Positions 1 to 60,367 of a stretch of DNA of 60,367 nucleotides are shown piece after piece. Numbering within the stretch: the stretch's first letter is position 1; every line of letters begins with the position of its first letter. This DNA comes from Bacteroidetes bacterium GWF2_35_48. Lineage in GTDB: Bacteria; Bacteroidota; Bacteroidia; Bacteroidales; GWF2-35-48. The stretch is taken from the NCBI GenBank assembly GCA_001769125.1, contig MEOG01000010.1:1-60367 (forward strand). The letters are read 5' to 3'. The notes below the pieces were generated by a model, which was not told where the DNA came from, did no database searches, and saw only the letters and a program-made list of their open reading frames with translations. The position numbers and the translations under genes were made by a program.

Positions 1-104
1 CTCGTGGTTATAAAAATATTGCTAATTTTATGAACATGATCTATTTTCTAGGAAATGAGTTTAAATTCTCTTTCCACTAATAATGTCGAATAACCATTAT
101 TTTC

Positions 105-222
105 TTATAAACAGTACGTCCCTATGGGACTTAACAATAAAGGAACTCCGTAGGAGTGACCTGTTTATAAAATGAAAAAATCTCCAAAACTAAAGCTCCA
201 TAGATAGGAGCGCCCTGTTTAT
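105..222. repeat. Array of short CTCC/GGAG hairpin repeats
   Basis: Three degenerate hairpin units precede the first gene. They are GTCCC-TAT-GGGAC around 118-130, ACTCC-GT-AGGAGT followed by GACCTGTTTAT at 144-168, and GCTCC-ATAGAT-AGGAGC followed by CTGTTTA at 195-222. The first unit reads in the opposite direction (ATAAACAG before it). A related unit (GACTCC-AGA-GGAGTC then GTTTATAA) is at about 16741-16767. These look like dispersed intergenic palindromes of the kind common in Bacteroidota. No gene is visible in the first 320 bases. Confidence 0.6.
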
Positions 223-268
223 TTGTCGGACAATAATGATTTTTTTTATAACAATGAAAATGCTTTTA

Positions 269-298
269 TTGTAATCTGTAAAAAAATCAATTACTTTG
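269..298 (+). promoter_or_regulatory. Probable promoter of butyrate kinase
   Basis: A TTG at 269-271 is followed after 19 bases by TTACTTTG at 291-298. This is one mismatch from the Bacteroidota -7 consensus TAnnTTTG, with ideal spacing to a -33 TTG. It would start transcription near 304, just ahead of the ATG at 322. It also argues against any upstream start codon, such as the TTG at 223. Confidence 0.5.
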
Positions 299-321
299 CA
301 CTTGTTATAATTTATCATTTT

Positions 322-1395
322 ATGCAAAAATATATTTTAACAATTTATCCTGAATTTACATCTACAAAAGTAGCTGTTTATCAAATAAGGAAGCAAATTT
401 TTCTTTGTAATGTCAAACATCCTATAGAAGATTTAGGGAAATATAAAAAAATAACAGATCAGGTTCCTTACAGACTGGAACTTATTTTAAGTGAATTAAA
501 ATATGCAGGATTTGAAGCTGATAGCTTTGAAATAGTTGTGGGCCGCGGTGGTTTGTTAAAACCGTTACCAGGAGGAGTTTATCAGGTAAACAAACAAATG
601 CTGAAAGATACACAAACTCCATTTGCAGAGCATGAATCAAATCTTGGCTGTATACTTGCATTTGAGATAGCGCAAAAAGCAGGAAAAAATGTACCTGCAA
701 TAATCGTAGACCCTGCTTGTGTAGATGAAATGGATGAAATTGCAAAAATGTCAGGCTTGCCGGAATTACCAAGAAAAAGTATTCTACATACCATTAACCA
801 AAGAACAAAAGCCAGAAATTTTGCCCGAGAATTAGGAAAAGAGTACAATGAAATTAATGTCATTGTAGCTCATTTAGACAAAGGTATTTCTGTTGGCGCA
901 CATAAACAGGGTAAAATTATAGATGTAAACAACGGTCTTATTGGCGATGGTCCCATGACAACCGAGCGCAGTGGATCTATTCCAGCAGGCGATCTAGTTG
1001 ATCTCTGTTTTTCCGGTCAGCATTCAAAAGGAGAGATATTGGCCAAATTAAAATTTGCAGGCGGTGTTTTTGCCTATATCGGTACTAATAATATTAAAGA
1101 AATTGAAAAACGTATTTCTGAGAACGACAAGCAAGCTGAACTGGCACTGTCGGCTGTAGCGTATCAGGTTGCTAAAGAAATAGGCGGGCTCAGCACTGTA
1201 CTTGAAGGCAATGTAGATGGAATTTTAATTACAGGGGAACAGGCTTATTCCGATTTTCTGATAAAAGAAATTACGAAAAGAGTTAAACATCTCGGCATGA
1301 TTAGAGTTTATCCCGGCGATGACCAGATGGAATCTTTTGCATTGCACGGTTACATGGTATTAAATAATGAAATAGAAGTAAAGGAGTATGTTTAG
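322..1395 (+). CDS. buk: Butyrate kinase
   Basis: Butyrate kinase of the acetokinase (ASKHA) family interconverts butyryl-phosphate plus ADP and butyrate plus ATP, giving substrate-level ATP in butyrate fermentation or running in reverse for branched or short acids. The protein is about 357 aa, the usual size. It carries family blocks such as GRGGLLKPLPGGVY near residue 77, HESNLGC, and the GDGPMTTERSG segment near residue 210. The start at 322 gives the usual N-terminus (MQKYILTIYPEF...) and lies just behind a plausible promoter; a TTG-initiated extension from 223 is unlikely. No phosphate butyryltransferase gene is in view; it could lie left of the window. The next gene follows after 38 bases and may be cotranscribed. 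Confidence 0.93.
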   Translation: MQKYILTIYPEFTSTKVAVYQIRKQIFLCNVKHPIEDLGKYKKITDQVPYRLELILSELKYAGFEADSFEIVVGRGGLLKPLPGGVYQVNKQMLKDTQTPFAEHESNLGCILAFEIAQKAGKNVPAIIVDPACVDEMDEIAKMSGLPELPRKSILHTINQRTKARNFARELGKEYNEINVIVAHLDKGISVGAHKQGKIIDVNNGLIGDGPMTTERSGSIPAGDLVDLCFSGQHSKGEILAKLKFAGGVFAYIGTNNIKEIEKRISENDKQAELALSAVAYQVAKEIGGLSTVLEGNVDGILITGEQAYSDFLIKEITKRVKHLGMIRVYPGDDQMESFALHGYMVLNNEIEVKEYV

Positions 1396-1433
1396 CACAA
1401 AAATTTATAAAAGACATTAAATATCCTAATAAA

Positions 1434-2150
1434 ATGACATCCTTTGAAAAAGCAAAATTGATTATTGATTTTTTCCACCGCACTATGATGCACCATGCAA
1501 TGTGGTATGCAGAAGTACAACACCAGATGGGAAAAGAAAAAGCATTAAAAATTCTTGATGAAGTTTATAAAACCAGTTATGATATTCAAATAAAAAGACT
1601 GGCAAAAATTTTTGATTTTGAGTTGAATGATAATGTTCCAGCTTCCCTTGTAAATCTGCCGGATGAATCACTTGATATGATTACCCAGAATGTTGGCATT
1701 AATTGGCTTGCCAATGATGGCGTATGGTTTCAGGCTGTAGAAAAATCTTATGGCATGAATGAAGCAAAACGCTGCAATGATTCCTGCTGGGCACAATTTT
1801 CTCCTTTTGAGGCATGGTCTATCAAAAAATTCCTAAATTTAGAAGATAAGCCAGGAATAGAGGGCTTGAAAAAAGCTTTCAATTATCGTTTGTACACTGC
1901 AATAAACAAGCAATCTATTATTGAAGAAAGCTCAGAATCTTTTATTTTCCAGATGAATGATTGCAGGGTGCAAAGTGCAAGAAAAAGAAAAGGTCTTGAC
2001 GATTATCCGTGTAAATCAGGAGGGATGGTTGAATACACGACATTTGCAGAAGCAATTGATTCCAGAATAAAAACCGAATGTTTAGGATGTCCACCCGATA
2101 AACATCCTGAAGAATGGTATTGTGCCTGGCGTTTTGTTATCGCCAAATGA
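1434..2150 (+). CDS. Uncharacterised cytosolic protein, DUF6125/ATC-hydrolase-like
   Basis: A 238-aa soluble protein with no signal peptide or membrane segment. It has a helical N-terminal half (MMHHAMWYAEVQHQMG) and a C-terminal region with spaced cysteines: a Cys in NDCRVQSARKRKG, another in YPCKSGG, then ECLGCPPDKHPEEWYCAWRF. From memory this pattern matches proteins annotated DUF6125 or related to the ATC-hydrolase fold, found in anaerobes. I cannot verify this without a profile search, and no reaction can be assigned. The cysteine set suggests metal or cluster binding. It lies 38 bases behind buk and ends at a strong terminator, so the two probably form one transcription unit. Confidence 0.6.
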   Translation: MTSFEKAKLIIDFFHRTMMHHAMWYAEVQHQMGKEKALKILDEVYKTSYDIQIKRLAKIFDFELNDNVPASLVNLPDESLDMITQNVGINWLANDGVWFQAVEKSYGMNEAKRCNDSCWAQFSPFEAWSIKKFLNLEDKPGIEGLKKAFNYRLYTAINKQSIIEESSESFIFQMNDCRVQSARKRKGLDDYPCKSGGMVEYTTFAEAIDSRIKTECLGCPPDKHPEEWYCAWRFVIAK

Positions 2151-2180
2151 AAAAGCCCGGAATTACCGGGCTTTTTTTTC
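2151..2180. terminator. Bidirectional rho-independent terminator
   Basis: AAGCCCGG and CCGGGCTT form a perfect 8-bp stem around the loop AATTA (about 2153-2173). A T-run follows on the plus strand, and the complementary A-run gives a T-run on the minus strand. It sits between the convergent genes ending at 2150 and 2197 and can serve both. Confidence 0.85.
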
Positions 2181-2196
2181 TAAAAAAAAATTTGGA

Positions 2197-2364
2197 CTAT
2201 GCAGGACTGATGGCCTGAACAGGACAAACGTCAGCGCATGCGCCACAATCTGTACAAGTATCAGGATCTATTTTGTAGATATCTCCTTCGGAAATAGCGC
2301 CCGTTGGACATTCTCCCAAACATGAGCCACAAGCTGTGCAATCATCACTAATTATGTATGCCAT
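2197..2364 (-). CDS. Small 2[4Fe-4S] ferredoxin
   Basis: A 55-aa ferredoxin. Its translation starts MAYIISDDCTACGSC and contains two CxxCxxCxxxCP motifs: DCTACGSCLGECP near residues 9-19 and TCTDCGACADVCP near 38-48. This is the clostridial-type bacterial ferredoxin, an electron carrier for pyruvate:ferredoxin oxidoreductase, hydrogenase and similar enzymes. It is monocistronic, with its own TATATTTG -7 box at 2393-2400, and ends at the shared terminator at 2151-2180. Confidence 0.95.
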   Translation of the reverse strand: MAYIISDDCTACGSCLGECPTGAISEGDIYKIDPDTCTDCGACADVCPVQAISPA

Positions 2365-2392
2365 TACTTTAAATTTTTTGGTTTATAATTTA

Positions 2393-2425
2393 CAAATATA
2401 TTGGATTTTTTATTTTCAACCACAA
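2393..2425 (-). promoter_or_regulatory. Promoter of the ferredoxin gene
   Basis: On the minus strand TATATTTG (2393-2400) matches the Bacteroidota -7 consensus TAnnTTTG exactly. TTG triplets at 2417-2419 and 2423-2425 give 16- or 22-base spacing. The predicted start lies about 25 bases ahead of the ATG at 2364. Confidence 0.5.
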
Positions 2426-2471
2426 TTTTTGTGATTTTTTATTTTATTTTTTATTAAATGTTGAAAAACAC

Positions 2472-3212
2472 TTATTTTTTCTGAGCATTTTTTGGTGCGT
2501 TTTTCTGAGCATTTTTCTGTGCGTCTTCTGCTTTTTCTGCTTTTACAAGCTCGACTTCAAAAATAAGTGTTGAATAAGGCTCAATTCTTGGAGGATAGCC
2601 TCTTTCGCCGTAAGCAAGGTTATAAGAAATATAAAATTCAAATTTTGCACCTGGTTTCATTAACTGCAAGCCCTCTGTCCATCCCGGAATAACCTGATTC
2701 AATGGAAAACTTACCGGATTATTTCCTTCTGATTGATCGAAAACTTTACCATCTATAAGTGAACCTTTATATAAAACCGATACCATGTCTGTTGGTTTAG
2801 GATTTTCGCCTTTTCCTTCAGAAATTATTTTATATTGTAAGCCGGAAGGTGTTGTTATTACGCCTTCTTTCTTTTTGTTTTCTTCAAGAAACTTCTGTCC
2901 TGCCTGAATATTCGGCTCGAATTTTTTCTGCTGTTGTTTCGCAAAATACATTTGTAAAAATTGATTTGCCTGATTTGCATCTACAAGTAAATTCGTATCT
3001 TTCTTAATTACCTGAAGTACTGCTTTAACAAATACATCCGGATTCAAGGTATCTAATCCGGCCTGTTTCATTGACATTCCAAGAACAACGCCCGAACAGT
3101 AGCTTACAGAATCTATCGGGTTATTTAAAGTTGTAGTTTTTTCCTCTTTTTTATTGCAGGAAAATAAAACCACCATTGCAAAAATAAAAAGCGCAGTGTT
3201 TCTGATGTTCAT
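2472..3212 (-). CDS. FKBP-type peptidyl-prolyl cis-trans isomerase, lipoprotein
   Basis: A 246-aa FkpA/Mip-like prolyl isomerase. A signal peptide ends in the lipobox LFSC (Cys19), so the protein is probably lipid-anchored in the periplasm or outer membrane. Residues about 35-110 form the N-terminal FKBP dimerisation domain (DSVSYCSGVVLGMSMKQAG). Residues about 120-225 are the FKBP domain, with the typical GKGENPKPTDMVSVLYKGSL and VIPGWTEGLQLMKPG segments and LAYGERG. The last 20 or so residues are a low-complexity Lys/Asn/Gln/Ala tail of repeated QKNA units. It assists folding of exported proteins. It stands alone; a TATATTTG box lies at 3321-3328. Confidence 0.93.
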   Translation of the reverse strand: MNIRNTALFIFAMVVLFSCNKKEEKTTTLNNPIDSVSYCSGVVLGMSMKQAGLDTLNPDVFVKAVLQVIKKDTNLLVDANQANQFLQMYFAKQQQKKFEPNIQAGQKFLEENKKKEGVITTPSGLQYKIISEGKGENPKPTDMVSVLYKGSLIDGKVFDQSEGNNPVSFPLNQVIPGWTEGLQLMKPGAKFEFYISYNLAYGERGYPPRIEPYSTLIFEVELVKAEKAEDAQKNAQKNAPKNAQKK

Positions 3213-3484
3213 AAAATTTAATTTTTAATGACGAAAAGATGAACCTGCTTAAGCTTTAATTACCATCCTTTCAATAGGTTTAACTATATAATAAATAGCA
3301 GGTTTATCGTAAAAAGCCCGCAAATATACAGTTTTATTTTACAAAATTCTGTGTTGTTGCTTTTTTATTTTATTTTTGAAACTTTTTATAAAATTACATT
3401 ATAAATACTGAATTACTTTTTTTTTCGTTATAAAAGGATTGTGTTTTTTCATGAAGATGTGAAGCTAATTGATGAGGAAATAGA

Positions 3485-3726
3485 AAGTCGTAAAGTCGGC
3501 AGTCAAAATAGTCGGCAGTAAATAAATCGATCGTTGAAAAAGTCGGCAGTCGGCAGTCGGAAGAAGTCAGCAGTCGGCAGTCGAAATAGTCGGCAGTCAG
3601 CAGTCGGAGAAGTCAGCAGTCGGCAGTCGAAATAGTCGGCAGTCCGCAGTCAAAAAAGTCGGCAGTCAAACAGACTGTAGACTGTAGACTGTTGACTGTA
3701 GACTGTAGACTGTAGACTGTAGACTA
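3485..3726. repeat. Composite tandem repeat block, AGTCGGCAGTC / AGACTGTAGACT
   Basis: The 560-base gap 3213-3772 has no gene. From about 3485 to 3672 it holds many direct copies of GTCGGCAGTC with small variants. From 3670 to 3726 it switches to tandem AGACTGT units (GACTGTAGACT). The two blocks are imperfect reverse complements, so the transcript could fold into a long hairpin. There are no regular spacers, so it is not a CRISPR array. Confidence 0.8.
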
Positions 3727-3772
3727 TTTATTAAAAAAAAACATATTGCGAACTATAAGTTAATAAATAATA

Positions 3773-5806
3773 ATGTTGAACCTGAAAAGAAATATATTTT
3801 TACCAATAATCATCTTCATCATTTCATTTTGTTGCATTTCCATTGATGTCCATGCTCAAAACCTGAGAAAACAAAGAGCAGATAAATTCTATGAATCTGG
3901 AGAATATTCAAGAGCTGCCGTATTGTACAGAAGAGCACTTAAGAAAATCAAAAACAAAGCTGAAAAAGCTGAAACAAACTTCCTTATTGCAGACTGCTTC
4001 AGGCGAATCAATTCGTTTAAAAAAATCGAATCTTTTTATAAAAGAGCAATTTCTCTAAGATATACCGATCCTATCTTATACCTTCATTTTGGTCAGGTTT
4101 TATTAATCATGGAGAAATTTGATGATGCCCGCCTTCAATTTGAAACATATAAAAAATTAGTTCCATCAGATAAACGGGGAGATGAAGGATTAGAGACAAT
4201 CAAACTTGCGAACGATTGGAAAAATAATCCTAATTATTATAATGTAACGCATTTTAAAAAAATTAATTCAAAATACGATGATTTCTGTCCATCATACGAT
4301 GAGACCAAAGATTTTAACGATATTTATTTTTCTACAAACAGAGATAAAAATCCGAATAAAAAGAAAAGAAAACGAAATACGATAGGAGGTCCTAAGAAAA
4401 GTAATATTACAGGCGAATTATTTTGTGATATTTTTTTTATTAAAAAGAACCGTAAGGGAGAATGGGAAAAACCGGAGCCTCTTGATACAACTATTAATAC
4501 TGTGTTTGACGATGGCGCTACTACAATTTCCAAAGACGGTAAAATAATGTATTTCAGTCATTGTAAAATGGAAAAAGGCAAGCAAATTGGCTGTCATATT
4601 TACGAATTGAAAAAAACTGGCGGTAATTGGGGAATCCCTCAGTATGTAAAACTTTTAAAAGACAGCGCACTTTCTATAGGTCACCCGACAATTTCTGAAG
4701 ACGGAAATACATTATATTTTGCTTCATACATGAAAGGAGGAAAAGGCGGGATGGATATTTGGAAAACAGAAAAAAGTCCCAAGGGCGATTGGGGACCGGT
4801 TCAGAATTTCAAGGAAATCAATACCGAGTATGACGAAGATTTTCCATATATAAGGGAAAACGGCGTATTCTATTTTTCTTCAAACAGGTCTCCTTCAATG
4901 GGCGGATTGGATATTTTCAAAGCAGAAAAAAACGAAGAAGAAAAATACATTATTGAAAACATGAAATTTCCCATTAATTCTTCAGGAGATGATTTCGGAA
5001 TTGTATTCCAGGGTAAAAGCGAAAAGGGCTTGTTTACATCGAATCGTAAAGGTGGAATGGGTGGAGATGATATTTATTTGTTTGAACTTCCTCCTGTTGA
5101 ATTTCATGTAAAAGGACTTGTGAAAAATGAATCCGAAAACATTTTACCCGGAGCCATTGTAAGGCTCTTCGGAAGTGATGGCAGCCAATTCAGAGACACA
5201 ACAGATAAAGAGGGTTTTTTCAAAAGAAAACTGAAAAAAAATACCGATTATGTTTTTGCAATTTACAAAGAAGGTTATTTTATGGGTAAAGGCAAAATGA
5301 CAACGATTGGTCTTACACAAACAACAGAATTAAAACCAGTTGTTATGTTGACGGGTCTTGCTAAAACCTTTGAAATACCAAATATAAATTATGATTTCGG
5401 AAAATGGGATCTGAAAGATGAGTCCAAACTCGCGTTAGACAGCCTTGTTCAAATACTCAAAGACAATCCAAACCTTACCATTGAAATATCATCACATACA
5501 GACATGGTTGGTAATGATGAGATAAATCTGGAAATATCTCAGAAACGTGCGCAATCAGTTGTTGATTATTTAATTGAACGCGGTATTAATCCCGACAGAG
5601 TAATTGCTATCGGATATGGAAAAACAACGCCGAAAGTTGTTACCAAAGAACTGGCGCGTATCTTTGATTTTATGAAAGAAGGCGATATTCTTGATGATAA
5701 ATTTATTCATAATTTATCTGAAGAACAAAAAACCACAGCCAATACTCTGAACAGGCGCACTGAATTTAAAGTTGTTTCTGCGAATTACATTCCCAACAAA
5801 AAATAA
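3773..5806 (+). CDS. porE: OmpA-family protein with TPR, PD40 and CRD domains, PorE-like (type IX secretion)
   Basis: A 677-aa exported protein. The signal peptide covers residues 1-29 (cleavage near VHAQN). TPR units follow at about 30-145 (KFYESGEYSRAAVLYRRALKK). A PD40/WD40-like propeller spans about 165-440 with repeated DIYFSTNR, MYFSHC, LYFASYM and FYFSSNR strands. A carboxypeptidase-regulatory-like domain lies at about 447-530, and an OmpA peptidoglycan-binding domain at about 535-670 (NYDFGKWDL, SSHTDMVGNDEINLEISQKRA). This domain order is that of PorE (PG1058 type), which anchors the type IX secretion machine to peptidoglycan in Bacteroidota. Other OmpA proteins of the phylum share it, so the PorE name is probable, not certain. 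Monocistronic. Confidence 0.8.
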   Translation: MLNLKRNIFLPIIIFIISFCCISIDVHAQNLRKQRADKFYESGEYSRAAVLYRRALKKIKNKAEKAETNFLIADCFRRINSFKKIESFYKRAISLRYTDPILYLHFGQVLLIMEKFDDARLQFETYKKLVPSDKRGDEGLETIKLANDWKNNPNYYNVTHFKKINSKYDDFCPSYDETKDFNDIYFSTNRDKNPNKKKRKRNTIGGPKKSNITGELFCDIFFIKKNRKGEWEKPEPLDTTINTVFDDGATTISKDGKIMYFSHCKMEKGKQIGCHIYELKKTGGNWGIPQYVKLLKDSALSIGHPTISEDGNTLYFASYMKGGKGGMDIWKTEKSPKGDWGPVQNFKEINTEYDEDFPYIRENGVFYFSSNRSPSMGGLDIFKAEKNEEEKYIIENMKFPINSSGDDFGIVFQGKSEKGLFTSNRKGGMGGDDIYLFELPPVEFHVKGLVKNESENILPGAIVRLFGSDGSQFRDTTDKEGFFKRKLKKNTDYVFAIYKEGYFMGKGKMTTIGLTQTTELKPVVMLTGLAKTFEIPNINYDFGKWDLKDESKLALDSLVQILKDNPNLTIEISSHTDMVGNDEINLEISQKRAQSVVDYLIERGINPDRVIAIGYGKTTPKVVTKELARIFDFMKEGDILDDKFIHNLSEEQKTTANTLNRRTEFKVVSANYIPNKK

Positions 5807-5917
5807 TTAACAGCCATTTTGTTAATATTCTTTTTTGAAAGCCCTGTTTATACATGGCAAAATGTATATTTTTACGAGCCGTTTTCAAAGCTGAAAATTC
5901 AATATTTTATCTATTAT

Positions 5918-6006
5918 GTTGCAGGGTGCAAGTTGCAGGTTAAAAATGAATAAAAAATTGTTTGGTTTGAACGATTCAACAACCATAACCTGCAACCTGC
6001 AACCTA
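5918..6006. repeat. GTTGCAGG hairpin repeat
   Basis: A left arm of GTTGCAGGGTGCAAGTTGCA type (5918-5941) is matched by the inverted arm AACCTGCAACCTGCAACC (5988-6006), with a 46-base loop. It belongs to a dispersed family also seen at 8339, 13909 and 16602. Confidence 0.7.
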
Positions 6007-6025
6007 CTATAACATTACACATTTC

Positions 6026-7321
6026 ATGAATTATATTAAGTATTATTTAGGTATCATTGTTTTTTTTCTTTTATTGCTCAGCGATGTGATATTCCTCCCT
6101 GCAGCACACGATAAGAGCGTATTATCTAATTCGAAAAAAAGAAAAATTTCTAACAATTTGTCTGAACTTAATGAAACCAAAAAAGCAGATCGAATCTTCG
6201 ATAAATTTTTCAAAAAATGGGAAATTACAGGTGCGGCAGTTGCAATTATCAAAGACGAAAATCTGATATATGCAAAAGGATTCGGATATATAGACAAAGA
6301 ACAAACTACGGCAACAGAGCCGTATCATTTATTCAGAATTGCCAGTGTTTCAAAACTTATTACTGCGGTTGCAATAATGAAACTTGTTGAAGACAACAGA
6401 ATAAAATTATCCGACAAAGTTTTCGGCGTTCAGGGAATATTAAATGACCCTCAATTTTTAAATTACAAAGACAAACGCTATGAAAAAATAACTGTAGAAC
6501 ACTTGTTACGCCATGAAGGAGGCTGGTTGCGAAAATACGGAGATCCAATTTTAATGACACTTGACATTGCAAAAGAATTAAAAATAAAGCCCCCTGTTGA
6601 TGCAGATGCAATGATACAGTTTATGCATAAGAAAAAAATACACTTTGACCCGGGCTCACGCAGCGCTTATTCAAATTTTGGTTATGTTATTCTCGGTAAA
6701 ATCATTGAAAAAAAATCGGGTGTCAGCTATGAAAATTTTGTAAAAAATAATATTCTCGCTCCTGTTGGAATTACAGATATGCACGTTGCCAATATTCTTC
6801 CATCACAAAAATATAAAAATGAAGTAAATTATTATGACCATGGAGATTCACAGCCAGTTCCATCGTGCCTTGGCACCGGAGAATTGGCTCCAAGATGTTA
6901 CGGAGGAATAGACTATCAGACATCTGCTGCTGCTGGGGGATGGACATGCTCTGTCGTTGCACTTGCAAAATTTCTTGTTTCTATTGATGGATTTCCCGCA
7001 CATAAAGATATACTGACAAAAAAATCTATTCAGCAAATGACCGATTATAATGAAAAATCACAACCTATGGGCTGGCGTAAGACCAATATCTTCGGAGACT
7101 GGACACGCACAGGTTCTTTTGCAGGAACAGTTGCTCTGGTTAAACGTTGCATGAACGGTATTAGTTATATTGTTGTAACAAATACAGGAACATGGAGAGG
7201 TCCCCGTTTCTATCATGAAATTGAGGGCGAAATGCAAAAAGTTCTCGGTAGTATTAAAACATGGCCGAATCAAAATTTATTCGAGATAGAGCCCATTAAA
7301 AACATTTCAAAACAGAGTTAA
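6026..7321 (+). CDS. Serine hydrolase, class C beta-lactamase/esterase fold
   Basis: A 431-aa exported or membrane-anchored enzyme; residues 5-27 form a signal or anchor helix. The penicillin-binding fold motifs are present: SVSK at residues 107-110 (nucleophile Ser107), YSN near residue 215 (AYSNFGY), and an RTGSFAG segment near 366 in place of the KTG box. Such AmpC-like hydrolases include D-alanyl-peptidases, esterases and aminohydrolases. Substrate cannot be read from the sequence, and antibiotic hydrolysis should not be assumed. It is followed by tsaC after 30 bases. Confidence 0.85.
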   Translation: MNYIKYYLGIIVFFLLLLSDVIFLPAAHDKSVLSNSKKRKISNNLSELNETKKADRIFDKFFKKWEITGAAVAIIKDENLIYAKGFGYIDKEQTTATEPYHLFRIASVSKLITAVAIMKLVEDNRIKLSDKVFGVQGILNDPQFLNYKDKRYEKITVEHLLRHEGGWLRKYGDPILMTLDIAKELKIKPPVDADAMIQFMHKKKIHFDPGSRSAYSNFGYVILGKIIEKKSGVSYENFVKNNILAPVGITDMHVANILPSQKYKNEVNYYDHGDSQPVPSCLGTGELAPRCYGGIDYQTSAAAGGWTCSVVALAKFLVSIDGFPAHKDILTKKSIQQMTDYNEKSQPMGWRKTNIFGDWTRTGSFAGTVALVKRCMNGISYIVVTNTGTWRGPRFYHEIEGEMQKVLGSIKTWPNQNLFEIEPIKNISKQS

Positions 7322-7351
7322 TAAGATTTTTTTTATTTATCCAATACATTT

Positions 7352-7966
7352 ATGTTATTAAAAATTCATCCTGAAACCCCCGCCAGCAGAGCGATTCTGA
7401 AAGCAGTAGAAGTATTACGCGATGGGGGACTTATTATTTATCCAACGGATACTGTTTACGGACTTGGCTGCGATATATTCAACTCAAAAGGAATTGAACG
7501 CATTGCCCAGATAAAAAATATTGATCCAGAAAAAGCACATTTTTCTTTCATTTGCTACGATTTGAGCAATATTTCAGAATACACGCGGCAAATAGATAAT
7601 CATGTTTTTAAAATCATGAAGAAAAATCTGCCAGGTCCTTTTACTTTTATTTTGCATTCAAACAGCAATGTGCCGAAAATTTTGAAAAGCAAAAAGAAAA
7701 CAATTGGTATCCGAATTCCTGACAATAATATTATCAGAGAAATTGTAAAAGAACTCGGACATCCTATAATAACAACCTCAGTTATTGCGCTGGATGATAT
7801 TATTGAATATACTACAGATCCCGAATTAATTCATGAAGAGTATTGCGAACGCGTTGACCTTGTTATTGACGGCGGCTACGGAAATAATGTCCCTTCAGCT
7901 ATTATTGATTGCACGGGAGATGAAATTGAAATTATCAGGGAAGGCATACTACCATTACAGATGTAA
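7352..7966 (+). CDS. tsaC: L-threonylcarbamoyladenylate synthase (Sua5/YciO/YrdC family)
   Basis: A 204-aa YrdC-domain protein. It makes threonylcarbamoyl-AMP from threonine, bicarbonate and ATP, the first step of t6A modification at tRNA position 37. Typical features are the [17 protein letters not shown] block at residues 28-44, a LPGPFTFIL segment near 94, and IGIRIPD near 117. It lacks the C-terminal Sua5 domain, as is common for short forms. YciO-like paralogues share this architecture and cannot be fully excluded. The next gene starts 3 bases after its stop, so the two are cotranscribed. Confidence 0.88.
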
Positions 7967-7969
7967 AAA

Positions 7970-8335
7970 ATGCTTCGTACGCTTCTCATAATAGCAGGTT
8001 CTATTTCGTTAATTCTTGGGATAATCGGTATTTTTATTCCCATGCTTCCTACAACACCCTTTCTTTTGCTGACAGCAGCCTGTTTTGCAAAAAGCTCTCC
8101 GCGTCTGCATTCATGGCTATTAAACAATAAATGGTTTGGTCTCTATATCAAAAATTATATTGAAGGAAAAGGTATTAAAAAACAGATTAAAATTTATGTA
8201 CTTGTTCTTTTGTGGGCAACAATACTGTGTTCTGTTATTTTTTTCATATCGCTTCTTTGGGTAAAAATTTTATTACTTGTAATAGCAGGTGGAGTTACAT
8301 TTCATATTTTGAAGATTCCGGGTAATAGGTTGTAA
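7970..8335 (+). CDS. DUF454 (YbaN-like) inner membrane protein
   Basis: A 121-aa protein with an N-terminal membrane segment (residues 4-35, with the family signature GIIGIFIPMLPTTPFLLLTA), a short amphipathic region with CFAKSSPRLHSWLL, and two more helices at about 70-112. These features place it in the DUF454/YbaN family, whose function is unknown. Translationally close to tsaC. Confidence 0.85.
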   Translation: MLRTLLIIAGSISLILGIIGIFIPMLPTTPFLLLTAACFAKSSPRLHSWLLNNKWFGLYIKNYIEGKGIKKQIKIYVLVLLWATILCSVIFFISLLWVKILLLVIAGGVTFHILKIPGNRL

Positions 8336-8338
8336 GGG

Positions 8339-8520
8339 TTGCAGGTTGGATATTGGATGTTATATTTACCACTAAGACACTAAGAACACTAAGGACACTA
8401 AGGTTCACTAAGGTTGACAAGTTGTTGCAGGTTGGATATTGGATGTTATATTTACCACTAAGACACTAAGGACACTAAGGTTCACTAAGGTTGACAAGTT
8501 GTTGCAGGTTGGATATTGTT
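8339..8520. repeat. Imperfect tandem repeat, periods 86 and 77 bp
   Basis: TTGCAGGTTGGATATTGG begins at 8339, 8425 and 8502. The two full copies differ by one 9-bp unit, so the periods are 86 and 77. Inside each copy the 9-base word CACTAAGGA/AACACTAAG repeats several times. The block fills the gap between two convergent genes (8336-8625) and contains no ORF of note. Confidence 0.85.
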
Positions 8521-8625
8521 CGTTAAAAATAATCAACCAGCCTGCATGCTTCGGTTGGCAGGTAATCAACAGAAATATCGGAAAATATTGATTTGACCTT
8601 TCAAGTGCTGTAAAATAAAGACTAA

Positions 8626-9183
8626 TCAAACTTCGCAAGTGAAATTTTCGGGATATTTTGCTGTAATTCCGGTATACATTTTTTTTATTTGCGCCATTAC
8701 TTCTTCTGGCTTGTCATCTTCTTTCAGATGAATTACGCCAAAAATACCAAGCTCTTTTTTCTTATAATCAATATAACTCACAACTAAAGGAAGCTTTGTC
8801 TTCTGTGCAATATGAAAGAAGCCGTATTTCCATCGTTTAGTAGCATTTCGGGTTCCTTCGGGTGTAATAACGAGGCTGAATTCTTTCTTTTTTTTCAGCA
8901 TATCTGTTAATTTTTCAACCAAAAAAGAAGTATTTTTTCTGTCAACGGGAAGTCCGCCCAAAGCTTTCAGTGCAGCGTCAAAAGGGAAATAGAATGCTTC
9001 TTTTTTTATCAGAAAATAAGTTTTCATGCCAATAGATGCAAAATAGGCTTTTCCCCAGAAAAAGTCCCACATACTGGTGTGCGGAGCTTCTATGCAAATG
9101 CACTTAGATATCCCTTCTGGCCATACCGGAGTTTTCCATTTTGTTAATTTAAGAACTGCCCTGCCAAGTAATTTTAATAACAT
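8626..9183 (-). CDS. PlsC-family acyltransferase
   Basis: A 185-aa 1-acyl-glycerol-3-phosphate acyltransferase-like enzyme. It has the HX4D catalytic motif HTSMWD (His35-Asp40), a GGLPVDR motif near residue 76 and the EGTR motif near 109. These belong to the LPLAT superfamily, which transfers acyl chains to glycerolipids or other amphiphiles at the inner membrane. At 185 aa and without a clear transmembrane helix it is a short subgroup, so the acceptor is uncertain. Confidence 0.85.
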   Translation of the reverse strand: MLLKLLGRAVLKLTKWKTPVWPEGISKCICIEAPHTSMWDFFWGKAYFASIGMKTYFLIKKEAFYFPFDAALKALGGLPVDRKNTSFLVEKLTDMLKKKKEFSLVITPEGTRNATKRWKYGFFHIAQKTKLPLVVSYIDYKKKELGIFGVIHLKEDDKPEEVMAQIKKMYTGITAKYPENFTCEV

Positions 9184-9260
9184 ATATTATTTCTGCATTG
9201 CTTATATTATACTCTTATCGTTATATTTTTTCAAAAGCGCAATAAATGACCGGGCTTGGT

Positions 9261-9866
9261 TTACACTTCTTTATCTACACGAACCTGATCTATTTTCTGT
9301 AACATTTCAGTAATTCTTTCTGCATCATTTTTTCTGATAAAAAATTGGATCTTGCAATCCAGTTCAAAATGTTGCCGGTATAATTTTATTTTTTCATCTT
9401 TAATTATTTTCATAACATCATTCATTGCCTCATATTTAAAAAAGGCAAATAATTTAATATCTTCTGTTTTCTCAATAATAAGTGCATTTTCCAAAGCGTC
9501 AGCAGCAGCAGAACGATATGCGTTTATCAATCCGCTCACACCAAGCTTTACGCCTCCATAATATCTGATAACAACAATAAAAATATTTGAAAGATCGCAA
9601 GACTGAATTTGCCCAAAAATAGGCTTTCCGGCACTTCCCGATGGCTCCCCGTCGTCGTTTGAACGATACGTAGTTTTATCTGCACCCAGCCGATATGCAT
9701 AACAATGATGCGTTGCATCGTAATATTTTTTTTTCAAGCTGGTCAGAATCTCTTTAATATCTTCTTCTGAAAAAACAGGAAATGCCAGTCCTATAAAGCG
9801 GCTACCCCTGTCTTTAAATACTCCTTCTGAAGGCATTTCAATAGTTCTGTAAATATCAGAATTCAT
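9261..9866 (-). CDS. YigZ/IMPACT family protein
   Basis: A 201-aa protein of the UPF0029 (YigZ, IMPACT-like) family. The N-terminal domain (about 1-125) has the signature DATHHCYAYRLG, NDDGEPSGSAGKPI and IVVIRYYGGVKLG. The C-terminal ferredoxin-like domain is at about 135-195. In other organisms members affect translation regulation; the bacterial role is not settled. Monocistronic on the minus strand. Confidence 0.92.
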   Translation of the reverse strand: MNSDIYRTIEMPSEGVFKDRGSRFIGLAFPVFSEEDIKEILTSLKKKYYDATHHCYAYRLGADKTTYRSNDDGEPSGSAGKPIFGQIQSCDLSNIFIVVIRYYGGVKLGVSGLINAYRSAAADALENALIIEKTEDIKLFAFFKYEAMNDVMKIIKDEKIKLYRQHFELDCKIQFFIRKNDAERITEMLQKIDQVRVDKEV

Positions 9867-9978
9867 AATTGCAAAGCTATAAAAAAAATGAAAATCCCGC
9901 TTGTTGAAAAAAAATCAAATAAAAAATATGTGTGTCAAAAGAATTTTCTATTTTTATAAATTCATAATTTTTTGAAGC

Positions 9979-11205
9979 ATGACAAAACATACAGTACTTA
10001 CAATAGACGATCATGAGGATAATAACCTGCTGATAAAATATTATCTCGGAAAAAGTTTTGAAGTACAGATTGCCAAAAGCGGTAAGGATGGACTTGATAT
10101 TCTTGATAAATCGAATGTAGAAGTAGTATTGTTAGACATTATGATGCCCGGCATGAATGGCTATGAAGTCCTTGATGCAATGCTTGCCACGCCAAAACTG
10201 AAAAACATTCCCGTAATTATGGTTACTGCACGAACTGAAATGGAGGATGTGCGTGAAGCCTTAACCAAAGGTGCTTTTGATTATGTAAAAAAACCTATTG
10301 ATTTTACCGAAATTCATCATAAAATTAATGTTGCGATTAAATATAAAAAACAGTCCGACGAATTAAGCCGTATTTCAAACTATAAACAATTTTACGAAGG
10401 ATTAATTCATGCAAGAAGGCTGCAACAATCTATTTTGCCGGACAAACAATTTTTTAGATCCATTTTTCCTGAATCTTTTGTTATAGATTTGCCTAGAGAT
10501 ATTATTAGCGGAGATTATTACTGGGTAAACGCGAGACATTCAAATAAATTTTTAGGAGCTTTTGATTGCACCGGGCATGGAGTCCCGGGAGCCATGCTTT
10601 CTGTCATGGGAAATATTTTAATGAATAAGGCAATTTTGCAAGACGGCGCAATAAGCCCAAAAGATATTTTCAGATCTCTGGCCTGTGATTTCAATGCAAG
10701 CTTGAATAATTCTACCGATACATATACGATTCATGATGGAATGGATGGCATATTCTGTAGTTTCAATGAAGAAAAAAAACAAATAGAATATGTAAGCGCA
10801 AACAGACCACTTATCATTATCAGAGATGCAAAAAAACCTTTGTTTTATAATGAAAGTATGATTGAAGCCTCACTTTCCGACGATAAATATTCAATCTACC
10901 TGCTGAAAGGAGACATGCGCTCTATAGGAAGAGAATCGTCTGCAATCAATTTTAAAAATCATGTAATTGATTTATGCGAAGACGATATTATTTATCTTTT
11001 TACAGATGGAATAACAGACCAGATTAATGAATGCGGAAAAAATTTAAGTAAGAAAAAATTACTTGAATTCTTACTAGGTATTCAGGATCAGTCTTTAAAA
11101 AATCAAAAAGTAGCACTGTATAATTATATTGACTCTTGGAGAAAAGATGCGCCGCAAACAGACGATATTCTTGTTATTGCTGTACAATATAAAAGCCCAC
11201 AATAA
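9979..11205 (+). CDS. Response regulator fused to SpoIIE-type PP2C phosphatase
   Basis: 408 aa. The receiver domain (1-120) has the acidic pair D10/D11, phospho-acceptor D53 in VVLLDIMMPGM and K102. A short helical linker (about 125-160) follows. The SpoIIE/PP2C phosphatase domain (about 165-405) has metal-binding SGDYYW, GAFDCTGHGVPGA, FTDGITDQ and a terminal TDDILVIAV. In RsbU-like partner-switching systems such proteins dephosphorylate anti-anti-sigma factors; no such partner is next to it. rarA starts 5 bases downstream. A second SpoIIE protein is encoded at 42692-44827. Confidence 0.93.
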   Translation: MTKHTVLTIDDHEDNNLLIKYYLGKSFEVQIAKSGKDGLDILDKSNVEVVLLDIMMPGMNGYEVLDAMLATPKLKNIPVIMVTARTEMEDVREALTKGAFDYVKKPIDFTEIHHKINVAIKYKKQSDELSRISNYKQFYEGLIHARRLQQSILPDKQFFRSIFPESFVIDLPRDIISGDYYWVNARHSNKFLGAFDCTGHGVPGAMLSVMGNILMNKAILQDGAISPKDIFRSLACDFNASLNNSTDTYTIHDGMDGIFCSFNEEKKQIEYVSANRPLIIIRDAKKPLFYNESMIEASLSDDKYSIYLLKGDMRSIGRESSAINFKNHVIDLCEDDIIYLFTDGITDQINECGKNLSKKKLLEFLLGIQDQSLKNQKVALYNYIDSWRKDAPQTDDILVIAVQYKSPQ

Positions 11206-11210
11206 TTAGT

Positions 11211-12491
11211 ATGCAACCGAATCAGCCGCTCGCCGAAAGATTAAGACCCAAAACACTCGACAACTTTGCAGGACAAAAACATCTCGTTGGGGATGGCGCT
11301 ATTCTCCGTAAAATTATTGAAACCGGGAATATCCCGTCTATGATACTCTGGGGACCACCCGGTGTTGGAAAAACTACGCTTGCAAAAATTATTGCAGGAA
11401 ATCTAAATCGTCCGTTTTTCACACTCAGTGCCATTAATTCAGGGGTTAAAGATATTCGCGATGTTTTTGACAAAGCAGAAAAATTAAAATTTTTTAACAG
11501 TCCCGGTGCTATTTTATTTATTGATGAAATTCATCGGTTCAGCAAATCGCAGCAGGACTCGCTGCTTGGTGCTGTAGAACAAGGATTGGTTACACTGATA
11601 GGAGCCACAACAGAAAACCCCTCTTTTGAAGTTATTACCCCTCTCCTCTCCCGCTGCCAGGTTTACATTCTCAAACATCTTGAAGAAGCGGAGCTTATTG
11701 AGCTCATACACTTTGCGACGGAGAATGACAGCTATTTGAAAACTAAAAAAATTTCAGTTAAAGAAACTGATGCATTGATACGATTCTCGGGCGGGGATGC
11801 ACGAAAATTATACAACATTCTCGATATTGTTATACAATCTGAAACCAGCGACAATATTGAAATTACAAACAAATCTGTTATAGATCGTCTACAGGAAAAC
11901 ATTGCCATTTACGATAAAAACGGAGAACAGCATTATGATATAATTTCTGCATTTATCAAATCCATTCGCGGAAGCGATCCAAATGCGGCGGTTTATTGGC
12001 TGGCGCGCATGATAGCCGGAGGAGAAGACCCAAAATTTATTGCGCGGCGTATGCTTATTCTTGCTTCAGAAGATATTGGATTAGCAAATCCCAATGCGCT
12101 GTTGCTGGCGAATTCCTGTTTTCAGGCAATCAATGTTATCGGCATGCCCGAAGGTCGCATCATTCTTTCAGAAACTGCGATATATCTTGCTACTTCACCT
12201 AAAAGCAATTCATCCTACATGGCAATCAATGAAGCAATGGATTTGGTACAAAAAACCGGAAACCTGCCTGTACCACTGCATATCAGAAATGCTCCCACAA
12301 AATTGATGAAAGATGTTGGCTATGGCAAAGATTATAAATATGCTCACAGCTACGAAAATAATTTTGTAGAACAGGAATTCTTACCGGAACAGATTAAAAA
12401 CACAGTTTTGTACGACCCGCAAAATAATCCTCGCGAGAAAGACATAGAGAAGTGGTTGATGGGACTGTGGAAGGAGAAATATAAGAATTGA
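11211..12491 (+). CDS. rarA: Replication-associated recombination protein A (MgsA/RarA ATPase)
   Basis: A 426-aa AAA+ ATPase of the RarA/Mgs1/WRNIP1 family acting at stalled replication forks. Walker A is GPPGVGKTT at residues 48-56, Walker B ILFIDEIHR near 101-109, sensor 1 GATTENPSF near 127. The C-terminal tetramerisation domain starts around residue 240 (IRGSDPNAAVYWLARMIAGGEDP). Length is normal. It starts 5 bases after the phosphatase gene and is likely cotranscribed. Confidence 0.96.
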   Translation: MQPNQPLAERLRPKTLDNFAGQKHLVGDGAILRKIIETGNIPSMILWGPPGVGKTTLAKIIAGNLNRPFFTLSAINSGVKDIRDVFDKAEKLKFFNSPGAILFIDEIHRFSKSQQDSLLGAVEQGLVTLIGATTENPSFEVITPLLSRCQVYILKHLEEAELIELIHFATENDSYLKTKKISVKETDALIRFSGGDARKLYNILDIVIQSETSDNIEITNKSVIDRLQENIAIYDKNGEQHYDIISAFIKSIRGSDPNAAVYWLARMIAGGEDPKFIARRMLILASEDIGLANPNALLLANSCFQAINVIGMPEGRIILSETAIYLATSPKSNSSYMAINEAMDLVQKTGNLPVPLHIRNAPTKLMKDVGYGKDYKYAHSYENNFVEQEFLPEQIKNTVLYDPQNNPREKDIEKWLMGLWKEKYKN

Positions 12492-12519
12492 GGCTACTCC
12501 GAAAAGTCTTATATATTTG
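12488..12519 (+). promoter_or_regulatory. Promoter of the biotin operon
   Basis: TTG at 12488-12490 and TATATTTG at 12512-12519 match the Bacteroidota -33 and -7 elements with 21-base spacing. Transcription would begin near 12525, essentially at the ATG of the leader ORF (12528) and about 400 bases before bioB. Confidence 0.55.
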
Positions 12520-12527
12520 CATAAATT

Positions 12528-12926
12528 ATGAGAAAAAATAAAAATACAATACAAACAGTTATCCATTTCTCACGCTGGAGCAGAAAACAATTTGCGGTTT
12601 TTTGCAGCGTAGGAAAACAAGTTATTATTTCTCATCTCAAGGCTGAACTATCAGACGCATCGCTTCAGAAAAGTAAAAAATCTTTTTTTTCGTTATTCGG
12701 GAATTCTATTTTAACCGAAATTTCAGACTCTACAGACAAAGAACCTAAAGATTCCCCGCAGGAGCTCATTCCTGTTTTTATTTGTGTCTCCAAATCTCCT
12801 TATCCCCGATATTTTAAAAGATATTTTAAAAATATTTTTTTTCCAGTAACAACCTGTGAGGTTTCAGCGCGCAGCCTGTGTTGGGAAACCTCACAGGTTG
12901 TTTTTATTAATAATATAATACGATGA
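12528..12926 (+). CDS. Leader ORF upstream of bioB, conserved basic N-terminus
   Basis: A predicted 132-aa product of unknown function. The first 45 residues (VIHFSRWSRKQFAVFCSVGK, then a VIISHLKAELSDASL-like part) resemble a short basic peptide motif that, from memory, recurs in small ORFs ahead of vitamin TonB-receptor genes in Bacteroidota; this is unverified. The C-terminal third runs through a perfect hairpin (12851-12899), and the stop overlaps the bioB ATG (ATGA, 12923-12926). The start lies only 8 bases after the -7 box, so it would be almost leaderless. The distal part may not be selected as protein. It could be a leader peptide, a truncated receptor-operon remnant, or a real small protein. 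Confidence 0.45.
   Translation: MRKNKNTIQTVIHFSRWSRKQFAVFCSVGKQVIISHLKAELSDASLQKSKKSFFSLFGNSILTEISDSTDKEPKDSPQELIPVFICVSKSPYPRYFKRYFKNIFFPVTTCEVSARSLCWETSQVVFINNIIR
12851..12912 (+). terminator. Terminator-like hairpin directly ahead of bioB
   Basis: AACCTGTGAGGTTTC (12851-12865) and GAAACCTCACAGGTT (12885-12899) form a perfect 15-bp stem with a 19-base loop, followed by GTTTTTATTAAT. It ends 23 bases before the bioB start codon. It may act as an attenuator or partial terminator between the leader and bioB. The stem word AACCTCACAGGTT also looks like a dispersed Bacteroidota repeat, so a purely repetitive origin is possible. Confidence 0.6.
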
Positions 12927-13888
12927 AAAAAACAATTCAATACTGGAAAGATTTTGTCCTAAAAGGAGGAGCCATAGATGCAGCAATAGCTCTGGAGTTA
13001 TCTTCGAACCCGGAAAATGATGCACTTTACACCGCTGCCAATGAAATACGTCAACATTTTTGCGGAAATAATTTTGACTTATGTGCTATTGCCAATGCCC
13101 GCTCAGGTCGTTGTTCCGAAGACTGCAAATGGTGCGCTCAATCTGTTCATTATAAAACAATGATTGATGAATATGAAATGATAGATGAAAAAGAGGCTAT
13201 TGAACAGGCTGTGTATAATTCAAAAATGGGAGTTCACAAGTTTTCTCTTGTTACAAGCGGGAAAAAAATTAATCCGGAAGCGTTTGACAGAATTCTCAAT
13301 ATGTTTGATGAAATCAGAAAAAAAACGGAGATTAAACTGTGTGCATCCTTGGGACTTATTGATGATGATGCTCTATCTAAATTAAAACAACATGGAGTTA
13401 CTTGTTATCACTGCAATCTTGAAACAGCTCCCTCCTATTTTTCTGACTTATGTACAAGCCATACAACAGATGAAAAAATCAGGACTTTAATGGCAGCAAG
13501 AAATGCAGGTTTAAACGTATGTTCCGGAGGAATTATAGGAATGGGAGAAAGCATGGAGCAAAGAATAGAAATGGCTCTGTTACTGAGAAAACTTGATATA
13601 AAATCTATTCCCATAAATATTTTACACCCAATTGCCGGAACACCTCTTGAAAATACAACAAAACTGACAGACGAAGAAATTCTTACTAGCATTGCTTTAT
13701 TTCGTTTCATTAATCCTGATGCTATGATTCGCTTTGCAGGCGGGCGCAGCCTGATTCTTCATATTCAGGAAAAAGCCCTGAAAGCAGGTATAAATGCAGC
13801 CCTTGTCGGAGATTTGCTGACAACTGTCGGCTCCAAAATTACAGACGATATTGATTGTTTCAGAAATGCAGGGTTTTTATTGGAATGA
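12923..13888 (+). CDS. bioB: Biotin synthase
   Basis: A 321-aa radical-SAM enzyme that inserts sulfur into dethiobiotin, the last step of biotin synthesis. The radical-SAM CxxxCxxC motif is C64-C68-C71 (GRCSEDCKWCAQS). Other family features are NLETAPSYF near 161, a GIIGMGES segment near 204 and a C-terminal FAGGRSL. Length is normal. It overlaps the leader ORF by four bases. bioA follows after a 222-base repeat-filled gap. Confidence 0.97.
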   Translation: MKKTIQYWKDFVLKGGAIDAAIALELSSNPENDALYTAANEIRQHFCGNNFDLCAIANARSGRCSEDCKWCAQSVHYKTMIDEYEMIDEKEAIEQAVYNSKMGVHKFSLVTSGKKINPEAFDRILNMFDEIRKKTEIKLCASLGLIDDDALSKLKQHGVTCYHCNLETAPSYFSDLCTSHTTDEKIRTLMAARNAGLNVCSGGIIGMGESMEQRIEMALLLRKLDIKSIPINILHPIAGTPLENTTKLTDEEILTSIALFRFINPDAMIRFAGGRSLILHIQEKALKAGINAALVGDLLTTVGSKITDDIDCFRNAGFLLE

Positions 13889-13908
13889 GCGAAAAAAAAA
13901 ACAAATTA

Positions 13909-14060
13909 GTTGCAGGTTGCAAGTTGCAGGTTGTATGATGTGAAGTGTCATGTTGTTGTAGATTTTCCGCCGCTGATTGAACGGAGTCGAAGCCAGCGGA
14001 TAAACCTGCAACAACAATAACCAACCTGCAACCTGCAACCTGCAACCTGCAACCTGCAAC
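13909..14060. repeat. GTTGCAGG hairpin repeat between bioB and bioA
   Basis: The left arm (13909-13933) has three GTTGCA(G/A)GTT units. The right arm (14003-14060) has at least six AACCTGCA units in inverted orientation. The loop contains GAACGGAGTCGAAGCCAGCGG, itself part of another dispersed palindrome. It could form a large stem-loop in the bio transcript. Confidence 0.75.
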
Positions 14061-14110
14061 AATAATAACAATAACCAAATTTTAATTTCACAAGTTTTTA
14101 TAAATCGAAA

Positions 14111-15391
14111 ATGAATTCAAAAAAAAATATACAAACCGATAAAGCACACCTCTGGCATCCATACACATCCATGACAAAGCCTTTGCCTGTTTATCCTGTC
14201 AAAAGCGCTAAGGGTGTTTATATTGAACTCGAAAACGGCAAAAAACTCATTGATGGGATGTCCTCATGGTGGTGCGCGATTCACGGATATAATCACCCGG
14301 TGCTTAACAGGGCAATTACAGAACAGCTTGAAAAAATGGCGCATGTAATGTTCGGCGGTTTTACACACGAATCGGCAATACAATTAGCAGAAAAGCTTCT
14401 TTCTATTTTACCGGGAAATCTGAATAAAATTTTTTACTGCGATTCAGGCTCTGTAACAGTGGAAGTAGCAATGAAAATGGCGATTCAATACTGGTACGCA
14501 AAAGGTCTTGAAGAAAAAAAACAATTTCTTACCATTCGTTCCGGGTATCATGGCGATACATGGCATGCCATGTCGGTTTGTGATCCGGAAACAGGGATGC
14601 ACTCAATTTATAAAGGCGCACTGCCGCAACAATTTTTCATCCCCTCTCCCACTCTGCAATTTCATGAAGAATGGAATGAAAAAGATGCACTTCATTTGAT
14701 TCAGGTGCTGGAAAAAAATCACAAAAAAATTGCTGCGCTTATTCTGGAGCCTATAGTTCAGGGAGCTGGCGGCATGAAATTTTATTTACCTGAATACCTG
14801 AAAAAAGCAAAGCAACTTTGTGAAACCTATAATGTTTTACTCATTTGCGATGAAATAGCGACAGGCTTTGGAAGAACGGGAGAATTGTTTGCTTGCAATC
14901 ATGCCTCTGTTATTCCTGATATTATATGTTTAGGAAAAGCACTGACAGGGGGCTATTTAAGCTTTGCTGCCACTATAACGAATGAACACATTGCTGAAAC
15001 AATTTCAGGAAAAGAACCCGGCGTTTTCATGCACGGTCCGACTTTCATGGGTAACCCTCTTGCTTGTGCTGTTTCCTTTGCAAGTATTGATTTACTATTA
15101 GCTTATAACTGGAAACAAAAAATTAAGGAAATTGAAATTCAACTTGCCCGCGAATTGAATCCATTAAAGACAAATAATAAAGTAGCTGATGTGCGTACAC
15201 TTGGTGCTATTGGTGTTGTTGAAATGAAAGAGCCCGTGGATGTTGCTTCTGTACAGAAAAAATTTGTTGAAAAAGGTGTGTGGATTCGTCCTTTCGGAAA
15301 ACTGATATACGTAATGCCGCCCTACATTATAAAGCCTGATGAAATATCACAACTGACAGATGCAATAAAACAAATAATTTCTGATTTATGA
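14111..15391 (+). CDS. bioA: Adenosylmethionine-8-amino-7-oxononanoate aminotransferase
   Basis: A 426-aa class III PLP aminotransferase that converts 8-amino-7-oxononanoate to 7,8-diaminononanoate using SAM as amino donor. The N-terminus LWHPYTSM and the [15 protein letters not shown] block near residues 46-60 are BioA signatures. The PLP lysine is in [12 protein letters not shown] (near 280), with the preceding [14 protein letters not shown] near 246-259. Its stop overlaps the bioF start by four bases, which implies translational coupling. Confidence 0.96.
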
Positions 15392-16551
15392 CAAAAATAA
15401 AATACCAGCATTTCAGCGAACAGCTTGAAGTTTTGAAAGAAAAAAATAATTTCAGAACCCTGAAAAAAATAAAAGCAGATGGAAAATATATTTTTCATGA
15501 AGAAAAAAAACTGCTGAATTGCTCTTCCAATGATTATCTCGGAATAGCAGACGATAAAAACCTGTTGATGGAATTTTATCAATCTTTAGGGAATGAAATG
15601 TATTTTCCATACAGTTCAAATTCATCAAGACTGCTTTCGGGCAACAATGAAGAATACGATAAAATTGAAACATTACTTGCAAGTCAATACGCTCGTGAAG
15701 CATGCCTTTTGTTCAACAGCGGATATCATGCGAACACGGGCATTATTCCCGCCATTTGCGACAGAAACACGCTGATTATTGCAGACAGGTTTGTTCACGC
15801 GAGCATTCTTGATGGAATAAAAATATCAAATGCAAGATATTTGCGCTACAACCATCTTGATTACGAACATCTGGAAAAACTTATCACTGAACACGGCGAT
15901 CATTACAGACAAATTTTAGTTATCAGTGAGTCTGTTTTCAGTATGGATGGTGATAATGCAGATTTAAGAGAGCTTATCCTCCTAAAGAAAAAATACAGTT
16001 TTTACCTGTATATTGACGAGGCACATGCTGTTGGAGTATCCGGCAACAAAGGATTGGGCTTATGCGAAGAACAAAACAGCATAAATGATATTGATTTTAT
16101 TGTAGGCACTTTCGGTAAGGCGTATTCATCTGTTGGCGCTTATTTAATTTGCGATAAATTAATCAAAGATTTTCTGATTAACAAATCCAGAACTCTGATA
16201 TACACAACAGCGCTCCCTCCTTTGAATTTAAAATGGACACATTTTATTGCAAAAAAAATGGAATCATTTTCGGATAAACGAAATTCTCTCATGCGGCTTT
16301 CAATATATTTTAAAAATGAATTGAAAAATACAGGATTCGATGTACGTGGGAACAGTCAGATTATTCCGGTAATTATCGGGGCAAATAAAAAATGTATTGA
16401 GATTTCAGAATTTTTTGAAAACAATGGGTATTACGTACCTGCCGTAAAGCCGCCAACTGTGCCGGAAGGAACAGCGCGCCTGCGTTTTTCTTTACAAGCT
16501 AGTTTTGATAAACATGATATTGATGATATAATAATTTTATTAAAAAGTTAG
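15388..16551 (+). CDS. bioF: 8-amino-7-oxononanoate synthase
   Basis: A 387-aa alpha-oxoamine synthase. This PLP enzyme condenses pimeloyl-ACP (or CoA) with alanine. Signatures are [13 protein letters not shown] near residues 45-57, [15 protein letters not shown] near 209-223 and PLP lysine in [13 protein letters not shown] near 246. Coupled to bioA through ATGA. Confidence 0.95.
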
Positions 16552-16601
16552 TTGTTCGCTAAAATTAGTGGAAGTTTTAAATGAGCAGATTCTGTATAAA
16601 A

Positions 16602-16668
16602 GTTGCAAGTTCCAAGTTCCAAGTTCCAAGTTGTTTTTAACTTGCAACCCTGTCTGCCGACAGGCAGG
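16602..16668. repeat. GTTGCAAG hairpin and CCTGTCTGCCGACAGG palindrome
   Basis: GTTGCAAGTT (16602-16611) pairs with AACTTGCAAC (16639-16648). In between, CAAGTTC repeats three times. Directly after, 16649-16668 is a 20-base imperfect palindrome (CCTGTCTGCCGACAGGCAGG), which recurs split around the element described next. Confidence 0.7.
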
Positions 16669-16690
16669 CTACAATCCTGTCTGCCGACAG

Positions 16691-16937
16691 CTACCATGTG
16701 GACACAAATATGCTAGATATTGAAATTTTCCTGATAAAAACGACTCCAGAGGAGTCGAATGTTTATAACCCCGAGCTATGGTTATTGAGCGAAGTCGAAA
16801 TAAGCTCGGGGTATAAACAAATGATAATTAAATGATTTTGGCGAAAAATTTGCACAAGATTGTCTTTTGTAAAAATAGTTAAACCGCAAATTTTATGACA
16901 AAATCTCGCTTTAAAAAAAGATGTGTCCACACGGTAG
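16691..16937. mobile_element. Putative 247-bp MITE with 16-bp terminal inverted repeats
   Basis: The ends are CTACCATGTGGACACA (16691-16706) and its reverse complement with one mismatch (16922-16937). Identical 10-base direct repeats CTGCCGACAG flank both ends (16681-16690 and 16938-16947) and together rebuild the dispersed palindrome CCTGTCTGCCGACAGGCAGG. This is the expected footprint of an insertion into that palindrome. The inside has no transposase and carries a CTCC/GGAG unit plus an inner inverted repeat (GTTTATAACCCCGAGCT against AGCTCGGGGTATAAAC, 16759-16816). It separates bioF from bioG. Confidence 0.6.
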
Positions 16938-16980
16938 CTGCCGACAGGCAGGCATATACTAAAATTATATTCTGCTAAAA

Positions 16981-17721
16981 ATGTCAAAAATGAAATCAAC
17001 CTGGATAAATAAAAAGAAAAACAATAGACTCATTTTGTTTTTTAATGGATGGGGAATGGATGAAAAAGCAGTGAGTAATTTGGATTGCGAGAATAATGAT
17101 GTTTGCATGTTTTCTAACTATGATTCATCCATTGTAAATTTTGCGTCAGACTTTTCAGAATATGAAGATATAAATATTGTTGCCTGGTCCCTTGGCATAC
17201 TGGCAGCAGAATTTTTCATGAATAATAATACAAAAAAAATAACAAAAAGCATTGCTATTTCCGGAACATCCTACCCTGCTCATGATGATTATGGAATCCC
17301 TGTTCAAATATTCAACGGAACAATTGCAAATCTTAGCGTCGAATCATTAAAAAAATTTCAAAGACGGACTTGTGGCAGTAAAGAGAATTATGAACGAAAT
17401 CAGCATATTTTTAATCAGAAAAATATTGATGACAAAAAAAAAGAATTAGAAACTATTCTCAAATTACAAACATTTTTGCCAACTGAAAAAAATACATGGA
17501 CACAGGCAATCATTTGCACAGGCGATTTAATTTTTCCTGTTAAAAATCTTGAAAATTATTGGTCATCACGACTGACACCTGTTTATATCGAATCGCCGCA
17601 TTATCCCTTTAATAAATGGAAGTCGTGGGAAGAAGTGCTGGAATCGGTGGCTTCGACTCCGCTCAGCCACCGAAAATCTCAGCCACTGACAATATCATTG
17701 AAACCTAAAAAGTATAAATAG
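16981..17721 (+). CDS. bioG: Pimeloyl-ACP methyl ester esterase BioG
   Basis: A 246-aa alpha/beta hydrolase of the BioG (DUF452) family. It cleaves the methyl ester of pimeloyl-ACP and so closes the BioC-started pimelate route. The N-terminus has the signature LILFFNGWGMDE and the nucleophile elbow is AWSLGIL near residue 68-74. A downstream ATG (16990) could be the real start. BioG proteins are usually shorter: the last 25 or so residues (ASTPLSHRKSQPL...) are encoded by a dispersed hairpin repeat (17645-17672) and look like a recent C-terminal extension. bioC follows 23 bases later. Confidence 0.9.
   Translation: MSKMKSTWINKKKNNRLILFFNGWGMDEKAVSNLDCENNDVCMFSNYDSSIVNFASDFSEYEDINIVAWSLGILAAEFFMNNNTKKITKSIAISGTSYPAHDDYGIPVQIFNGTIANLSVESLKKFQRRTCGSKENYERNQHIFNQKNIDDKKKELETILKLQTFLPTEKNTWTQAIICTGDLIFPVKNLENYWSSRLTPVYIESPHYPFNKWKSWEEVLESVASTPLSHRKSQPLTISLKPKKYK
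17645..17672. repeat. Dispersed palindrome inside the bioG 3' end
   Basis: CGGTGGCT and AGCCACCG form an 8-bp stem around TCGACTCCGCTC. The complementary word GAGCGGAGTCGAAG recurs in variants at 13975-13992, 16788-16800 and in degenerate form near 54610-54655. Here it is in frame and adds codons to bioG. Confidence 0.7.
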
Positions 17722-17744
17722 TGTCACACATTCAAACATAAATA

Positions 17745-18509
17745 ATGGATACAAAACTTATTCAAAGCAGATTTACAAAAAGTATTAAAACATACGATTC
17801 TGAAGCTATAGCGCAAAAAATAATAGCCAAAGAAATTATTTCCGGAATGAAATTGCTTGGTATTTCAAAGCTTGAATCTGTTCTTGAAATTGGAAGCGGA
17901 ACCGGATTGCTGACAAAAATGCTGCTTGATAATTTCTATGTTAAAAAAATTCAAATTATTGATCTTATTCCTGAAACTATTTCTTTGCAGATTTATCTTT
18001 CACATAAATATCCCGAAACGGAAATCATAGCGCATGTAGGAGATATTGAACAAATGCGTTTCACAGAACAATTCGATCTGATAATTTCAAGTTCTACATT
18101 TCATTGGCTTAACGATTTTCAATCCTTCTCAACTTGTATGAGCACTTGCCTTAAACCATCCGGCTGCTTTATTTTTAATACTTTTGGTCCATACAATCTG
18201 AAAGAAATAAAATCAATATCAAACATTGGTCTTCATTATTTTTCTGATGAAAAAATGGTAGCAATTCTTAATGAAAATTTATTGATAGAAAAAAAGTACA
18301 CAAAAGAGATTTGTTTAAAATTTTCTTCGCCTGATGATATTCTCAGGCATCTTAAAAATACAGGCGTAAATGGCGTTCAAACCCATATCTGGACAAAATC
18401 AAAATATATAGAATTTGTTGAAAGATACAATCAATTTTACAATCGTGATAACAAAGTACAACTTACTTATCACCCCATGTTTTATTATTGCAGAAAAAAA
18501 CTTCAGTAA
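17745..18509 (+). CDS. bioC: Malonyl-ACP O-methyltransferase BioC
   Basis: A 254-aa class I SAM methyltransferase. It methylates malonyl-ACP so that fatty acid synthesis can build the pimeloyl chain. Motif I is VLEIGSGTGLLTKML near residues 45-59. The N-terminal FTKSIKTYDSEAIAQ is typical of BioC, and FDLIISSSTFHWL near 108-120 matches the post-II region. It is followed immediately by bioD with no gap (TAA then ATG). Confidence 0.93.
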   Translation: MDTKLIQSRFTKSIKTYDSEAIAQKIIAKEIISGMKLLGISKLESVLEIGSGTGLLTKMLLDNFYVKKIQIIDLIPETISLQIYLSHKYPETEIIAHVGDIEQMRFTEQFDLIISSSTFHWLNDFQSFSTCMSTCLKPSGCFIFNTFGPYNLKEIKSISNIGLHYFSDEKMVAILNENLLIEKKYTKEICLKFSSPDDILRHLKNTGVNGVQTHIWTKSKYIEFVERYNQFYNRDNKVQLTYHPMFYYCRKKLQ

Positions 18510-19157
18510 ATGGCAGAAAAAATATTTGTAAGCGCAATTGATACAGGTGTTGGTAAAACAATTGCAAGCGGATTAATTGCAAAAAAAATATCCGAAAAAG
18601 GGAAAAAAGTCATAACATTTAAACTCGTCCAGACCGGCTGCTCAGGGATTTCGGAAGACATTATAAAACATCGGGAAATAATGGAGATTCCTCTTACAGA
18701 AGATGATCTTTCCGGGCTTACATGTCCCTATGTATTTAAACATCCCTGCTCTCCGCATCTTGCAGCCAAACTTGAAGAACAAACCATACATGAAAATGTA
18801 ATTACAAATGCTATTTCTGAACTTGAAAAAAAATACGATTTTCTAATTATAGAAGGAGTCGGTGGTCTTTTTGTTCCTATCAATGAATCCTTAAATATTA
18901 TTGATTTCATCAAAAAAAATAAATATCCCCTTGCGCTTATCACTACTACAAAATTAGGAAGCATCAATCATACGCTTATGTCTCTGGAATTGCTTATCAG
19001 ATATAATATCCCCCTAAAATATTTAATTCTAAATAAATATTTTTGTCAGGATAAATTAATATCCAAAGACACAGAAACATTATTCAGAGATGAAATTGAA
19101 AGAAAATTTCCTGATACAGAATTTCTTGTATTGGAAAAAATGAAGTTGATATTTTAA
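18510..19157 (+). CDS. bioD: Dethiobiotin synthetase
   Basis: A 215-aa P-loop ligase that forms the ureido ring of dethiobiotin from diaminononanoate, CO2 and ATP. The Walker A-like motif is DTGVGKTIASG at residues 11-21. KLVQTG near 38 and IIEGVGGLFVPI near 112 are family signatures. Last gene of the biotin cluster. A weak hairpin (AAGCCT...AGGCTT, about 19163-19190) follows without a clear T-run. Confidence 0.95.
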   Translation: MAEKIFVSAIDTGVGKTIASGLIAKKISEKGKKVITFKLVQTGCSGISEDIIKHREIMEIPLTEDDLSGLTCPYVFKHPCSPHLAAKLEEQTIHENVITNAISELEKKYDFLIIEGVGGLFVPINESLNIIDFIKKNKYPLALITTTKLGSINHTLMSLELLIRYNIPLKYLILNKYFCQDKLISKDTETLFRDEIERKFPDTEFLVLEKMKLIF

Positions 19158-19420
19158 GGAAAAGCCTAATCTCTTAAAGAAATCAGGCTTATGCTCTATG
19201 AACGATTGGGAAACTGCAAAAAATGTGACAAAAAAAAACAATAGAAGCGTTGGGTGTGTCAGGAATATAATAATATCTACCTTATTGTGCGGTTGGTAAA
19301 AAGACCATGCAAGCCCTGACCGATTTATTTCAAGGAAAGGGCGGGGATTTTTGCTGCATGAGGGGTTTTATAGCTTAATTAAATCCGATTTGAAATACAT
19401 TGTTCTCTGGTATTTTGATT
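19158..19420. other. Gene-free junction between the biotin and sulfur-relay clusters
   Basis: No ORF or RNA gene is recognised. The segment is more GC-rich near 19290-19370, where GCAAGCCCTGACCG and AAGGGCGGGGATTTTTGC could pair. It marks a change of gene set and strand: bioD on plus, dsrE-type genes on minus. Confidence 0.3.
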
Positions 19421-19744
19421 TTAGAAAGTAATTGTCTTATCTGCCCATGTAACCATATTAACACAATCTACCATTGTTGAAATAGGGCAGACTTCTACTG
19501 AATTTTCAAGTTTACGAGATTTTAAACAAGTGCCACATGCCAGTAATTCACCTCCTGCATCCACAAATTTATGGAGTTGTTCGTCCACATTATATTTTTC
19601 ATGTGTCAAGCCCTCACATTCTACAGCTTCGCCCATTAGAAAAACTTTTACTTCATGCCCTTGCTTTATAGCTGTTACAGCAAAACGAAAAGCATTCCAT
19701 GCTTTTTCAAATTCTTTTGTTTCAATGATTATTCCGATTTTCAT
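19421..19744 (-). CDS. DsrE-family sulfur-relay protein, cytoplasmic
   Basis: A 107-aa DsrE/DsrF-like protein. It begins MKIGIIIETKEFEKAWNAFR and has a conserved persulfide-type cysteine pair in LLACGTCLKSR near residues 68-78, plus EVCPIS and VDCVN. DsrE folds carry or transfer sulfane sulfur. It is the last gene of a six-gene minus-strand set led by an ArsR regulator, and is paralogous to the exported DsrE protein at 21398-21818. It lies 29 bases after the DUF302 gene. Confidence 0.85.
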   Translation of the reverse strand: MKIGIIIETKEFEKAWNAFRFAVTAIKQGHEVKVFLMGEAVECEGLTHEKYNVDEQLHKFVDAGGELLACGTCLKSRKLENSVEVCPISTMVDCVNMVTWADKTITF

Positions 19745-19773
19745 ATTGAATATAATTTATCAATTAATAATTA

Positions 19774-20223
19774 TCATTTGTTATTAGAAGAGAGAGAATT
19801 CATTAACAATTTTAGTTCAGAAAAAAGACGGATTGCATCAGTATATAATTCATTGTCTGAAACAACAGCTTTAAGCATTGGCTCCATATTCATAGTTGAA
19901 ATGATTGTTTTTCCATTGTCTTCGTACAAAGTAATTTTACAAGGCATGAAAACTGAAAAATGAGGATTGTCTTTTAACATTAAAGATGCTGTTTTTGCCT
20001 GACAAATTTCATAGATAAATACTTTCCGTTTTATTGGAAATCCTTTAGCTGCAACAATTTCATGATAAACGTATGTTTGAAGCAAAGCAAATTTATGATT
20101 TTCGCATTCTTGTTGCATTTTTGATGAAATTTTCTCTATAGATTGATCACTTGAAATTTTCAAAGTAAACATTTCTATCATTTTCTTTGCTGGCATAAAT
20201 GCAGACATTAGTTTTTGTAACAT
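19774..20223 (-). CDS. DUF302 family protein
   Basis: A 149-aa protein with the DUF302 pattern: a core with FALLQTYVYHEIVAAKGFPIKRKVFIYEIC, a central MPCKITLYEDNGKT, and STMNMEPMLKAVVSD. The family's function is unknown; members often sit near sulfur-relay and redox genes, as here. An N-terminal hydrophobic patch is short and no signal peptide is clear. It starts three bases after the methyltransferase gene. Confidence 0.8.
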   Translation of the reverse strand: MLQKLMSAFMPAKKMIEMFTLKISSDQSIEKISSKMQQECENHKFALLQTYVYHEIVAAKGFPIKRKVFIYEICQAKTASLMLKDNPHFSVFMPCKITLYEDNGKTIISTMNMEPMLKAVVSDNELYTDAIRLFSELKLLMNSLSSNNK

Positions 20224-20226
20224 AAT

Positions 20227-20859
20227 TTAGTTTTTTAGTGCTTTAATAACTATAAAATTTCCTTTCCCACAGCCATAACAAATCATTGGCTTTGTTATTT
20301 CTTCATTTTTAAATGTATCGTTTAATGTGTTGAAATATGTAATACTGCCAAATCCCGATTTTTTAAGAATTTCTGTTAATTCTTCGGCAGAATAAAAAGT
20401 TGCACTTTTGTAAATATTGTTTTTGCTTTTTTGATACTCTTTACATAATTGGCTGTTTTTATCAATAAATCCAATTACAATAGCCCCGCCTGAGTTCAAT
20501 ATTCTTTTTGCTTCGGTGAATGATTTTTCAATGTCATTAAGAAAACATACGGTTGTAACAAATAATACGAAGCCAAAAGAGTTATTATGAAAAGGTAAAT
20601 TTTCAGCATAGGCTTTAACAACACTAATACCTCTGTCTTGTGCAAGTTTTGCCATGTTTTCGGAAGGTTCTACGCCAACAGAAATTTTTAAAGCTTTTGC
20701 AAAACGCCCTGTTCCTGTGCCTATTTCGATACCATTTTTATGAGGGGAAATAGATAGTTTTAATGCTCTTACTTCTGCATGAAAAATATTATCGTTCCTC
20801 TCAAACCAATTGTCATAATCGGTTGCGATGGTATCGAATATTTTTGAATTATTGGTCAT
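20227..20859 (-). CDS. Class I SAM-dependent methyltransferase
   Basis: A 210-aa methyltransferase of the methyltransf_11 type. Motif I is GIEIGTGTGRFAKAL near residues 39-53, motif post-I VGVEPSENMAKLAQDRG, and the FGFVLFVTTVCFLND region follows. Substrate unknown. Near the C-terminus is CYGCGKGNF, a CxxC that could bind a metal or thiol. It lies between the membrane protein and DUF302 genes in the ArsR-led operon. A role in methylating a sulfur or metalloid compound is possible but only a guess; it lacks ArsM-type cysteine motifs. Confidence 0.85.
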   Translation of the reverse strand: MTNNSKIFDTIATDYDNWFERNDNIFHAEVRALKLSISPHKNGIEIGTGTGRFAKALKISVGVEPSENMAKLAQDRGISVVKAYAENLPFHNNSFGFVLFVTTVCFLNDIEKSFTEAKRILNSGGAIVIGFIDKNSQLCKEYQKSKNNIYKSATFYSAEELTEILKKSGFGSITYFNTLNDTFKNEEITKPMICYGCGKGNFIVIKALKN

Positions 20860-21384
20860 TTAGAATGTAAAACCTAAAAAGGCACTTGAAACCAGAACGA
20901 TTATTGCGAAGATAAGGCAGATTTCACATAATTTTTTTCTGCGTGTTCTTAGCTTAAAGAAATTAGATACTAACTGAGGTTCGGGGGTTGCTTCTTTTGA
21001 AAATCCCCAAAATATTTTATTTATCGCAGGATTGATTTTAAAGAAAATAGTAAGCATTATATAAACCATTGCAAAAACAGAGAGAAGTTTTATTATCAAA
21101 GCGATTGTTGCAACAGATGATAATTCTTTAAATGCCCCATGAAATAAATAATGATTGAAGGGTATTGCAATGCCTGTTACAAATAGTACAATTATAAAGG
21201 TAATACAGTAAGGGGCATTTCCTTGTAAAGTATCTTCAACGACTTTATCTAATTCGTAAATGAGTTTTGGGCCATACTGGCTTCTGCTTTTAACTAAATT
21301 TCTATTATAGAATGGGGCTGCTGCACAACCAACAAGAGCAATATTATGTAAAGCCAACAAAAGAGTGTGAATGAGATTTTCCAT
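20860..21384 (-). CDS. Four-helix membrane protein of unknown function
   Basis: A 174-aa integral membrane protein with predicted helices at about 5-25, 57-75, 88-113 and 150-172. It has no recognised motif. A conserved-looking CAAAPFYNRNLVKSR near residue 20 faces one end of helix 1. It abuts the methyltransferase gene by one base and follows the exported DsrE gene by 13 bases, so it is part of the ArsR-DsrE operon. By context it may handle sulfur or redox compounds at the membrane. Confidence 0.7.
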   Translation of the reverse strand: MENLIHTLLLALHNIALVGCAAAPFYNRNLVKSRSQYGPKLIYELDKVVEDTLQGNAPYCITFIIVLFVTGIAIPFNHYLFHGAFKELSSVATIALIIKLLSVFAMVYIMLTIFFKINPAINKIFWGFSKEATPEPQLVSNFFKLRTRRKKLCEICLIFAIIVLVSSAFLGFTF

Positions 21385-21397
21385 AGTAATTTTTAAG

Positions 21398-21818
21398 TTA
21401 AAAGGTTAGTACAATTTTATTTTTTCTTATTAGTTCGTACAAATCACTCATTGAAGAAAATCTGCAAACTTGAGGTTCATTATTTTTTCTGCTTTGTAAA
21501 CAAGTTCCACAACCAAGTACAGTTCCTCCACTCTCTAAAAAAGTATCGGTTTGTTCTTTTAAATCCTTATTTGTTTTTACAAGATTATCTAATTCTACAC
21601 CTTTCCCGAGTAAAAATATTTTTACCGTGTCTCCTTCACTTTTTGAAAAATTTGCAAACCGGATTGCATTCCAGATTGTTTCAACATCGTTTGTGGAAAT
21701 CACAATACCTATGCTCGTCGGCTTTGCTGTATTGGTTACAGTTCCTCCACATTGTGCATGAATGTTGAGAACAAATAAACCTATTAGTATTGTCAGAATT
21801 AAAAATCTTTTTTTCATT
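21398..21818 (-). CDS. Exported DsrE-family protein
   Basis: About 139 aa from the ATG at 21818 (an upstream ATG at 21841 would add eight residues before the signal peptide). The signal peptide ends near NIHAQC. The mature part is DsrE-like: GIVISTNDVETIWNAIRFAN and a GCGTCLQSRK motif with a likely persulfide-carrying cysteine, then PQVCRFSSMSDLYELI. The mature N-terminus has a free Cys (QCGGT). It is the periplasmic counterpart of the cytoplasmic paralogue at 19421, an unusual two-compartment pair. Confidence 0.85.
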
Positions 21819-21841
21819 GCTTTAAATTTTTGTGTTAACAT

Positions 21842-22177
21842 TTAATTAATTAATTTCTGTTGTTTTTTAATATTATCAATCAATACTTCACGCATTATCT
21901 GACAGGCTGTGGCAACTTTTATTGTAGATAGTTTATAATAGGCATTTAATCCTTCTTTTCGTTGGATTAATATTCCCTTTGATACTAAAACTGTCAAATG
22001 CTGTGATAAATTTGATTTTAAAACCCCTGTTGCTTCTTGCAATTCACCAAATGACATTTCTTTGTTACTTAAAATATCAATGATTTCAATTCTTATTGGA
22101 TTTGCCAAAGCCTTGCAAATATTAGAATGTAGAGTGTAAAGGGTTTTGTCTTTCACTTTATTTGCTTGTTTACTCAT
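21842..22177 (-). CDS. ArsR/SmtB-family regulator, possible thiol or persulfide sensor
   Basis: A 111-aa winged-helix repressor-type protein with HTH at about residues 41-62 (SFGELQEATGVLKSNLSQHLTVL). It lacks the CxC metal site of SmtB/ArsR proteins and has only two cysteines, Cys21 in the N-terminal helix and Cys92 in the C-terminal helix. Sulfide-responsive members (SqrR/BigR) also use two distant cysteines, so persulfide sensing is a reasonable hypothesis in this DsrE context. First gene of the operon; the promoter at 22213-22242 lies just upstream. Confidence 0.85.
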   Translation of the reverse strand: MSKQANKVKDKTLYTLHSNICKALANPIRIEIIDILSNKEMSFGELQEATGVLKSNLSQHLTVLVSKGILIQRKEGLNAYYKLSTIKVATACQIMREVLIDNIKKQQKLIN

Positions 22178-22182
22178 TTATT

Positions 22183-22242
22183 AGTTTATATGTTTATATG
22201 TTTATTAGTTTACAAAACTATAAACAATATTGTAATAACCAA
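22183..22242 (-). promoter_or_regulatory. Promoter and candidate operator of the ArsR-DsrE operon
   Basis: On the minus strand TTG (22240-22242), 19 bases, then TAGTTTTG (22213-22220) fit the Bacteroidota promoter exactly. Between the -7 box and the ATG, the direct repeat AAACATATAAACATATAAAC (10-base period, about 22183-22207) is a likely autoregulatory site for the ArsR protein. Confidence 0.55.
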
Positions 22243-22263
22243 AATATTTTTCAGGAATTTTTA

Positions 22264-22812
22264 TTATTGACCAAGCTTTATGATCCCTCCGTCATTGTCT
22301 GTACCTTCTGTTTTTTGTGTTTTCGTTGGCTTATACGAATTTATTGTATAGGTTAAGCCAATCCAGAATATACGTGTTTCGTTTTTACTGTTGTTCTCTA
22401 ATTTGTAAATACTATTTTCAGACTGAATAATCCATTTTTTTGTATTAAAAATATCTGAAACGGTAAAACTGACAGCAATTTTATTGTCTAAAAAACTTCG
22501 TTTTACTCCTACATCTACAAAATAAATTTCGTTAATTTTGAACTGTGGCAATACGTTTGGCGAGGTATAATTCAATAATATTTGAAGTTCGGTTTTTGTA
22601 TCAGGTTTGAAAAGTGTTTTTAAATTTCCTGTCCAGGAAATTGAGTTTGTTGCTAAATCAATTTCGTTATATGTTCCTGTGGAATTAGTATAAAACAAGT
22701 TAAAATTCGGATTGAAAGAAAGCCATTTTGGTAGCTTTATTGTTGCGTCTATTTCTGCACCGTATTTATACTGCCTGTTACCGTTAATGTATGTTATAAG
22801 CTGGCTGTATTA
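22264..22812 (-). pseudogene. 3' remnant of a TonB-dependent outer-membrane receptor
   Basis: The open frame runs back only to an in-frame TAA at 22810-22812. It encodes about 180 residues of a receptor barrel C-terminus: NRQYKYGAEIDATIKLPKW, NFNLFYTNSTGTYNEI, LPQFKINEIYFVDVGVKRSF, then IFWIGLTYTINSYKPTK. The annotatable ATG (22698) would start in the middle of barrel strands. Plug and N-terminal domains are missing, and the sequence upstream (22813-23041) has no receptor similarity. It is therefore a truncated gene. Confidence 0.75.
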
Positions 22813-23041
22813 CTTATCACCACTTGTTTTCAGACAAATTTAATATTATTATTTTTATTATACAAGTTTTAAAAAGGGAGGAGAAAAAAAAGAAAAAGAC
22901 TTTGGATAAAAGGCAAACTCTTTGGCAGGTTTTGGTTGTGTGATTGATTGTGCGACCTGACAATGTGTTTGACTGTGTGAGGGAATTCCTTTCTTTCAAA
23001 ATTAATTAACTATTCCTGTATTATAATAAATACTTATAACA

Positions 23042-23443
23042 TCAGGAATATTCATATAATGGTACATATTGAAGCCATCTATTTATATAAAATAGACGTT
23101 TTTCAATTTCATTTGGATATAACGATTTTAAAGTTTTTTTTAATAAATCGCTGTTATTGTACAATTCAGTGGTCAGGAACCAAATAACTTTTTTGTTATT
23201 TTCACTGGTTGTTTTATCTGTAAAGTCCGAATAAATAGTGAAGTTAAAAACATACTCTATAATTTTTGAATATAAATTTTCTTTCGAGCGGAAATAATAG
23301 TGAACTGCGGCTTTATTGACATTAGCACTAATAGCTATCTCTTGAATTGTTGTTCCATGGAAGCCATAAAATAAAAAAACATCATAGGCAGCTTGAAGAA
23401 TTTTATCATAGGTGTTAGCCCTATTTTTAATATTCTTTCTCAT
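23042..23443 (-). CDS. TetR-family regulator, short C-terminus
   Basis: 133 aa. The N-terminal TetR HTH is intact (residues about 10-57: ILQAAYDVFLFYGFHGTTIQEIA then VNKAAVHYYFRSKENLY). The ligand-binding part is much shorter than the usual 190-210 aa protein and ends abruptly at QYVPLYEYS. It borders the truncated TonB remnant, so the 3' end may have been lost in the same event. TetR proteins often control neighbouring RND efflux operons like the one at 25676-31597, but the location at the far end makes this uncertain. Confidence 0.75.
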   Translation of the reverse strand: MRKNIKNRANTYDKILQAAYDVFLFYGFHGTTIQEIAISANVNKAAVHYYFRSKENLYSKIIEYVFNFTIYSDFTDKTTSENNKKVIWFLTTELYNNSDLLKKTLKSLYPNEIEKRLFYINRWLQYVPLYEYS

Positions 23444-23552
23444 TTCATAAAATTCTATTTCAGTAGTAAACTGTGTTTTTAACTTTACAGATAATATAAG
23501 CTCAAAATAAAAGTATTAATTGTTAACGGTTTTAACCTATTAACACAAAAAC

Positions 23553-24179
23553 TTAACGATAAACAGCAATACCAAATCCTAATTCAATAATCTCATCTAA
23601 GGGAATTGAAGAATTTTTGAATTTACTTGCAATATACAAGCCTCTACTACCAATGCGAAAATAAAAAGCAGTTCCTGATGCGGGAGTTTTATTACTCAAT
23701 AATTTTGTTTTTATTTCACCACCAACAAACACACCTGCATTTCTTCCTGGCGACCACCAATAATAATCATTTGGATAATGTGATGGCAATTTTATCCAGT
23801 ATTCCTCACCGAATGTGTGGTGGATAAACCATCCGATATTCAAAGGTAAAAGGTTTATATTTTTATTAATCTTTATTCGTAATAATTTTGTTGTGAATTG
23901 CAAACTGACCGAGTGTAAGTCGTCACTAGAGATTTTTTTCGGTATATAACTATAAAAATAAGACACGTCCAGTTTTTGTCTAAAAAATGTATAACCTACA
24001 CCAAGTGATAAAAATCCTATACCACCGGCAAATTGCAATTTTACATAATCAGGTAAAAAAAAAGTGTATTTTGAAGTATCTTTATTTTGTTCATTTTGAC
24101 TGAATATTTCTGTTCTGCCAAAAACTAAAAGAAAAAGGAATATCAATAATATTTTAAAATTCAACTTTCTCAACTTCAA
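23553..24179 (-). CDS. Putative outer-membrane beta-barrel protein
   Basis: A 208-aa exported protein of unknown family. Signal peptide residues 1-28 (ends near EIFSQ). The mature part has alternating aromatic strands (LQFAGGIGFLSLGVGYTFF, LDVSYFYSYIP, AFYFRIGSRGLYIASKF) and ends FGIAVYR, suggesting a small barrel. It overlaps the metallophosphoesterase gene by 26 bases, so the two are cotranscribed. Confidence 0.65.
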   Translation of the reverse strand: MKLRKLNFKILLIFLFLLVFGRTEIFSQNEQNKDTSKYTFFLPDYVKLQFAGGIGFLSLGVGYTFFRQKLDVSYFYSYIPKKISSDDLHSVSLQFTTKLLRIKINKNINLLPLNIGWFIHHTFGEEYWIKLPSHYPNDYYWWSPGRNAGVFVGGEIKTKLLSNKTPASGTAFYFRIGSRGLYIASKFKNSSIPLDEIIELGFGIAVYR

Positions 24180-24960
24180 ATTGATTATTTACGATTTTGA
24201 TTACGTTGAATTTATAGTTCTCTACACCATAAACATTAACATGAAAAATACTATCATTATAAGACCGATATATTGCATGACCATGCAAATGACCGTGAAT
24301 GCAAAATATTACATTGTTGTAACTTGCTAATGTGTTCGTGAATGATTCTTCCAATGAAGCATCAAAATCTGGATCCATTGAGGGAACGTGAAAAATTACA
24401 ACAGCTTTGGTAAAACTTTCTTTTGGTTTAAGTTGTTCCCCTAACCAATTAATATCGGGAACTGTCCCATTAAATTCAAATTCACGGCTATTTGTATTTA
24501 TATAAATAAACTTAGTCCCAGCATAAATAAAACTAAAATTGAATGCCCCATACATCTCTTGATAGGCTTGTGAGCCATTTCCCACTAAATCATGATTGCC
24601 AACAACAACAAAATAAGGCGCTTTTAATTTTAACAAAATAGTATTAGCCCACAGGTATTGTTTCGGTAAACCAAAATCTGCTAAATCACCCACATGAATT
24701 ACAAAATCAATTGAGGTATTTTGATTTACTTTGCTAACAAATTTTTCTGTTTCATCGAAAAAATTATGAGTATCACCAGTAAACGCTATTGTAATGGTAT
24801 CGTCATTTTCTAAAGCGTGTAGTTTTTCAATATTTCTCTGATTAACATTTCTGTTTTCGTCACTAAAATCAATAACATAAGGGGAGAATTCCATTTTTTC
24901 TTTACAAGAAAAAAACGCAAAAAGTGATACAAAAAATAATATTTTAATAAAAAAATTCAT
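24154..24960 (-). CDS. Calcineurin-like metallophosphoesterase, lipoprotein
   Basis: 268 aa. Signal peptide with lipobox FFSC (Cys19). All metallophosphoesterase motifs are visible: FTGDTHNF near residue 60, VGDLADFG near 90, VVGNHDLVG near 117 (GNHD), HVPS near 191 and HGHLHGH near 219. It is a periplasmic or surface phosphoesterase; substrate unknown. Upstream of the barrel gene, with which it overlaps. Confidence 0.88.
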   Translation of the reverse strand: MNFFIKILFFVSLFAFFSCKEKMEFSPYVIDFSDENRNVNQRNIEKLHALENDDTITIAFTGDTHNFFDETEKFVSKVNQNTSIDFVIHVGDLADFGLPKQYLWANTILLKLKAPYFVVVGNHDLVGNGSQAYQEMYGAFNFSFIYAGTKFIYINTNSREFEFNGTVPDINWLGEQLKPKESFTKAVVIFHVPSMDPDFDASLEESFTNTLASYNNVIFCIHGHLHGHAIYRSYNDSIFHVNVYGVENYKFNVIKIVNNQFEVEKVEF

Positions 24961-24995
24961 TGAAATTGTATTTTTTATTTCATTAATTTACCAAA

Positions 24996-25199
24996 TTAAA
25001 AAATCAAAAAATATATCTGTTCCCCCTCCTTTTCAAAACTGCCAATTTTTCCTTCACGGGTTAGCCAACCTAGAGCTAAGTTAGTCTTAGCATCATTTAA
25101 TTTAAGTTCTTTTTTTAATGTTTTTAACGAGCACTCGCCTTTTAAATTAATGTGTTGCCAAATTAATCCGGCATTAATACCAATTTCATCTTTCATCAT
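24996..25199 (-). CDS. Small winged-helix protein (DUF2582-like)
   Basis: A 67-aa protein: MMKDEIGINAGLIWQHINLK, then SLKTLKKELKLNDAKTNLALGWLTREGKI. It matches the short winged-helix domain of the DUF2582 family, thought to bind DNA. Function unknown. It lies between DUF2141 and metallophosphoesterase genes on the same strand. Confidence 0.8.
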   Translation of the reverse strand: MMKDEIGINAGLIWQHINLKGECSLKTLKKELKLNDAKTNLALGWLTREGKIGSFEKEGEQIYFLIF

Positions 25200-25227
25200 A
25201 GCATTTCAATTTTAAGTTTATTTTAAA

Positions 25228-25674
25228 TTACATATATATTACTTTAATTTTCATTTTTATGTCTTTGTTCAAATGAAAGCTTGCCTTTGAAAAATTTGGT
25301 CTGTTTGTGAAGCCTATCGTTTGAAAATTTGAAAAGCCAATACCCTCTGTTGGTAGAATTAATCCTTTATCAACTTTACCATTTTTGTTTTCATCATGTA
25401 AGATGTTGACGGCATATTTCCCTTTGGGAAGATTTTTAAAAGAAACCTCAGAGGAACCGTTTATAATTTCTCCTTTCAGTATTTTGAAGTATTTTTTATA
25501 GTCCTCATCAGGGATAGAGCCGTCTTTGTTATATAAAGCATATTGAATAACACCTTTTGAATTTCGCAAATCCTTTACTTCTATTGTTAAAGTGTAAGTT
25601 TCTTCTTTATTTGTAAAAGAATAAAGTATTAAAGCTATTGTAATTACGATTACAGTTTTAAGTAATTTTTTCAT
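25228..25674 (-). CDS. DUF2141 family exported protein
   Basis: 148 aa. Signal peptide 1-22 (ILYSFTNKE). The mature domain shows the DUF2141 pattern: LTIEVKDLRNSKGVIQYALYN, FKNLPKGKYAVNILHDENKNGKVD and EGIGFSN. The DENKNGKVD loop looks calcium-binding. Function unknown. The gene lies one base after the RND permease gene and so belongs to the efflux operon. Confidence 0.85.
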   Translation of the reverse strand: MKKLLKTVIVITIALILYSFTNKEETYTLTIEVKDLRNSKGVIQYALYNKDGSIPDEDYKKYFKILKGEIINGSSEVSFKNLPKGKYAVNILHDENKNGKVDKGLILPTEGIGFSNFQTIGFTNRPNFSKASFHLNKDIKMKIKVIYM

Positions 25675-25675
25675 C

Positions 25676-28600
25676 TCAATTCTTTTTCTTGTTTTTTATT
25701 TTTTCCTTTAATGTATCTACCATATAATAAACCATCGGGACTAAAAAGACAGTTAAAATTAGAGATGAAAGAAGTCCGCCAATAATAACCCATGCTAAGC
25801 CATTTTTCCATTCACTGGCTGTGCCCTTTGCAAGAGCAATAGGCAACATACCAATAGCCATAGAAAGTGTGGTCATTAAAATTGGTCGCATACGTCCTTT
25901 ACCTGCAATAATTAAGGCTTCTTTAAAATGTTTTCCTTGTGCTTTTAGTTGATTAGTAAAATCTACAATCAGTATGGCATTTTTTGTTACCAAGCCCATG
26001 AGCATAATCAGACCAAGTTGAGCAAATAAAGTCAAATGATTTAATGATAAATTTAATGCTAAAAATGCACCTATTGCTGCTACAGGTATTGAGAATAAGG
26101 CTACAAACGGATAAATATAATTATCATAAAGAGCAATCATTATCAAATAAATGAGGATAAATGAAATAAGAAGAACCGAACCCAAAGCTCCGAAGCTTTC
26201 ATTTTGGGATTTTATATCACCACCCCATGTAAGTTTTACTCCTTCGGGCAATGGTTTTAAGTTGAGATAACTTATTACATCACCAGCTAATGTACCAGAT
26301 GGTCTTCCAAATGATTCTGACGTTAAGGTTACGGAAGTTTGCCTGTCTAATCTTTCCAGTAAAGAGGGTGAATTATCTTGCATTACTTCTGCAAACTGAG
26401 ATATTTCAACAGGCATATTCATTGGATTTACGATTGTAAGGTGTTGTACATCTTCAAAATTTTTCCTGCTAAATTCATCTAAATAAATACGCACCGGATA
26501 TTCTGTTCCTTTTTCTGTCAAACTTGCATCAACATTTCCTGTAAAAGCAGTTCTCAAATTCAATCCGACATAGGCTGTATTTAACCCCAAACGTTGCATC
26601 TTATCTTTATCAGGAATTACTTTATATTCAGGGCTACCTTCTTTAACGGATAATTGCACATTGTCTGCACCGGGAATGTTTTCTACAACTGATTTTAGTT
26701 CGTTTCCCGTTTTCATTACTAAATCCAAATTGTTTCCACTTAATGTTATTTTAATGGGTGCTGCTTTTGGAAGCAAACCCATAACAGCCATTGAATAATT
26801 AATACCCGGAAATTGTTTTTTCAGTTCTTCACGAAGCAATTTCATGTATGGCTCTGTAGCTATATTTCTGTTTTCTGATGGCTTTAACTGTATTGTAAAT
26901 TCAGACAAATTAGCCGAGCCTACTCCTAAACTTCCAATACCTGTACTTGGCCCTGCAATGTTACTGAAAAGGCTTGCGACTTCGGGTTGTTGAATTATGA
27001 AATTTTCTATTTTCTGAGATATAATATTATTCTGCTGAACAGTTGCTGTTTTATCAAACTCTAAATTTAACCGGAACTTTCCCTGATCGCCTGTTGACAT
27101 CATTTCCTTGCCTATAATTCCCTGTTTCATTATCATAACAGTCATCACTAATAAGAAAACTACAATACCCGAAAAAATAAGTTTATGACCAAGCACCCAA
27201 CTTAATTGTTTACCATACCACTGAATAAATTTTTCAAGTTGATGTTCAAACCAAAGCAGAAAACGGTTTAAAAAGTTTGTAGGTCGTAAATCATCCTTTT
27301 TCCCAATTCTGGAAGCTAACCATGGTGTTAATGTAAACCCTACTAATAAACTGGTAAGAGTGGCTGTTATTACAACAATTGAGAATTGTTTAAGCATATC
27401 GGCAACAAATACCTGCAAAAATAAAATAGGTAAGAAAACAACTACATCAACCAAAGTAATAGACAATGCTGAAAATCCAATTTCCATACGACCATCCATT
27501 GCTGCGGTTCGTTTGTCTTTGCCCATGTCTAAATGCCTTTGTATGTTTTCCAGAACAACCGTAGCATCATCAACCAGAATCCCGATAATTAATGACATGG
27601 CAAGTAAGGTCATAAGATTTAATGTAAAGCCCATTAGCCACATCACAGCAAAAGCCGTTATTAAAGATGTTGGGATTGCAATTATTACAATTAAAGAGTT
27701 TCTATAACTTCTCAAAAACAACAGCATTACTAACGAAACTAAAACTACAGCTATAATTAAATCATCCACAACAGAATTTACAGCTGCAATTGTTTTGTCT
27801 GTTGAATCATCTGCAATGATAAATTTTACACCTGATTTTTCATTTTGCTGTTCTATGCTTTCAAGTTTTTCATGAACTAATTTTGAAACCTCTACCGCAT
27901 TTGCATCGCCCTGTTTTTTTAATAAAAGTCCCATTCCATTTACGCCATTAAAACGACTGACAGACGTTATTTCTTTAACGCCATCGATAACCATTGCAAC
28001 ATCTTTTACATAAACAGGACTGCCCTGCACAGGCATTGCCACCTGTACATTCATAATATCATTTATAGTTGCAAATTTCCCGATTAAACGAACTGAATTA
28101 TTCTCTTTGCTGGTTTGAACTTTACCCGCAGGTAAATCTAAACCTGAACGATTTATTGCTTCGACAACCTGATATAATGAAATTTTATAGAGTTTTAATT
28201 TATCCTGATTTACTTTTACTTGTATTTCTCTTTCTTCTCCCCCTAAAATGGTAATTTCAGCTACTCCTTTTAACTGCTGAATTTGCGGAAGATAATCATC
28301 TTTCATTTTTTGATAGAAAGCAGTCGCAGTAAGATTACTAGTAGCACTTATTGAAATTATTGGTAAATCGTTTGGCGAAATTTTACTCATAACAGGACTT
28401 AAAATATCCGTTGGCAAATCTTTTCTGATGTTATCAATAAAACGCTGGGCGTCTTGCATTGCATTGTCAATATTTGTCCCATATTTTAGATTGGCAATTA
28501 TAACAGATGCGTTAGGCATTGACTTTGTTTCCAAATAATCCACACCTTCAAGATTTGATAAAGCATCTTCAATTTTTCGTGAAACAGATGTTTCTACTTC

Positions 28601-28771
28601 CTGCGGTTCAGCACCCGGATATATCGTTTTTATTACTACTACTGGCTGGTTAAAATCAGGTAATAATTCATAACTAAGGTTTTTATAGCCTATTATTCCT
28701 AATAAAGTAAAGACACTGAAAAGTACTATTATCAGCGATGGGCGTTTAATTGAAATTTCTGTAATATTCAT
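25676..28771 (-). CDS. RND efflux permease (HAE1/AcrB type)
   Basis: A 1031-aa inner-membrane proton-driven pump with twelve expected helices and two large periplasmic loops. The N-terminus MNITEISIKRPSLIIVLFS is typical. The proton-relay Asp pair is in IIGILVDDATVVLENI near residue 400. The C-terminal half repeats the topology (LMGLVTKNAILIVDF near 930). It works with the adaptor (28783) and TolC (29844) genes. The HAE1 group exports hydrophobic compounds; there is no heavy-metal (CusA) methionine signature that I can see. Confidence 0.95.
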   Translation of the reverse strand: MNITEISIKRPSLIIVLFSVFTLLGIIGYKNLSYELLPDFNQPVVVIKTIYPGAEPQEVETSVSRKIEDALSNLEGVDYLETKSMPNASVIIANLKYGTNIDNAMQDAQRFIDNIRKDLPTDILSPVMSKISPNDLPIISISATSNLTATAFYQKMKDDYLPQIQQLKGVAEITILGGEEREIQVKVNQDKLKLYKISLYQVVEAINRSGLDLPAGKVQTSKENNSVRLIGKFATINDIMNVQVAMPVQGSPVYVKDVAMVIDGVKEITSVSRFNGVNGMGLLLKKQGDANAVEVSKLVHEKLESIEQQNEKSGVKFIIADDSTDKTIAAVNSVVDDLIIAVVLVSLVMLLFLRSYRNSLIVIIAIPTSLITAFAVMWLMGFTLNLMTLLAMSLIIGILVDDATVVLENIQRHLDMGKDKRTAAMDGRMEIGFSALSITLVDVVVFLPILFLQVFVADMLKQFSIVVITATLTSLLVGFTLTPWLASRIGKKDDLRPTNFLNRFLLWFEHQLEKFIQWYGKQLSWVLGHKLIFSGIVVFLLVMTVMIMKQGIIGKEMMSTGDQGKFRLNLEFDKTATVQQNNIISQKIENFIIQQPEVASLFSNIAGPSTGIGSLGVGSANLSEFTIQLKPSENRNIATEPYMKLLREELKKQFPGINYSMAVMGLLPKAAPIKITLSGNNLDLVMKTGNELKSVVENIPGADNVQLSVKEGSPEYKVIPDKDKMQRLGLNTAYVGLNLRTAFTGNVDASLTEKGTEYPVRIYLDEFSRKNFEDVQHLTIVNPMNMPVEISQFAEVMQDNSPSLLERLDRQTSVTLTSESFGRPSGTLAGDVISYLNLKPLPEGVKLTWGGDIKSQNESFGALGSVLLISFILIYLIMIALYDNYIYPFVALFSIPVAAIGAFLALNLSLNHLTLFAQLGLIMLMGLVTKNAILIVDFTNQLKAQGKHFKEALIIAGKGRMRPILMTTLSMAIGMLPIALAKGTASEWKNGLAWVIIGGLLSSLILTVFLVPMVYYMVDTLKEKIKNKKKN

Positions 28772-28782
28772 TTTTGCTGATA

Positions 28783-29841
28783 TTAATTTATGTTAACATT
28801 TGCACCATCAAACAGATTAATAAATCCATTTGTAACGATAACATCGCCCTCTTTTAATCCACTTGATATAATTGCTTTGTTTTGCACTCTATTTGAAACA
28901 GTGATACTTTGTAAAACAGATTTGCCATTTCTTACAATATACACCTGAGGTTGAATAGTCGTACCAACAATGGCCGATGTATTAATTGCAATTTGTTTTC
29001 CTTCAATATTATTTTTCAAATTCACTTGTCCAAACATTCCTGATTTAATTTTTAAATCAACTGTATTATTTACGGAAAATTGAATGGGAAAACTATTACT
29101 CATATTCGCTTTACTTCCTGTCATGGTCACTTTTCCAGACAGAGTAATATCAGGATAAATGGCTGTTGTAAGAGAGTATATTTGATTTAGCATGAATTGA
29201 TTAAGTTCATGTTCAGGGATATTTACTGTGAATTTTAAAATTGAAATATCTGTAATTTGCAGTAATGGAACACCCGGAGCTGCAAATGCGCCTTCTTCGG
29301 TTAATTTTGCTGTTACAATACCATTGAAAGGTGCGGTTATAGTAGTTTTATTAATTTGCTCGATCAATGTTTCCTTCTGAACTTTTGCAGATTTCAAACC
29401 TAACTCTGCTTTCTCTAATTGAACACCCTGAATTGCTTCTGCTTTTGATAGAACAGTATATCGTTTTACATCAGCTTCCAATCCCTCTATTTGAATTTCA
29501 ATAGATTTTAGCTGTAGTTTCAATAATGAATTATCTAGTTGAACTAATGCCTGACCTCTACCAACATTACTACCAACATCAACTAATATAGTGTTAATTT
29601 TTCCTTGAATTTCAGCACTAAGTTTAGTTTCCTTATTTGGCTCAAATGTACCGGTATAGAAATTTATATTTCCTACAGTTTCTAATTTTAGTGTGTCAAC
29701 TTGTACATTAATTGCCTGCTCTTTATTGTATTGAAAAACTCTGTTTTGGGTAACTGTTTTATTACTTTTCAGACGAACAATTACAATAACAATTAAAGCC
29801 AACACTACAATTAGTGCTATTATCATTTTTACTTTTTTCAT
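28783..29841 (-). CDS. RND efflux periplasmic adaptor (membrane fusion protein)
   Basis: 352 aa. N-terminal anchor helix (residues 5-23). A biotinyl-lipoyl-like half (AEIQGKINTILVDVGSNVGRGQALVQLD near 85-112), an alpha-hairpin about 115-165, then the second lipoyl half (TTITAPFNGIVTAKLTEEGAF) and beta-barrel domains. It links permease and TolC. Gap to the permease gene is 11 bases. Confidence 0.93.
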   Translation of the reverse strand: MKKVKMIIALIVVLALIVIVIVRLKSNKTVTQNRVFQYNKEQAINVQVDTLKLETVGNINFYTGTFEPNKETKLSAEIQGKINTILVDVGSNVGRGQALVQLDNSLLKLQLKSIEIQIEGLEADVKRYTVLSKAEAIQGVQLEKAELGLKSAKVQKETLIEQINKTTITAPFNGIVTAKLTEEGAFAAPGVPLLQITDISILKFTVNIPEHELNQFMLNQIYSLTTAIYPDITLSGKVTMTGSKANMSNSFPIQFSVNNTVDLKIKSGMFGQVNLKNNIEGKQIAINTSAIVGTTIQPQVYIVRNGKSVLQSITVSNRVQNKAIISSGLKEGDVIVTNGFINLFDGANVNIN

Positions 29842-29843
29842 TT

Positions 29844-31181
29844 TTATCTTTTTATGGTTATTGAGCCAATATTTCCTGTCAATTTTTTTAATTCTAAATC
29901 TGCTTTTAAATAATCAATTATTGCAGAAAGGTATGCTTGCTGTGCTTCACGAATTGAATTATCTGCTAATAAAACATCAGTCAAAGTAGCAGTACCTTCG
30001 TGCTGTTGCAATGATGTTTGTTCATATATTGCCTTTGCTAATTTTATTTGTTCTAATGTTGTTTCTGTACTTTTATAGGCTACGATTTTTTGACGTTTTG
30101 CATTACCAATCAACATCGTATTTTGTTCTGTTATTAAATTCATTTGTATTTCACTGTTTTGAATTTCAATTTTTTTCTGATTTATTTTTCTTTTAGTGAT
30201 TGTTCCGTTAAACAAAGTTGAAGTTAATTGCACTCCGACAAAACCAACAGGATAAAATTTTAAAAAGTCATTTGGTTTTTCATCGTAACCATACCCAGTG
30301 TTTCCATAAGTTCCAAAGAGAGAAAGAGTCGGAATACGAGACCGTTTTAAAGTACGCAATTCATTTAAAAGTAAACGGTTTTGTACTTCTGTTATGCGTA
30401 CATCAACTGTTACAGAACTAGCATATTCATTGCTTTTTTGAAAAGAAATGTTCTGTTCTATCTGAATATTTTGAATAATTGGTATCCCCATCGTAAATTT
30501 CAGAGCATTCATTACCTGCTCGTATTTGCTATTGATTATTTCTCTTTGTGTATTCAACTGTTCTAACTGCAACTGTACTTTGCTTACATCAGTTGCCTTT
30601 ACCATCAATTGATCTTTTAACAATTTAATATTCTCAAGAAGTTTTGATGTATTAATAATATTAGTATCAATAAAAAACAATTGTTGATTTAGTATCTGCG
30701 CATTGTAATACAAATTTGAAATTTCAAAAAATATTTGTTCTTCTGTTTTCTGGTATTGTAGTTCTGTTAGTTCTTCTGCAATTTCTGTCGTTTTTATTGC
30801 ACCAAAAATTTGAGAATTATACAAAGGCATTGTTAACTGTAAATTTGCATTTATATTATGAGGAACCCCGAATTGTGTTTCTTTAAATTTACCTACAGGA
30901 CCATTAAATGCAGATAAAGGCATAAGCTGGGTGGGCATTTCAGTATAATATTTATACTCAGTTATTGCAGTTATTTTTGGTATCAAACCAGCTTTTGCTT
31001 CTTTAGATTTCTGCACGCTAAGTGCTTTGTTGTTCATCCCAATTTGTAGGTTTTTATTATGAACCTGTGCTGTATCAATACATTGTTGTAGTGTTAGTAT
31101 TTGAGCATTCAACGGCAATGCAAGCACTGTGATTATTATAACTAAGAGCATTAATTTTAGTAAGTGAGTTATTACTAACAT
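29844..31181 (-). CDS. TolC-family outer-membrane efflux protein
   Basis: 445 aa. Signal peptide ends near LPLNAQ. Two OEP repeats form the trimeric channel: LTLQQCIDTAQVHNKNLQIGMNNKAL near residue 30, and a later QIKLAKAIYEQTSLQQHEGTATLTDVLLADNSIREAQQAYLSAI, split here only for description. The adaptor gene starts two bases after its stop, and its start overlaps the preceding membrane gene by seven bases. Confidence 0.93.
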   Translation of the reverse strand: MLVITHLLKLMLLVIIITVLALPLNAQILTLQQCIDTAQVHNKNLQIGMNNKALSVQKSKEAKAGLIPKITAITEYKYYTEMPTQLMPLSAFNGPVGKFKETQFGVPHNINANLQLTMPLYNSQIFGAIKTTEIAEELTELQYQKTEEQIFFEISNLYYNAQILNQQLFFIDTNIINTSKLLENIKLLKDQLMVKATDVSKVQLQLEQLNTQREIINSKYEQVMNALKFTMGIPIIQNIQIEQNISFQKSNEYASSVTVDVRITEVQNRLLLNELRTLKRSRIPTLSLFGTYGNTGYGYDEKPNDFLKFYPVGFVGVQLTSTLFNGTITKRKINQKKIEIQNSEIQMNLITEQNTMLIGNAKRQKIVAYKSTETTLEQIKLAKAIYEQTSLQQHEGTATLTDVLLADNSIREAQQAYLSAIIDYLKADLELKKLTGNIGSITIKR

Positions 31182-31597
31182 GACTGGTTGTTTTTATTTT
31201 TTAATCTTCTTGTAATAGTGAAATAAGCAATTGCAGTAAAGGCTATACTTAATGACATTCTAAAAATCATTGCCCCAATAGTTTTGGTTTCGTATATTCC
31301 GCCTGAATTAATATGAATAAATAACCCAGCAAATGCAATAATTAGAACAATTGCAGAAATACCTAAAAGTTTCGCAGTCCATTTTTTTGTTTTAATAAAA
31401 CCATAAGCAGAAAATAGATAGAGTAAACTACTAAAGAAATTTGCCCATACAACCAATAAAACATAATTACCTTCTTTCTCTCTTATACCGAATAAATCAA
31501 ATATCACAGAACTACTTAGAAATAGCGTGAGAAGACCAAAAGCAACTAAAATTATTGCCATTAAATATTGAATAAACTTTTTCATAATCATTTCCAT
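31175..31597 (-). CDS. Four-helix membrane protein leading the efflux operon
   Basis: A 140-aa protein with four hydrophobic helices (about 10-32, 47-68, 77-96, 112-130). No family recognised. ATG codons at 31597 or 31582 (MKKFIQ...) may be used. It overlaps the TolC gene and is the first gene after a promoter carrying the same operator as the TonB and LytTR operons. Confidence 0.65.
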   Translation of the reverse strand: MEMIMKKFIQYLMAIILVAFGLLTLFLSSSVIFDLFGIREKEGNYVLLVVWANFFSSLLYLFSAYGFIKTKKWTAKLLGISAIVLIIAFAGLFIHINSGGIYETKTIGAMIFRMSLSIAFTAIAYFTITRRLKNKNNQSC

Positions 31598-31624
31598 TTT
31601 AAAATAAATTTGTACTTTCTAAAA

Positions 31625-31692
31625 CAAAAATATTTCAAATGCAGAAGAGGGAAAAGTGATTTCTATCCGAAGCGGACAAAAAAGAGGGTGAA
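31625..31692 (-). promoter_or_regulatory. Efflux operon promoter with LytTR-type operator candidate
   Basis: On the minus strand TATTTTTG (31625-31632) is a -7 box. Beginning 34 bases upstream is a 26-base word (31667-31692, containing TTTTTTGTCCGCTTCGG) that recurs without a mismatch at 34956-34981, at nearly the same distance from the TonB-receptor -7 box. A TTGTCCG core also occurs twice before the kinase gene. This is a probable activator site. Confidence 0.6.
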
Positions 31693-31737
31693 GCGTATCT
31701 GGAAAACTTCCCAGAAACCAATTAAAAAAATTATGGA
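31665..31737 (-). repeat. Duplicated 3' end of the LytTR gene plus operator (copy 1)
   Basis: Besides the perfect 26-base word, 31700-31737 aligns with the end of the LytTR gene at 34997-35031. On the minus strand it still reads HNFFNWFLGS, against KDFLNWLSGS in the intact gene, without the stop. Copy 2 is 34956-35031. The two copies flank exactly the DUF4249 and TonB-receptor genes, whose last stop codon (31731-31733) lies inside copy 1. Confidence 0.6.
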
Positions 31738-32561
31738 ATTACGATTGTTTTAGAAGTTACTGCACAAGCATTAAAATAACCCAATGCACCATTATTGAAA
31801 TTGCTAAGAGGATTAGCCGGAGATGATGATTGATTTATCATACCCCCCGTACTTAACTGAAGAAGAGACCTGAAATAATTATAAACATTTTTATCTATTG
31901 TTTGACATACAACAGATACCATATCACCAGATTTTATTTTAACTTCATCCTGGCCTCTGGAAAGCAATGGCTGATTAATTATGTTACCATCTTTCAAAAG
32001 ATCATCCGTAATAAAAATTGAAGATTGAGCAGTGCCATTAATTATTTTAATAAAACGATAATAATTGTTGATACCAGTAGGATCTGTAAAGTTTACATAT
32101 ATGGTTTTATTACTTCCCTTAGGTGTGTTTACAGAGGTAATCGTAAGAGTATCAATATTGACAGGTGGAGGCATTGTGGCGACACCTGTATACTCTTTTC
32201 CATTTGCGGTTACTTTGAGTGTGTATATTTTTCCAGCTGTTCCTTGTATTGCTGAAGTTGTGTAAATACCAGGCGTTGTTTCTGTAAGTATTTCAGAATA
32301 CCCGGAATTATCACTAATAATAACTGTTGCACCGGAAACAGGAGGAAAATTATTTGATTCATCAAAGTTTACTGTTTGAGTTAATGAAACCGTATAAGGT
32401 TCAGGCTGGTCGGTTATGATTCCTTCAATGATTATTTGAGGCGCTTTGGCATTAAGGTTTATATTAATAACTTTTTCGCAAGAAGAAATTAAAAAAGAAA
32501 CAACAATTAAAATTACAAATGCTATTGCATTTTTTCTTGTATTGAAAATAAACAGTTTCAT
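31731..32561 (-). CDS. DUF4249 lipoprotein, partner of the TonB receptor
   Basis: 276 aa. Signal peptide with lipobox (SSC near residue 28) followed by EKVININLN, the DUF4249 hallmark, then Ig-like strands (GATVIISDNSGYSEILTE) and a C-terminal GYFNACAV. DUF4249 proteins are surface lipoproteins paired with TonB-dependent receptors in Bacteroidota; ligand unknown. It lies 5 bases after the receptor gene. Its stop codon is within a duplicated LytTR 3' fragment, so the last residues may differ from relatives. Confidence 0.88.
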   Translation of the reverse strand: MKLFIFNTRKNAIAFVILIVVSFLISSCEKVININLNAKAPQIIIEGIITDQPEPYTVSLTQTVNFDESNNFPPVSGATVIISDNSGYSEILTETTPGIYTTSAIQGTAGKIYTLKVTANGKEYTGVATMPPPVNIDTLTITSVNTPKGSNKTIYVNFTDPTGINNYYRFIKIINGTAQSSIFITDDLLKDGNIINQPLLSRGQDEVKIKSGDMVSVVCQTIDKNVYNYFRSLLQLSTGGMINQSSSPANPLSNFNNGALGYFNACAVTSKTIVIP

Positions 32562-32566
32562 TTTTT

Positions 32567-34894
32567 TTAGAATTTAAAGTTGTATGAAATTGAAGGAACC
32601 CAACGGAACAAAGTTGTTTGAACCGCTTGTGTTTTTGCAGGGTCATTAGGGTCTTCCTGAAAAGTAATAGAGTAAGCATTTTCACGACCATAGGCATTAT
32701 AAAGTGAAAAATTCCACGATGATTCAAACTTTTCGGTTTTTTTCTTCTGCCATGTTACCCCCAAATCAAGGCGATGATAATCTGGCATACGGTAACCATT
32801 GCGCTCCGTATAATAATTAACTAACTGCCCCGCTACTTCGTATTTCCCGCTTGGGAATGTAATGGCATTACCTGTATAATAAACCCATGTGGCTGATATT
32901 GTCCACTTTTTTGAAAACTCATATATACCGACAATAGATATATCATGTGTTCTGTCTTGTTTAGCAGGGTAATATTCCCCATTGTTGATACCTCCTATTT
33001 TCTTTTCTGTTTTGGCATAAGTATATCCAATCCACCCTGTAAAACGACCAGATTTCTTTTTAAGGAAAAATTCTATTCCATAAGCCCTGCCTGTTCCAAA
33101 AAGCAGTTGAGATTCTGCATTTTCATTGAAACGAAGCTCTGCACCGTCTTTGTAATCAATTTGGTTTTGCAGGTGCTTATAATATACCTCTGTAGAAAAT
33201 TCATAAACATTATTTTTAAAGTTTCGAAAATACCCCATTGACACCTGATCGGAAATTTCAGGTTTAACATTACTGCTGCTTGGTATCCACAAATCTGTAG
33301 GATTGCCAGAAGTAGAATTTGAAAGCAAATGAAGATTTTGAGTGTTTCTTCCATAAGAAACTTTAACAGAATTTTTTTCGTTTAATATGAAATTTGCTGC
33401 AAATCGTGGTTCTAATGTAAAGTAAGTTTTTACAAATTCGCCATTGTTATAAGACGTAGTATCTATAGTTTCTCCAAGAGAATTGTAAGAATAAAAATCA
33501 CCCGGTCCTAATGTACTGAATGAAGTCAGACGAATGCCATATATAAAACCAATAATACCGGATGGATTATACTCATGGCTTAAATATATGGCGTTATCCA
33601 AAGCTTGTTTATGTTTGAGGTTGAGTTCACTAATTGAAGAGTCGCTTTTTGTTGTAATTGCTCCGGGAATAATTTTGTGATATATGGAATTAAAACCAAA
33701 TTTGAATTTGTGTTTTGTACTTAAAAAATACTGAAAATCCTGTTTGAAATTATAATCCTGAATCCTTGATATTATTTCTCCGTCAGTGCCTGCAAGGATT
33801 GTGTTAATGTTGTAGTCGTAATTACTAAAAATTATCGAAGTGTTAGAAAATATTTTTTCACTGAACAAATGATTCCATCTAAATGTACCTGTTATATTAC
33901 CCCAATCAACACCCATCTGAGTACCAAAACCCAAAACATCTTTACCAAAATAACCTGAAAGAAAAACCCTGTTATTGTCGTTTATGCGATAATTTAATTT
34001 TGCATTAAAATCGTAAAAATAAAGTTTACGCTGTTTCATTGCACTGTCTTTAGCAAATTTGAGAAACAAATCAGCATAAGACCGCCGGGCATTGATAGTG
34101 AATGAACCTTTGTCATTTACAATAGGTCCTTCAATTTTTAATCTGGAAGAAATTAATCCAATTCCTCCTTCAATACCAAATTTTTTATCGCTTCCGTCTT
34201 TCGTTCTGATGTCAAGAACAGATGACAAACGGCCACCAAATTCAGCTGGCTGTCCGCCTTTATAGAGAGTTACATCTTTAATCGCATCAGCATTAAATAC
34301 TGAAAAAAAACCTAAAAGATGTGAGGCATTATACACAGTTGCTTCATCAAGCAGAATAAGGTTTTGATCTGCATTGCCCCCACGAATATAAAATCCGCTA
34401 TTCCCTTCACCTGCTGATTTTACACCTGGCATTAATTGTATCGTTTTTAATATATCTTTTTCACCAAAAAAAACTGGAATATTTTTTATTTCCTGCATAT
34501 TAATTTTTTCAATACCCATAAGGTTCTTAGTAATATTATCGTCTTTTTTTTCCGCATTAATTACAACTTCATCCAACTGTGTAACATTTTCGGTAAGAAT
34601 AAAATTATATTTTGTATTTTGTTTTAATGAAAATTGTGTAGACTTGACTTCATATCCTATGTATTGTGCAATAATTATGTAGTTGCCTTCAGGAATAGTA
34701 AGCGAAAAAAATCCGTAAGCATTCGTAGATGTACCTATTGTTTTTGAATCTTTAACAAATACAGTTGCCCCAATTAATTCTTCTCCTGTTTTTATGTCTT
34801 TAACATAACCGCTGATAGTATATTTAATCTGAGCGGAGGATGAAATACTCAATATACAGAATATGGCTATTAAAAACAATCTTATTTTTTTCAT
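32567..34894 (-). CDS. TonB-dependent receptor
   Basis: 775 aa. Signal peptide 1-21 (ISSSAQ). Carboxypeptidase-regulatory-like domain about 25-110 (YTISGYVKDIKTGEELIGATVFV). Plug domain about 115-235 (GEKDILKTIQLMPGV, GFYIRGGNADQNLILLDE, YKGGQPAEFGGRLSS). Then a 22-strand barrel ending RWVPSISYNFKF. It takes up an unknown ligand with the DUF4249 lipoprotein. A TAATTTTG -7 box (34915-34922) and an operator (34956-34981) lie upstream. Confidence 0.95.
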   Translation of the reverse strand: MKKIRLFLIAIFCILSISSSAQIKYTISGYVKDIKTGEELIGATVFVKDSKTIGTSTNAYGFFSLTIPEGNYIIIAQYIGYEVKSTQFSLKQNTKYNFILTENVTQLDEVVINAEKKDDNITKNLMGIEKINMQEIKNIPVFFGEKDILKTIQLMPGVKSAGEGNSGFYIRGGNADQNLILLDEATVYNASHLLGFFSVFNADAIKDVTLYKGGQPAEFGGRLSSVLDIRTKDGSDKKFGIEGGIGLISSRLKIEGPIVNDKGSFTINARRSYADLFLKFAKDSAMKQRKLYFYDFNAKLNYRINDNNRVFLSGYFGKDVLGFGTQMGVDWGNITGTFRWNHLFSEKIFSNTSIIFSNYDYNINTILAGTDGEIISRIQDYNFKQDFQYFLSTKHKFKFGFNSIYHKIIPGAITTKSDSSISELNLKHKQALDNAIYLSHEYNPSGIIGFIYGIRLTSFSTLGPGDFYSYNSLGETIDTTSYNNGEFVKTYFTLEPRFAANFILNEKNSVKVSYGRNTQNLHLLSNSTSGNPTDLWIPSSSNVKPEISDQVSMGYFRNFKNNVYEFSTEVYYKHLQNQIDYKDGAELRFNENAESQLLFGTGRAYGIEFFLKKKSGRFTGWIGYTYAKTEKKIGGINNGEYYPAKQDRTHDISIVGIYEFSKKWTISATWVYYTGNAITFPSGKYEVAGQLVNYYTERNGYRMPDYHRLDLGVTWQKKKTEKFESSWNFSLYNAYGRENAYSITFQEDPNDPAKTQAVQTTLFRWVPSISYNFKF

Positions 34895-34914
34895 TCTCTT
34901 TATTTTTGAGCAAA

Positions 34915-34981
34915 CAAAATTAATACGGATGCCTTCACCTTATCACATAAAGTAGCCGAAGCGGACAAAAAAGAGGGTGAA
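34915..34981 (-). promoter_or_regulatory. TonB-receptor operon promoter and operator
   Basis: TAATTTTG at 34915-34922 (minus strand) matches TAnnTTTG. No good -33 TTG is seen, which suits an activator-dependent promoter. The 26-base operator word at 34956-34981 starts 33 bases upstream of the -7 box, against 34 in the efflux promoter. Confidence 0.6.
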
Positions 34982-34995
34982 ATATTTAATGTAGT

Positions 34996-35766
34996 TTAAC
35001 TTCCCGACAACCAGTTTAAAAAATCTTTGGATTTTTCTTTACTTACCATTATTTGCTCTTTAAAAGGTATTATAAGGCTTAATGATAATTTACGGGCAAA
35101 ATATTGAGATGCATCTTTAATGGTTTTACGATTGATTAGAAATTGTCTGTTAGTCCTAAAAAAATCTTCACCTACTACTTTTTCCAACTCTTCGATTGTT
35201 TTGTTAACAGAGTATTGCTTTTGATCAAAAGTGATAAGATGCGTAACCTCTGATTCAATATAAAAAAGAGCAATTTCATTTATTCTAATCGGCACTATCT
35301 TATCTTTATAATTGACTAAAACAGAAACTTGTTTTTTTTTCGTCTGTAAATTATCAAATAAATTAAGAATAGATTCATATTGAGCGCGGTTATTACTGAA
35401 ATTATTTTTAAGTTGATTATATTTTACTAAAGCATCGCCTATCGTTTTCTTATTGTATGGTTTTAGAATATAATCAATACCATTTGCTTTAAAAGCAGTC
35501 AAAGCGTATTCATCATAAGCAGTACAAAAAATAACCGGTGTAGTAATGGGAATCTCTTTAAATATCTCGAAACTTAAACCATCACCCAATTGTATGTCGC
35601 TAAATATTAAATCAGGTCTTTCATTTTTCTGAAAATAAAAAACAGCTTCTTTAATTGAACTTAAAATAGCTATAACCCGGGCATCAGGTTCAATATCTAA
35701 AATTGTATTTTTCAAATCTTCTGCCGTAAGCAGTTCATCTTCTATTATTACTATTTTCATTTCCAA
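34996..35766 (-). CDS. LytTR-family response regulator
   Basis: 256 aa. Receiver domain 1-120 with acidic D10/E11, phospho-acceptor D57 (LIFSDIQLGDG) and K106 in YILKPY. LytTR DNA-binding domain about 145-250 (VLVNYKDKIVPIRINEIALFYIES, FFRTNRQFLINRKTI). LytTR proteins bind direct repeats about 21 bp apart; such a pair lies ahead of the kinase gene. It overlaps the kinase gene by 32 bases and forms a two-gene operon with it. Confidence 0.95.
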   Translation of the reverse strand: MEMKIVIIEDELLTAEDLKNTILDIEPDARVIAILSSIKEAVFYFQKNERPDLIFSDIQLGDGLSFEIFKEIPITTPVIFCTAYDEYALTAFKANGIDYILKPYNKKTIGDALVKYNQLKNNFSNNRAQYESILNLFDNLQTKKKQVSVLVNYKDKIVPIRINEIALFYIESEVTHLITFDQKQYSVNKTIEELEKVVGEDFFRTNRQFLINRKTIKDASQYFARKLSLSLIIPFKEQIMVSKEKSKDFLNWLSGS

Positions 35767-36787
35767 GAATTTTTATACTTACAGAAAATAATTCATTTGT
35801 TGATTCAATAAGAACGTCTTCACCAGATAATATTTTGTAGCGTTCGGAAAGGTTTGTTAAACCAAAACCTGTTGAAACTTCTGATGACAATTTTGGCTGT
35901 AAGTTGTTGCTTACAGTAATTCTCCCATCAATATAAAATATTTTTATTTGCAAGGGTGATTCATTCGTTAATGCATTATGTTTTATTGCATTTTCTACCA
36001 ACAACTGTAAGGAAAATACGGGAATAAATCCATTTTTATAGATTTCCTTTGGAATTTCCAAGTTAAATTGTAAAGCATTGCCATAGCGGATTTTTTGCAT
36101 TTCTAAATAATCCAAACACAATTTTATTTCACTACTAATAGTAACAATATTTTCCTTCCCTGCTGAAATTGATGTTCTTAAAAAGTCTGACAATTTTACA
36201 AGAAAATCTTCTGCAGAATCGGGTGATTTTTTTATTAGAGATTTAAGTGTGTTAAGTGAATTAAACAGAAAATGAGGATGGATTTGTTGTTTTAGTTGTT
36301 GATTTACTGCTTCAATATTTTTAACTATTAGTTGAGCATTCTCAACTTCAATAGTTACTTTTTTTTCTCTTAGTAAAATTAAATCCTGTATAATAAGAAC
36401 AATCGTATTTATAGATAGGCCCATTACAAAAGAAGCATAAGGTGAATGGGGCGGAGTTATGCCTGATAAACTATTGATTTGAATAAAACATAGTTTAAAC
36501 ATACTCATCGCAAACATTATGAAAAAAACAGAAAATATATAACTTAGAATATATCTTGAAATTTTCCGGAATTTATAGTTAGTAAATCTTTCTGATAAAT
36601 ATATAAGAAGTATATTTAGCCACCATACTGAGAAAGTGGCAAGTGCGATTAACACAACTGCTTTTGGAAAAACGTTTAACGGAAATTCTTTAATTATAAA
36701 AATGGGAGTGATAGACAATATACCGATTAAAGGCGAAGCATAAAGACCTACTTGAAAAAGTTTTATTTTTTTAATACTTAATCTCAT
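35735..36787 (-). CDS. LytS/YehU-type sensor histidine kinase
   Basis: 350 aa. Four transmembrane helices within residues 10-140 (about 12-32, 42-65, 78-100, 118-138), a short coiled coil about 140-168, then the His_kinase domain with HPHFLFNSLNTL (His170/His172) and an HATPase region (LVENAIKHNAL near 265, STGFGLTNLSERY near 310). No sensor domain outside the membrane, so it probably senses a membrane or intramembrane signal. Partner of the overlapping LytTR regulator. Confidence 0.93.
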   Translation of the reverse strand: MRLSIKKIKLFQVGLYASPLIGILSITPIFIIKEFPLNVFPKAVVLIALATFSVWWLNILLIYLSERFTNYKFRKISRYILSYIFSVFFIMFAMSMFKLCFIQINSLSGITPPHSPYASFVMGLSINTIVLIIQDLILLREKKVTIEVENAQLIVKNIEAVNQQLKQQIHPHFLFNSLNTLKSLIKKSPDSAEDFLVKLSDFLRTSISAGKENIVTISSEIKLCLDYLEMQKIRYGNALQFNLEIPKEIYKNGFIPVFSLQLLVENAIKHNALTNESPLQIKIFYIDGRITVSNNLQPKLSSEVSTGFGLTNLSERYKILSGEDVLIESTNELFSVSIKILGNENSNNRR

Positions 36788-36796
36788 AATAATGCG

Positions 36797-36877
36797 AAAA
36801 TATATTTTATTCGGGTAAAGTTAATTACAATTTAGCTAAACCGGACAAAATAATGACTTTAACGGACAATATAAGAG
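36797..36877 (-). promoter_or_regulatory. Kinase/regulator operon promoter with paired CGGACAA sites
   Basis: Two CGGACAA words (36842-36848 and 36863-36869; TTGTCCG on the minus strand) are spaced by exactly 21 bp, the classical LytTR direct-repeat period. A TATATTTT near-consensus -7 box lies at 36797-36804, 37 bases downstream; the same core sits 39-40 bases from the -7 box in the other two promoters. This suggests autoregulation. Confidence 0.55.
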
Positions 36878-37029
36878 TTTAAGCAAAATCTAAAGGATTA
36901 TGAATTTAAAGAATGTGGGAAAAATGAACAAATTTATTTGAAATAAACTGATTTAAAAGACAAAAGGTAAAACACATTTTTCAGGAATCCTTTATTTATC
37001 AGTGTTTCTTAAAATGTTTTACCTATCAA

Positions 37030-37073
37030 AATAAGAACCCCTGCAACCTTTGTGTTTGCAGGGATTCTTATTT
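37030..37073 (-). terminator. Terminator of the tRNA-Leu gene
   Basis: AATAAGAA(C/T)CCCTGCAA pairs with TTGCAGGG(A/G)TTCTTATT around CCTTTGTG, a stem of about 17 bp. On the minus strand it follows the tRNA by ten bases and is followed by TTTTGAT. The rest of the gap 36878-37029 shows nothing recognisable. Confidence 0.8.
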
Positions 37074-37082
37074 ATTTCCTTG

Positions 37083-37166
37083 TACCCAGAACAGGACTCG
37101 AACCTGCACATCCTTGCGGACACTAGTCCCTGAAACTAGCGTGTCTACCAATTCCACCATCTAGGC
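37083..37166 (-). tRNA. tRNA-Leu (anticodon CAG)
   Basis: An 84-base class II tRNA read on the minus strand. Acceptor GCCTAGA pairs with TCTGGGT (two G-T pairs), D arm TGGTGGAATTGGTAGACACG, anticodon stem CTAGT/ACTAG with loop TTCAGGG (anticodon CAG, reads CUG), a long variable arm with TGTCCGCAAGGATG, and T arm with GGTTCGAGTCC. Discriminator A, no encoded CCA. A CAAAAATA -7 box (TATTTTTG on minus) is at 37178-37185. Confidence 0.95.
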
Positions 37167-37267
37167 AAATGGGATTGCAAAAATAACAAAATTTTGATTG
37201 TATAAAACTTTTGCAATTATTTTTTACAGAATGATGATTGTTATTACATTTGGCAAAATTTCTGTAT

Positions 37268-38122
37268 ATGATATTGCGCACAACAATAGAGCCCTGCATT
37301 AAATTGTTAAGAAAATCATTAATTGCATTAGCTTTAATTTTGCTTTTCTGTCTTTCATCCTATTCTCAGAAAATTTATGCAATTCATTATTTCAATGATG
37401 AACTCCTGACTAATTTTCAATTAAATTTCCCTGAAGATTATCCTTGTTCAAAAGGATGGTGCAGTGCTGATGTTATCGAAAAAATAAACCCACCCTTTCA
37501 AAACATATATTTGATTTGGGACACACTGCATGTAAATCCATATAAATTTGATGCAGCTTTTAAAGAAACAAAAACGATAAAATTATTACAAAAAGGGAAT
37601 TTCAGAATGCCCGCGAAAGGTAATGTTAAAGAGGAATTCGGTTTTCTTGAAAAAAAATTCAACTATGGAATTGATATATCTTGTATGGGTGGAGACAGTG
37701 TTTTCTGCGCTTTTGACGGTATGGTAAGAGTATCGAAAGCAAGCAAACATCATGGACATATTGTTGTGGTAAGGCATTTCAACGGACTTGAAATCGTTTA
37801 CAGCAATCTTGCAGCAAGCTATGTTACAACAAATCAGATTTTAAAAGCCGGCTCATTTATTGGCACACTGAAACTTCCTGAAGGAATATTCATCAAATCA
37901 TTTACAGGTAAAGATGCTCCTGTTTCTGAATTTCATTTTGAAATGCGTTATTTAGGAAATGCGCTGGATCCTTTAGATATAATAGATTTCGGCAGCCGCG
38001 AATTAAAATCAGAAAATATTGAAATTAATGCAGCAAGTTTTGCATACAAAAATGAATTTGCAAAAAAAGCAAAAAGTCTGAAATCCTTACCGGGTAAGGC
38101 AAAGAAGGTAATGAGATATTAA
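37268..38122 (+). CDS. Degenerate LytM/M23-domain exported protein
   Basis: About 284 aa from the ATG at 37268. The frame can start earlier at a TTG (37238), but a TACATTTG -7 box at 37245-37252 lies after that codon, so it is unlikely. Signal peptide ends near SSYSQ. The C-terminal half is an M23 fold (FRMPAKGNVKEEFGF, then GIDISCMGGDSVFCAFDGMVR). The zinc ligands are replaced: HxGID is NYGID, YAHL is YSNL, and HLHFE is EFHFE. It should lack peptidase activity, like the LytM activators EnvC and NlpD that bind amidases. Confidence 0.8.
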   Translation: MILRTTIEPCIKLLRKSLIALALILLFCLSSYSQKIYAIHYFNDELLTNFQLNFPEDYPCSKGWCSADVIEKINPPFQNIYLIWDTLHVNPYKFDAAFKETKTIKLLQKGNFRMPAKGNVKEEFGFLEKKFNYGIDISCMGGDSVFCAFDGMVRVSKASKHHGHIVVVRHFNGLEIVYSNLAASYVTTNQILKAGSFIGTLKLPEGIFIKSFTGKDAPVSEFHFEMRYLGNALDPLDIIDFGSRELKSENIEINAASFAYKNEFAKKAKSLKSLPGKAKKVMRY

Positions 38123-38184
38123 TTGTGTTTTTGATGATTTTGAGCTTGCAATAAATTTCAATTTATAACTGCTAAAATTAATTA

Positions 38185-38233
38185 TTTTTTGGATATCCGG
38201 AATGTTTATCCCGGAATGTCTTGGAATGTGCAG
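38185..38233. repeat. 49-bp direct repeat, left copy, flanking a toxin-antitoxin cassette
   Basis: The 49 bases 38185-38233 (starting TTTTTTGGATATCCGG) recur without a mismatch at 39010-39058 in the same orientation, so the repeat unit is 825 bp. It is followed by GCGGATTGCAAATCTGCGCT, a word that also recurs next to the right copy (GATTGCAAATCCGCGCT, 38979-38995). GGATATCCG at the start and CGGATATTC near 38258-38266 form a terminal inverted pair of about 75 bases. Confidence 0.85.
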
Positions 38234-38405
38234 GGGGCGGATTGCAAATCTGCGCTTTCGGATATTCATTTTTTCCAAATGAATTTGGTTATCTTTTTTT
38301 ACGAAATTTGTTATAAATGCTTTTGTAATGTATATTTGTAATTAATAAGTTTTTATGAAACTCAATATTGATTGGTATTTTAGCGTATATAATTAAACTT
38401 TTATT

Positions 38406-38636
38406 ATGCAAATAACTTTAAACATAGACTTGGCAAATCAAAACGCAATTGCTTTGCTGAATTATATTCAGACTTTGGATTTTATTAAAATTGAAAATGA
38501 AAAGGTCATGCTTACAGAAGCTCAAAAAACAGCCATTAACGAGGGCTTAAAAGCCTTAAAAAACGGAAAGTCTATGGAGCATAGTCAAGTGATGGAAGAA
38601 ACAAAAAAACGCTATCCTAATCTTTTTAAAGGATGA
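38406..38636 (+). CDS. Type II antitoxin (ParD/RelB-like position)
   Basis: A 76-aa protein starting MQITLNIDLANQNAIALLNY, with a helical C-terminus rich in Lys and Glu (KNGKSMEHSQVMEETKKRY). It is recognised mainly by context: it overlaps the RelE/ParE toxin gene by four bases (ATGA). It should bind and neutralise that toxin and repress the pair. No standard antitoxin fold is obvious by eye. Confidence 0.75.
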   Translation: MQITLNIDLANQNAIALLNYIQTLDFIKIENEKVMLTEAQKTAINEGLKALKNGKSMEHSQVMEETKKRYPNLFKG

Positions 38637-38920
38637 GAATTATCTGGTCTGAACCTGCTATTGCAGACTATTGGCAAAATATTGATTATCTTTTAAAAGA
38701 ATGGGGCGACAGTGTTGCTATAGACTTTATTGATAAAGTAGATCAGGTACTTATTCTTATTGCCACTAAACCTGCTACTTTTCAAAAAACTAATTTTAAA
38801 AATACTCGCCAAATTCCTATTGTGCCACAGGTTACCCTGTTTTATCAATTCTCTAACGATACTGTTGAACTTGTCCGATTCTGGAACAATTACCAAAACC
38901 CCGAGAAGCTGAAATTGTAA
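38633..38920 (+). CDS. RelE/ParE-family toxin
   Basis: 95 aa. The fold pattern is WSEPAIADYWQNIDYLLKEWG, ATKPATFQKT, and strands PIVPQVTLFYQF and VELVRFWNNYQNP, typical of RelE/ParE toxins found in Bacteroidota. Whether it cleaves mRNA or inhibits gyrase cannot be told. It ends at a strong terminator. Confidence 0.88.
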   Translation: MRIIWSEPAIADYWQNIDYLLKEWGDSVAIDFIDKVDQVLILIATKPATFQKTNFKNTRQIPIVPQVTLFYQFSNDTVELVRFWNNYQNPEKLKL

Positions 38921-38959
38921 ACAAGAAACGCCAAGTTTACCTGGCGTTTCTTGTTTTTA
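38919..38959 (+). terminator. Rho-independent terminator of the toxin-antitoxin operon
   Basis: AAACAAGAAACGCCA (38919-38933) and TGGCGTTTCTTGTTT (38942-38956) form a perfect 15-bp stem with loop AGTTTACC, followed by TTTAT. It begins at the toxin stop codon. Confidence 0.9.
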
Positions 38960-39009
38960 TTTGCAGTTTATCGCACTGATTGCAAATCCGCGCTAGCGGG
39001 GGTTATTAT

Positions 39010-39058
39010 TTTTTTGGATATCCGGAATGTTTATCCCGGAATGTCTTGGAATGTGCAG
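39010..39058. repeat. 49-bp direct repeat, right copy
   Basis: Identical to 38185-38233. It lies between the toxin-antitoxin terminator and the 3' end of the rhomboid gene (39089). Confidence 0.85.
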
Positions 39059-39088
39059 TGCATCGTATATTTTCTGTACGAACAATAA

Positions 39089-39910
39089 TCAGTTCCACCT
39101 GTCAAACTGTTTCTTTTTCCAATATCTGATAAGGAAAAACCCAAACAACATTCCACCGAGATGGGCGAAATGGGCGACATTATCTCCGGGTTGGTTCATC
39201 ACTGCAAAATACAACTCAATAGCTCCGTAAATCATAACAAAATATTTTGCTTTGAGCGGTATAGGAGGAATGAGCAGCATTAATTGTGTGTTGGGGAACA
39301 ACATTCCAAAAGCGAGCAATACGCCAAAAACAGCTCCAGATGCGCCTACCGTTGGAATATTAATTTTAAACATCATCATTTCATTGATCAATGATTTTGT
39401 TTGTTCAACGTACATCATGTTTGAAGGATCGCCTGCCCAAGCATTAAGGAATTCGGAGCTTATTTTATACTCAGAAAAATAATCGCGAATAAGCAATGCA
39501 AAAGAATCCGGCGAAGGTGTATTCAGATATATTGTTGCTGCATCCATTGCACGGGAAATCATCCACCAGTTTACAAAAGTATGCAGAAGAGCGGCTCCGA
39601 CCCCGGTAACAAAATAATAAATCAAAAACCTTTTTGGCCCCCAGTAATTTTCAAGAACACGCCCAAACATCCAAAGAGCATACATATTGAAAAAAATATG
39701 CCACATGTCGCCGTGCATGAACATATAAGTAATATACTGGTAAGGTTTAAAATATTCCGACTCCGGATAATACAGGGCGAGCCATTCAACAAGATTAAAA
39801 CCCCATGAGCTCTTTGCTACATAAGTTCCAAGAAAAAATAGTATATTAAGAATTAATAAATTCTTAACGACAATAGGTATTCCAAAGCTGTTTGATACGT
39901 TTTTAAACAT
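39089..39910 (-). CDS. Rhomboid-family intramembrane serine protease
   Basis: 273 aa with about six helices. The catalytic Ser191 is in VGASGAVFG and His250 in HFAHLGG. HGDMWHIFFNMYALW near residues 66-80 is the rhomboid loop region. A poorly conserved insertion of about 60 residues (about 118-180) separates helix 3 from the GASG loop. It cleaves membrane protein substrates within the bilayer; substrate unknown. Monocistronic. Confidence 0.93.
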   Translation of the reverse strand: MFKNVSNSFGIPIVVKNLLILNILFFLGTYVAKSSWGFNLVEWLALYYPESEYFKPYQYITYMFMHGDMWHIFFNMYALWMFGRVLENYWGPKRFLIYYFVTGVGAALLHTFVNWWMISRAMDAATIYLNTPSPDSFALLIRDYFSEYKISSEFLNAWAGDPSNMMYVEQTKSLINEMMMFKINIPTVGASGAVFGVLLAFGMLFPNTQLMLLIPPIPLKAKYFVMIYGAIELYFAVMNQPGDNVAHFAHLGGMLFGFFLIRYWKKKQFDRWN

Positions 39911-39996
39911 CTGAATAAATAAAAAAACAAAGAAAACATAATTTTATTAAAAACAGAAAAATGATTTTTCAATAATTAAGTCTGTAAGAAAACTAT

Positions 39997-40120
39997 GTGT
40001 TTGATAAAGAAAACGTCAAATACAAGGCTTTCGAAGTCATGAAAACCAAGGAGTTTACTTTTGTAAATGACTGTTTTCATGACAAGAGTAACGCAGTAGT
40101 TGGCGTTTTCTTGCAAACAC
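39997..40120. repeat. 124-nt nested hairpin element
   Basis: The outer arms GTGTTTGATAAAGAAAACG (39997-40015) and CGTTTTCTTGCAAACAC (40104-40120) pair. Inside them GTCATGAAAAC (40036-40046) pairs with GTTTTCATGAC (40073-40083), and AGTTTAC with GTAAAT at the tip. There is no ORF. It lies between the rhomboid start and the glycosyltransferase stop, and may be a repeat element or a structured 3' region. Confidence 0.65.
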
Positions 40121-40138
40121 TAATTAGTTTTTTCCCGA

Positions 40139-41257
40139 TTAAAGCAATTTATTAATTCCTTCAACCATCGTGTCCCATGAGAACTTTGCTTTATCAATAG
40201 CAACATTTGCAGCGAAATTTTCTTCATGATTGTTTTCATAAAAATCAAAAATAGCATCAGCAATGGACTCCGGATTTACATCTGTAACATAGCCCACGCG
40301 CTTATGAGGAACAATTTCAGCCAATCCTCCCACATTTGTAACGAGCATGGGCTTTTCAAAATGATATGCAATTTGTGTAACGCCACTTTGTGTTGCTGTA
40401 TGATAAGGCTGCACCACCATATCGGAAGCGCAGAAATAATGTCTTACATCTTCGCCCGGAATAAATTTATCTGAAATAATAATATTTGTTGAAAGATTAT
40501 TTTCCTGAATTAATTTTTCGTAAACCGTTTTATCTTCGTAGAATTCGCCTGCAATCAGTAATTTTAAATTCAAATTTCTAATTTTATCAAGAGCCATTGC
40601 TTTAAGAATAAGGTCTAATCCCTTGTAACGGCGTATTAATCCGAAGAACAAAAGAACTCTTTCTTTCTCTTGTAAGCCCAAATATTTTTTCGCCTCGGTT
40701 TTACTGACTTTATCTCCAAAAATATCATAAATAGGATGCGGGATAAATATTTTATTTTCGGATTTTGTAAATACAGAAAGGTCGTCAAGTACCGATTTTG
40801 CAAGTGTTACAAAGCCATCACAGGAATTTACAAAATAGGTTGTAAGCGATTTATCATAAAAATGGTGTTCGTGTGGAATTACGTTATGTGTAATAGCAAT
40901 AACTTTAATTTTATGTTTTTTTAATATCCTTGCAATAGTTCCTAAAGCAGGACTCATAAAAGGCATCCAGTAAGCAATAATAACATAATCGGGTTTTTCT
41001 TTATAGATTTTATATGCTGTTCGTATCCAGTTAAAAGGATTAATAGAATTAATACATGTAACAATTCTAAGGTCAGAAGGTGCCTCGCCCTCTTCATACT
41101 GACTGGTTCCCGGAAATAAAAAACCGGGATACTGCAACGAAAAAGAATAAATTGATGAATCAATTCCCTGCTTCAAAAATGCGCGGCACAAAGCAAGATT
41201 AAAATTTGCTATACCACCTCTGAGCGGAAATGCCGGACCTATAATTATATTTTTCAC
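40139..41257 (-). CDS. GT4-family glycosyltransferase
   Basis: A 372-aa GT-B glycosyltransferase. N-terminal Rossmann half with FPLRGGIANFNLALCRAF near residues 10-27. C-terminal half with LLFFGLIRRYKGLDLILKAM near 204-223 and the donor-binding PYHTATQSGVTQIAYHFEKPM near 295-315, then NVGGLAEIV. Retaining GT4 enzymes transfer sugars from nucleotide donors in the cytoplasm; acceptor unknown. Single gene. Confidence 0.9.
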   Translation of the reverse strand: MKNIIIGPAFPLRGGIANFNLALCRAFLKQGIDSSIYSFSLQYPGFLFPGTSQYEEGEAPSDLRIVTCINSINPFNWIRTAYKIYKEKPDYVIIAYWMPFMSPALGTIARILKKHKIKVIAITHNVIPHEHHFYDKSLTTYFVNSCDGFVTLAKSVLDDLSVFTKSENKIFIPHPIYDIFGDKVSKTEAKKYLGLQEKERVLLFFGLIRRYKGLDLILKAMALDKIRNLNLKLLIAGEFYEDKTVYEKLIQENNLSTNIIISDKFIPGEDVRHYFCASDMVVQPYHTATQSGVTQIAYHFEKPMLVTNVGGLAEIVPHKRVGYVTDVNPESIADAIFDFYENNHEENFAANVAIDKAKFSWDTMVEGINKLL

Positions 41258-41264
41258 TGTTACT

Positions 41265-42500
41265 TTATTTTATTAATGGAATCATTTTAAATTTAATATG
41301 TACAACTTTCTCATCTCGAAGAACTATAAGTTTAATGTTGTCTTCTTTCATTAATAAATTATTAAAAGATTTGTAAGACATTTTTTTAACAGAAACATTA
41401 TTCACGAAAATTATTTTATCATCGGTTTGTAAGCCTTGCTTTTCTGCCGGACTATTTTTATGTAAACCTGTAACGATAAAGCCTCCCAATGTTTTATTCC
41501 TGTCTACAATAAAAAATCCTGAATTATCAAATTCAAATGGAATACTATAATTAGCATTTGATTTTAAATACAAATTATTATTTTTCAAATCTAAAAGTAA
41601 ATCAAAGCGATTCAAAATATTATTCCCAATTATTCCAATATATTCATCCGAAGCCATTGCACCGGATTTGTCTGTACTAAATGAAAATGGAACATTTTGT
41701 AAATATAATTTAGATATCAAAACTGAATCTGATATAAAATCAAACCCAGAAGAATAACCGCCGATTCCTCCATATTTAGTGTAATAAGCTACTTTACGAG
41801 TAATCGTCTGGTCAAAATTATATTTTTCAGCCACAGTGCTTGAAATAATACTTGTGTTTGAACCTAAATCAATCCAGAAATTTCCTTGAATAGTTATTTT
41901 ATCATTAATTTTTAATTTTAAGGGCATAAATAATTTATCATTTTTTTTCGTTAATGGAATTAAATTATACGAAGAAACATCAATAGAATCAATGGAATTG
42001 TACAAAATTAAATATTCAGAAATATAGTTTACATATAAAACTTTATTTTTAAAATTCCTTAATCCTATTAAACCATCAATAAAATCGCCCCCTGTAGGCT
42101 TGAGACTGCTTACTAAAACATTCGATGTAATATTATTATGATTTTTAAATTGGAAATTAACAGAATCTAAAATTTCAATTCCTCTCTGAAAATTATTACC
42201 AACTCCCCAAAGTTTTATTTTCTTAATAGTTTTATATTTAAAATCATTTGCAATGAAAAAAATACTATCAAGATGTAGTGCGTCTGCTCCTGTATCTAAT
42301 ATAAAATTTCCTTTTACGCTATCAACAATACATGGTATAAGGATATATCCTCTATAAGCAAACGGGATGGCACAATCAGGAATAGATTCAATTTTTATTG
42401 TGTCATTTTCCTCATTAAGATTCGAATTATTTTTGTTTAATTCGCTTTTACATGAAAAAAGTAAAATTATAAATATACTTGCAATTAAGATTTTAATCAT
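41265..42500 (-). CDS. Retropepsin-like aspartyl protease with PDZ domain, lipoprotein
   Basis: 411 aa. Signal peptide with lipobox LFSC (Cys17). Two aspartyl-protease-like halves: FILDTGADALHLDS near residue 68 and FWIDLGSNTSIISS near 207; the second has DLGS in place of DTGS. A C-terminal PDZ domain (about 330-405: GFIVTGLHKNSPAEKQGLQTDD). Such proteins occur in Bacteroidota and some are peptidases of the periplasm; whether both sites are active is uncertain. The gene ends 7 bases before the glycosyltransferase start. Confidence 0.83.
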   Translation of the reverse strand: MIKILIASIFIILLFSCKSELNKNNSNLNEENDTIKIESIPDCAIPFAYRGYILIPCIVDSVKGNFILDTGADALHLDSIFFIANDFKYKTIKKIKLWGVGNNFQRGIEILDSVNFQFKNHNNITSNVLVSSLKPTGGDFIDGLIGLRNFKNKVLYVNYISEYLILYNSIDSIDVSSYNLIPLTKKNDKLFMPLKLKINDKITIQGNFWIDLGSNTSIISSTVAEKYNFDQTITRKVAYYTKYGGIGGYSSGFDFISDSVLISKLYLQNVPFSFSTDKSGAMASDEYIGIIGNNILNRFDLLLDLKNNNLYLKSNANYSIPFEFDNSGFFIVDRNKTLGGFIVTGLHKNSPAEKQGLQTDDKIIFVNNVSVKKMSYKSFNNLLMKEDNIKLIVLRDEKVVHIKFKMIPLIK

Positions 42501-42598
42501 CGTTATTATTTTTTACATTCATCATTGTTATTTTTCTCAGGAACCCTTGTGGCTAAAGATCCTCGCGTTGACTACGTTCTTTTGACCTTAAACCTACG

Positions 42599-42685
42599 CA
42601 CATTGGCGAAGCTTTACTAATTATCCTAAAAACAAAATTTAACCTATGCGGTATTATAGGTTGTATGAGTGTCAATTATCTTTTT
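42599..42685. repeat. Degenerate dispersed repeat (copy A)
   Basis: ATTGGCGAAGCTTTACTAA near 42602-42620 and CTATGCGGTATTATAGG near 42645-42661 resemble ATTGGCGCAGTTTCGCTAA (44916-44934) and CTTATGCGATTATAG (44990-45004). The two copies lie on either side of the TPR-SpoIIE gene. Confidence 0.45.
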
Positions 42686-42691
42686 TCTTGG

Positions 42692-44827
42692 TCAAATTTT
42701 AATGCCCAAAACCGTTATATCATCTGTTTGTTCGTATTTTTTCCCATAATTATTTTTCCAATTTTCAATTGTGTTATTGAGTATTTCTTTTTGTTCGTTC
42801 ATAGATTTAATACCATTTTCAAGTAATAAAATTTTTAGATTTTTTGTTAAAAATTTTTTACCATTTGGACCACCAAACTGATCCTTATAACCATCAGTAG
42901 TAAGATAAATCGTATCACCCTTTTGCAACGAAATAACATGATTTGTAAATGGACTCATATTTTCATAAATTGCTACAGGCATTTTATTTCCATTAATTTC
43001 GATTAATTCATTAGTCTTTGCATGTATAAGAAATAAAGGATTATTTGCTCCGGCAAAATGCAATTCATTTGTATTTACATTAATTGAAATAAAGATTATA
43101 TCCATGCCATCTTTTTGTTCGCTTATTACACCTTTTTGTTGTAATGATTGAATTACATATTGACGAAGTTCATCCAGCACATGTGCTGCAGATTGAATAT
43201 TTTCTTTAGCTATAATTTCATTTAAAAAAGATATCCCCAACATGCTCATAAAGGCTCCTGGAACACCATGACCCGTACAATCTGCAACAGCTATCAGTAA
43301 CATGTGTTTTCTTTTCTCAACAAAATAAAAGTCACCTGAAACAATATCTTTGGGTTTATTTAGAATAAAAAAATCATAATTAAGTCTTTCTTTAATATAC
43401 CCCTCACTCGGAAGTATTGCATTTTGAATTCTCAAAGCGTATTTGATACTATCTGTTAACTCTTCATGGATTTGTTCAATAAATTGTTTTTGTTCGGTTA
43501 CAAGATCCCTTTGTGTAATAATTTCATCTCGTTGAGCTTCAATTTCATCACGCTGAGCTGAGATTTCTTCATGCTGGTTTCTGATTTCAACATTCTGAAT
43601 ATTTAAAATAGAATTTTTTTCTTCGATTTCTTTTTTTTGTTTTTTTAATATCCTGTTTGATTTTACCTTCCCTATATAATAGAAAACAACAACTATAATA
43701 ACACACACTGCTAAGAAAAGAGAAATTGCGATCAGACGGGAAATTTGTTTTTGTTTATTAAGGGCTTGAATTTGAAACATTTTTTCCTTTTTTAAAAGTC
43801 TTAGTTTGTTATCACTATTTTCTTTTTCAAATTGCTTTTTCATTTCTGAAACCTGGCTTTTATTTTGACTTTCAATTGAGTCACTAAGGTTTTGACATTT
43901 TGTATAATACTCAAGTGCTTTTTTGAATGCGCCCTTTTTTTCATAGCATTTGGATAATACCAGATAAGCTGCAATTATACAATCTTCGCTTCTGAAAATA
44001 TCAGACTGCTTTATCGCCATATTTGCATACTTTTGAGCATTGTTCACATCTCCTATATCAAAATATTCAGAAGCAATATTGCTATAAGTAATCCCAATTG
44101 TTTTAACATCTTTTATTTCTTTTCTTATTTCAAGAGCTTTCATAAAATAGTTTACCGCCTCAGTGTGGTTTTTCAAACCTGATGAAACCAATCCAAGATT
44201 ATTATAGGAATATGCAATACCTTCTTTATCGTTTGTTTCAATTTTTAAATTTAATGATTTAAGGTAGTATTCCCGGGCTTTGGGCAGGTTGTTTTTTTGA
44301 AAGCTGATATTTCCCAGATTATTAACAACTCTTCCTAAGAAAAGGTTATCTCCATTTTTTGAATATTCGTTATAACAAATAGTGTAATAATGAATAGCAT
44401 CATCCGTATTTCCAGTTAAATAATAAACATTGGCAATGTTCATATAAATAGAGGTAATATTACTTGTTAATTTTTCTTTTTCAGCAAATCGTAAAGCCTT
44501 TAAATAATAAAATATTGCATTATTATAGTCTGACTTGACTTCGTTTGAATAACCTAACATTTTATAAAACCTGAAAATATAATTTTTATGATTTAATCTC
44601 TCTGCCAAATCGAGACCTTTTTGAGACCAAATATATAAACTATCCGGCTGAGTTTTGTTTACTGCCATAAGATAGTTAATTATCAATTGAAATTTACATG
44701 TGTCTTCTTTCGCCTTAATCAGTAGAGAATGCAGGGAATCAATTTTTCTTTGATTTTGTGCATATAGTATTACATTTAGTGATATCAAGATAAGCGTTAA
44801 CCCAATATTAATTTTATAATTTTTCAT
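42692..44827 (-). CDS. TPR sensor protein with SpoIIE phosphatase domain
   Basis: 711 aa. Signal peptide ends near ILYAQ. About six TPRs (residues 50-330, with units such as IYMNIANVYYLTGNTDDAIHYY). One transmembrane helix near 363-385. A coiled coil about 390-460 has repeated EISAQRDEIEAQRDEI. The SpoIIE/PP2C domain (about 470-710) has SGDFYFVE, ADCTGHGVPGAFMS, LTTDGYKDQFGG and QTDDITVLGI. A periplasmic TPR domain would sense, and the cytoplasmic phosphatase would signal. Ligand and partner unknown; a related domain is encoded at 9979-11205. Confidence 0.92.
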   Translation of the reverse strand: MKNYKINIGLTLILISLNVILYAQNQRKIDSLHSLLIKAKEDTCKFQLIINYLMAVNKTQPDSLYIWSQKGLDLAERLNHKNYIFRFYKMLGYSNEVKSDYNNAIFYYLKALRFAEKEKLTSNITSIYMNIANVYYLTGNTDDAIHYYTICYNEYSKNGDNLFLGRVVNNLGNISFQKNNLPKAREYYLKSLNLKIETNDKEGIAYSYNNLGLVSSGLKNHTEAVNYFMKALEIRKEIKDVKTIGITYSNIASEYFDIGDVNNAQKYANMAIKQSDIFRSEDCIIAAYLVLSKCYEKKGAFKKALEYYTKCQNLSDSIESQNKSQVSEMKKQFEKENSDNKLRLLKKEKMFQIQALNKQKQISRLIAISLFLAVCVIIVVVFYYIGKVKSNRILKKQKKEIEEKNSILNIQNVEIRNQHEEISAQRDEIEAQRDEIITQRDLVTEQKQFIEQIHEELTDSIKYALRIQNAILPSEGYIKERLNYDFFILNKPKDIVSGDFYFVEKRKHMLLIAVADCTGHGVPGAFMSMLGISFLNEIIAKENIQSAAHVLDELRQYVIQSLQQKGVISEQKDGMDIIFISINVNTNELHFAGANNPLFLIHAKTNELIEINGNKMPVAIYENMSPFTNHVISLQKGDTIYLTTDGYKDQFGGPNGKKFLTKNLKILLLENGIKSMNEQKEILNNTIENWKNNYGKKYEQTDDITVLGIKI

Positions 44828-45304
44828 TCTTTTAACTTCAGTTTGTTGTTTGTGTAAAAGAAAAATAGATTATTGATATACATTTTTTACCATAATTCCT
44901 ATAATAGTTTCTTGATTGGCGCAGTTTCGCTAACCTTAGACCTATCGCGTATGGAAAAGCCTAGCGTATCAATGAAAAGCGAAATTCTGCTTATGCGATT
45001 ATAGTCAGGCGCATTTTACTCACACATTATTTTAATTTCTTAATTGAGTCTCCTCCGAAAAGTATCATTTTGCTACTAAAGCACAAAATCACAAAAATTT
45101 CACACAAAACACATTATAAATTTTAAAATAAAAAAACTTTATTTCATCCAAATTATAAATTCGTAATTATTCTAATATCCCGCAAATTTGTGAGTAGCCT
45201 ACGCTCCTGCTTATCCCCAAAACCTAGCATGATTGCTTCTCCCAATTCTTAATTCTTAATTCCTAATTCCTAATTCGTAATTCCTAATTCCTAATTCGTA
45301 ATTC
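44828..45304. other. Repeat-rich gap between SpoIIE and TrmH genes
   Basis: No gene is visible. 44907-45010 holds the second copy of the repeat near 42599. 45048-45060 carries CTCCGAAAAGT, also present at 12497-12507 ahead of the biotin operon. 45239-45317 is a 9-base tandem repeat annotated separately. The remainder is AT-rich without structure that I can see. Confidence 0.5.
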
Positions 45305-45317
45305 CTAATTCTTAATT
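45239..45317. repeat. Tandem repeat of TAATTCCTA-type 9-mers
   Basis: About eight copies of TAATTC(C/T/G)TA/TTAATTCT run from 45239 to 45317. The block includes the stop codon and the last codons of the trmH-like gene (stop complement at 45305-45307), so the C-terminal residues are encoded by the repeat. Confidence 0.85.
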
Positions 45318-45985
45318 TTATAATTCTCCTCAAACCTTTTAACAATCAATTCCGGTTGTTTTATTGTTTTCATCAGCCATTCGTATTTTAATGCAATAAT
45401 TTCTTCTTCTGATAATTTCCAGCTTACAGAACTTCTGAAAAGTTTGTGCGTTAAAAAATGTAAAATTATTGCAGCAGAAACAGAAATATTGAAGCTTTCG
45501 GTAAATCCGAACATGGGAATTTTTATATATTCGTCTGCCATAGAAATAGCTTCAGGAGTGAGACCTGTCAACTCAGTACCAAAAAGTAATGCGAATTTTC
45601 CATTTTCAATATCAAATTCATCCAAATCAATAGATTTTGTATGAAGCGTGGTGGCTACAATTCTATATCCTTGCTGTTTCATACTTTCCAATACAGAAAT
45701 TGTATTATTTTTCTGAGGGGGATATTTATGCAGGGTGAGCCATTTTGAGGAACCAAGGGCAACGCCGTCTTCTACATTAAATTTATTATTGTTTTCTATG
45801 ATATGAACGTCTTGTATTCCGAGACAATCACAGGAACGAAGCACCGCGCTGGCATTATGTGGCTGATAAATATCTTCCAAAATTACACTTGCATAACGGG
45901 TTCTGTATTCTAAAACTCTGTTAAACTGCTCTACACGGCGCTCTGTTACAAAATCAGAAAGGTATTTTACTAATTCGGGTGTCAT
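45305..45985 (-). CDS. trmH: TrmH-like (SpoU) tRNA 2'-O-methyltransferase
   Basis: 226 aa. SPOUT motifs: motif 1 PHNASAVLRSCDCLG near residues 42-56, motif 2 LLFGTELTGLTPEAI near 133-147, motif 3 IPMFGFTESFNISVSAAIIL near 156-175. With the N-terminal extension (RVEQFNRVLEYRTRYASVILED) it fits tRNA guanosine-18 2'-O-methyltransferase. The final residues lie in a tandem repeat. The Smr-protein gene ends 10 bases upstream of its start. Confidence 0.9.
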   Translation of the reverse strand: MTPELVKYLSDFVTERRVEQFNRVLEYRTRYASVILEDIYQPHNASAVLRSCDCLGIQDVHIIENNNKFNVEDGVALGSSKWLTLHKYPPQKNNTISVLESMKQQGYRIVATTLHTKSIDLDEFDIENGKFALLFGTELTGLTPEAISMADEYIKIPMFGFTESFNISVSAAIILHFLTHKLFRSSVSWKLSEEEIIALKYEWLMKTIKQPELIVKRFEENYKIKN

Positions 45986-45995
45986 GAGATTATTT

Positions 45996-47057
45996 TTATA
46001 GTATTACCATTGTCGCGCCAAAACCATATTCCTTAAACGAAGCATCTTGATATTTTAGTTTCGGATATTGTTCTGCAAGTGCTTTTCGGACTTCATTTTT
46101 CAATGTACCATTCCCTATACCATGAATAAAAACAATTTTCCCAACATTTTTTGCTTCTAATGCTTCATCCATTTTTTTATGAAAATGTTTAATCTGAATA
46201 TCAATAATTTCAGAATTGGATAAACCTCTGCAATCAACGAGCAATTGATTTATATGTAAATCTACCTCCCATTTTTCAGGTTCGGGTCGGGCAGAGAATT
46301 TCACAGCCTGCTCTTTTTGATAATTTTCACTGAATTCTTTTTCTTCAGCAATTTTCTGAATGTCTTCAACTGTAATACCGGCAATGCTTTTCTCAATGTC
46401 TGACATCAGATCAATAATCAAAGCTTTTTCGTTAAAAAAATCATTTTCATCAAAACAACCCGGTTTGTAAAATTTGCTGTGCTGTATTTTCAATAAACGC
46501 TCAACTGCATTTACTGGCTTATAATCTTTTGTCTTAAAAAATAAAAATTGAAAATTAAAATATGCAATTTCATTGATTTCAGGCATTGAAAGAGACCCTA
46601 TCTGAAATTTAGTATTTGGTTCAAGAATACCATGCTTCCTGTATTTGTGAATCTCTTTTTCTTGTGAAGAAAAAACATACATTAAAAAATAATTGCAATC
46701 ATTAATTATAAAAAGATTTATCTTTTCATTTTTTTCATCCTTTTCTGCAACATAAGCAAAAAAGACAGAAGGCGCATCGTTTCCTTCAATATCTTCGGCA
46801 AAATCAGCATAAGAGAACTGTTCTCTGTCAATATAATTGTATGAAATATCTATACTTTCCTGAGCTTTATTTTGAGCCTCAGCTTTTTTTTCTTTAGCAG
46901 ATGCTTGTTCTATTACCACAAGATTTTCTATATGCGCAGGAATATCAAAACCATCCGGCATCAACACATTTACAATTGTTTTATTTACAAATTTTGTTAC
47001 AATGCCTTCGCCAACATCATCTAAAAAACGAACTTTATCTCCAATATTTACAAGCAT
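45996..47057 (-). CDS. DUF2027-Smr domain protein
   Basis: 353 aa. The N-terminal part (1-50, GDKVRFLDDVGEGIV) and DUF2027 core (about 80-225) are typical of Bacteroidota. The C-terminal Smr domain (about 268-353) has VDLHINQLL and FIHGIGNGTLKNEVRKAL, including the HGxGxG motif. Smr domains have nuclease or nucleic-acid-binding activity in MutS2 proteins. Exact role unknown. Confidence 0.9.
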   Translation of the reverse strand: MLVNIGDKVRFLDDVGEGIVTKFVNKTIVNVLMPDGFDIPAHIENLVVIEQASAKEKKAEAQNKAQESIDISYNYIDREQFSYADFAEDIEGNDAPSVFFAYVAEKDEKNEKINLFIINDCNYFLMYVFSSQEKEIHKYRKHGILEPNTKFQIGSLSMPEINEIAYFNFQFLFFKTKDYKPVNAVERLLKIQHSKFYKPGCFDENDFFNEKALIIDLMSDIEKSIAGITVEDIQKIAEEKEFSENYQKEQAVKFSARPEPEKWEVDLHINQLLVDCRGLSNSEIIDIQIKHFHKKMDEALEAKNVGKIVFIHGIGNGTLKNEVRKALAEQYPKLKYQDASFKEYGFGATMVIL

Positions 47058-47079
47058 AATTTTATATTTTATTTATATT

Positions 47080-48096
47080 TTATTCTCCATATTTTATTAA
47101 AAATTCAGGGTTCACAACTTTAAAAGAAACTCTTCCATTAAACAAATCTTTTGCTTCCTTTGAAAAATCGCTCTTCTCTTTCAAAGGCCTTATTACAATG
47201 CCTTCTGCCCATACATCAGGAGCTATAAGCGATTTTCGTACAGATTTTTTTACCAGCTCCTCTATTGAATTTGAAAGAATATAGTCTTTCTCAATAACAG
47301 GGACTGTTTTCAAATCCATTTCGGCAATAAACTTTTCAAAATCGGAAAAAGAAAGATATTCTCTTTTTGAGATATCAAAAACATTGAAAAAAAACACATG
47401 TTGTCCGCGTAATTTTAATTTATTGCTCTGAATGCCTTCTCCCATAATTTCTCCCTGAAGCGCGTAATTGCCTTCCATTGTAAGCAATTTCTCCTCTATT
47501 TTATATGCTCTTGCAACTTTCCATAATGAATTTTCATCGTCTTCAAGAAGCTCAAGATTTCTGCTGCACACTCCGAAAACACCTTCATTCATATAATACG
47601 TAACAGAGCTTCCATCAATTTTTTCAGTAACATAACAGGGTTCATCTTTATAAATTGCAAGAATATTTTCTAACACTTGTATGCGAACTTCATCTGTTTT
47701 AGGGATAAACGAAGGAAATTTTCCTTTTACTTTACCAGCCAGACAAGCCGGAATCGGAGGCTCATACTTTGTAATGCCAAGTATTTCTGTAACATCAGCA
47801 TCTTCTGAAATTCCACAAGCAGCAGGAAGAATTGTTAATGGAAAACAAATACCTTGTGATATTTGCCCTCTTAGCCTGATAGTGCGAATTCTCATGCCCC
47901 GTGGTTTCAAAAATTCAAATTCAGATTTATCAGGAAATAAAGAATCTATTTCACAATATACGCATAAATCGCCCGGCTTGAATTCGTTTTTTTTAACAAC
48001 AAGCTGCCATCCCAAAACAGTCGCTTTTTCAATAGCTTCAGCATTTTCAATTGGTTCCAGCGTTTTAATTCGTTGTATGGATGCTAATTTTCGCAT
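47080..48096 (-). CDS. ATP-dependent RNA ligase, DRB0094-like
   Basis: 338 aa. The N-terminal OB-like domain (MRKLASIQRIKTLEPIEN, VYCEIDSLFP) is characteristic of the Deinococcus Rnl5-type ligase. The C-terminal nucleotidyltransferase has motif I EKIDGSS with adenylation Lys159, motif IIIa/IV LQGEIMGEGIQ, AEGIVIRP and motif V SFKVVNP. It joins RNA 3'-OH to 5'-phosphate ends, probably in repair. Neighbours are an Smr protein and TrmH, so a tRNA-damage context is conceivable. Confidence 0.9.
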   Translation of the reverse strand: MRKLASIQRIKTLEPIENAEAIEKATVLGWQLVVKKNEFKPGDLCVYCEIDSLFPDKSEFEFLKPRGMRIRTIRLRGQISQGICFPLTILPAACGISEDADVTEILGITKYEPPIPACLAGKVKGKFPSFIPKTDEVRIQVLENILAIYKDEPCYVTEKIDGSSVTYYMNEGVFGVCSRNLELLEDDENSLWKVARAYKIEEKLLTMEGNYALQGEIMGEGIQSNKLKLRGQHVFFFNVFDISKREYLSFSDFEKFIAEMDLKTVPVIEKDYILSNSIEELVKKSVRKSLIAPDVWAEGIVIRPLKEKSDFSKEAKDLFNGRVSFKVVNPEFLIKYGE

Positions 48097-48220
48097 AGAT
48101 TGTTTTTTTTTCAGTGAAATTAAAAAATGTTAAACTTCGGCTGACAAAAGTACACAAAAATAAAATCAATTATGATTCTAATTTTTATTATCATAGTTTT
48201 TATCAAAAACAAATAAACTG

Positions 48221-48251
48221 TTGGAGGAATATTTTTAAATATGTAGGTTTG
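48221..48251 (+). promoter_or_regulatory. Promoter of queA
   Basis: TTG at 48221-48223, 20 bases, TAGGTTTG at 48244-48251. The ATG at 48256 is only five bases beyond the -7 box, so the message would be leaderless or nearly so. Confidence 0.55.
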
Positions 48252-48255
48252 CAAC

Positions 48256-49482
48256 ATGATTAAGGTTGTAGAAAATATAAGAATTGAAGAATACAATTAT
48301 CATTTGCCGGATGAAGCTATTGCTAAATATCCCTTGCCAGATAGAGATAAATCAAAACTTCTTATTTATAAAGATAATACCATTTCTCAGGATTTTTTCA
48401 ATAATATAAAAAAATATTTGCCAGTAAAATCCACTTTGTTTGTAAATGATTCGCGGGTTATTCAAGCCAGAATTTTTTTTACCAAAAGTACGGGTGCTAA
48501 AATTGAAGTTTTTTGTTTAGAACCTTTGCAGCCTCAAGATTATTACTCTTGTTTTTCTCAGACACAGTCATGCGTTTGGAAATGTATAGCCGGAAATTTA
48601 AAAAAATGGAAAAATGAAATTTTAACGAAAAAAGTAGTTTTCAAAGGCAAAGAAATAACACTGACGGCAGAAAAAACAGAAAATTCAGGAACACATATCT
48701 CTGCACACTTTAGATGGAATCACAATCTGACTTTTTCTGAAATATTAGAAATTTTTGGTAAAACTCCGCTCCCACCCTATCTTAACAGAGAAGCAGAAGA
48801 AAAAGATAAGCAAACGTATCAGACGGTTTATTCAAGCAGAAATGGCTCTGTTGCTGCTCCTACTGCTGGTTTGCATTTCTCGGAAAAACTTATTTCAGAA
48901 TTAAATGCTCATAAAATAAATATTGAAACTCTTACGCTTCATGTTGGTGCAGGGACTTTTAAACCTGTTAAAGCCGCATGTTTGAAAAATCATGAAATGC
49001 ATACGGAATTTTTTTCAGTGAATAAAAAAACAATTGAAAAATTAGCAAGCAATAACCCGTATACTATTGTCGGTACAACATCGCTGCGGACAATTGAAAG
49101 TCTGTATTATATTGCACAAAAAATCAAAAAGCATGATTTTAAATTTCATGTATCACAGTGGGAGCCCTATTCAGGACAAATAAATTGTACTTCTACAGAA
49201 GCTTTAAATATAATTCTTGAATATTTAGATGAAAATAATTTGAACGAATTGTCCGGGTCAACACAAATTATGATAGCACCTGGTTTTCAATTTCAATTTG
49301 CAAAAACCCTGATTACAAATTTTCATCAGCCGCAAAGCACCTTGTTATTATTGATTGCAGCTTTTATTGGAATTTCGTGGAAAGAGGTTTACGATTATGC
49401 TTTATTAAATAATTTTAGATTTTTAAGTTACGGCGATAGCATGTTTTTAGAAAAAAAACCGTCTAAAACTTCGAAGAATTAA
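48256..49482 (+). CDS. queA: S-adenosylmethionine:tRNA ribosyltransferase-isomerase
   Basis: 408 aa. QueA transfers the ribosyl part of SAM to preQ1-tRNA to form epoxyqueuosine. Signatures are YHLPDEAIAKYPLPDRDKSKLL near residues 13-34, GKTPLPPYLNR near 173, RNGSVAAPTAGLHFSEKL near 195 and LHVGAGTFKPV near 229. It is somewhat longer than the common 340-aa form. Convergent 20-base overlap with the next gene. Confidence 0.95.
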   Translation: MIKVVENIRIEEYNYHLPDEAIAKYPLPDRDKSKLLIYKDNTISQDFFNNIKKYLPVKSTLFVNDSRVIQARIFFTKSTGAKIEVFCLEPLQPQDYYSCFSQTQSCVWKCIAGNLKKWKNEILTKKVVFKGKEITLTAEKTENSGTHISAHFRWNHNLTFSEILEIFGKTPLPPYLNREAEEKDKQTYQTVYSSRNGSVAAPTAGLHFSEKLISELNAHKINIETLTLHVGAGTFKPVKAACLKNHEMHTEFFSVNKKTIEKLASNNPYTIVGTTSLRTIESLYYIAQKIKKHDFKFHVSQWEPYSGQINCTSTEALNIILEYLDENNLNELSGSTQIMIAPGFQFQFAKTLITNFHQPQSTLLLLIAAFIGISWKEVYDYALLNNFRFLSYGDSMFLEKKPSKTSKN

Positions 49483-50131
49483 ATTCAGAATACTCAAGAT
49501 TCGTATATACTATTTCAAGCACATACATTTCTGCATCCTTTTTTACTTTTTCCGGTTCAGTATTTGTTGAATCAACCTTTTTAACACGATAATACACATC
49601 AGTACGTTCAAATTTTGGTCGTTTTGATTCCTGTTTTGATTTAAAAAAACTAAAGCCTTCTCCGACTGTTTTATATTTGTTTTTATAGGTCAGGTCGTAT
49701 TCCATTTTATAAGGAAATATTTCTTTAAATTCTTCCAGCATTTTTTTATAATTAGAAGCGCAAGATTTGAATTCGTCTTTCGTATAATAAATAGTAATTT
49801 CAACCGCGAATAATTTGTCGTTACAAAAAACCAATTTCACATCATTATCGTCAGAATCCAGACAATGATTTCCTTTGTATTTGAATTGAATTCGTGATAC
49901 TTTTGCTGAATCACTCATGTATTTATACTTTCTTGTAAAATTATATTTCAGAGAATCAGGATCGCCCGTAAAATCATAAATAGAATGAATATCTCCTTTT
50001 GCTTTAATTCCATTCAAAGCTTCAGTTTTAGAAATTCCTATTTTAACCGGAATGATGTTATCAAGCTTACATTGTGAATAAGCAAGCAGATTTATTCCTA
50101 TAAATAATGCAGCAAAGAAAATTATTTTCAT
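49463..50131 (-). CDS. Exported protein of unknown function
   Basis: About 222 aa from the ATG at 50131, which starts a clear signal peptide (MKIIFFAALFIGINLLAYSQ). The open frame extends to 50245 but that part is not signal-like and overlaps the hgcB terminus. The mature part has a Cys in QCKLDNI and KGNHCLDSDDNDVKL, a central KYKYMSDSAKVSRIQFKYKG, and lysine-rich strands. No family recognised. Possibly cotranscribed behind hgcB, 76 bases away. Confidence 0.6.
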   Translation of the reverse strand: MKIIFFAALFIGINLLAYSQCKLDNIIPVKIGISKTEALNGIKAKGDIHSIYDFTGDPDSLKYNFTRKYKYMSDSAKVSRIQFKYKGNHCLDSDDNDVKLVFCNDKLFAVEITIYYTKDEFKSCASNYKKMLEEFKEIFPYKMEYDLTYKNKYKTVGEGFSFFKSKQESKRPKFERTDVYYRVKKVDSTNTEPEKVKKDAEMYVLEIVYTNLEYSEFNSSKF

Positions 50132-50207
50132 AATATTGATTTTTTTATCAAAAATAATGAAACAATCAATACAAACAAAATAAAAAAAGACAAAGTAGGA
50201 AAAAGTA

Positions 50208-50507
50208 TCAACAGCATGAAGAACCGGAATCAGAAGTGCAATCACAGGTAGGTTCTGTTCCTTTCAACATTCCCATTAATATTCCGGCAGCACATCCAAC
50301 ACCGGGCTTTACTGAAATCGCTTCCTGCGCGCAATTTTTTGCACAGGCTCCACATTCCATACAAAGATCTTTATTGAGAATAATTGCTTTTCTTTCTTCA
50401 ACAATAAAAACATTATGCGGACAGACAATCATACACATCTTACATCCGTTGCATTTTTCCACATCAAGTTTTAATGTTACAACATTTTTTAAGTAGCGAT
50501 GTTCCAT
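50208..50507 (-). CDS. hgcB: HgcB, ferredoxin of mercury methylation
   Basis: 99 aa from the ATG at 50507; a longer frame from 50588 overlaps hgcA and is not HgcB-like. Two 4Fe-4S motifs are present: C19xxC22xxC25xxxC29P (EKCNGCKMCMIVCP) and C49xxC52xxC55xxxC59 (DLCMECGACAKNC). A further conserved-type Cys72 is in VGCAAG, and the protein ends in the vicinal pair Cys98-Cys99 (SGSSCC). This layout is diagnostic of HgcB, the partner that supplies electrons to, and is thought to bring Hg(II) to, HgcA. It lies 10 bases after hgcA. An unusual CDC pair (residues 88-90) precedes the tail. Confidence 0.93.
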   Translation of the reverse strand: MEHRYLKNVVTLKLDVEKCNGCKMCMIVCPHNVFIVEERKAIILNKDLCMECGACAKNCAQEAISVKPGVGCAAGILMGMLKGTEPTCDCTSDSGSSCC

Positions 50508-50517
50508 GTTGAAAATT

Positions 50518-51546
50518 TTATATAAAACGACCAATAATCCACAATACAAGTCCAATAAAGGCAAAAATAATTTGCAGTGGTATTGCAAGCTTCATTTCTT
50601 TTAATACCCCCGACAAAGAGGTATAAGTTGATGTTCCGGTAAAATTCATTGCTATAAAAGCAGAAACTGCGGGAACAATAAAAAACCAACTAATGTTTTC
50701 AAAAAGTGAAATTCCGGGAAAAAAATAAATGAGCAAACCTGTTATAATATAAGCCAGAATTGCACCTTTCATGAAAAATTGTTTAACAGGAATATATGGC
50801 AATAACGCCGGAGCTATGGCTACGCCAGATAAAAAACCAGCGAGCAACATTACCATTGCTTTCAATCCTCCATCAAAAGCTTTATCAACAGAATAGCCAT
50901 TTGAATTGATTCCGGCAAGAATAAAAAAAACGGCAATTGCAAAAATCAGATATTGAAAATGTCCAATAATCTCAACAGGAATGAGTTTTATCCTTTCAAA
51001 AAATGGAAAAAACACTGTTCGCATTTCCCTGCTCGCGGTAAACTTATTATTAATAAAATCAGGAATATCACTTGCTTTTACCGGACCGTAAATAACATGA
51101 AAACCTGTTATTTTTTTTACATCATGCGCAGATACTCCAACAGCGCCTAATTGCGGTAAAATAATTTTTTTATGATTTACAATTTCTACAAGTTTTGTTT
51201 GCTGAATTTGTTTTATTAATTCTTCTGTACCAAAAGTTCCTTTCCCTGCTGCGCACCAAACATTAATGCCTTTTGTGTCGAGAATTAAAATCCAACTATC
51301 AATATTTTTTAGATTTTTTCTGAGATGATCAAAACTCAACTTATAGTTTGCAGTAACAAAAATATTTGAATTTTCGTTGGGTTTACCTATAGCATACAAT
51401 CCCGGATTTATTTTATAATTATTACGATTTATAGCCCAACGCGCTTTTATGGCACCAAGAATATCTCCGAAATTCAAAAAGTCAGAAATAACAGGAATAC
51501 TTACCGAGTTAAGTTGCAAACTTCCAACAATAAAATCTGTCTGCAT
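50518..51546 (-). CDS. hgcA: HgcA, corrinoid protein of mercury methylation
   Basis: 342 aa. The N-terminal corrinoid-binding domain (about 1-165) contains the cap-helix motif N95-VWCAAGK102, whose Cys98 is the lower cobalt ligand in HgcA, within GINVWCAAGKGTFGTEEL. A QLGAVGVSAHDVKK segment near 147 follows. The C-terminal half has five transmembrane helices between about residues 205 and 342. HgcA methylates Hg(II) to methylmercury at the inner membrane with a methyl-cob(III)alamin intermediate, using methyl groups from the Wood-Ljungdahl branch in studied species. Length and topology fit. It starts one base after the permease stop; third gene of a four-gene operon. Confidence 0.96.
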   Translation of the reverse strand: MQTDFIVGSLQLNSVSIPVISDFLNFGDILGAIKARWAINRNNYKINPGLYAIGKPNENSNIFVTANYKLSFDHLRKNLKNIDSWILILDTKGINVWCAAGKGTFGTEELIKQIQQTKLVEIVNHKKIILPQLGAVGVSAHDVKKITGFHVIYGPVKASDIPDFINNKFTASREMRTVFFPFFERIKLIPVEIIGHFQYLIFAIAVFFILAGINSNGYSVDKAFDGGLKAMVMLLAGFLSGVAIAPALLPYIPVKQFFMKGAILAYIITGLLIYFFPGISLFENISWFFIVPAVSAFIAMNFTGTSTYTSLSGVLKEMKLAIPLQIIFAFIGLVLWIIGRFI

Positions 51547-51547
51547 A

Positions 51548-52255
51548 TTAGAAAGTCAGTAAAAAATAAAACCCAAGAATAATCAACGCAAGACCTGCTA
51601 AATAAGACAAATATTTTCCGATTTTAGATACAGATGAAGTTAATTTTCCTACACCTACACCTACTCCAAACATGGCTACTGCAAAGGGAAGTGAATAGCC
51701 TATTCCAAAAATCATTAATAATAAAATTCCCGAAATAATATTTCCTTTAATAAATGCAGCACTCAATATTAGGGGGAAAATCGGATTACAAACAGAATTG
51801 CATCCTGTAGATAATCCTCCGATGGCAAGTCCAAAAATAAACGCTCCAAGCAAGCCTGAGCCCGTTTTAATTTTTCCAGCATTGAAAGAAGGAATTTTAA
51901 AAGGCAAAATATTTAATGTAAGCAAGCCAAAAAAAAGCAGCAATAAACCCGCTGCAATTTTCCAGTAAGATCCCATCGCATTACCAATAATATTACTGGC
52001 AAGCCCTGTTATAGCTCCAACAATTGAAAGCGAAACAATCATTCCCAAAAAGAAAAAAATACTTTTAGATAGTACTTTTTTGTTTTTATCATCAGCATTA
52101 GTATTAGCAGCTCCTGAATAACTTGCCACAGCACCGATCACTGCAAAATTGCAACAAGATGTGAATGTGCCTATCAATCCCAATAAAAAAGTGGCTATAA
52201 AAAATGTTAAAGAATACTCTCCTGAAGAGAGAATCTGATTTATCCATTCCTGCAT
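51548..52255 (-). CDS. CcdA/ArsG-like membrane permease
   Basis: 235 aa with six or seven hydrophobic helices and glycine-rich tails. It is related to the DsbD/CcdA transmembrane family. The diagnostic cysteines are unusual: Cys34-Cys35 as TSCCNFAVIG in helix 1 and Cys152/Cys156 in GCNSVCNPIFP in the fourth helix region, in place of single Cys-Pro sites. From memory this resembles ArsG, annotated as an aromatic-arsenical efflux permease, and relatives that sit with thioredoxins in Bacteroidota ars loci. It could export or import a metal(loid)-thiol or pass electrons across the membrane. Operon position between the Cys-rich protein and hgcA. Confidence 0.75.
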   Translation of the reverse strand: MQEWINQILSSGEYSLTFFIATFLLGLIGTFTSCCNFAVIGAVASYSGAANTNADDKNKKVLSKSIFFFLGMIVSLSIVGAITGLASNIIGNAMGSYWKIAAGLLLLFFGLLTLNILPFKIPSFNAGKIKTGSGLLGAFIFGLAIGGLSTGCNSVCNPIFPLILSAAFIKGNIISGILLLMIFGIGYSLPFAVAMFGVGVGVGKLTSSVSKIGKYLSYLAGLALIILGFYFLLTF

Positions 52256-52261
52256 ATTGGC

Positions 52262-52567
52262 TTATTTAGGATTTACGGTTTTAGCTTGTTCACAACAACT
52301 GCTATTTAAGTTACCGGCAGGACAGCAGGTTTTATTTTGTGTCTGATTGTTATTGTTATTGTTATAAAAAAGTTTGTACCCGATAATTCCAAGCGCAGCA
52401 GCAATAACCACTACGAATAATATTTTAGTAAACTTGCTTTTGGATTTGGGAGTACAACAATCCGAGTTGTTATTCCCGATATTATCCGACCCACAGCAAT
52501 TTGAACTGTTTTCTGTTTTTGAATCTGATTCGCAGCAGCAGGATTTTTTGTTTTCTGAATTTTCCAT
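52262..52567 (-). CDS. Cys-Cys-rich single-span membrane protein
   Basis: A 101-aa protein with no recognised family. Cysteine clusters lie on both sides of one helix: C10-C11-C12, C24-C25 and C37-C38, then Lys-rich KSKSKFTK, a helix at about 47-67, an Asn run, then C81-C82 (TCCPAG) and C91-C92 (SCCEQ). The positive patch predicts cytoplasmic N-terminus and outside C-terminus, so dithiols would face both compartments. First gene of the hgc operon, 6 bases before the permease. Vicinal cysteines bind Hg(II) and As(III) strongly; a trafficking role is inference. It could also be an ArsE-like small protein. Confidence 0.7.
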   Translation of the reverse strand: MENSENKKSCCCESDSKTENSSNCCGSDNIGNNNSDCCTPKSKSKFTKILFVVVIAAALGIIGYKLFYNNNNNNQTQNKTCCPAGNLNSSCCEQAKTVNPK

Positions 52568-52581
52568 ATTTTTATTTTTTA

Positions 52582-52681
52582 CAAAATTGAAAAATTATTA
52601 TTGCATTTACTGTTAAATGACTGTTAAAACTTATACAATTTTACAACTTTTTGCTAAAATATTTTTTTTATTGTCCGACAA
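52582..52681 (-). promoter_or_regulatory. Upstream region of the hgc operon
   Basis: The gap 52568-52746 contains a direct repeat ACTGTTAAA (52609-52617 and 52620-52628) inside the word GTTAAATGACTGTTAAAA (52612-52629), 16/18 identical to GTTAAATAATTGTTAAAA (57521-57538) ahead of arsR. A weak -7 box (CAATTTTG, 52582-52589) lies 22 bases downstream; in the ars promoter the distance is 32. A palindrome TTGTCCGACAA is at 52671-52681. Confidence 0.4.
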
Positions 52682-52746
52682 AAAAATGAAACAGGAGTTG
52701 ACTTTTTTCAGCATTTGTTTACAACAATGGATTATCAAGCATCATC

Positions 52747-53214
52747 TCAAACCGGCAACTGCCTGATAAAACCTTCTTCCAGTGAGATGAATGTCTCTGT
52801 GCTTACAATTTCCGGAATGGATTGTATTTTTTCAATGATTATTTTTTTCAGATGTTCGTTATTGCGTGTATAAATTTTTAAGAGCAGCGAATATTTCCCT
52901 GAAATGTGATGACATTCTACAATTTCCGGTACTTGTTGAATGAGTGAGAATACTTTTTCATGAGACTTTGTTGTAATAAGATTTACCTGAATTCCAATAA
53001 ATGCGCAGGTCATATAATGTAAGCCTTTTGGATTCAGCATAAATTGTGAACCCGAAATAATTCCTGCTTCAAATAGCCTTTGTACCCGTTGATGGATGGC
53101 TGCGCCAGACACTTTACATTCCCGCGCTATTTCAGTAAATGGTTTGCGCGCATCTTTTACCAGATAATTTAATATCTGCTTGTCTAAAATATCAAGATGT
53201 AAGTCAGAGTCCAT
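52747..53214 (-). CDS. Lrp/AsnC-family regulator
   Basis: 155 aa. HTH at residues about 8-57 (LDKQILNYLVKDARKPFTEIARECKVSGAAIHQRVQRL) and RAM ligand domain about 70-150. It is divergent from the methionine gamma-lyase-like gene and most likely controls it in response to an amino acid. The intergenic region has a repeated ATTTAAGTTACAA word. Confidence 0.92.
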   Translation of the reverse strand: MDSDLHLDILDKQILNYLVKDARKPFTEIARECKVSGAAIHQRVQRLFEAGIISGSQFMLNPKGLHYMTCAFIGIQVNLITTKSHEKVFSLIQQVPEIVECHHISGKYSLLLKIYTRNNEHLKKIIIEKIQSIPEIVSTETFISLEEGFIRQLPV

Positions 53215-53223
53215 AAAAATTAG

Positions 53224-53341
53224 ATTTAAGTTACAATATTTTAAAATTTAAATAATTTAAGTTACAAATATAAACTAAATATACGAAAAATAAAAAATAT
53301 TTTCAATTATTTGTTGATTTTGATTTCATATCATAACTTTG
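53224..53341. promoter_or_regulatory. Divergent Lrp / gamma-lyase control region
   Basis: ATTTAAGTTACAA occurs at 53224-53236 and 53255-53267, a 31-base period that places both on one DNA face. Downstream, TTG (53311-53313 or 53314-53316) and TAACTTTG (53334-53341) form a promoter for the plus-strand gene, whose ATG is at 53368. Confidence 0.6.
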
Positions 53342-53367
53342 TAACGTGAAATTTAAAATTATGTATT

Positions 53368-54597
53368 ATGAAATTTAATCCCGCAAACAACATTCAGGAT
53401 TTACAGCAATTCGGAGAATTTGGCGATGTGAATCCATCAATAACCGATTCTGCAACGTATACATTTATGCAGGCAAAAACAATGTCAGAAACCTTCAAAG
53501 GAGAAGCAGCGGGCTGTTTTTTATATTCACGGCACTGGAATCCAAGTAACAAATATCTTGCTGATGCATTGGCTGCAATGGAAGGAACAGAAGCTGCATG
53601 GGTAACCGGTTCGGGCATGGCGGCAATTACTTGTGCAATATTACAAATTGTCAACACGGGTGATCACATTGTATCGAGCTGTACAACTTATGGAGGAACA
53701 TTTGCTTTTCTGAAAAATTATCTTCTGAAATTTAAAATTGATGTAAGTTTTGTTGATATCACAAATCTGAAAGAAGTTGAAGCAGCTATCCGGCCGAATA
53801 CAAAAATGATTTATACGGAAACCATGACTAATCCAATGCTTCAGATTTCAGATATTCCTACATTGTCTGCAATGTGTAAAAAACACGATATAAAATTAGT
53901 TGTAGATAATACATTTACACCCATGATTGTTTCTCCATGCAGTCTTGGAGCAGATGTTACGGTGTACAGCCTTACAAAATTTGTGAATGGAAAAAATGAT
54001 TGTGTTGCAGGCGCAATATGTGGCAGCAATGATTTTATTAATTCATTATGCGATGTAAATGCAGGAACAGCTATGCTTTTGGGACCAGTATTAGAACCCA
54101 TGCGCTCAACAAATATTTTAAAAAATCTGCACACATTACATATTAGAATGAAGCAGCATAGCTATAATGCAATGTACCTTGCAATGAAATTTAAAGAGAT
54201 TGGTTTAAAAGTTATTTATCCCGGATTGCAAGAGCATAAAGGACATGTAACGCTTAAAAAAATTATGAATGAAAAATATGGCTTTGGCGGAATGATTGGT
54301 ATAGATATGATTACTGCAGAAAATTCAAATCGCCTCATGGAAATGATGGAAAAAGAAGGTGTGGGTTATCTTGCGGTTAGTCTTGGCTATTTCAAAACCT
54401 TGTTCAGCAATCCCGGCAAAAGCACATCCAGTGAAGTTCCCGAAGAAGTGCAACGCGAAATGGGCATGTCGGAAGGACTTGTTCGCTTTTCAGTCGGGCT
54501 CGATGATGATATTGAGAGAACCTTTGAGAAAATATTATACTGTCTGCAAACCCTTGGCATGATGCCGAAAAAAAAACAGGTAGAAGTAGTTCTATAA
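53368..54597 (+). CDS. Methionine gamma-lyase / Cys-Met PLP enzyme
   Basis: 409 aa of the Cys/Met metabolism PLP family. PLP lysine Lys204 in VYSLTKFVNGKND (SxTK). VTGSGMAAITCAI near 72-84 and KLVVDNTFTPMI near 174-185 bind PLP. It may degrade methionine to methanethiol, 2-oxobutyrate and ammonia, or act as cystathionine lyase; the sequence alone does not decide. Divergent Lrp regulator. Volatile thiols from it would be relevant to neighbouring metal(loid) chemistry. Confidence 0.85.
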   Translation: MKFNPANNIQDLQQFGEFGDVNPSITDSATYTFMQAKTMSETFKGEAAGCFLYSRHWNPSNKYLADALAAMEGTEAAWVTGSGMAAITCAILQIVNTGDHIVSSCTTYGGTFAFLKNYLLKFKIDVSFVDITNLKEVEAAIRPNTKMIYTETMTNPMLQISDIPTLSAMCKKHDIKLVVDNTFTPMIVSPCSLGADVTVYSLTKFVNGKNDCVAGAICGSNDFINSLCDVNAGTAMLLGPVLEPMRSTNILKNLHTLHIRMKQHSYNAMYLAMKFKEIGLKVIYPGLQEHKGHVTLKKIMNEKYGFGGMIGIDMITAENSNRLMEMMEKEGVGYLAVSLGYFKTLFSNPGKSTSSEVPEEVQREMGMSEGLVRFSVGLDDDIERTFEKILYCLQTLGMMPKKKQVEVVL

Positions 54598-54663
54598 TTT
54601 AAGAAAAAAGGTGGTTGAGCTTTAGGTTGCTGAGCAGAGCAGAAGCATCGAAACCATTTTTTT

Positions 54664-55080
54664 TTATTTTTTTACCTTTCGCATCGGCTTTAACATGCAT
54701 GCGCATTGTCCGCTTAGTTGCGCTGCCGGGTCTTTTTTTACCGGATAGCCATCGCGTTCCCAATCCATTATTCCTCCTGCAAGATTCGCAACAACAAAAC
54801 CTGCTGATGTAAGTTTTTCTACTGCGATTTTGCTTTTCAAACCTGTCGCATCTGAAACTATTAAGGGTTTGTCTTTGGGTAAACTTTCTATGTTTTCATC
54901 CAATGTTGAAAGCGGGCAAATGATATAATTCGGCACATCAAATAATTTCATTGCAGTTAAAAAATCATCACGCAAATCAATCAGCACTGCTCCTTTTGTG
55001 ATTAACTCCATTGCTTCGCGAGCAGACAGATGTCGAATGCCTTTTATTTCAAATCCAACATCGTTGAAAAAATTTTTCAT
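54664..55080 (-). CDS. Rhodanese-like protein lacking the active-site cysteine
   Basis: 138 aa. Rhodanese fold: LSAREAMELITKGAVLIDLRDDF, then LIVSDATGLKSKIAVEKL, where the usual CxxGxRS loop has Ser-Asp in place of Cys. It is followed by ANLAGGIMDWERDGYPV. The C-terminal tail GQCACMLKP has a CxC pair. It lies 13 bases after acr3 and is the last gene of the ars operon. It may bind a thiol or metalloid through the tail; sulfurtransferase activity is unlikely. Confidence 0.8.
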   Translation of the reverse strand: MKNFFNDVGFEIKGIRHLSAREAMELITKGAVLIDLRDDFLTAMKLFDVPNYIICPLSTLDENIESLPKDKPLIVSDATGLKSKIAVEKLTSAGFVVANLAGGIMDWERDGYPVKKDPAAQLSGQCACMLKPMRKVKK

Positions 55081-55093
55081 CTTTATAAATACA

Positions 55094-56161
55094 TTATTTC
55101 ATATCAAAATATTTTCTCTTAAACATAAAAGCTACATTTACCAAAGCAATCATTACCGGTACTTCTACCAAAGGTCCTATTACTGCGGTAAATGCCTCCC
55201 CTGAATTCATTCCAAAAATTGCAATGGCAACAGCTATAGCCAATTCAAAATTATTACTGGCTGCAGTGAAAGATAATGTTACTGTTTGCCCGTAAGTTGC
55301 TCCTGCTTTTTTGCTCATAAAAAATGAACCTACAAACATTATTACAAAATAAATCAGCAATGGAATCGCAATCATTACAACATCCAAAGGAATTTTAACG
55401 ATATATTCACCTTTGAGGGAGAACATCACTATGATTGTAAAAAGCAAAGCGATGAGCGTGAATGGGCTTATTTTGGGTACAAACTTCGTGTGATACCATT
55501 CCTTTGTTTTTACACGAATCATTATAAACCGTGTGAGAAAACCTGCAATAAAAGGAATACCCAAATAGATAAATACACTTTCGACAATTTGCCAAATTGT
55601 GATTTTCTCAACAGCTGAATTCGTAGGAATACCAAACCAGCCAGGGAGAACGGCAATAAAAAAATATGCGTAAACGGAAAAGAAAAGTACCTGGAAAATA
55701 CTGTTAAAAGCAACTAAACCGGCAGCATATTGTGTATCGCCTTTTGCTAAATCATTCCACACGATAACCATAGCAATACAACGCGCAAGACCTATCATAA
55801 TGATACCATACATGTACGTAAGGTTCGTTTCGCTCGGAAATAATTTGTAGAAAATAATTGCAAGAAAAAACATTAATACAGGACCAATAATCCAGTTTTG
55901 AATCAGCGAAAGCGTTAATATTTTGTAGTTTTTAAATACATCGCTAAGTTCTTCATATTTTACTTTTGCAAGTGGAGGGTACATCATAACAATTAAGCCA
56001 ATGGCAATAGGAATGTTTGTTGTACTGTCGGGAGAAGATTTCAGAGAGTCCCAGAATTGTGCTATTACAGGGAATAAATAACCGGATATAACTCCTACAG
56101 CCATAGCGAGGAATATCCACAGGGTTAAATAACGGTCTAGAAAATTGAGTCGTTTTTTCAT
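55094..56161 (-). CDS. acr3: Acr3-type arsenite efflux transporter
   Basis: 355 aa, about ten helices. Motif [11 protein letters not shown] places conserved Cys128 in helix 4, and [10 protein letters not shown] has the conserved Glu in helix 9. N-terminus [19 protein letters not shown] and [18 protein letters not shown] near 55-72 are typical. It exports As(OH)3 using the proton motive force. The ars operon is interrupted just upstream by a four-helix-bundle gene and repeats. Confidence 0.95.
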
Positions 56162-56172
56162 TTCTTAATAAA

Positions 56173-56718
56173 TTATTATTTGAAAATTTGAAGATTTGAA
56201 GATTATTCCTTATTTTAATAAACTTTTGCATTTTGTTTTGATGTGCTAATTATTTTAGACAACATATTTATTACTGATTTTAATTTTTGCTCTAAATCTG
56301 TAGGATTAGGATAATTTTCAGATAATCTGCAAAGTTGCAACCAATATTCAGTTTCATCAGCTTCCTTCGCTGCAATTTTTAGTTTATGAATAAAGTCTGC
56401 TTTGCTTTCTGCATTTTGAGCTTCCCGGACATTTGCACCTATACTGGTTCCTGATTTTAAAATTTGTTTCGCAACAACATATTTTCTTTGATCTTCCAGC
56501 AATTCAGCATATTTAATAATTTCCAAAGCGAATTTTAACGTAAAATCAACAATCAGATTCGGTCTATCACTTCTCATATATAAACAAAAATTTATTTTTC
56601 ATATTACGTAATATATTCCATTTTATAACAACACTACATCACGACATCTTCAAATTTTCAAATTTTCAAATCTTCAAATCTTCAATCGCCGCGGCAATCA
56701 TCTTCAAATCTTCAAATC
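56173..56718. repeat. Inverted TTTGAAGATTTGAAGAT repeats flanking an inserted gene
   Basis: At 56175-56200 the plus strand reads TTTGAAAATTTGAAGATTTG and so on. At 56645-56718 the complement appears as tandem TCTTCAAAT/TTTTCAAAT units, interrupted by CGCCGCGG. The two blocks face each other around the four-helix-bundle gene (56215-56577). Confidence 0.7.
56215..56577 (-). CDS. Four-helix-bundle protein (23S rRNA IVS-type)
   Basis: 120 aa of the TIGR02436 family. Signatures: LIVDFTLKFALEIIKYAE, SGTSIGANVREAQNAESKADFIHKLKIAAKEADETEYWL split across the middle third, and a terminal helix. Homologues are encoded in 23S rRNA intervening sequences or in diversity-generating cassettes (Avd-like), but many are stand-alone. 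Here it lies between arsC and acr3 with inverted repeats on both sides and looks like an inserted cassette. Confidence 0.9.
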   Translation of the reverse strand: MRSDRPNLIVDFTLKFALEIIKYAELLEDQRKYVVAKQILKSGTSIGANVREAQNAESKADFIHKLKIAAKEADETEYWLQLCRLSENYPNPTDLEQKLKSVINMLSKIISTSKQNAKVY

Positions 56719-57123
56719 ATTTATATAAAAGGAATAAAACTTCTCTTTAATCTCATCTCTTACTCTTCGAAATTCATTCCAAATAAATTCATCAGTTCCC
56801 GTTGCTTGAGAAGGATCGTCAAAGCCAATATGCAAGCGATGCTTTACTTTCCCTGTAAATGCAGGACAAGCTTCATTTGCGCCACCACAAACTGTTATGA
56901 CATAGTCCCATTCTTCTCCTAAATATAAATCAACAGAAACAGAGGTATGATGACTTATATCAATACCTATTTCATTCATTACTTCTACTGCTTTCTCATT
57001 TAGTTTTCCAGAAGCTTCAGTACCTGCGGAACGTACTATTATATTTTCATCAAAAGATTGCAAAAAACCATGAGCCATTTGGCTGCGACAACTATTGCCT
57101 GTGCATAAAATTAAAACTTTCAT
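56704..57123 (-). CDS. arsC: Arsenate reductase (LMW phosphatase type)
   Basis: 139 aa. P-loop C7-TGNSC12-RS, then the redox cysteines Cys79 and Cys86 in TVCGGANEACP, matching the thioredoxin-coupled pI258-type ArsC (Cys10, Cys82, Cys89). RSAGTEASG near 31 and DDPSQATGT near 106 are family blocks. It reduces As(V) to As(III) for Acr3. A thioredoxin gene is nearby (58863) but membrane-anchored and probably periplasmic. Four bases separate it from arsR. Confidence 0.95.
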   Translation of the reverse strand: MKVLILCTGNSCRSQMAHGFLQSFDENIIVRSAGTEASGKLNEKAVEVMNEIGIDISHHTSVSVDLYLGEEWDYVITVCGGANEACPAFTGKVKHRLHIGFDDPSQATGTDEFIWNEFRRVRDEIKEKFYSFYINDLKI

Positions 57124-57127
57124 CTTA

Positions 57128-57460
57128 TTAACATTTACATTTGTAATCTGTTATTATTTCCGAAAACCATTTATCAAAACAGTTATTTATTTTTCTGATT
57201 TTTTTCATATCAAGACAATAATGAATTTTTAAACCATCAATTGTACCTGAGATAATACCGGCATTTTTTAAGATTTTAAGGTGTTGCGATACTGTGGTTC
57301 TTGCAATGGGCAAATCATCAGAAATATTACCTGTTTTAATTTCTTTTTTCTCTGCCAGAAGTTGAATAATCGCTATCCGTGCAGGGTGTGATAGAGCTTT
57401 TGCAATTGCTGAAAATTCTTTTTGCTGCTTGTTGAACTGTTCCGTTTTATTGTTGGTCAT
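57128..57460 (-). CDS. arsR: ArsR-type arsenic-responsive repressor
   Basis: 110 aa from the ATG at 57460. The frame opens further up to 57487, but that ATG overlaps the -7 box, so the internal start is preferred. Winged HTH with LPIARTTVSQHLKILKNAGII near residues 50-70. Cysteines Cys82, Cys94, Cys108 and Cys110; the C-terminal CKC is a likely As(III) site. First gene of the operon arsR-arsC-(insert)-acr3-rhodanese. Confidence 0.93.
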   Translation of the reverse strand: MTNNKTEQFNKQQKEFSAIAKALSHPARIAIIQLLAEKKEIKTGNISDDLPIARTTVSQHLKILKNAGIISGTIDGLKIHYCLDMKKIRKINNCFDKWFSEIITDYKCKC

Positions 57461-57480
57461 ATATTTAATGTTTAATGTCG

Positions 57481-57538
57481 CAAACATACGACAATATATT
57501 AATCAAACAAGAAATTTATCGTTAAATAATTGTTAAAA
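57481..57538 (-). promoter_or_regulatory. ars operon promoter and upstream motif
   Basis: On the minus strand TTG (57508-57510), 19 bases, TATGTTTG (57481-57488) is a textbook Bacteroidota promoter, start near 57475. Further upstream, GTTAAATAATTGTTAAAA (57521-57538) is 16/18 identical to a word ahead of the hgc operon (52612-52629). Confidence 0.65.
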
Positions 57539-57542
57539 GTTT

Positions 57543-58493
57543 TTAAATTTCTGTTTTACAAGTGAAAATCATTTTACTTACACCCAATTGAAACGAAAAT
57601 TTATTAGTAAGCTGATAACCGTTGATATATTTATACACCGGAATATCTGCGAGAAAAATAATATTCCAAGTTGACTTTAAGGTGTAAATTATTTGAGGAT
57701 TAAAATAAACAACCCTGCTCCCTGAGGATTCTACTTTAATTCCTGATTCACGAGTGTCCAAGCCTCTCCATTCAAACTTTAAATTACCAATAAGCAATAA
57801 GTTTTCGATTAATTTATAATTCCCGGCTAAAGAATATTGAAAATAATTTCCATACTTATAAATCAAAAAACCTGTATTTATTAAATTGCTTATTTCAAAC
57901 AGGGAAAAAGTCTGCCACCCCCACTTCCTGTCGGATCGCATTCTTGAATAAAACAGAGCGGCATTAAATTTTAAAGCGCCGGATGAAGGTTGTAAGGAAA
58001 CAGGAATCGTAATGCCGTTTATTTCTTCACTAAAATTCCCTACAGGGATTTTTGTACCAAGAGACGCAACAAGAGAGGTAATCGGTTTAACGGTTTTATA
58101 TAATGTGTAACGGGCTTGTATTCCCAAGTCTCCAAAACCACGTGACCGGATCATTGTATTTTCATTCGTTAAATTTAATTCCTGCGATTTATCAATAAAA
58201 TAGCCCATTTCGGCATGTAACGCAAATTTAGGGAACAAACCATAAGTTAACGAAGTATTGATAAAATCATAATAACTTTTATCAATAAAAGGAATATCCT
58301 GTTTCTTTTCTAAATGATAATAATCGGAAGAAGAGCTGTGTTTGTAGAAAGCAGAAATTTTGAAATCTTTTTTGTCCATTTCTTCAATTGTACCCTCACC
58401 ACTTACCGGATTACCAGCCGAACAGCATTGACTATATGCATTGCTTGAAAAAAGCAAATAAAAATGCAGTAGTATAAAGATGATCGTTTTCAT
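57543..58493 (-). CDS. Outer-membrane barrel protein with Cys-Cys mature N-terminus
   Basis: 316 aa. Signal peptide ends at NAYSQ, and the mature protein starts CCSAGNPVSGEGT. The body has alternating strands of a transporter-like barrel (GLFPKFALHAEMGYF, FGDLGIQARYTLY, GKFSFQ-type end strands) and ends KMIFTCKTEI. It resembles the phenol-degradation (MetA-pathway) type porin family annotated as putative OM proteins. The N-terminal dithiol could take a metal(loid). Its start overlaps the lipoprotein gene by four bases. Confidence 0.7.
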   Translation of the reverse strand: MKTIIFILLHFYLLFSSNAYSQCCSAGNPVSGEGTIEEMDKKDFKISAFYKHSSSSDYYHLEKKQDIPFIDKSYYDFINTSLTYGLFPKFALHAEMGYFIDKSQELNLTNENTMIRSRGFGDLGIQARYTLYKTVKPITSLVASLGTKIPVGNFSEEINGITIPVSLQPSSGALKFNAALFYSRMRSDRKWGWQTFSLFEISNLINTGFLIYKYGNYFQYSLAGNYKLIENLLLIGNLKFEWRGLDTRESGIKVESSGSRVVYFNPQIIYTLKSTWNIIFLADIPVYKYINGYQLTNKFSFQLGVSKMIFTCKTEI

Positions 58494-58876
58494 TTACCCA
58501 TAATTACAGAAATCATAATCGTGTCGGAAATATTGCCACAATCATTTGATACGGTACATTCTACAGTATTTAAACCAACACAAGACCAACATGCCCAGTA
58601 TTTAACGGTTATGGAATCCTGCCCGGTCATGCTTCCGTGATTTGTTTTCCATTTGTATGTAATATTTTTCCCTTTTGCGAATGCCGTAATAAATATTTCT
58701 TCAAATGTTACGATGTGTCTTTTGGTAGCAACAAGGCTGTCTAATGCAAGATTAACAGACGGCTCTACTTCTTTTGTGGGTTCATCTTTTTTGCACGATG
58801 TAGCAGTTGTGCATACAATAAAGCAGAGGATGAACATTCTGATAAGCCTAAAGTGAACATTTTTATTGTAAACCAT
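58490..58876 (-). CDS. Small Cys-containing lipoprotein
   Basis: 128 aa, or about 115 from the internal ATG at 58837 (MFILCFIVCTTATSC), which begins the signal peptide with lipobox TSC. The mature part looks Ig/PKD-like (VTFEEIFITAFAKGKNITYKWKTN) with cysteines in WACWSCVGLNTVEC and NDCGN. The CxxC and two others could form disulfides or a metal site. It lies between thioredoxin and barrel genes, overlapping both. Confidence 0.65.
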   Translation of the reverse strand: MVYNKNVHFRLIRMFILCFIVCTTATSCKKDEPTKEVEPSVNLALDSLVATKRHIVTFEEIFITAFAKGKNITYKWKTNHGSMTGQDSITVKYWACWSCVGLNTVECTVSNDCGNISDTIMISVIMGK

Positions 58877-59342
58877 ATTTTTTTAGTTCATTAATTATTT
58901 CTTCAGTGGAATAATAACCCGAATGTCTGAAAAACTCATTTCCTGCTTTATTTAATAATACCTGAGTGGGGATTTCTGCTATGCCAAAAGTCCGCATCAT
59001 GGTTTGATTTTCGGAAAGCAAAATATTATAAAATACCACATTTATTTTATCGGGATGTTTTTGCTTAACCTCTTCCATAACTTTCTCCATTTTTCTACAT
59101 GCGCTGCATCCTGTTGCCCCAAATTCAAGAAAAGTAAACTGATATGTTTTTGTATTTTTCTCGTAATTAAATTCAGTATCAATAATCTTTGCTACAGATT
59201 CTGATTCTTCAATCGTACCTTGTTTTTTCACCATTTCAGATACTTTGCTGTTCAATGAATCTTTAAAAATAAATAAGGCAAGGATAAAAAGGAATCCTAA
59301 AATAGCAAGTGCGACAGACAAGTATTTTTTAAGTTTTTGCAT
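58863..59342 (-). CDS. Membrane-anchored thioredoxin-like protein
   Basis: 159 aa. N-terminal helix residues 8-27 anchors the domain, which would face the periplasm. Thioredoxin motif C79-SAC82 in FGATGCSACRKM and cis-Pro near IPTQVLL. It probably reduces cysteines in the neighbouring barrel, lipoprotein or CcdA/ArsG-like permease (51548). First gene of a three-gene overlapping set. No clear promoter box found upstream. Confidence 0.88.
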   Translation of the reverse strand: MQKLKKYLSVALAILGFLFILALFIFKDSLNSKVSEMVKKQGTIEESESVAKIIDTEFNYEKNTKTYQFTFLEFGATGCSACRKMEKVMEEVKQKHPDKINVVFYNILLSENQTMMRTFGIAEIPTQVLLNKAGNEFFRHSGYYSTEEIINELKKYGLQ

Positions 59343-59391
59343 TTATTTAAAAGTAAATAATAACACATATTACGTATGAAAATTTATGCCA

Positions 59392-59429
59392 CAGATTCAC
59401 AGATTATATTCATACAATATGTGAATCTG
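59392..59429. repeat. Hairpin CAGATTCACA / TGTGAATCTG
   Basis: A 10-bp perfect stem (59392-59401 with 59420-59429) and 18-base loop between the thioredoxin and ProC-like genes. It has no convincing T-run and belongs to the CCACAGATTCACAGATT type of dispersed repeat. Confidence 0.6.
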
Positions 59430-59449
59430 GTGCAATTTATTTTTGTAAA

Positions 59450-60211
59450 TCAGGGTTTTATTTTGTTAAACAATCCTATTAATTTTGAATTTAAAATTTC
59501 TTTTATCTGCGTTTCGTTTTCGCCAATGGGTTTAACAGGGATAAGATCAATAATCTCTGATTGTGAGAGACCAGATTTGAATGCAGTATTCAATGCCGCT
59601 TTTAATGACTCTTCAATTGTTTTCTTGCTTTCATCTTCGTTTAAGCCGATTTGTTTTGCTATTTCAATCATCTCAAACCACTGAAACCAAAAATAAGTGG
59701 GCAGCATAGCCGATGATATGGCATACGCTTCTAATTTGGATTCAACCGTTTCAAAAGTAGTTCCGCATAATGAAAGCAGTTCGAAAATTTCTTTTTTATC
59801 TTTACAATTATCAGAAAAACAAACAGGATTGTAACTTTCGTTAATATAAGATGTTGCATTGGGAATAAGGCGGACAATATTGTTATTAGCCAAAGCATCA
59901 GATATTTTTTCACTAGTGATTTTCGGAGCAAGTGAAATAATAACCGTTTCAGCTTTTACAAATTCTTTAATCTTTGCAAGCGTTTCCATTATTACAGGAG
60001 GATGTAATGCAATGAAAATAATTTCCTGACGGGCTACTGAAGCCAAATCAGATACATTAATTTCCAAAAATTTTTGTTTTAATTTTTCTGATACTTCGTT
60101 GTTCGTATCATAAACATGAATGCTTTTAAAAGAAACATTTTTGTTTTTAAAAGCTTGCAGCAGAATATTTGTTACTCTTCCTGCGCCGATAAAGCCAATA
60201 GATTTTTCCAT
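59450..60211 (-). CDS. Pyrroline-5-carboxylate reductase-like NAD(P) protein
   Basis: 253 aa with a Rossmann fold: GFIGAGRVTNILLQAF (residues 6-21), then EIIFIALHPPVI and VIISLAPKITSEKIS, like ProC. The C-terminal helices (LPTYFWFQWFEMIEIAKQIG) form the dimerisation domain. At 253 aa it is close to ProC, but the sequence is divergent and a role in proline synthesis is not assured. It lies upstream of the thioredoxin gene by about 110 bases. Confidence 0.7.
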   Translation of the reverse strand: MEKSIGFIGAGRVTNILLQAFKNKNVSFKSIHVYDTNNEVSEKLKQKFLEINVSDLASVARQEIIFIALHPPVIMETLAKIKEFVKAETVIISLAPKITSEKISDALANNNIVRLIPNATSYINESYNPVCFSDNCKDKKEIFELLSLCGTTFETVESKLEAYAISSAMLPTYFWFQWFEMIEIAKQIGLNEDESKKTIEESLKAALNTAFKSGLSQSEIIDLIPVKPIGENETQIKEILNSKLIGLFNKIKP

Positions 60212-60367
60212 AGATTTTATTATTTTTTAAATCATTATCCACAACATTTTACTTGTGATTTTAATAAATCTTTATAATCGCTCAGAAACTGTTTTGAATT
60301 TTAATATATGATAACAATGAACAATATTTTGTTCATAACTATTTGATAATCAGTTGGTTAATTAAAT

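What the first reader, a model, noticed from the sequence alone, without database searches (positions are those of the whole stretch)
50208..52567. Four-gene hgc operon with a Cys-Cys membrane protein and an ArsG/CcdA-like permease
Gene gaps are 6, 1 and 10 bases, so the Cys-rich protein, permease, hgcA and hgcB are almost certainly one transcript. The small protein has dithiols on both sides of one helix, the permease has TSCC and GCNSVC sites, and HgcB ends in CC. A chain of vicinal thiols from outside to HgcA could deliver Hg(II), or protect the cell. I know of no description of this four-part set.
Basis: partly seen in the sequence, partly recalled or inferred. Interest (0 to 1): 0.9.

Follow-up and report, generated by a model that had tools for sequence, protein, structure and literature searches.

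The report
Mercury-methylation operon with thiol permease
The genes that make methylmercury sit here in one operon with a cysteine-paired membrane permease and a small cysteine-rich membrane protein, and the same set recurs in other bacteria, so this pair is a concrete candidate for moving mercury or methylmercury across the membrane.

Summary
The four genes lie at 50208-52567 (-) with gaps of 6, 1 and 10 bases; hgcA and hgcB pass NCBIfam cut-offs. Of 393 genomes of the window's order, 23 have HgcA over cut-off; 14 of these carry the permease subfamily upstream of hgcA on the same strand (12 directly adjacent), against 2 of 370 without HgcA. All 13 whose contig extends far enough also have the Cys-rich protein (one frame-broken). 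Two further genomes of the phylum repeat the set; two Chloroflexi MAGs repeat the permease-hgcAB link with a different small partner. The permease is related to CcdA and the organoarsenical exporter ArsG, but with the Cys of two broken helices doubled.

The Hg(II)-delivery reading is only partly supported. The pair also occurs without hgcAB: in three ars operons (two with arsM) and once as a shortened stray copy. This favours outward handling of a methylated or soft metal(loid) over a dedicated importer; direction and substrate are unmeasured. hgcAB beside ars genes is published; my searches found no paper on this pair. Best reading: thiol hand-off and efflux, in hgc operons probably of CH3Hg+ (0.42).

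The parts
52262..52567 (-). CysTM: 101-aa protein, Cys-rich head (CxC...CC, then Lys) - one TM helix - Cys-rich tail
   Evidence: relatives in 17 of 18 permease-positive genomes
51548..52255 (-). PERM: 235-aa DsbD_2-family permease; Cys pairs C34-C35 and C152/C156 beside the breaks of two broken helices
50518..51546 (-). hgcA, corrinoid methyltransferase (NVWCAAGK)
50208..50507 (-). hgcB, dicluster ferredoxin with tail CDC...CC
52568..52746 (-). 179-base gap upstream of CysTM; probable promoter region (inferred; promoter-like sites no more than in shuffles)
54664..55080 (-). rhodanese-like protein in the nearby ars cluster; homologues near hgcA in 5 other loci
55094..56161 (-). acr3 arsenite efflux transporter (TIGR00832, 434 bits, cut-off 282.8)
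56704..57123 (-). arsC-like arsenate reductase (TIGR02691 141.1 bits, below cut-off 174.3)
57128..57487 (-). ArsR/SmtB-family regulator (NF033788, 69.6 bits, cut-off 55)

Best explanation
CysTM and PERM form an inner-membrane thiol hand-off and efflux module of the ars type, recruited to hgcAB. SHOWN: the pair is a conserved unit; PERM is linked to hgcAB in the window's order, in another class of the phylum and in two Chloroflexi MAGs; PERM is homologous to CcdA and ArsG but has paired Cys at both key sites; CysTM has a CxC...CC head and a Cys-rich tail on opposite sides of one hydrophobic stretch; of the copies without hgcAB, two are in arsM operons. INFERRED: the Lys-flanked head of CysTM faces the cytosol; its CxC...CC motif, like the tail of HgcB, takes thiol-bound CH3Hg+ (or Hg2+) from HgcB; PERM passes it between its two Cys pairs; the outer CysTM tail releases it. 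In arsM operons the same pair would handle As(III) or methylarsenite. So methylation plus export would be one detoxification line, parallel to ArsM plus an arsenical permease.
For: Association: 14 of 23 HgcA-positive genomes have PERM versus 2 of 370 HgcA-negative ones (Fisher p 5e-18). The profile was built mostly from HgcA-linked rows, so the cleaner signs are the gap in scores (135-334 bits, then 60.5) and G1115, an untrained hit with the same operon. In the class of G172, 1 of 323 genomes has PERM (324 bits; 24 others match at 75-88 bits and show no Cys pairs at both sites), and that one is HgcA-positive. PERM and HgcA distances correlate (r 0.71, 14 loci). Three loci lacking PERM nest among loci with it (98/97), and L039 keeps a decayed CysTM without PERM: losses from an older set. 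Efflux side: G546 has arsR - DUF1573 gene - arsC::arsM - CysTM - PERM - acr3, hgcAB missing, while its nearest PERM relative G590 (100/100) has arsR-arsC-CysTM-PERM-hgcA-hgcB-acr3; G487 has arsR-arsM-CysTM-PERM. ArsG, a homologue, is reported as an efflux transporter for organic arsenicals (PMC9144182, passages). Of 24 hgcA loci fetched, 19 have an ars-type gene in the stretch, 15 if ArsR alone is not counted. In 2 Chloroflexi MAGs HgcB is fused to the arsenic chaperone ArsD. PMC7305189 (passages) proposes that the HgcB Cys tail carries Hg2+ or CH3Hg+ and that an outside thiolate, possibly a protein Cys, releases CH3Hg+ from HgcB.
Against: No transport, metal-binding or expression data. 9 of 23 HgcA-positive genomes of the order lack PERM, so methylation does not seem to need it. 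The HgcB tail motif is present with or without PERM, so it is no evidence of contact with CysTM. arsM lies in the stretch in only 1 of 16 PERM-hgcA loci of the phylum; without hgcAB it is 2 of 3 copies there, small numbers. L099 (second, shortened copy in G586) and L008 have neither hgcA nor arsM nearby. ArsFG homologues stand near PERM in 3 of the hgcA loci, so an organoarsenical exporter may already be present. Distance correlation may reflect shared species history. mer operons show that an importer can belong to a detoxification operon (recalled), so context alone does not fix direction.
Confidence: 0.42

Rival explanations
1. Hg(II) importer: CysTM tail picks up Hg(II) outside, PERM carries it in, and the head passes it to the HgcB tail and HgcA, as MerP/MerT do for MerA (mer part recalled).
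For: Order and tight spacing with hgcAB; Cys pairs along the whole path; HgcB Cys tail suggested to carry Hg2+ (PMC7305189, passages). Hg(II) uptake by methylators is reported as energy-dependent (PMC7438021, citing another paper).
Against: The pair persists in G546 and G487, which have no HgcA, in arsenic operons, where an importer has no evident use; no MerT match in Pfam at E<=0.1; 9 of 23 HgcA-positive genomes lack it.
Confidence: 0.2
2. Reductant relay: PERM is a CcdA/DsbD-like electron carrier that keeps dithiols of CysTM, ArsC or HgcB reduced.
For: PERM profile matches CcdA 5vkv (E 2e-7; Foldseek probability 1.00 but E 0.013); a Cys of each PERM pair lines up with or near the ArsG Cys; CcdA plus thioredoxin in ars operons was proposed to serve As(V) reduction (PMC2963123, passages). 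Two of 13 CysTM rows (L048, L050) do hold a CXXC after the helix.
Against: 21 of 21 PERM rows have two or more Cys at both sites and lack the Pro-Cys / Cys-Pro form of ArsG. The window CysTM and 10 other rows have no CXXC, nor has the thioredoxin-like extension (my label) of L005, L007 and L008; that extension matched no domain and its model was poor.
Confidence: 0.15
3. Arsenic-only component: the pair serves As(III)/methylarsenite export and hgcAB merely joined a shared ars operon.
For: ars-type neighbours in 19 of 24 hgcA loci; pair or permease without hgcAB in ars operons.
Against: Only 2 of 370 HgcA-negative genomes of the order have PERM, though how many of them have ars operons was not counted; PERM lies directly upstream of hgcA in 12 of 14, and L042 and L054 show no ars gene in the stretch fetched.
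Confidence: 0.18

Closest known systems
ArsF/ArsG (organoarsenical efflux set of ars operons; NCBIfam NF040494, NF040495)
   Same: DsbD_2-type permease homologous over its length (hhalign probability 96.6%), small thiol partner upstream, ars operon. ArsG over cut-off also stands near hgcAB in 6 of 24 loci.
   Different: PERM does not match the ArsG model; single Pro-Cys / Cys-Pro sites replaced by Cys pairs; CysTM matches no ArsF model; 3 of those 6 loci also hold PERM, so ArsFG is not simply its substitute.
CcdA / DsbD transmembrane electron carriers
   Same: The only solved structure with a nearly full-length sequence match (5vkv, E 2e-7); a Cys beside the break of each of two helices.
   Different: Cys pairs instead of single Cys; most partners lack CXXC.
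hgcAB loci with ars genes (PMC7438021 and PMC10349881, passages)
   Same: hgcAB flanked by acr3, arsC, arsM, arsR.
   Different: The passages I read do not mention the CysTM-permease pair; figures were not seen.
MerT/MerP/MerC mercury uptake (recalled)
   Same: Cys pairs in and beside the membrane.
   Different: Different Pfam family; the pair occurs without hgcAB in ars operons.

Membership tests
HgcA | NCBIfam NF040863 over cut-off; cap-helix motif NVWCA[A/S]GK (motif recalled) | tested here: met
   433.7 bits, cut-off 275; NVWCAAGK
HgcB | NF040864 over cut-off, terminal Cys pair | tested here: met
   123.1 bits, cut-off 99; ends SSCC
HgcAB methylation activity | forms CH3Hg+ | not testable with these tools
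   needs culture
ArsG permease | NF040495 over cut-off | tested here: not met
   no match at E<=0.1, while 8 paralogues in related loci score 240-316 bits, cut-off 200
ArsG permease | homology of the whole chain | tested here: met
   hhalign 96.6%, 213 columns; BLASTP E 8e-4 for the pair
CcdA/DsbD electron carrier | DsbD_2 domain / CcdA homology | tested here: met
   Pfam 41.2 bits, cut-off 24.9; CcdA E 2e-7
CcdA/DsbD electron carrier | one Cys with Pro at each of two sites (taken from the ArsG/CcdA-like rows) | tested here: not met
   21 of 21 PERM rows have Cys pairs at both; ArsG rows have invariant P29-C30 and C150-P151
CcdA/DsbD electron carrier | transmembrane electron transfer | not testable with these tools
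   needs biochemistry
MerT/MerC mercury transporter | Pfam MerT/MerC match | tested here: not met
   only DsbD_2, and DUF2637 below cut-off, at E<=0.1
ars operon component | same-strand ars neighbours | tested here: met
   19 of 24 hgcA loci have an ars-type gene (15 without counting ArsR alone), also L008, L097, L098; in the window itself the ars genes begin about 2.1 kb upstream, beyond a + strand gene

The most novel reading that the evidence does not exclude
The pair is a dedicated membrane conduit for the mercury methylation enzyme: HgcAB, CysTM and PERM form one complex in which CH3Hg+ (or Hg2+) passes along mirrored CxC...CC thiols (HgcB tail, CysTM head) and through the paired Cys of a DsbD-type permease. 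It would be a first gene-level candidate for the transport step of biological mercury methylation, and would link mercury and arsenic methylation as interchangeable inputs to one exporter.
Probability: 0.33. Interest if true: 0.87.

Novelty: new variant of a known kind. Interest (0 to 1): 0.63.

Why it matters
How Hg(II) enters and CH3Hg+ leaves methylating cells, and what hgcAB are for, are open questions (recalled; PMC10349881, passages, says the native role still needs evidence). A conserved, removable two-gene partner gives both a direct genetic test. The arsenic context, and hgcAB missing from an otherwise matching operon that has arsM instead, point to a detoxification role. If export is right, CysTM and the permease could mark released rather than retained methylmercury.

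Tried and rejected
Rejected: chance adjacency; PERM as a member of NCBIfam ArsG; PERM as MerT. Not useful: the AlphaFold model of the thioredoxin-like relative (mean pLDDT 44.4) was not searched; VIA-align gave CcdA Z 4.6 (175 aligned, rmsd 4.8) below generic helical matches, the best being Nramp 6d9w at Z 8.5; the PERM model is middling (pLDDT 69.7, pTM 0.64); a PDB search with the thioredoxin-like alignment gave only E 0.22; promoter-like sites no more than in shuffles (18, mean 19.0), terminator-like sites 5 against 1.9, one inside PERM. 'arsM or hgcA always beside PERM' was tested and fails for L008 and L099. 'ArsFG replaces PERM' was tested and is weak: 3 of 6 loci with ArsG also hold PERM. 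CysTM as a relative of the N-half of the L005 protein: 17.9 bits in a three-protein search, suggestive only.

Rows dropped before counts: G602, G720, G776 and G612 (HgcA matches under cut-off) are not among the 23. In the tree, L058 (hgcA at a contig edge) is unlabelled, and L056 and L057 (partial hgcA) are left out. L038 and L054 are left out of the CysTM alignment. The 34 control genomes were taken from the top of lists, not at random, and include those four with sub-cut-off HgcA matches. In the PERM tree the label 'hgc' on L005 is a default of my script: its contig ends before any hgcA could be seen, and its genome gave only a divergent HgcA elsewhere. Of 25 further paralogues, two have a second Cys at one site (L122, L126), none at both as far as the matched pieces go.
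Full report
WHAT IS THERE. On the - strand, 52567 down to 50208, four genes follow each other with gaps of 6, 1 and 10 bases: a 101-aa Cys-rich single-helix protein (here CysTM), a 235-aa permease (PERM), hgcA and hgcB. HgcA and HgcB pass their NCBIfam cut-offs (433.7 against 275 bits; 123.1 against 99). HgcA and PERM each gave one match in the genome. Upstream, beyond an AsnC/Lrp-type regulator and a + strand gene, lies an ars cluster on the - strand: rhodanese-like, acr3, arsC-like, ArsR.

RECURRENCE. HgcA over cut-off was found in 23 of 393 genomes drawn from the order. A profile of the permease (18 rows) run on 393 genomes drawn the same way gave 17 matches in 16 genomes at 135-334 bits and then nothing above 60.5 bits. 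Fourteen of the 16 are HgcA-positive. In all 14 the permease is upstream of hgcA on the same strand, directly adjacent in 12; in G652 one ORF and in G632 three ORFs of my simple caller lie between. CysTM precedes PERM in all 13 where the contig extends far enough (G442 is cut); in G586 it is split over two frames. Because 13 of these rows built the profile, the 14 of 16 is partly by construction. More independent points: only 2 of 370 HgcA-negative genomes match; a later draw of 333 genomes (12 with PERM, 11 of them known already) added G1115, not used in the profile, with arsR-arsC-CysTM-PERM-hgcA-hgcB-(23S rRNA intervening-sequence-type protein)-acr3; in the class of a remote relative, G172, PERM occurs in 1 of 323 genomes (24 others match only at 75-88 bits), and that genome has arsM-CysTM-PERM-hgcA-hgcB, although G172's row is itself in the profile. 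A scan of a collection of 84,980 species' contigs with the window permease alone, not chosen by hgcA, reached four loci (it finds close relatives only): two Chloroflexi MAGs with PERM-(CARDB protein)-hgcA-hgcB, one Dehalococcoidia MAG with the permease in an ars operon without hgcAB, one MAG whose contig ends. In these four the small protein upstream of PERM is a longer, thioredoxin-like one (my label), with a Cys-rich end, partly cut in L006.

THE SMALL PROTEIN. In 61 genomes that I named (18 PERM-positive, 9 HgcA-positive without PERM, 34 others), CysTM scores 30 bits or more in 17 of 18, 1 of 9 and 0 of 34 (most PERM-positive rows trained the profile). The single exception, G736, holds a decayed CysTM between arsR and hgcA, with no PERM. 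All 13 aligned rows share CxC, then CC, before one hydrophobic stretch, and a Cys-containing tail. The Lys/Arg-rich flank suggests the head faces the cytosol (inference). Of 22 HgcB tails read, 19 hold CxC...CC and one CxC...C, with or without PERM.

THE PERMEASE. It belongs to DsbD_2. Its profile finds CcdA among solved structures (E 2e-7; the next matches are ribonuclease kappa chains at E 0.0017 or worse over 61 residues); the model's one Foldseek match with probability 1.00 is the same CcdA, at E 0.013. It is homologous to ArsG (hhalign 96.6%) but is not ArsG by NCBIfam. In 21 of 21 permease rows there are two or more Cys at each of the two key sites (CC, CxC or CxxC in the first; CC or CxxxC in the second). 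Of 21 ArsG/CcdA-like paralogues from the same genomes and loci, 20 have one Cys at the first site (L008's has a second four residues away) and none shows more than one at the second (the second site aligns with a slip, but C150-P151 is invariant in eight ArsG rows). Of 25 more distant paralogues, two have a second Cys at one site and none at both (two were seen only in part). In the model the Cys pairs lie beside the breaks between helices 16-29/35-50 and 135-156/159-168. Paired thiols at both half-sites fit soft-metal passage better than a simple disulfide relay; this is inference.

WITHOUT HGCAB. G546: arsR, a DUF1573 gene, an arsC::arsM fusion, CysTM, PERM, then acr3 34 bases on. Its permease is sister to that of G590 (100/100), whose operon is arsR-arsC-CysTM-PERM-hgcA-hgcB-acr3. 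G487: arsR-arsM-CysTM-PERM. In a search at E<=10, G487 gave no HgcA match and G546 only a 10.3-bit one with stops (G546 is 78% complete). G586 has a second, shortened CysTM-PERM beside histidine-kinase-like genes (label by eye), away from hgcA and arsM. L008 has arsC-acr3-arsR-thioredoxin-like-PERM-CARDB-arsD-arsA. So the pair's more lasting company is the ars operon, and hgcAB or arsM come and go beside it. That favours outward handling of soft or methylated metal(loid), and weighs against a dedicated Hg(II) importer, though mer operons (recalled) warn that an importer can sit in a detoxification operon.

TREES. HgcA loci without PERM (L037, L039, L047) fall inside a supported set with it (98/97), so loss explains part of the absences; L052, L053 and L055 lie elsewhere. 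The fewest changes on 23 labelled rows is 5. PERM and HgcA distances correlate (r 0.71 over 14 loci; CysTM with HgcA r 0.44 over 13); common descent of the genomes could produce this too.

LITERATURE. hgcAB beside acr3, arsC, arsM and arsR: PMC7438021 (passages) and PMC10349881 (passages). HgcB tail as carrier of Hg2+/CH3Hg+, and an outside thiolate, possibly a protein Cys, to release CH3Hg+: PMC7305189 (passages). CcdA and thioredoxin as ars operon genes: PMC2963123 (passages). ArsG as efflux transporter: PMC9144182 (passages). Searches for hgcA with 'cytochrome c biogenesis' gave 0 papers; others listed none whose title or abstract start describes the pair, but some lists were capped, figures and supplements were not read, and most subscription journals are not held.

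VERDICT. The gene set is real and conserved, and I found no description of it; its ties to hgcAB and to ars operons are both strong. Direction, substrate and physical contact with HgcAB are unproven. I hold thiol hand-off and efflux as the best single reading (0.42).

Noticed in passing
L006:2773-3402, L007:8535-9371: HgcB fused in frame to the arsenic metallochaperone ArsD in two Chloroflexi MAGs (L007: NF040864 99.3 bits, NF033727 100.3 bits; L006 by phmmer). The third HgcA-positive genome of that order (L119) has an HgcB ORF of 101 aa without ArsD.
   Followed up: partly
L100:4603-6214: Divergent HgcA (166 bits, cut-off 275) with NVWCSSGKGK, followed by an HgcB-like ferredoxin with tail CGC...GCC and an ArsR-family gene, in a candidate FCPU426 MAG that also has the permease on another contig.
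   Followed up: partly
L097:1984-3216: In-frame fusion of an ArsC-type reductase with an ArsM methyltransferase (NF008823 325.6 bits, cut-off 263), directly upstream of CysTM-PERM.
   Followed up: partly
window 54664-55080; L037, L041, L045, L047, L050: A rhodanese-like gene recurs in 6 of 24 hgcA loci, in L041 between arsR and CysTM.
   Followed up: no
window 56215-56577; L149:11252-11611: A 23S rRNA intervening-sequence-type protein (Pfam PF05635) sits inside the ars cluster here and between hgcB and acr3 in L149.
   Followed up: partly
window 57543-58493; L045:11847-12815: An outer-membrane-type protein (Pfam Phenol_MetA_deg) with an N-terminal CC, upstream of arsR, has a homologue in the same place in L045 (E 2e-47).
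   Followed up: no
L007:6748-7485, L008:6732-7490: CARDB-domain protein with a Cys-rich C-terminus between PERM and hgcA or arsD in Chloroflexi, a possible extra thiol carrier outside the membrane.
   Followed up: no
window 51955-51937 (-): Terminator-like hairpin with a T run inside the permease gene.
   Followed up: no
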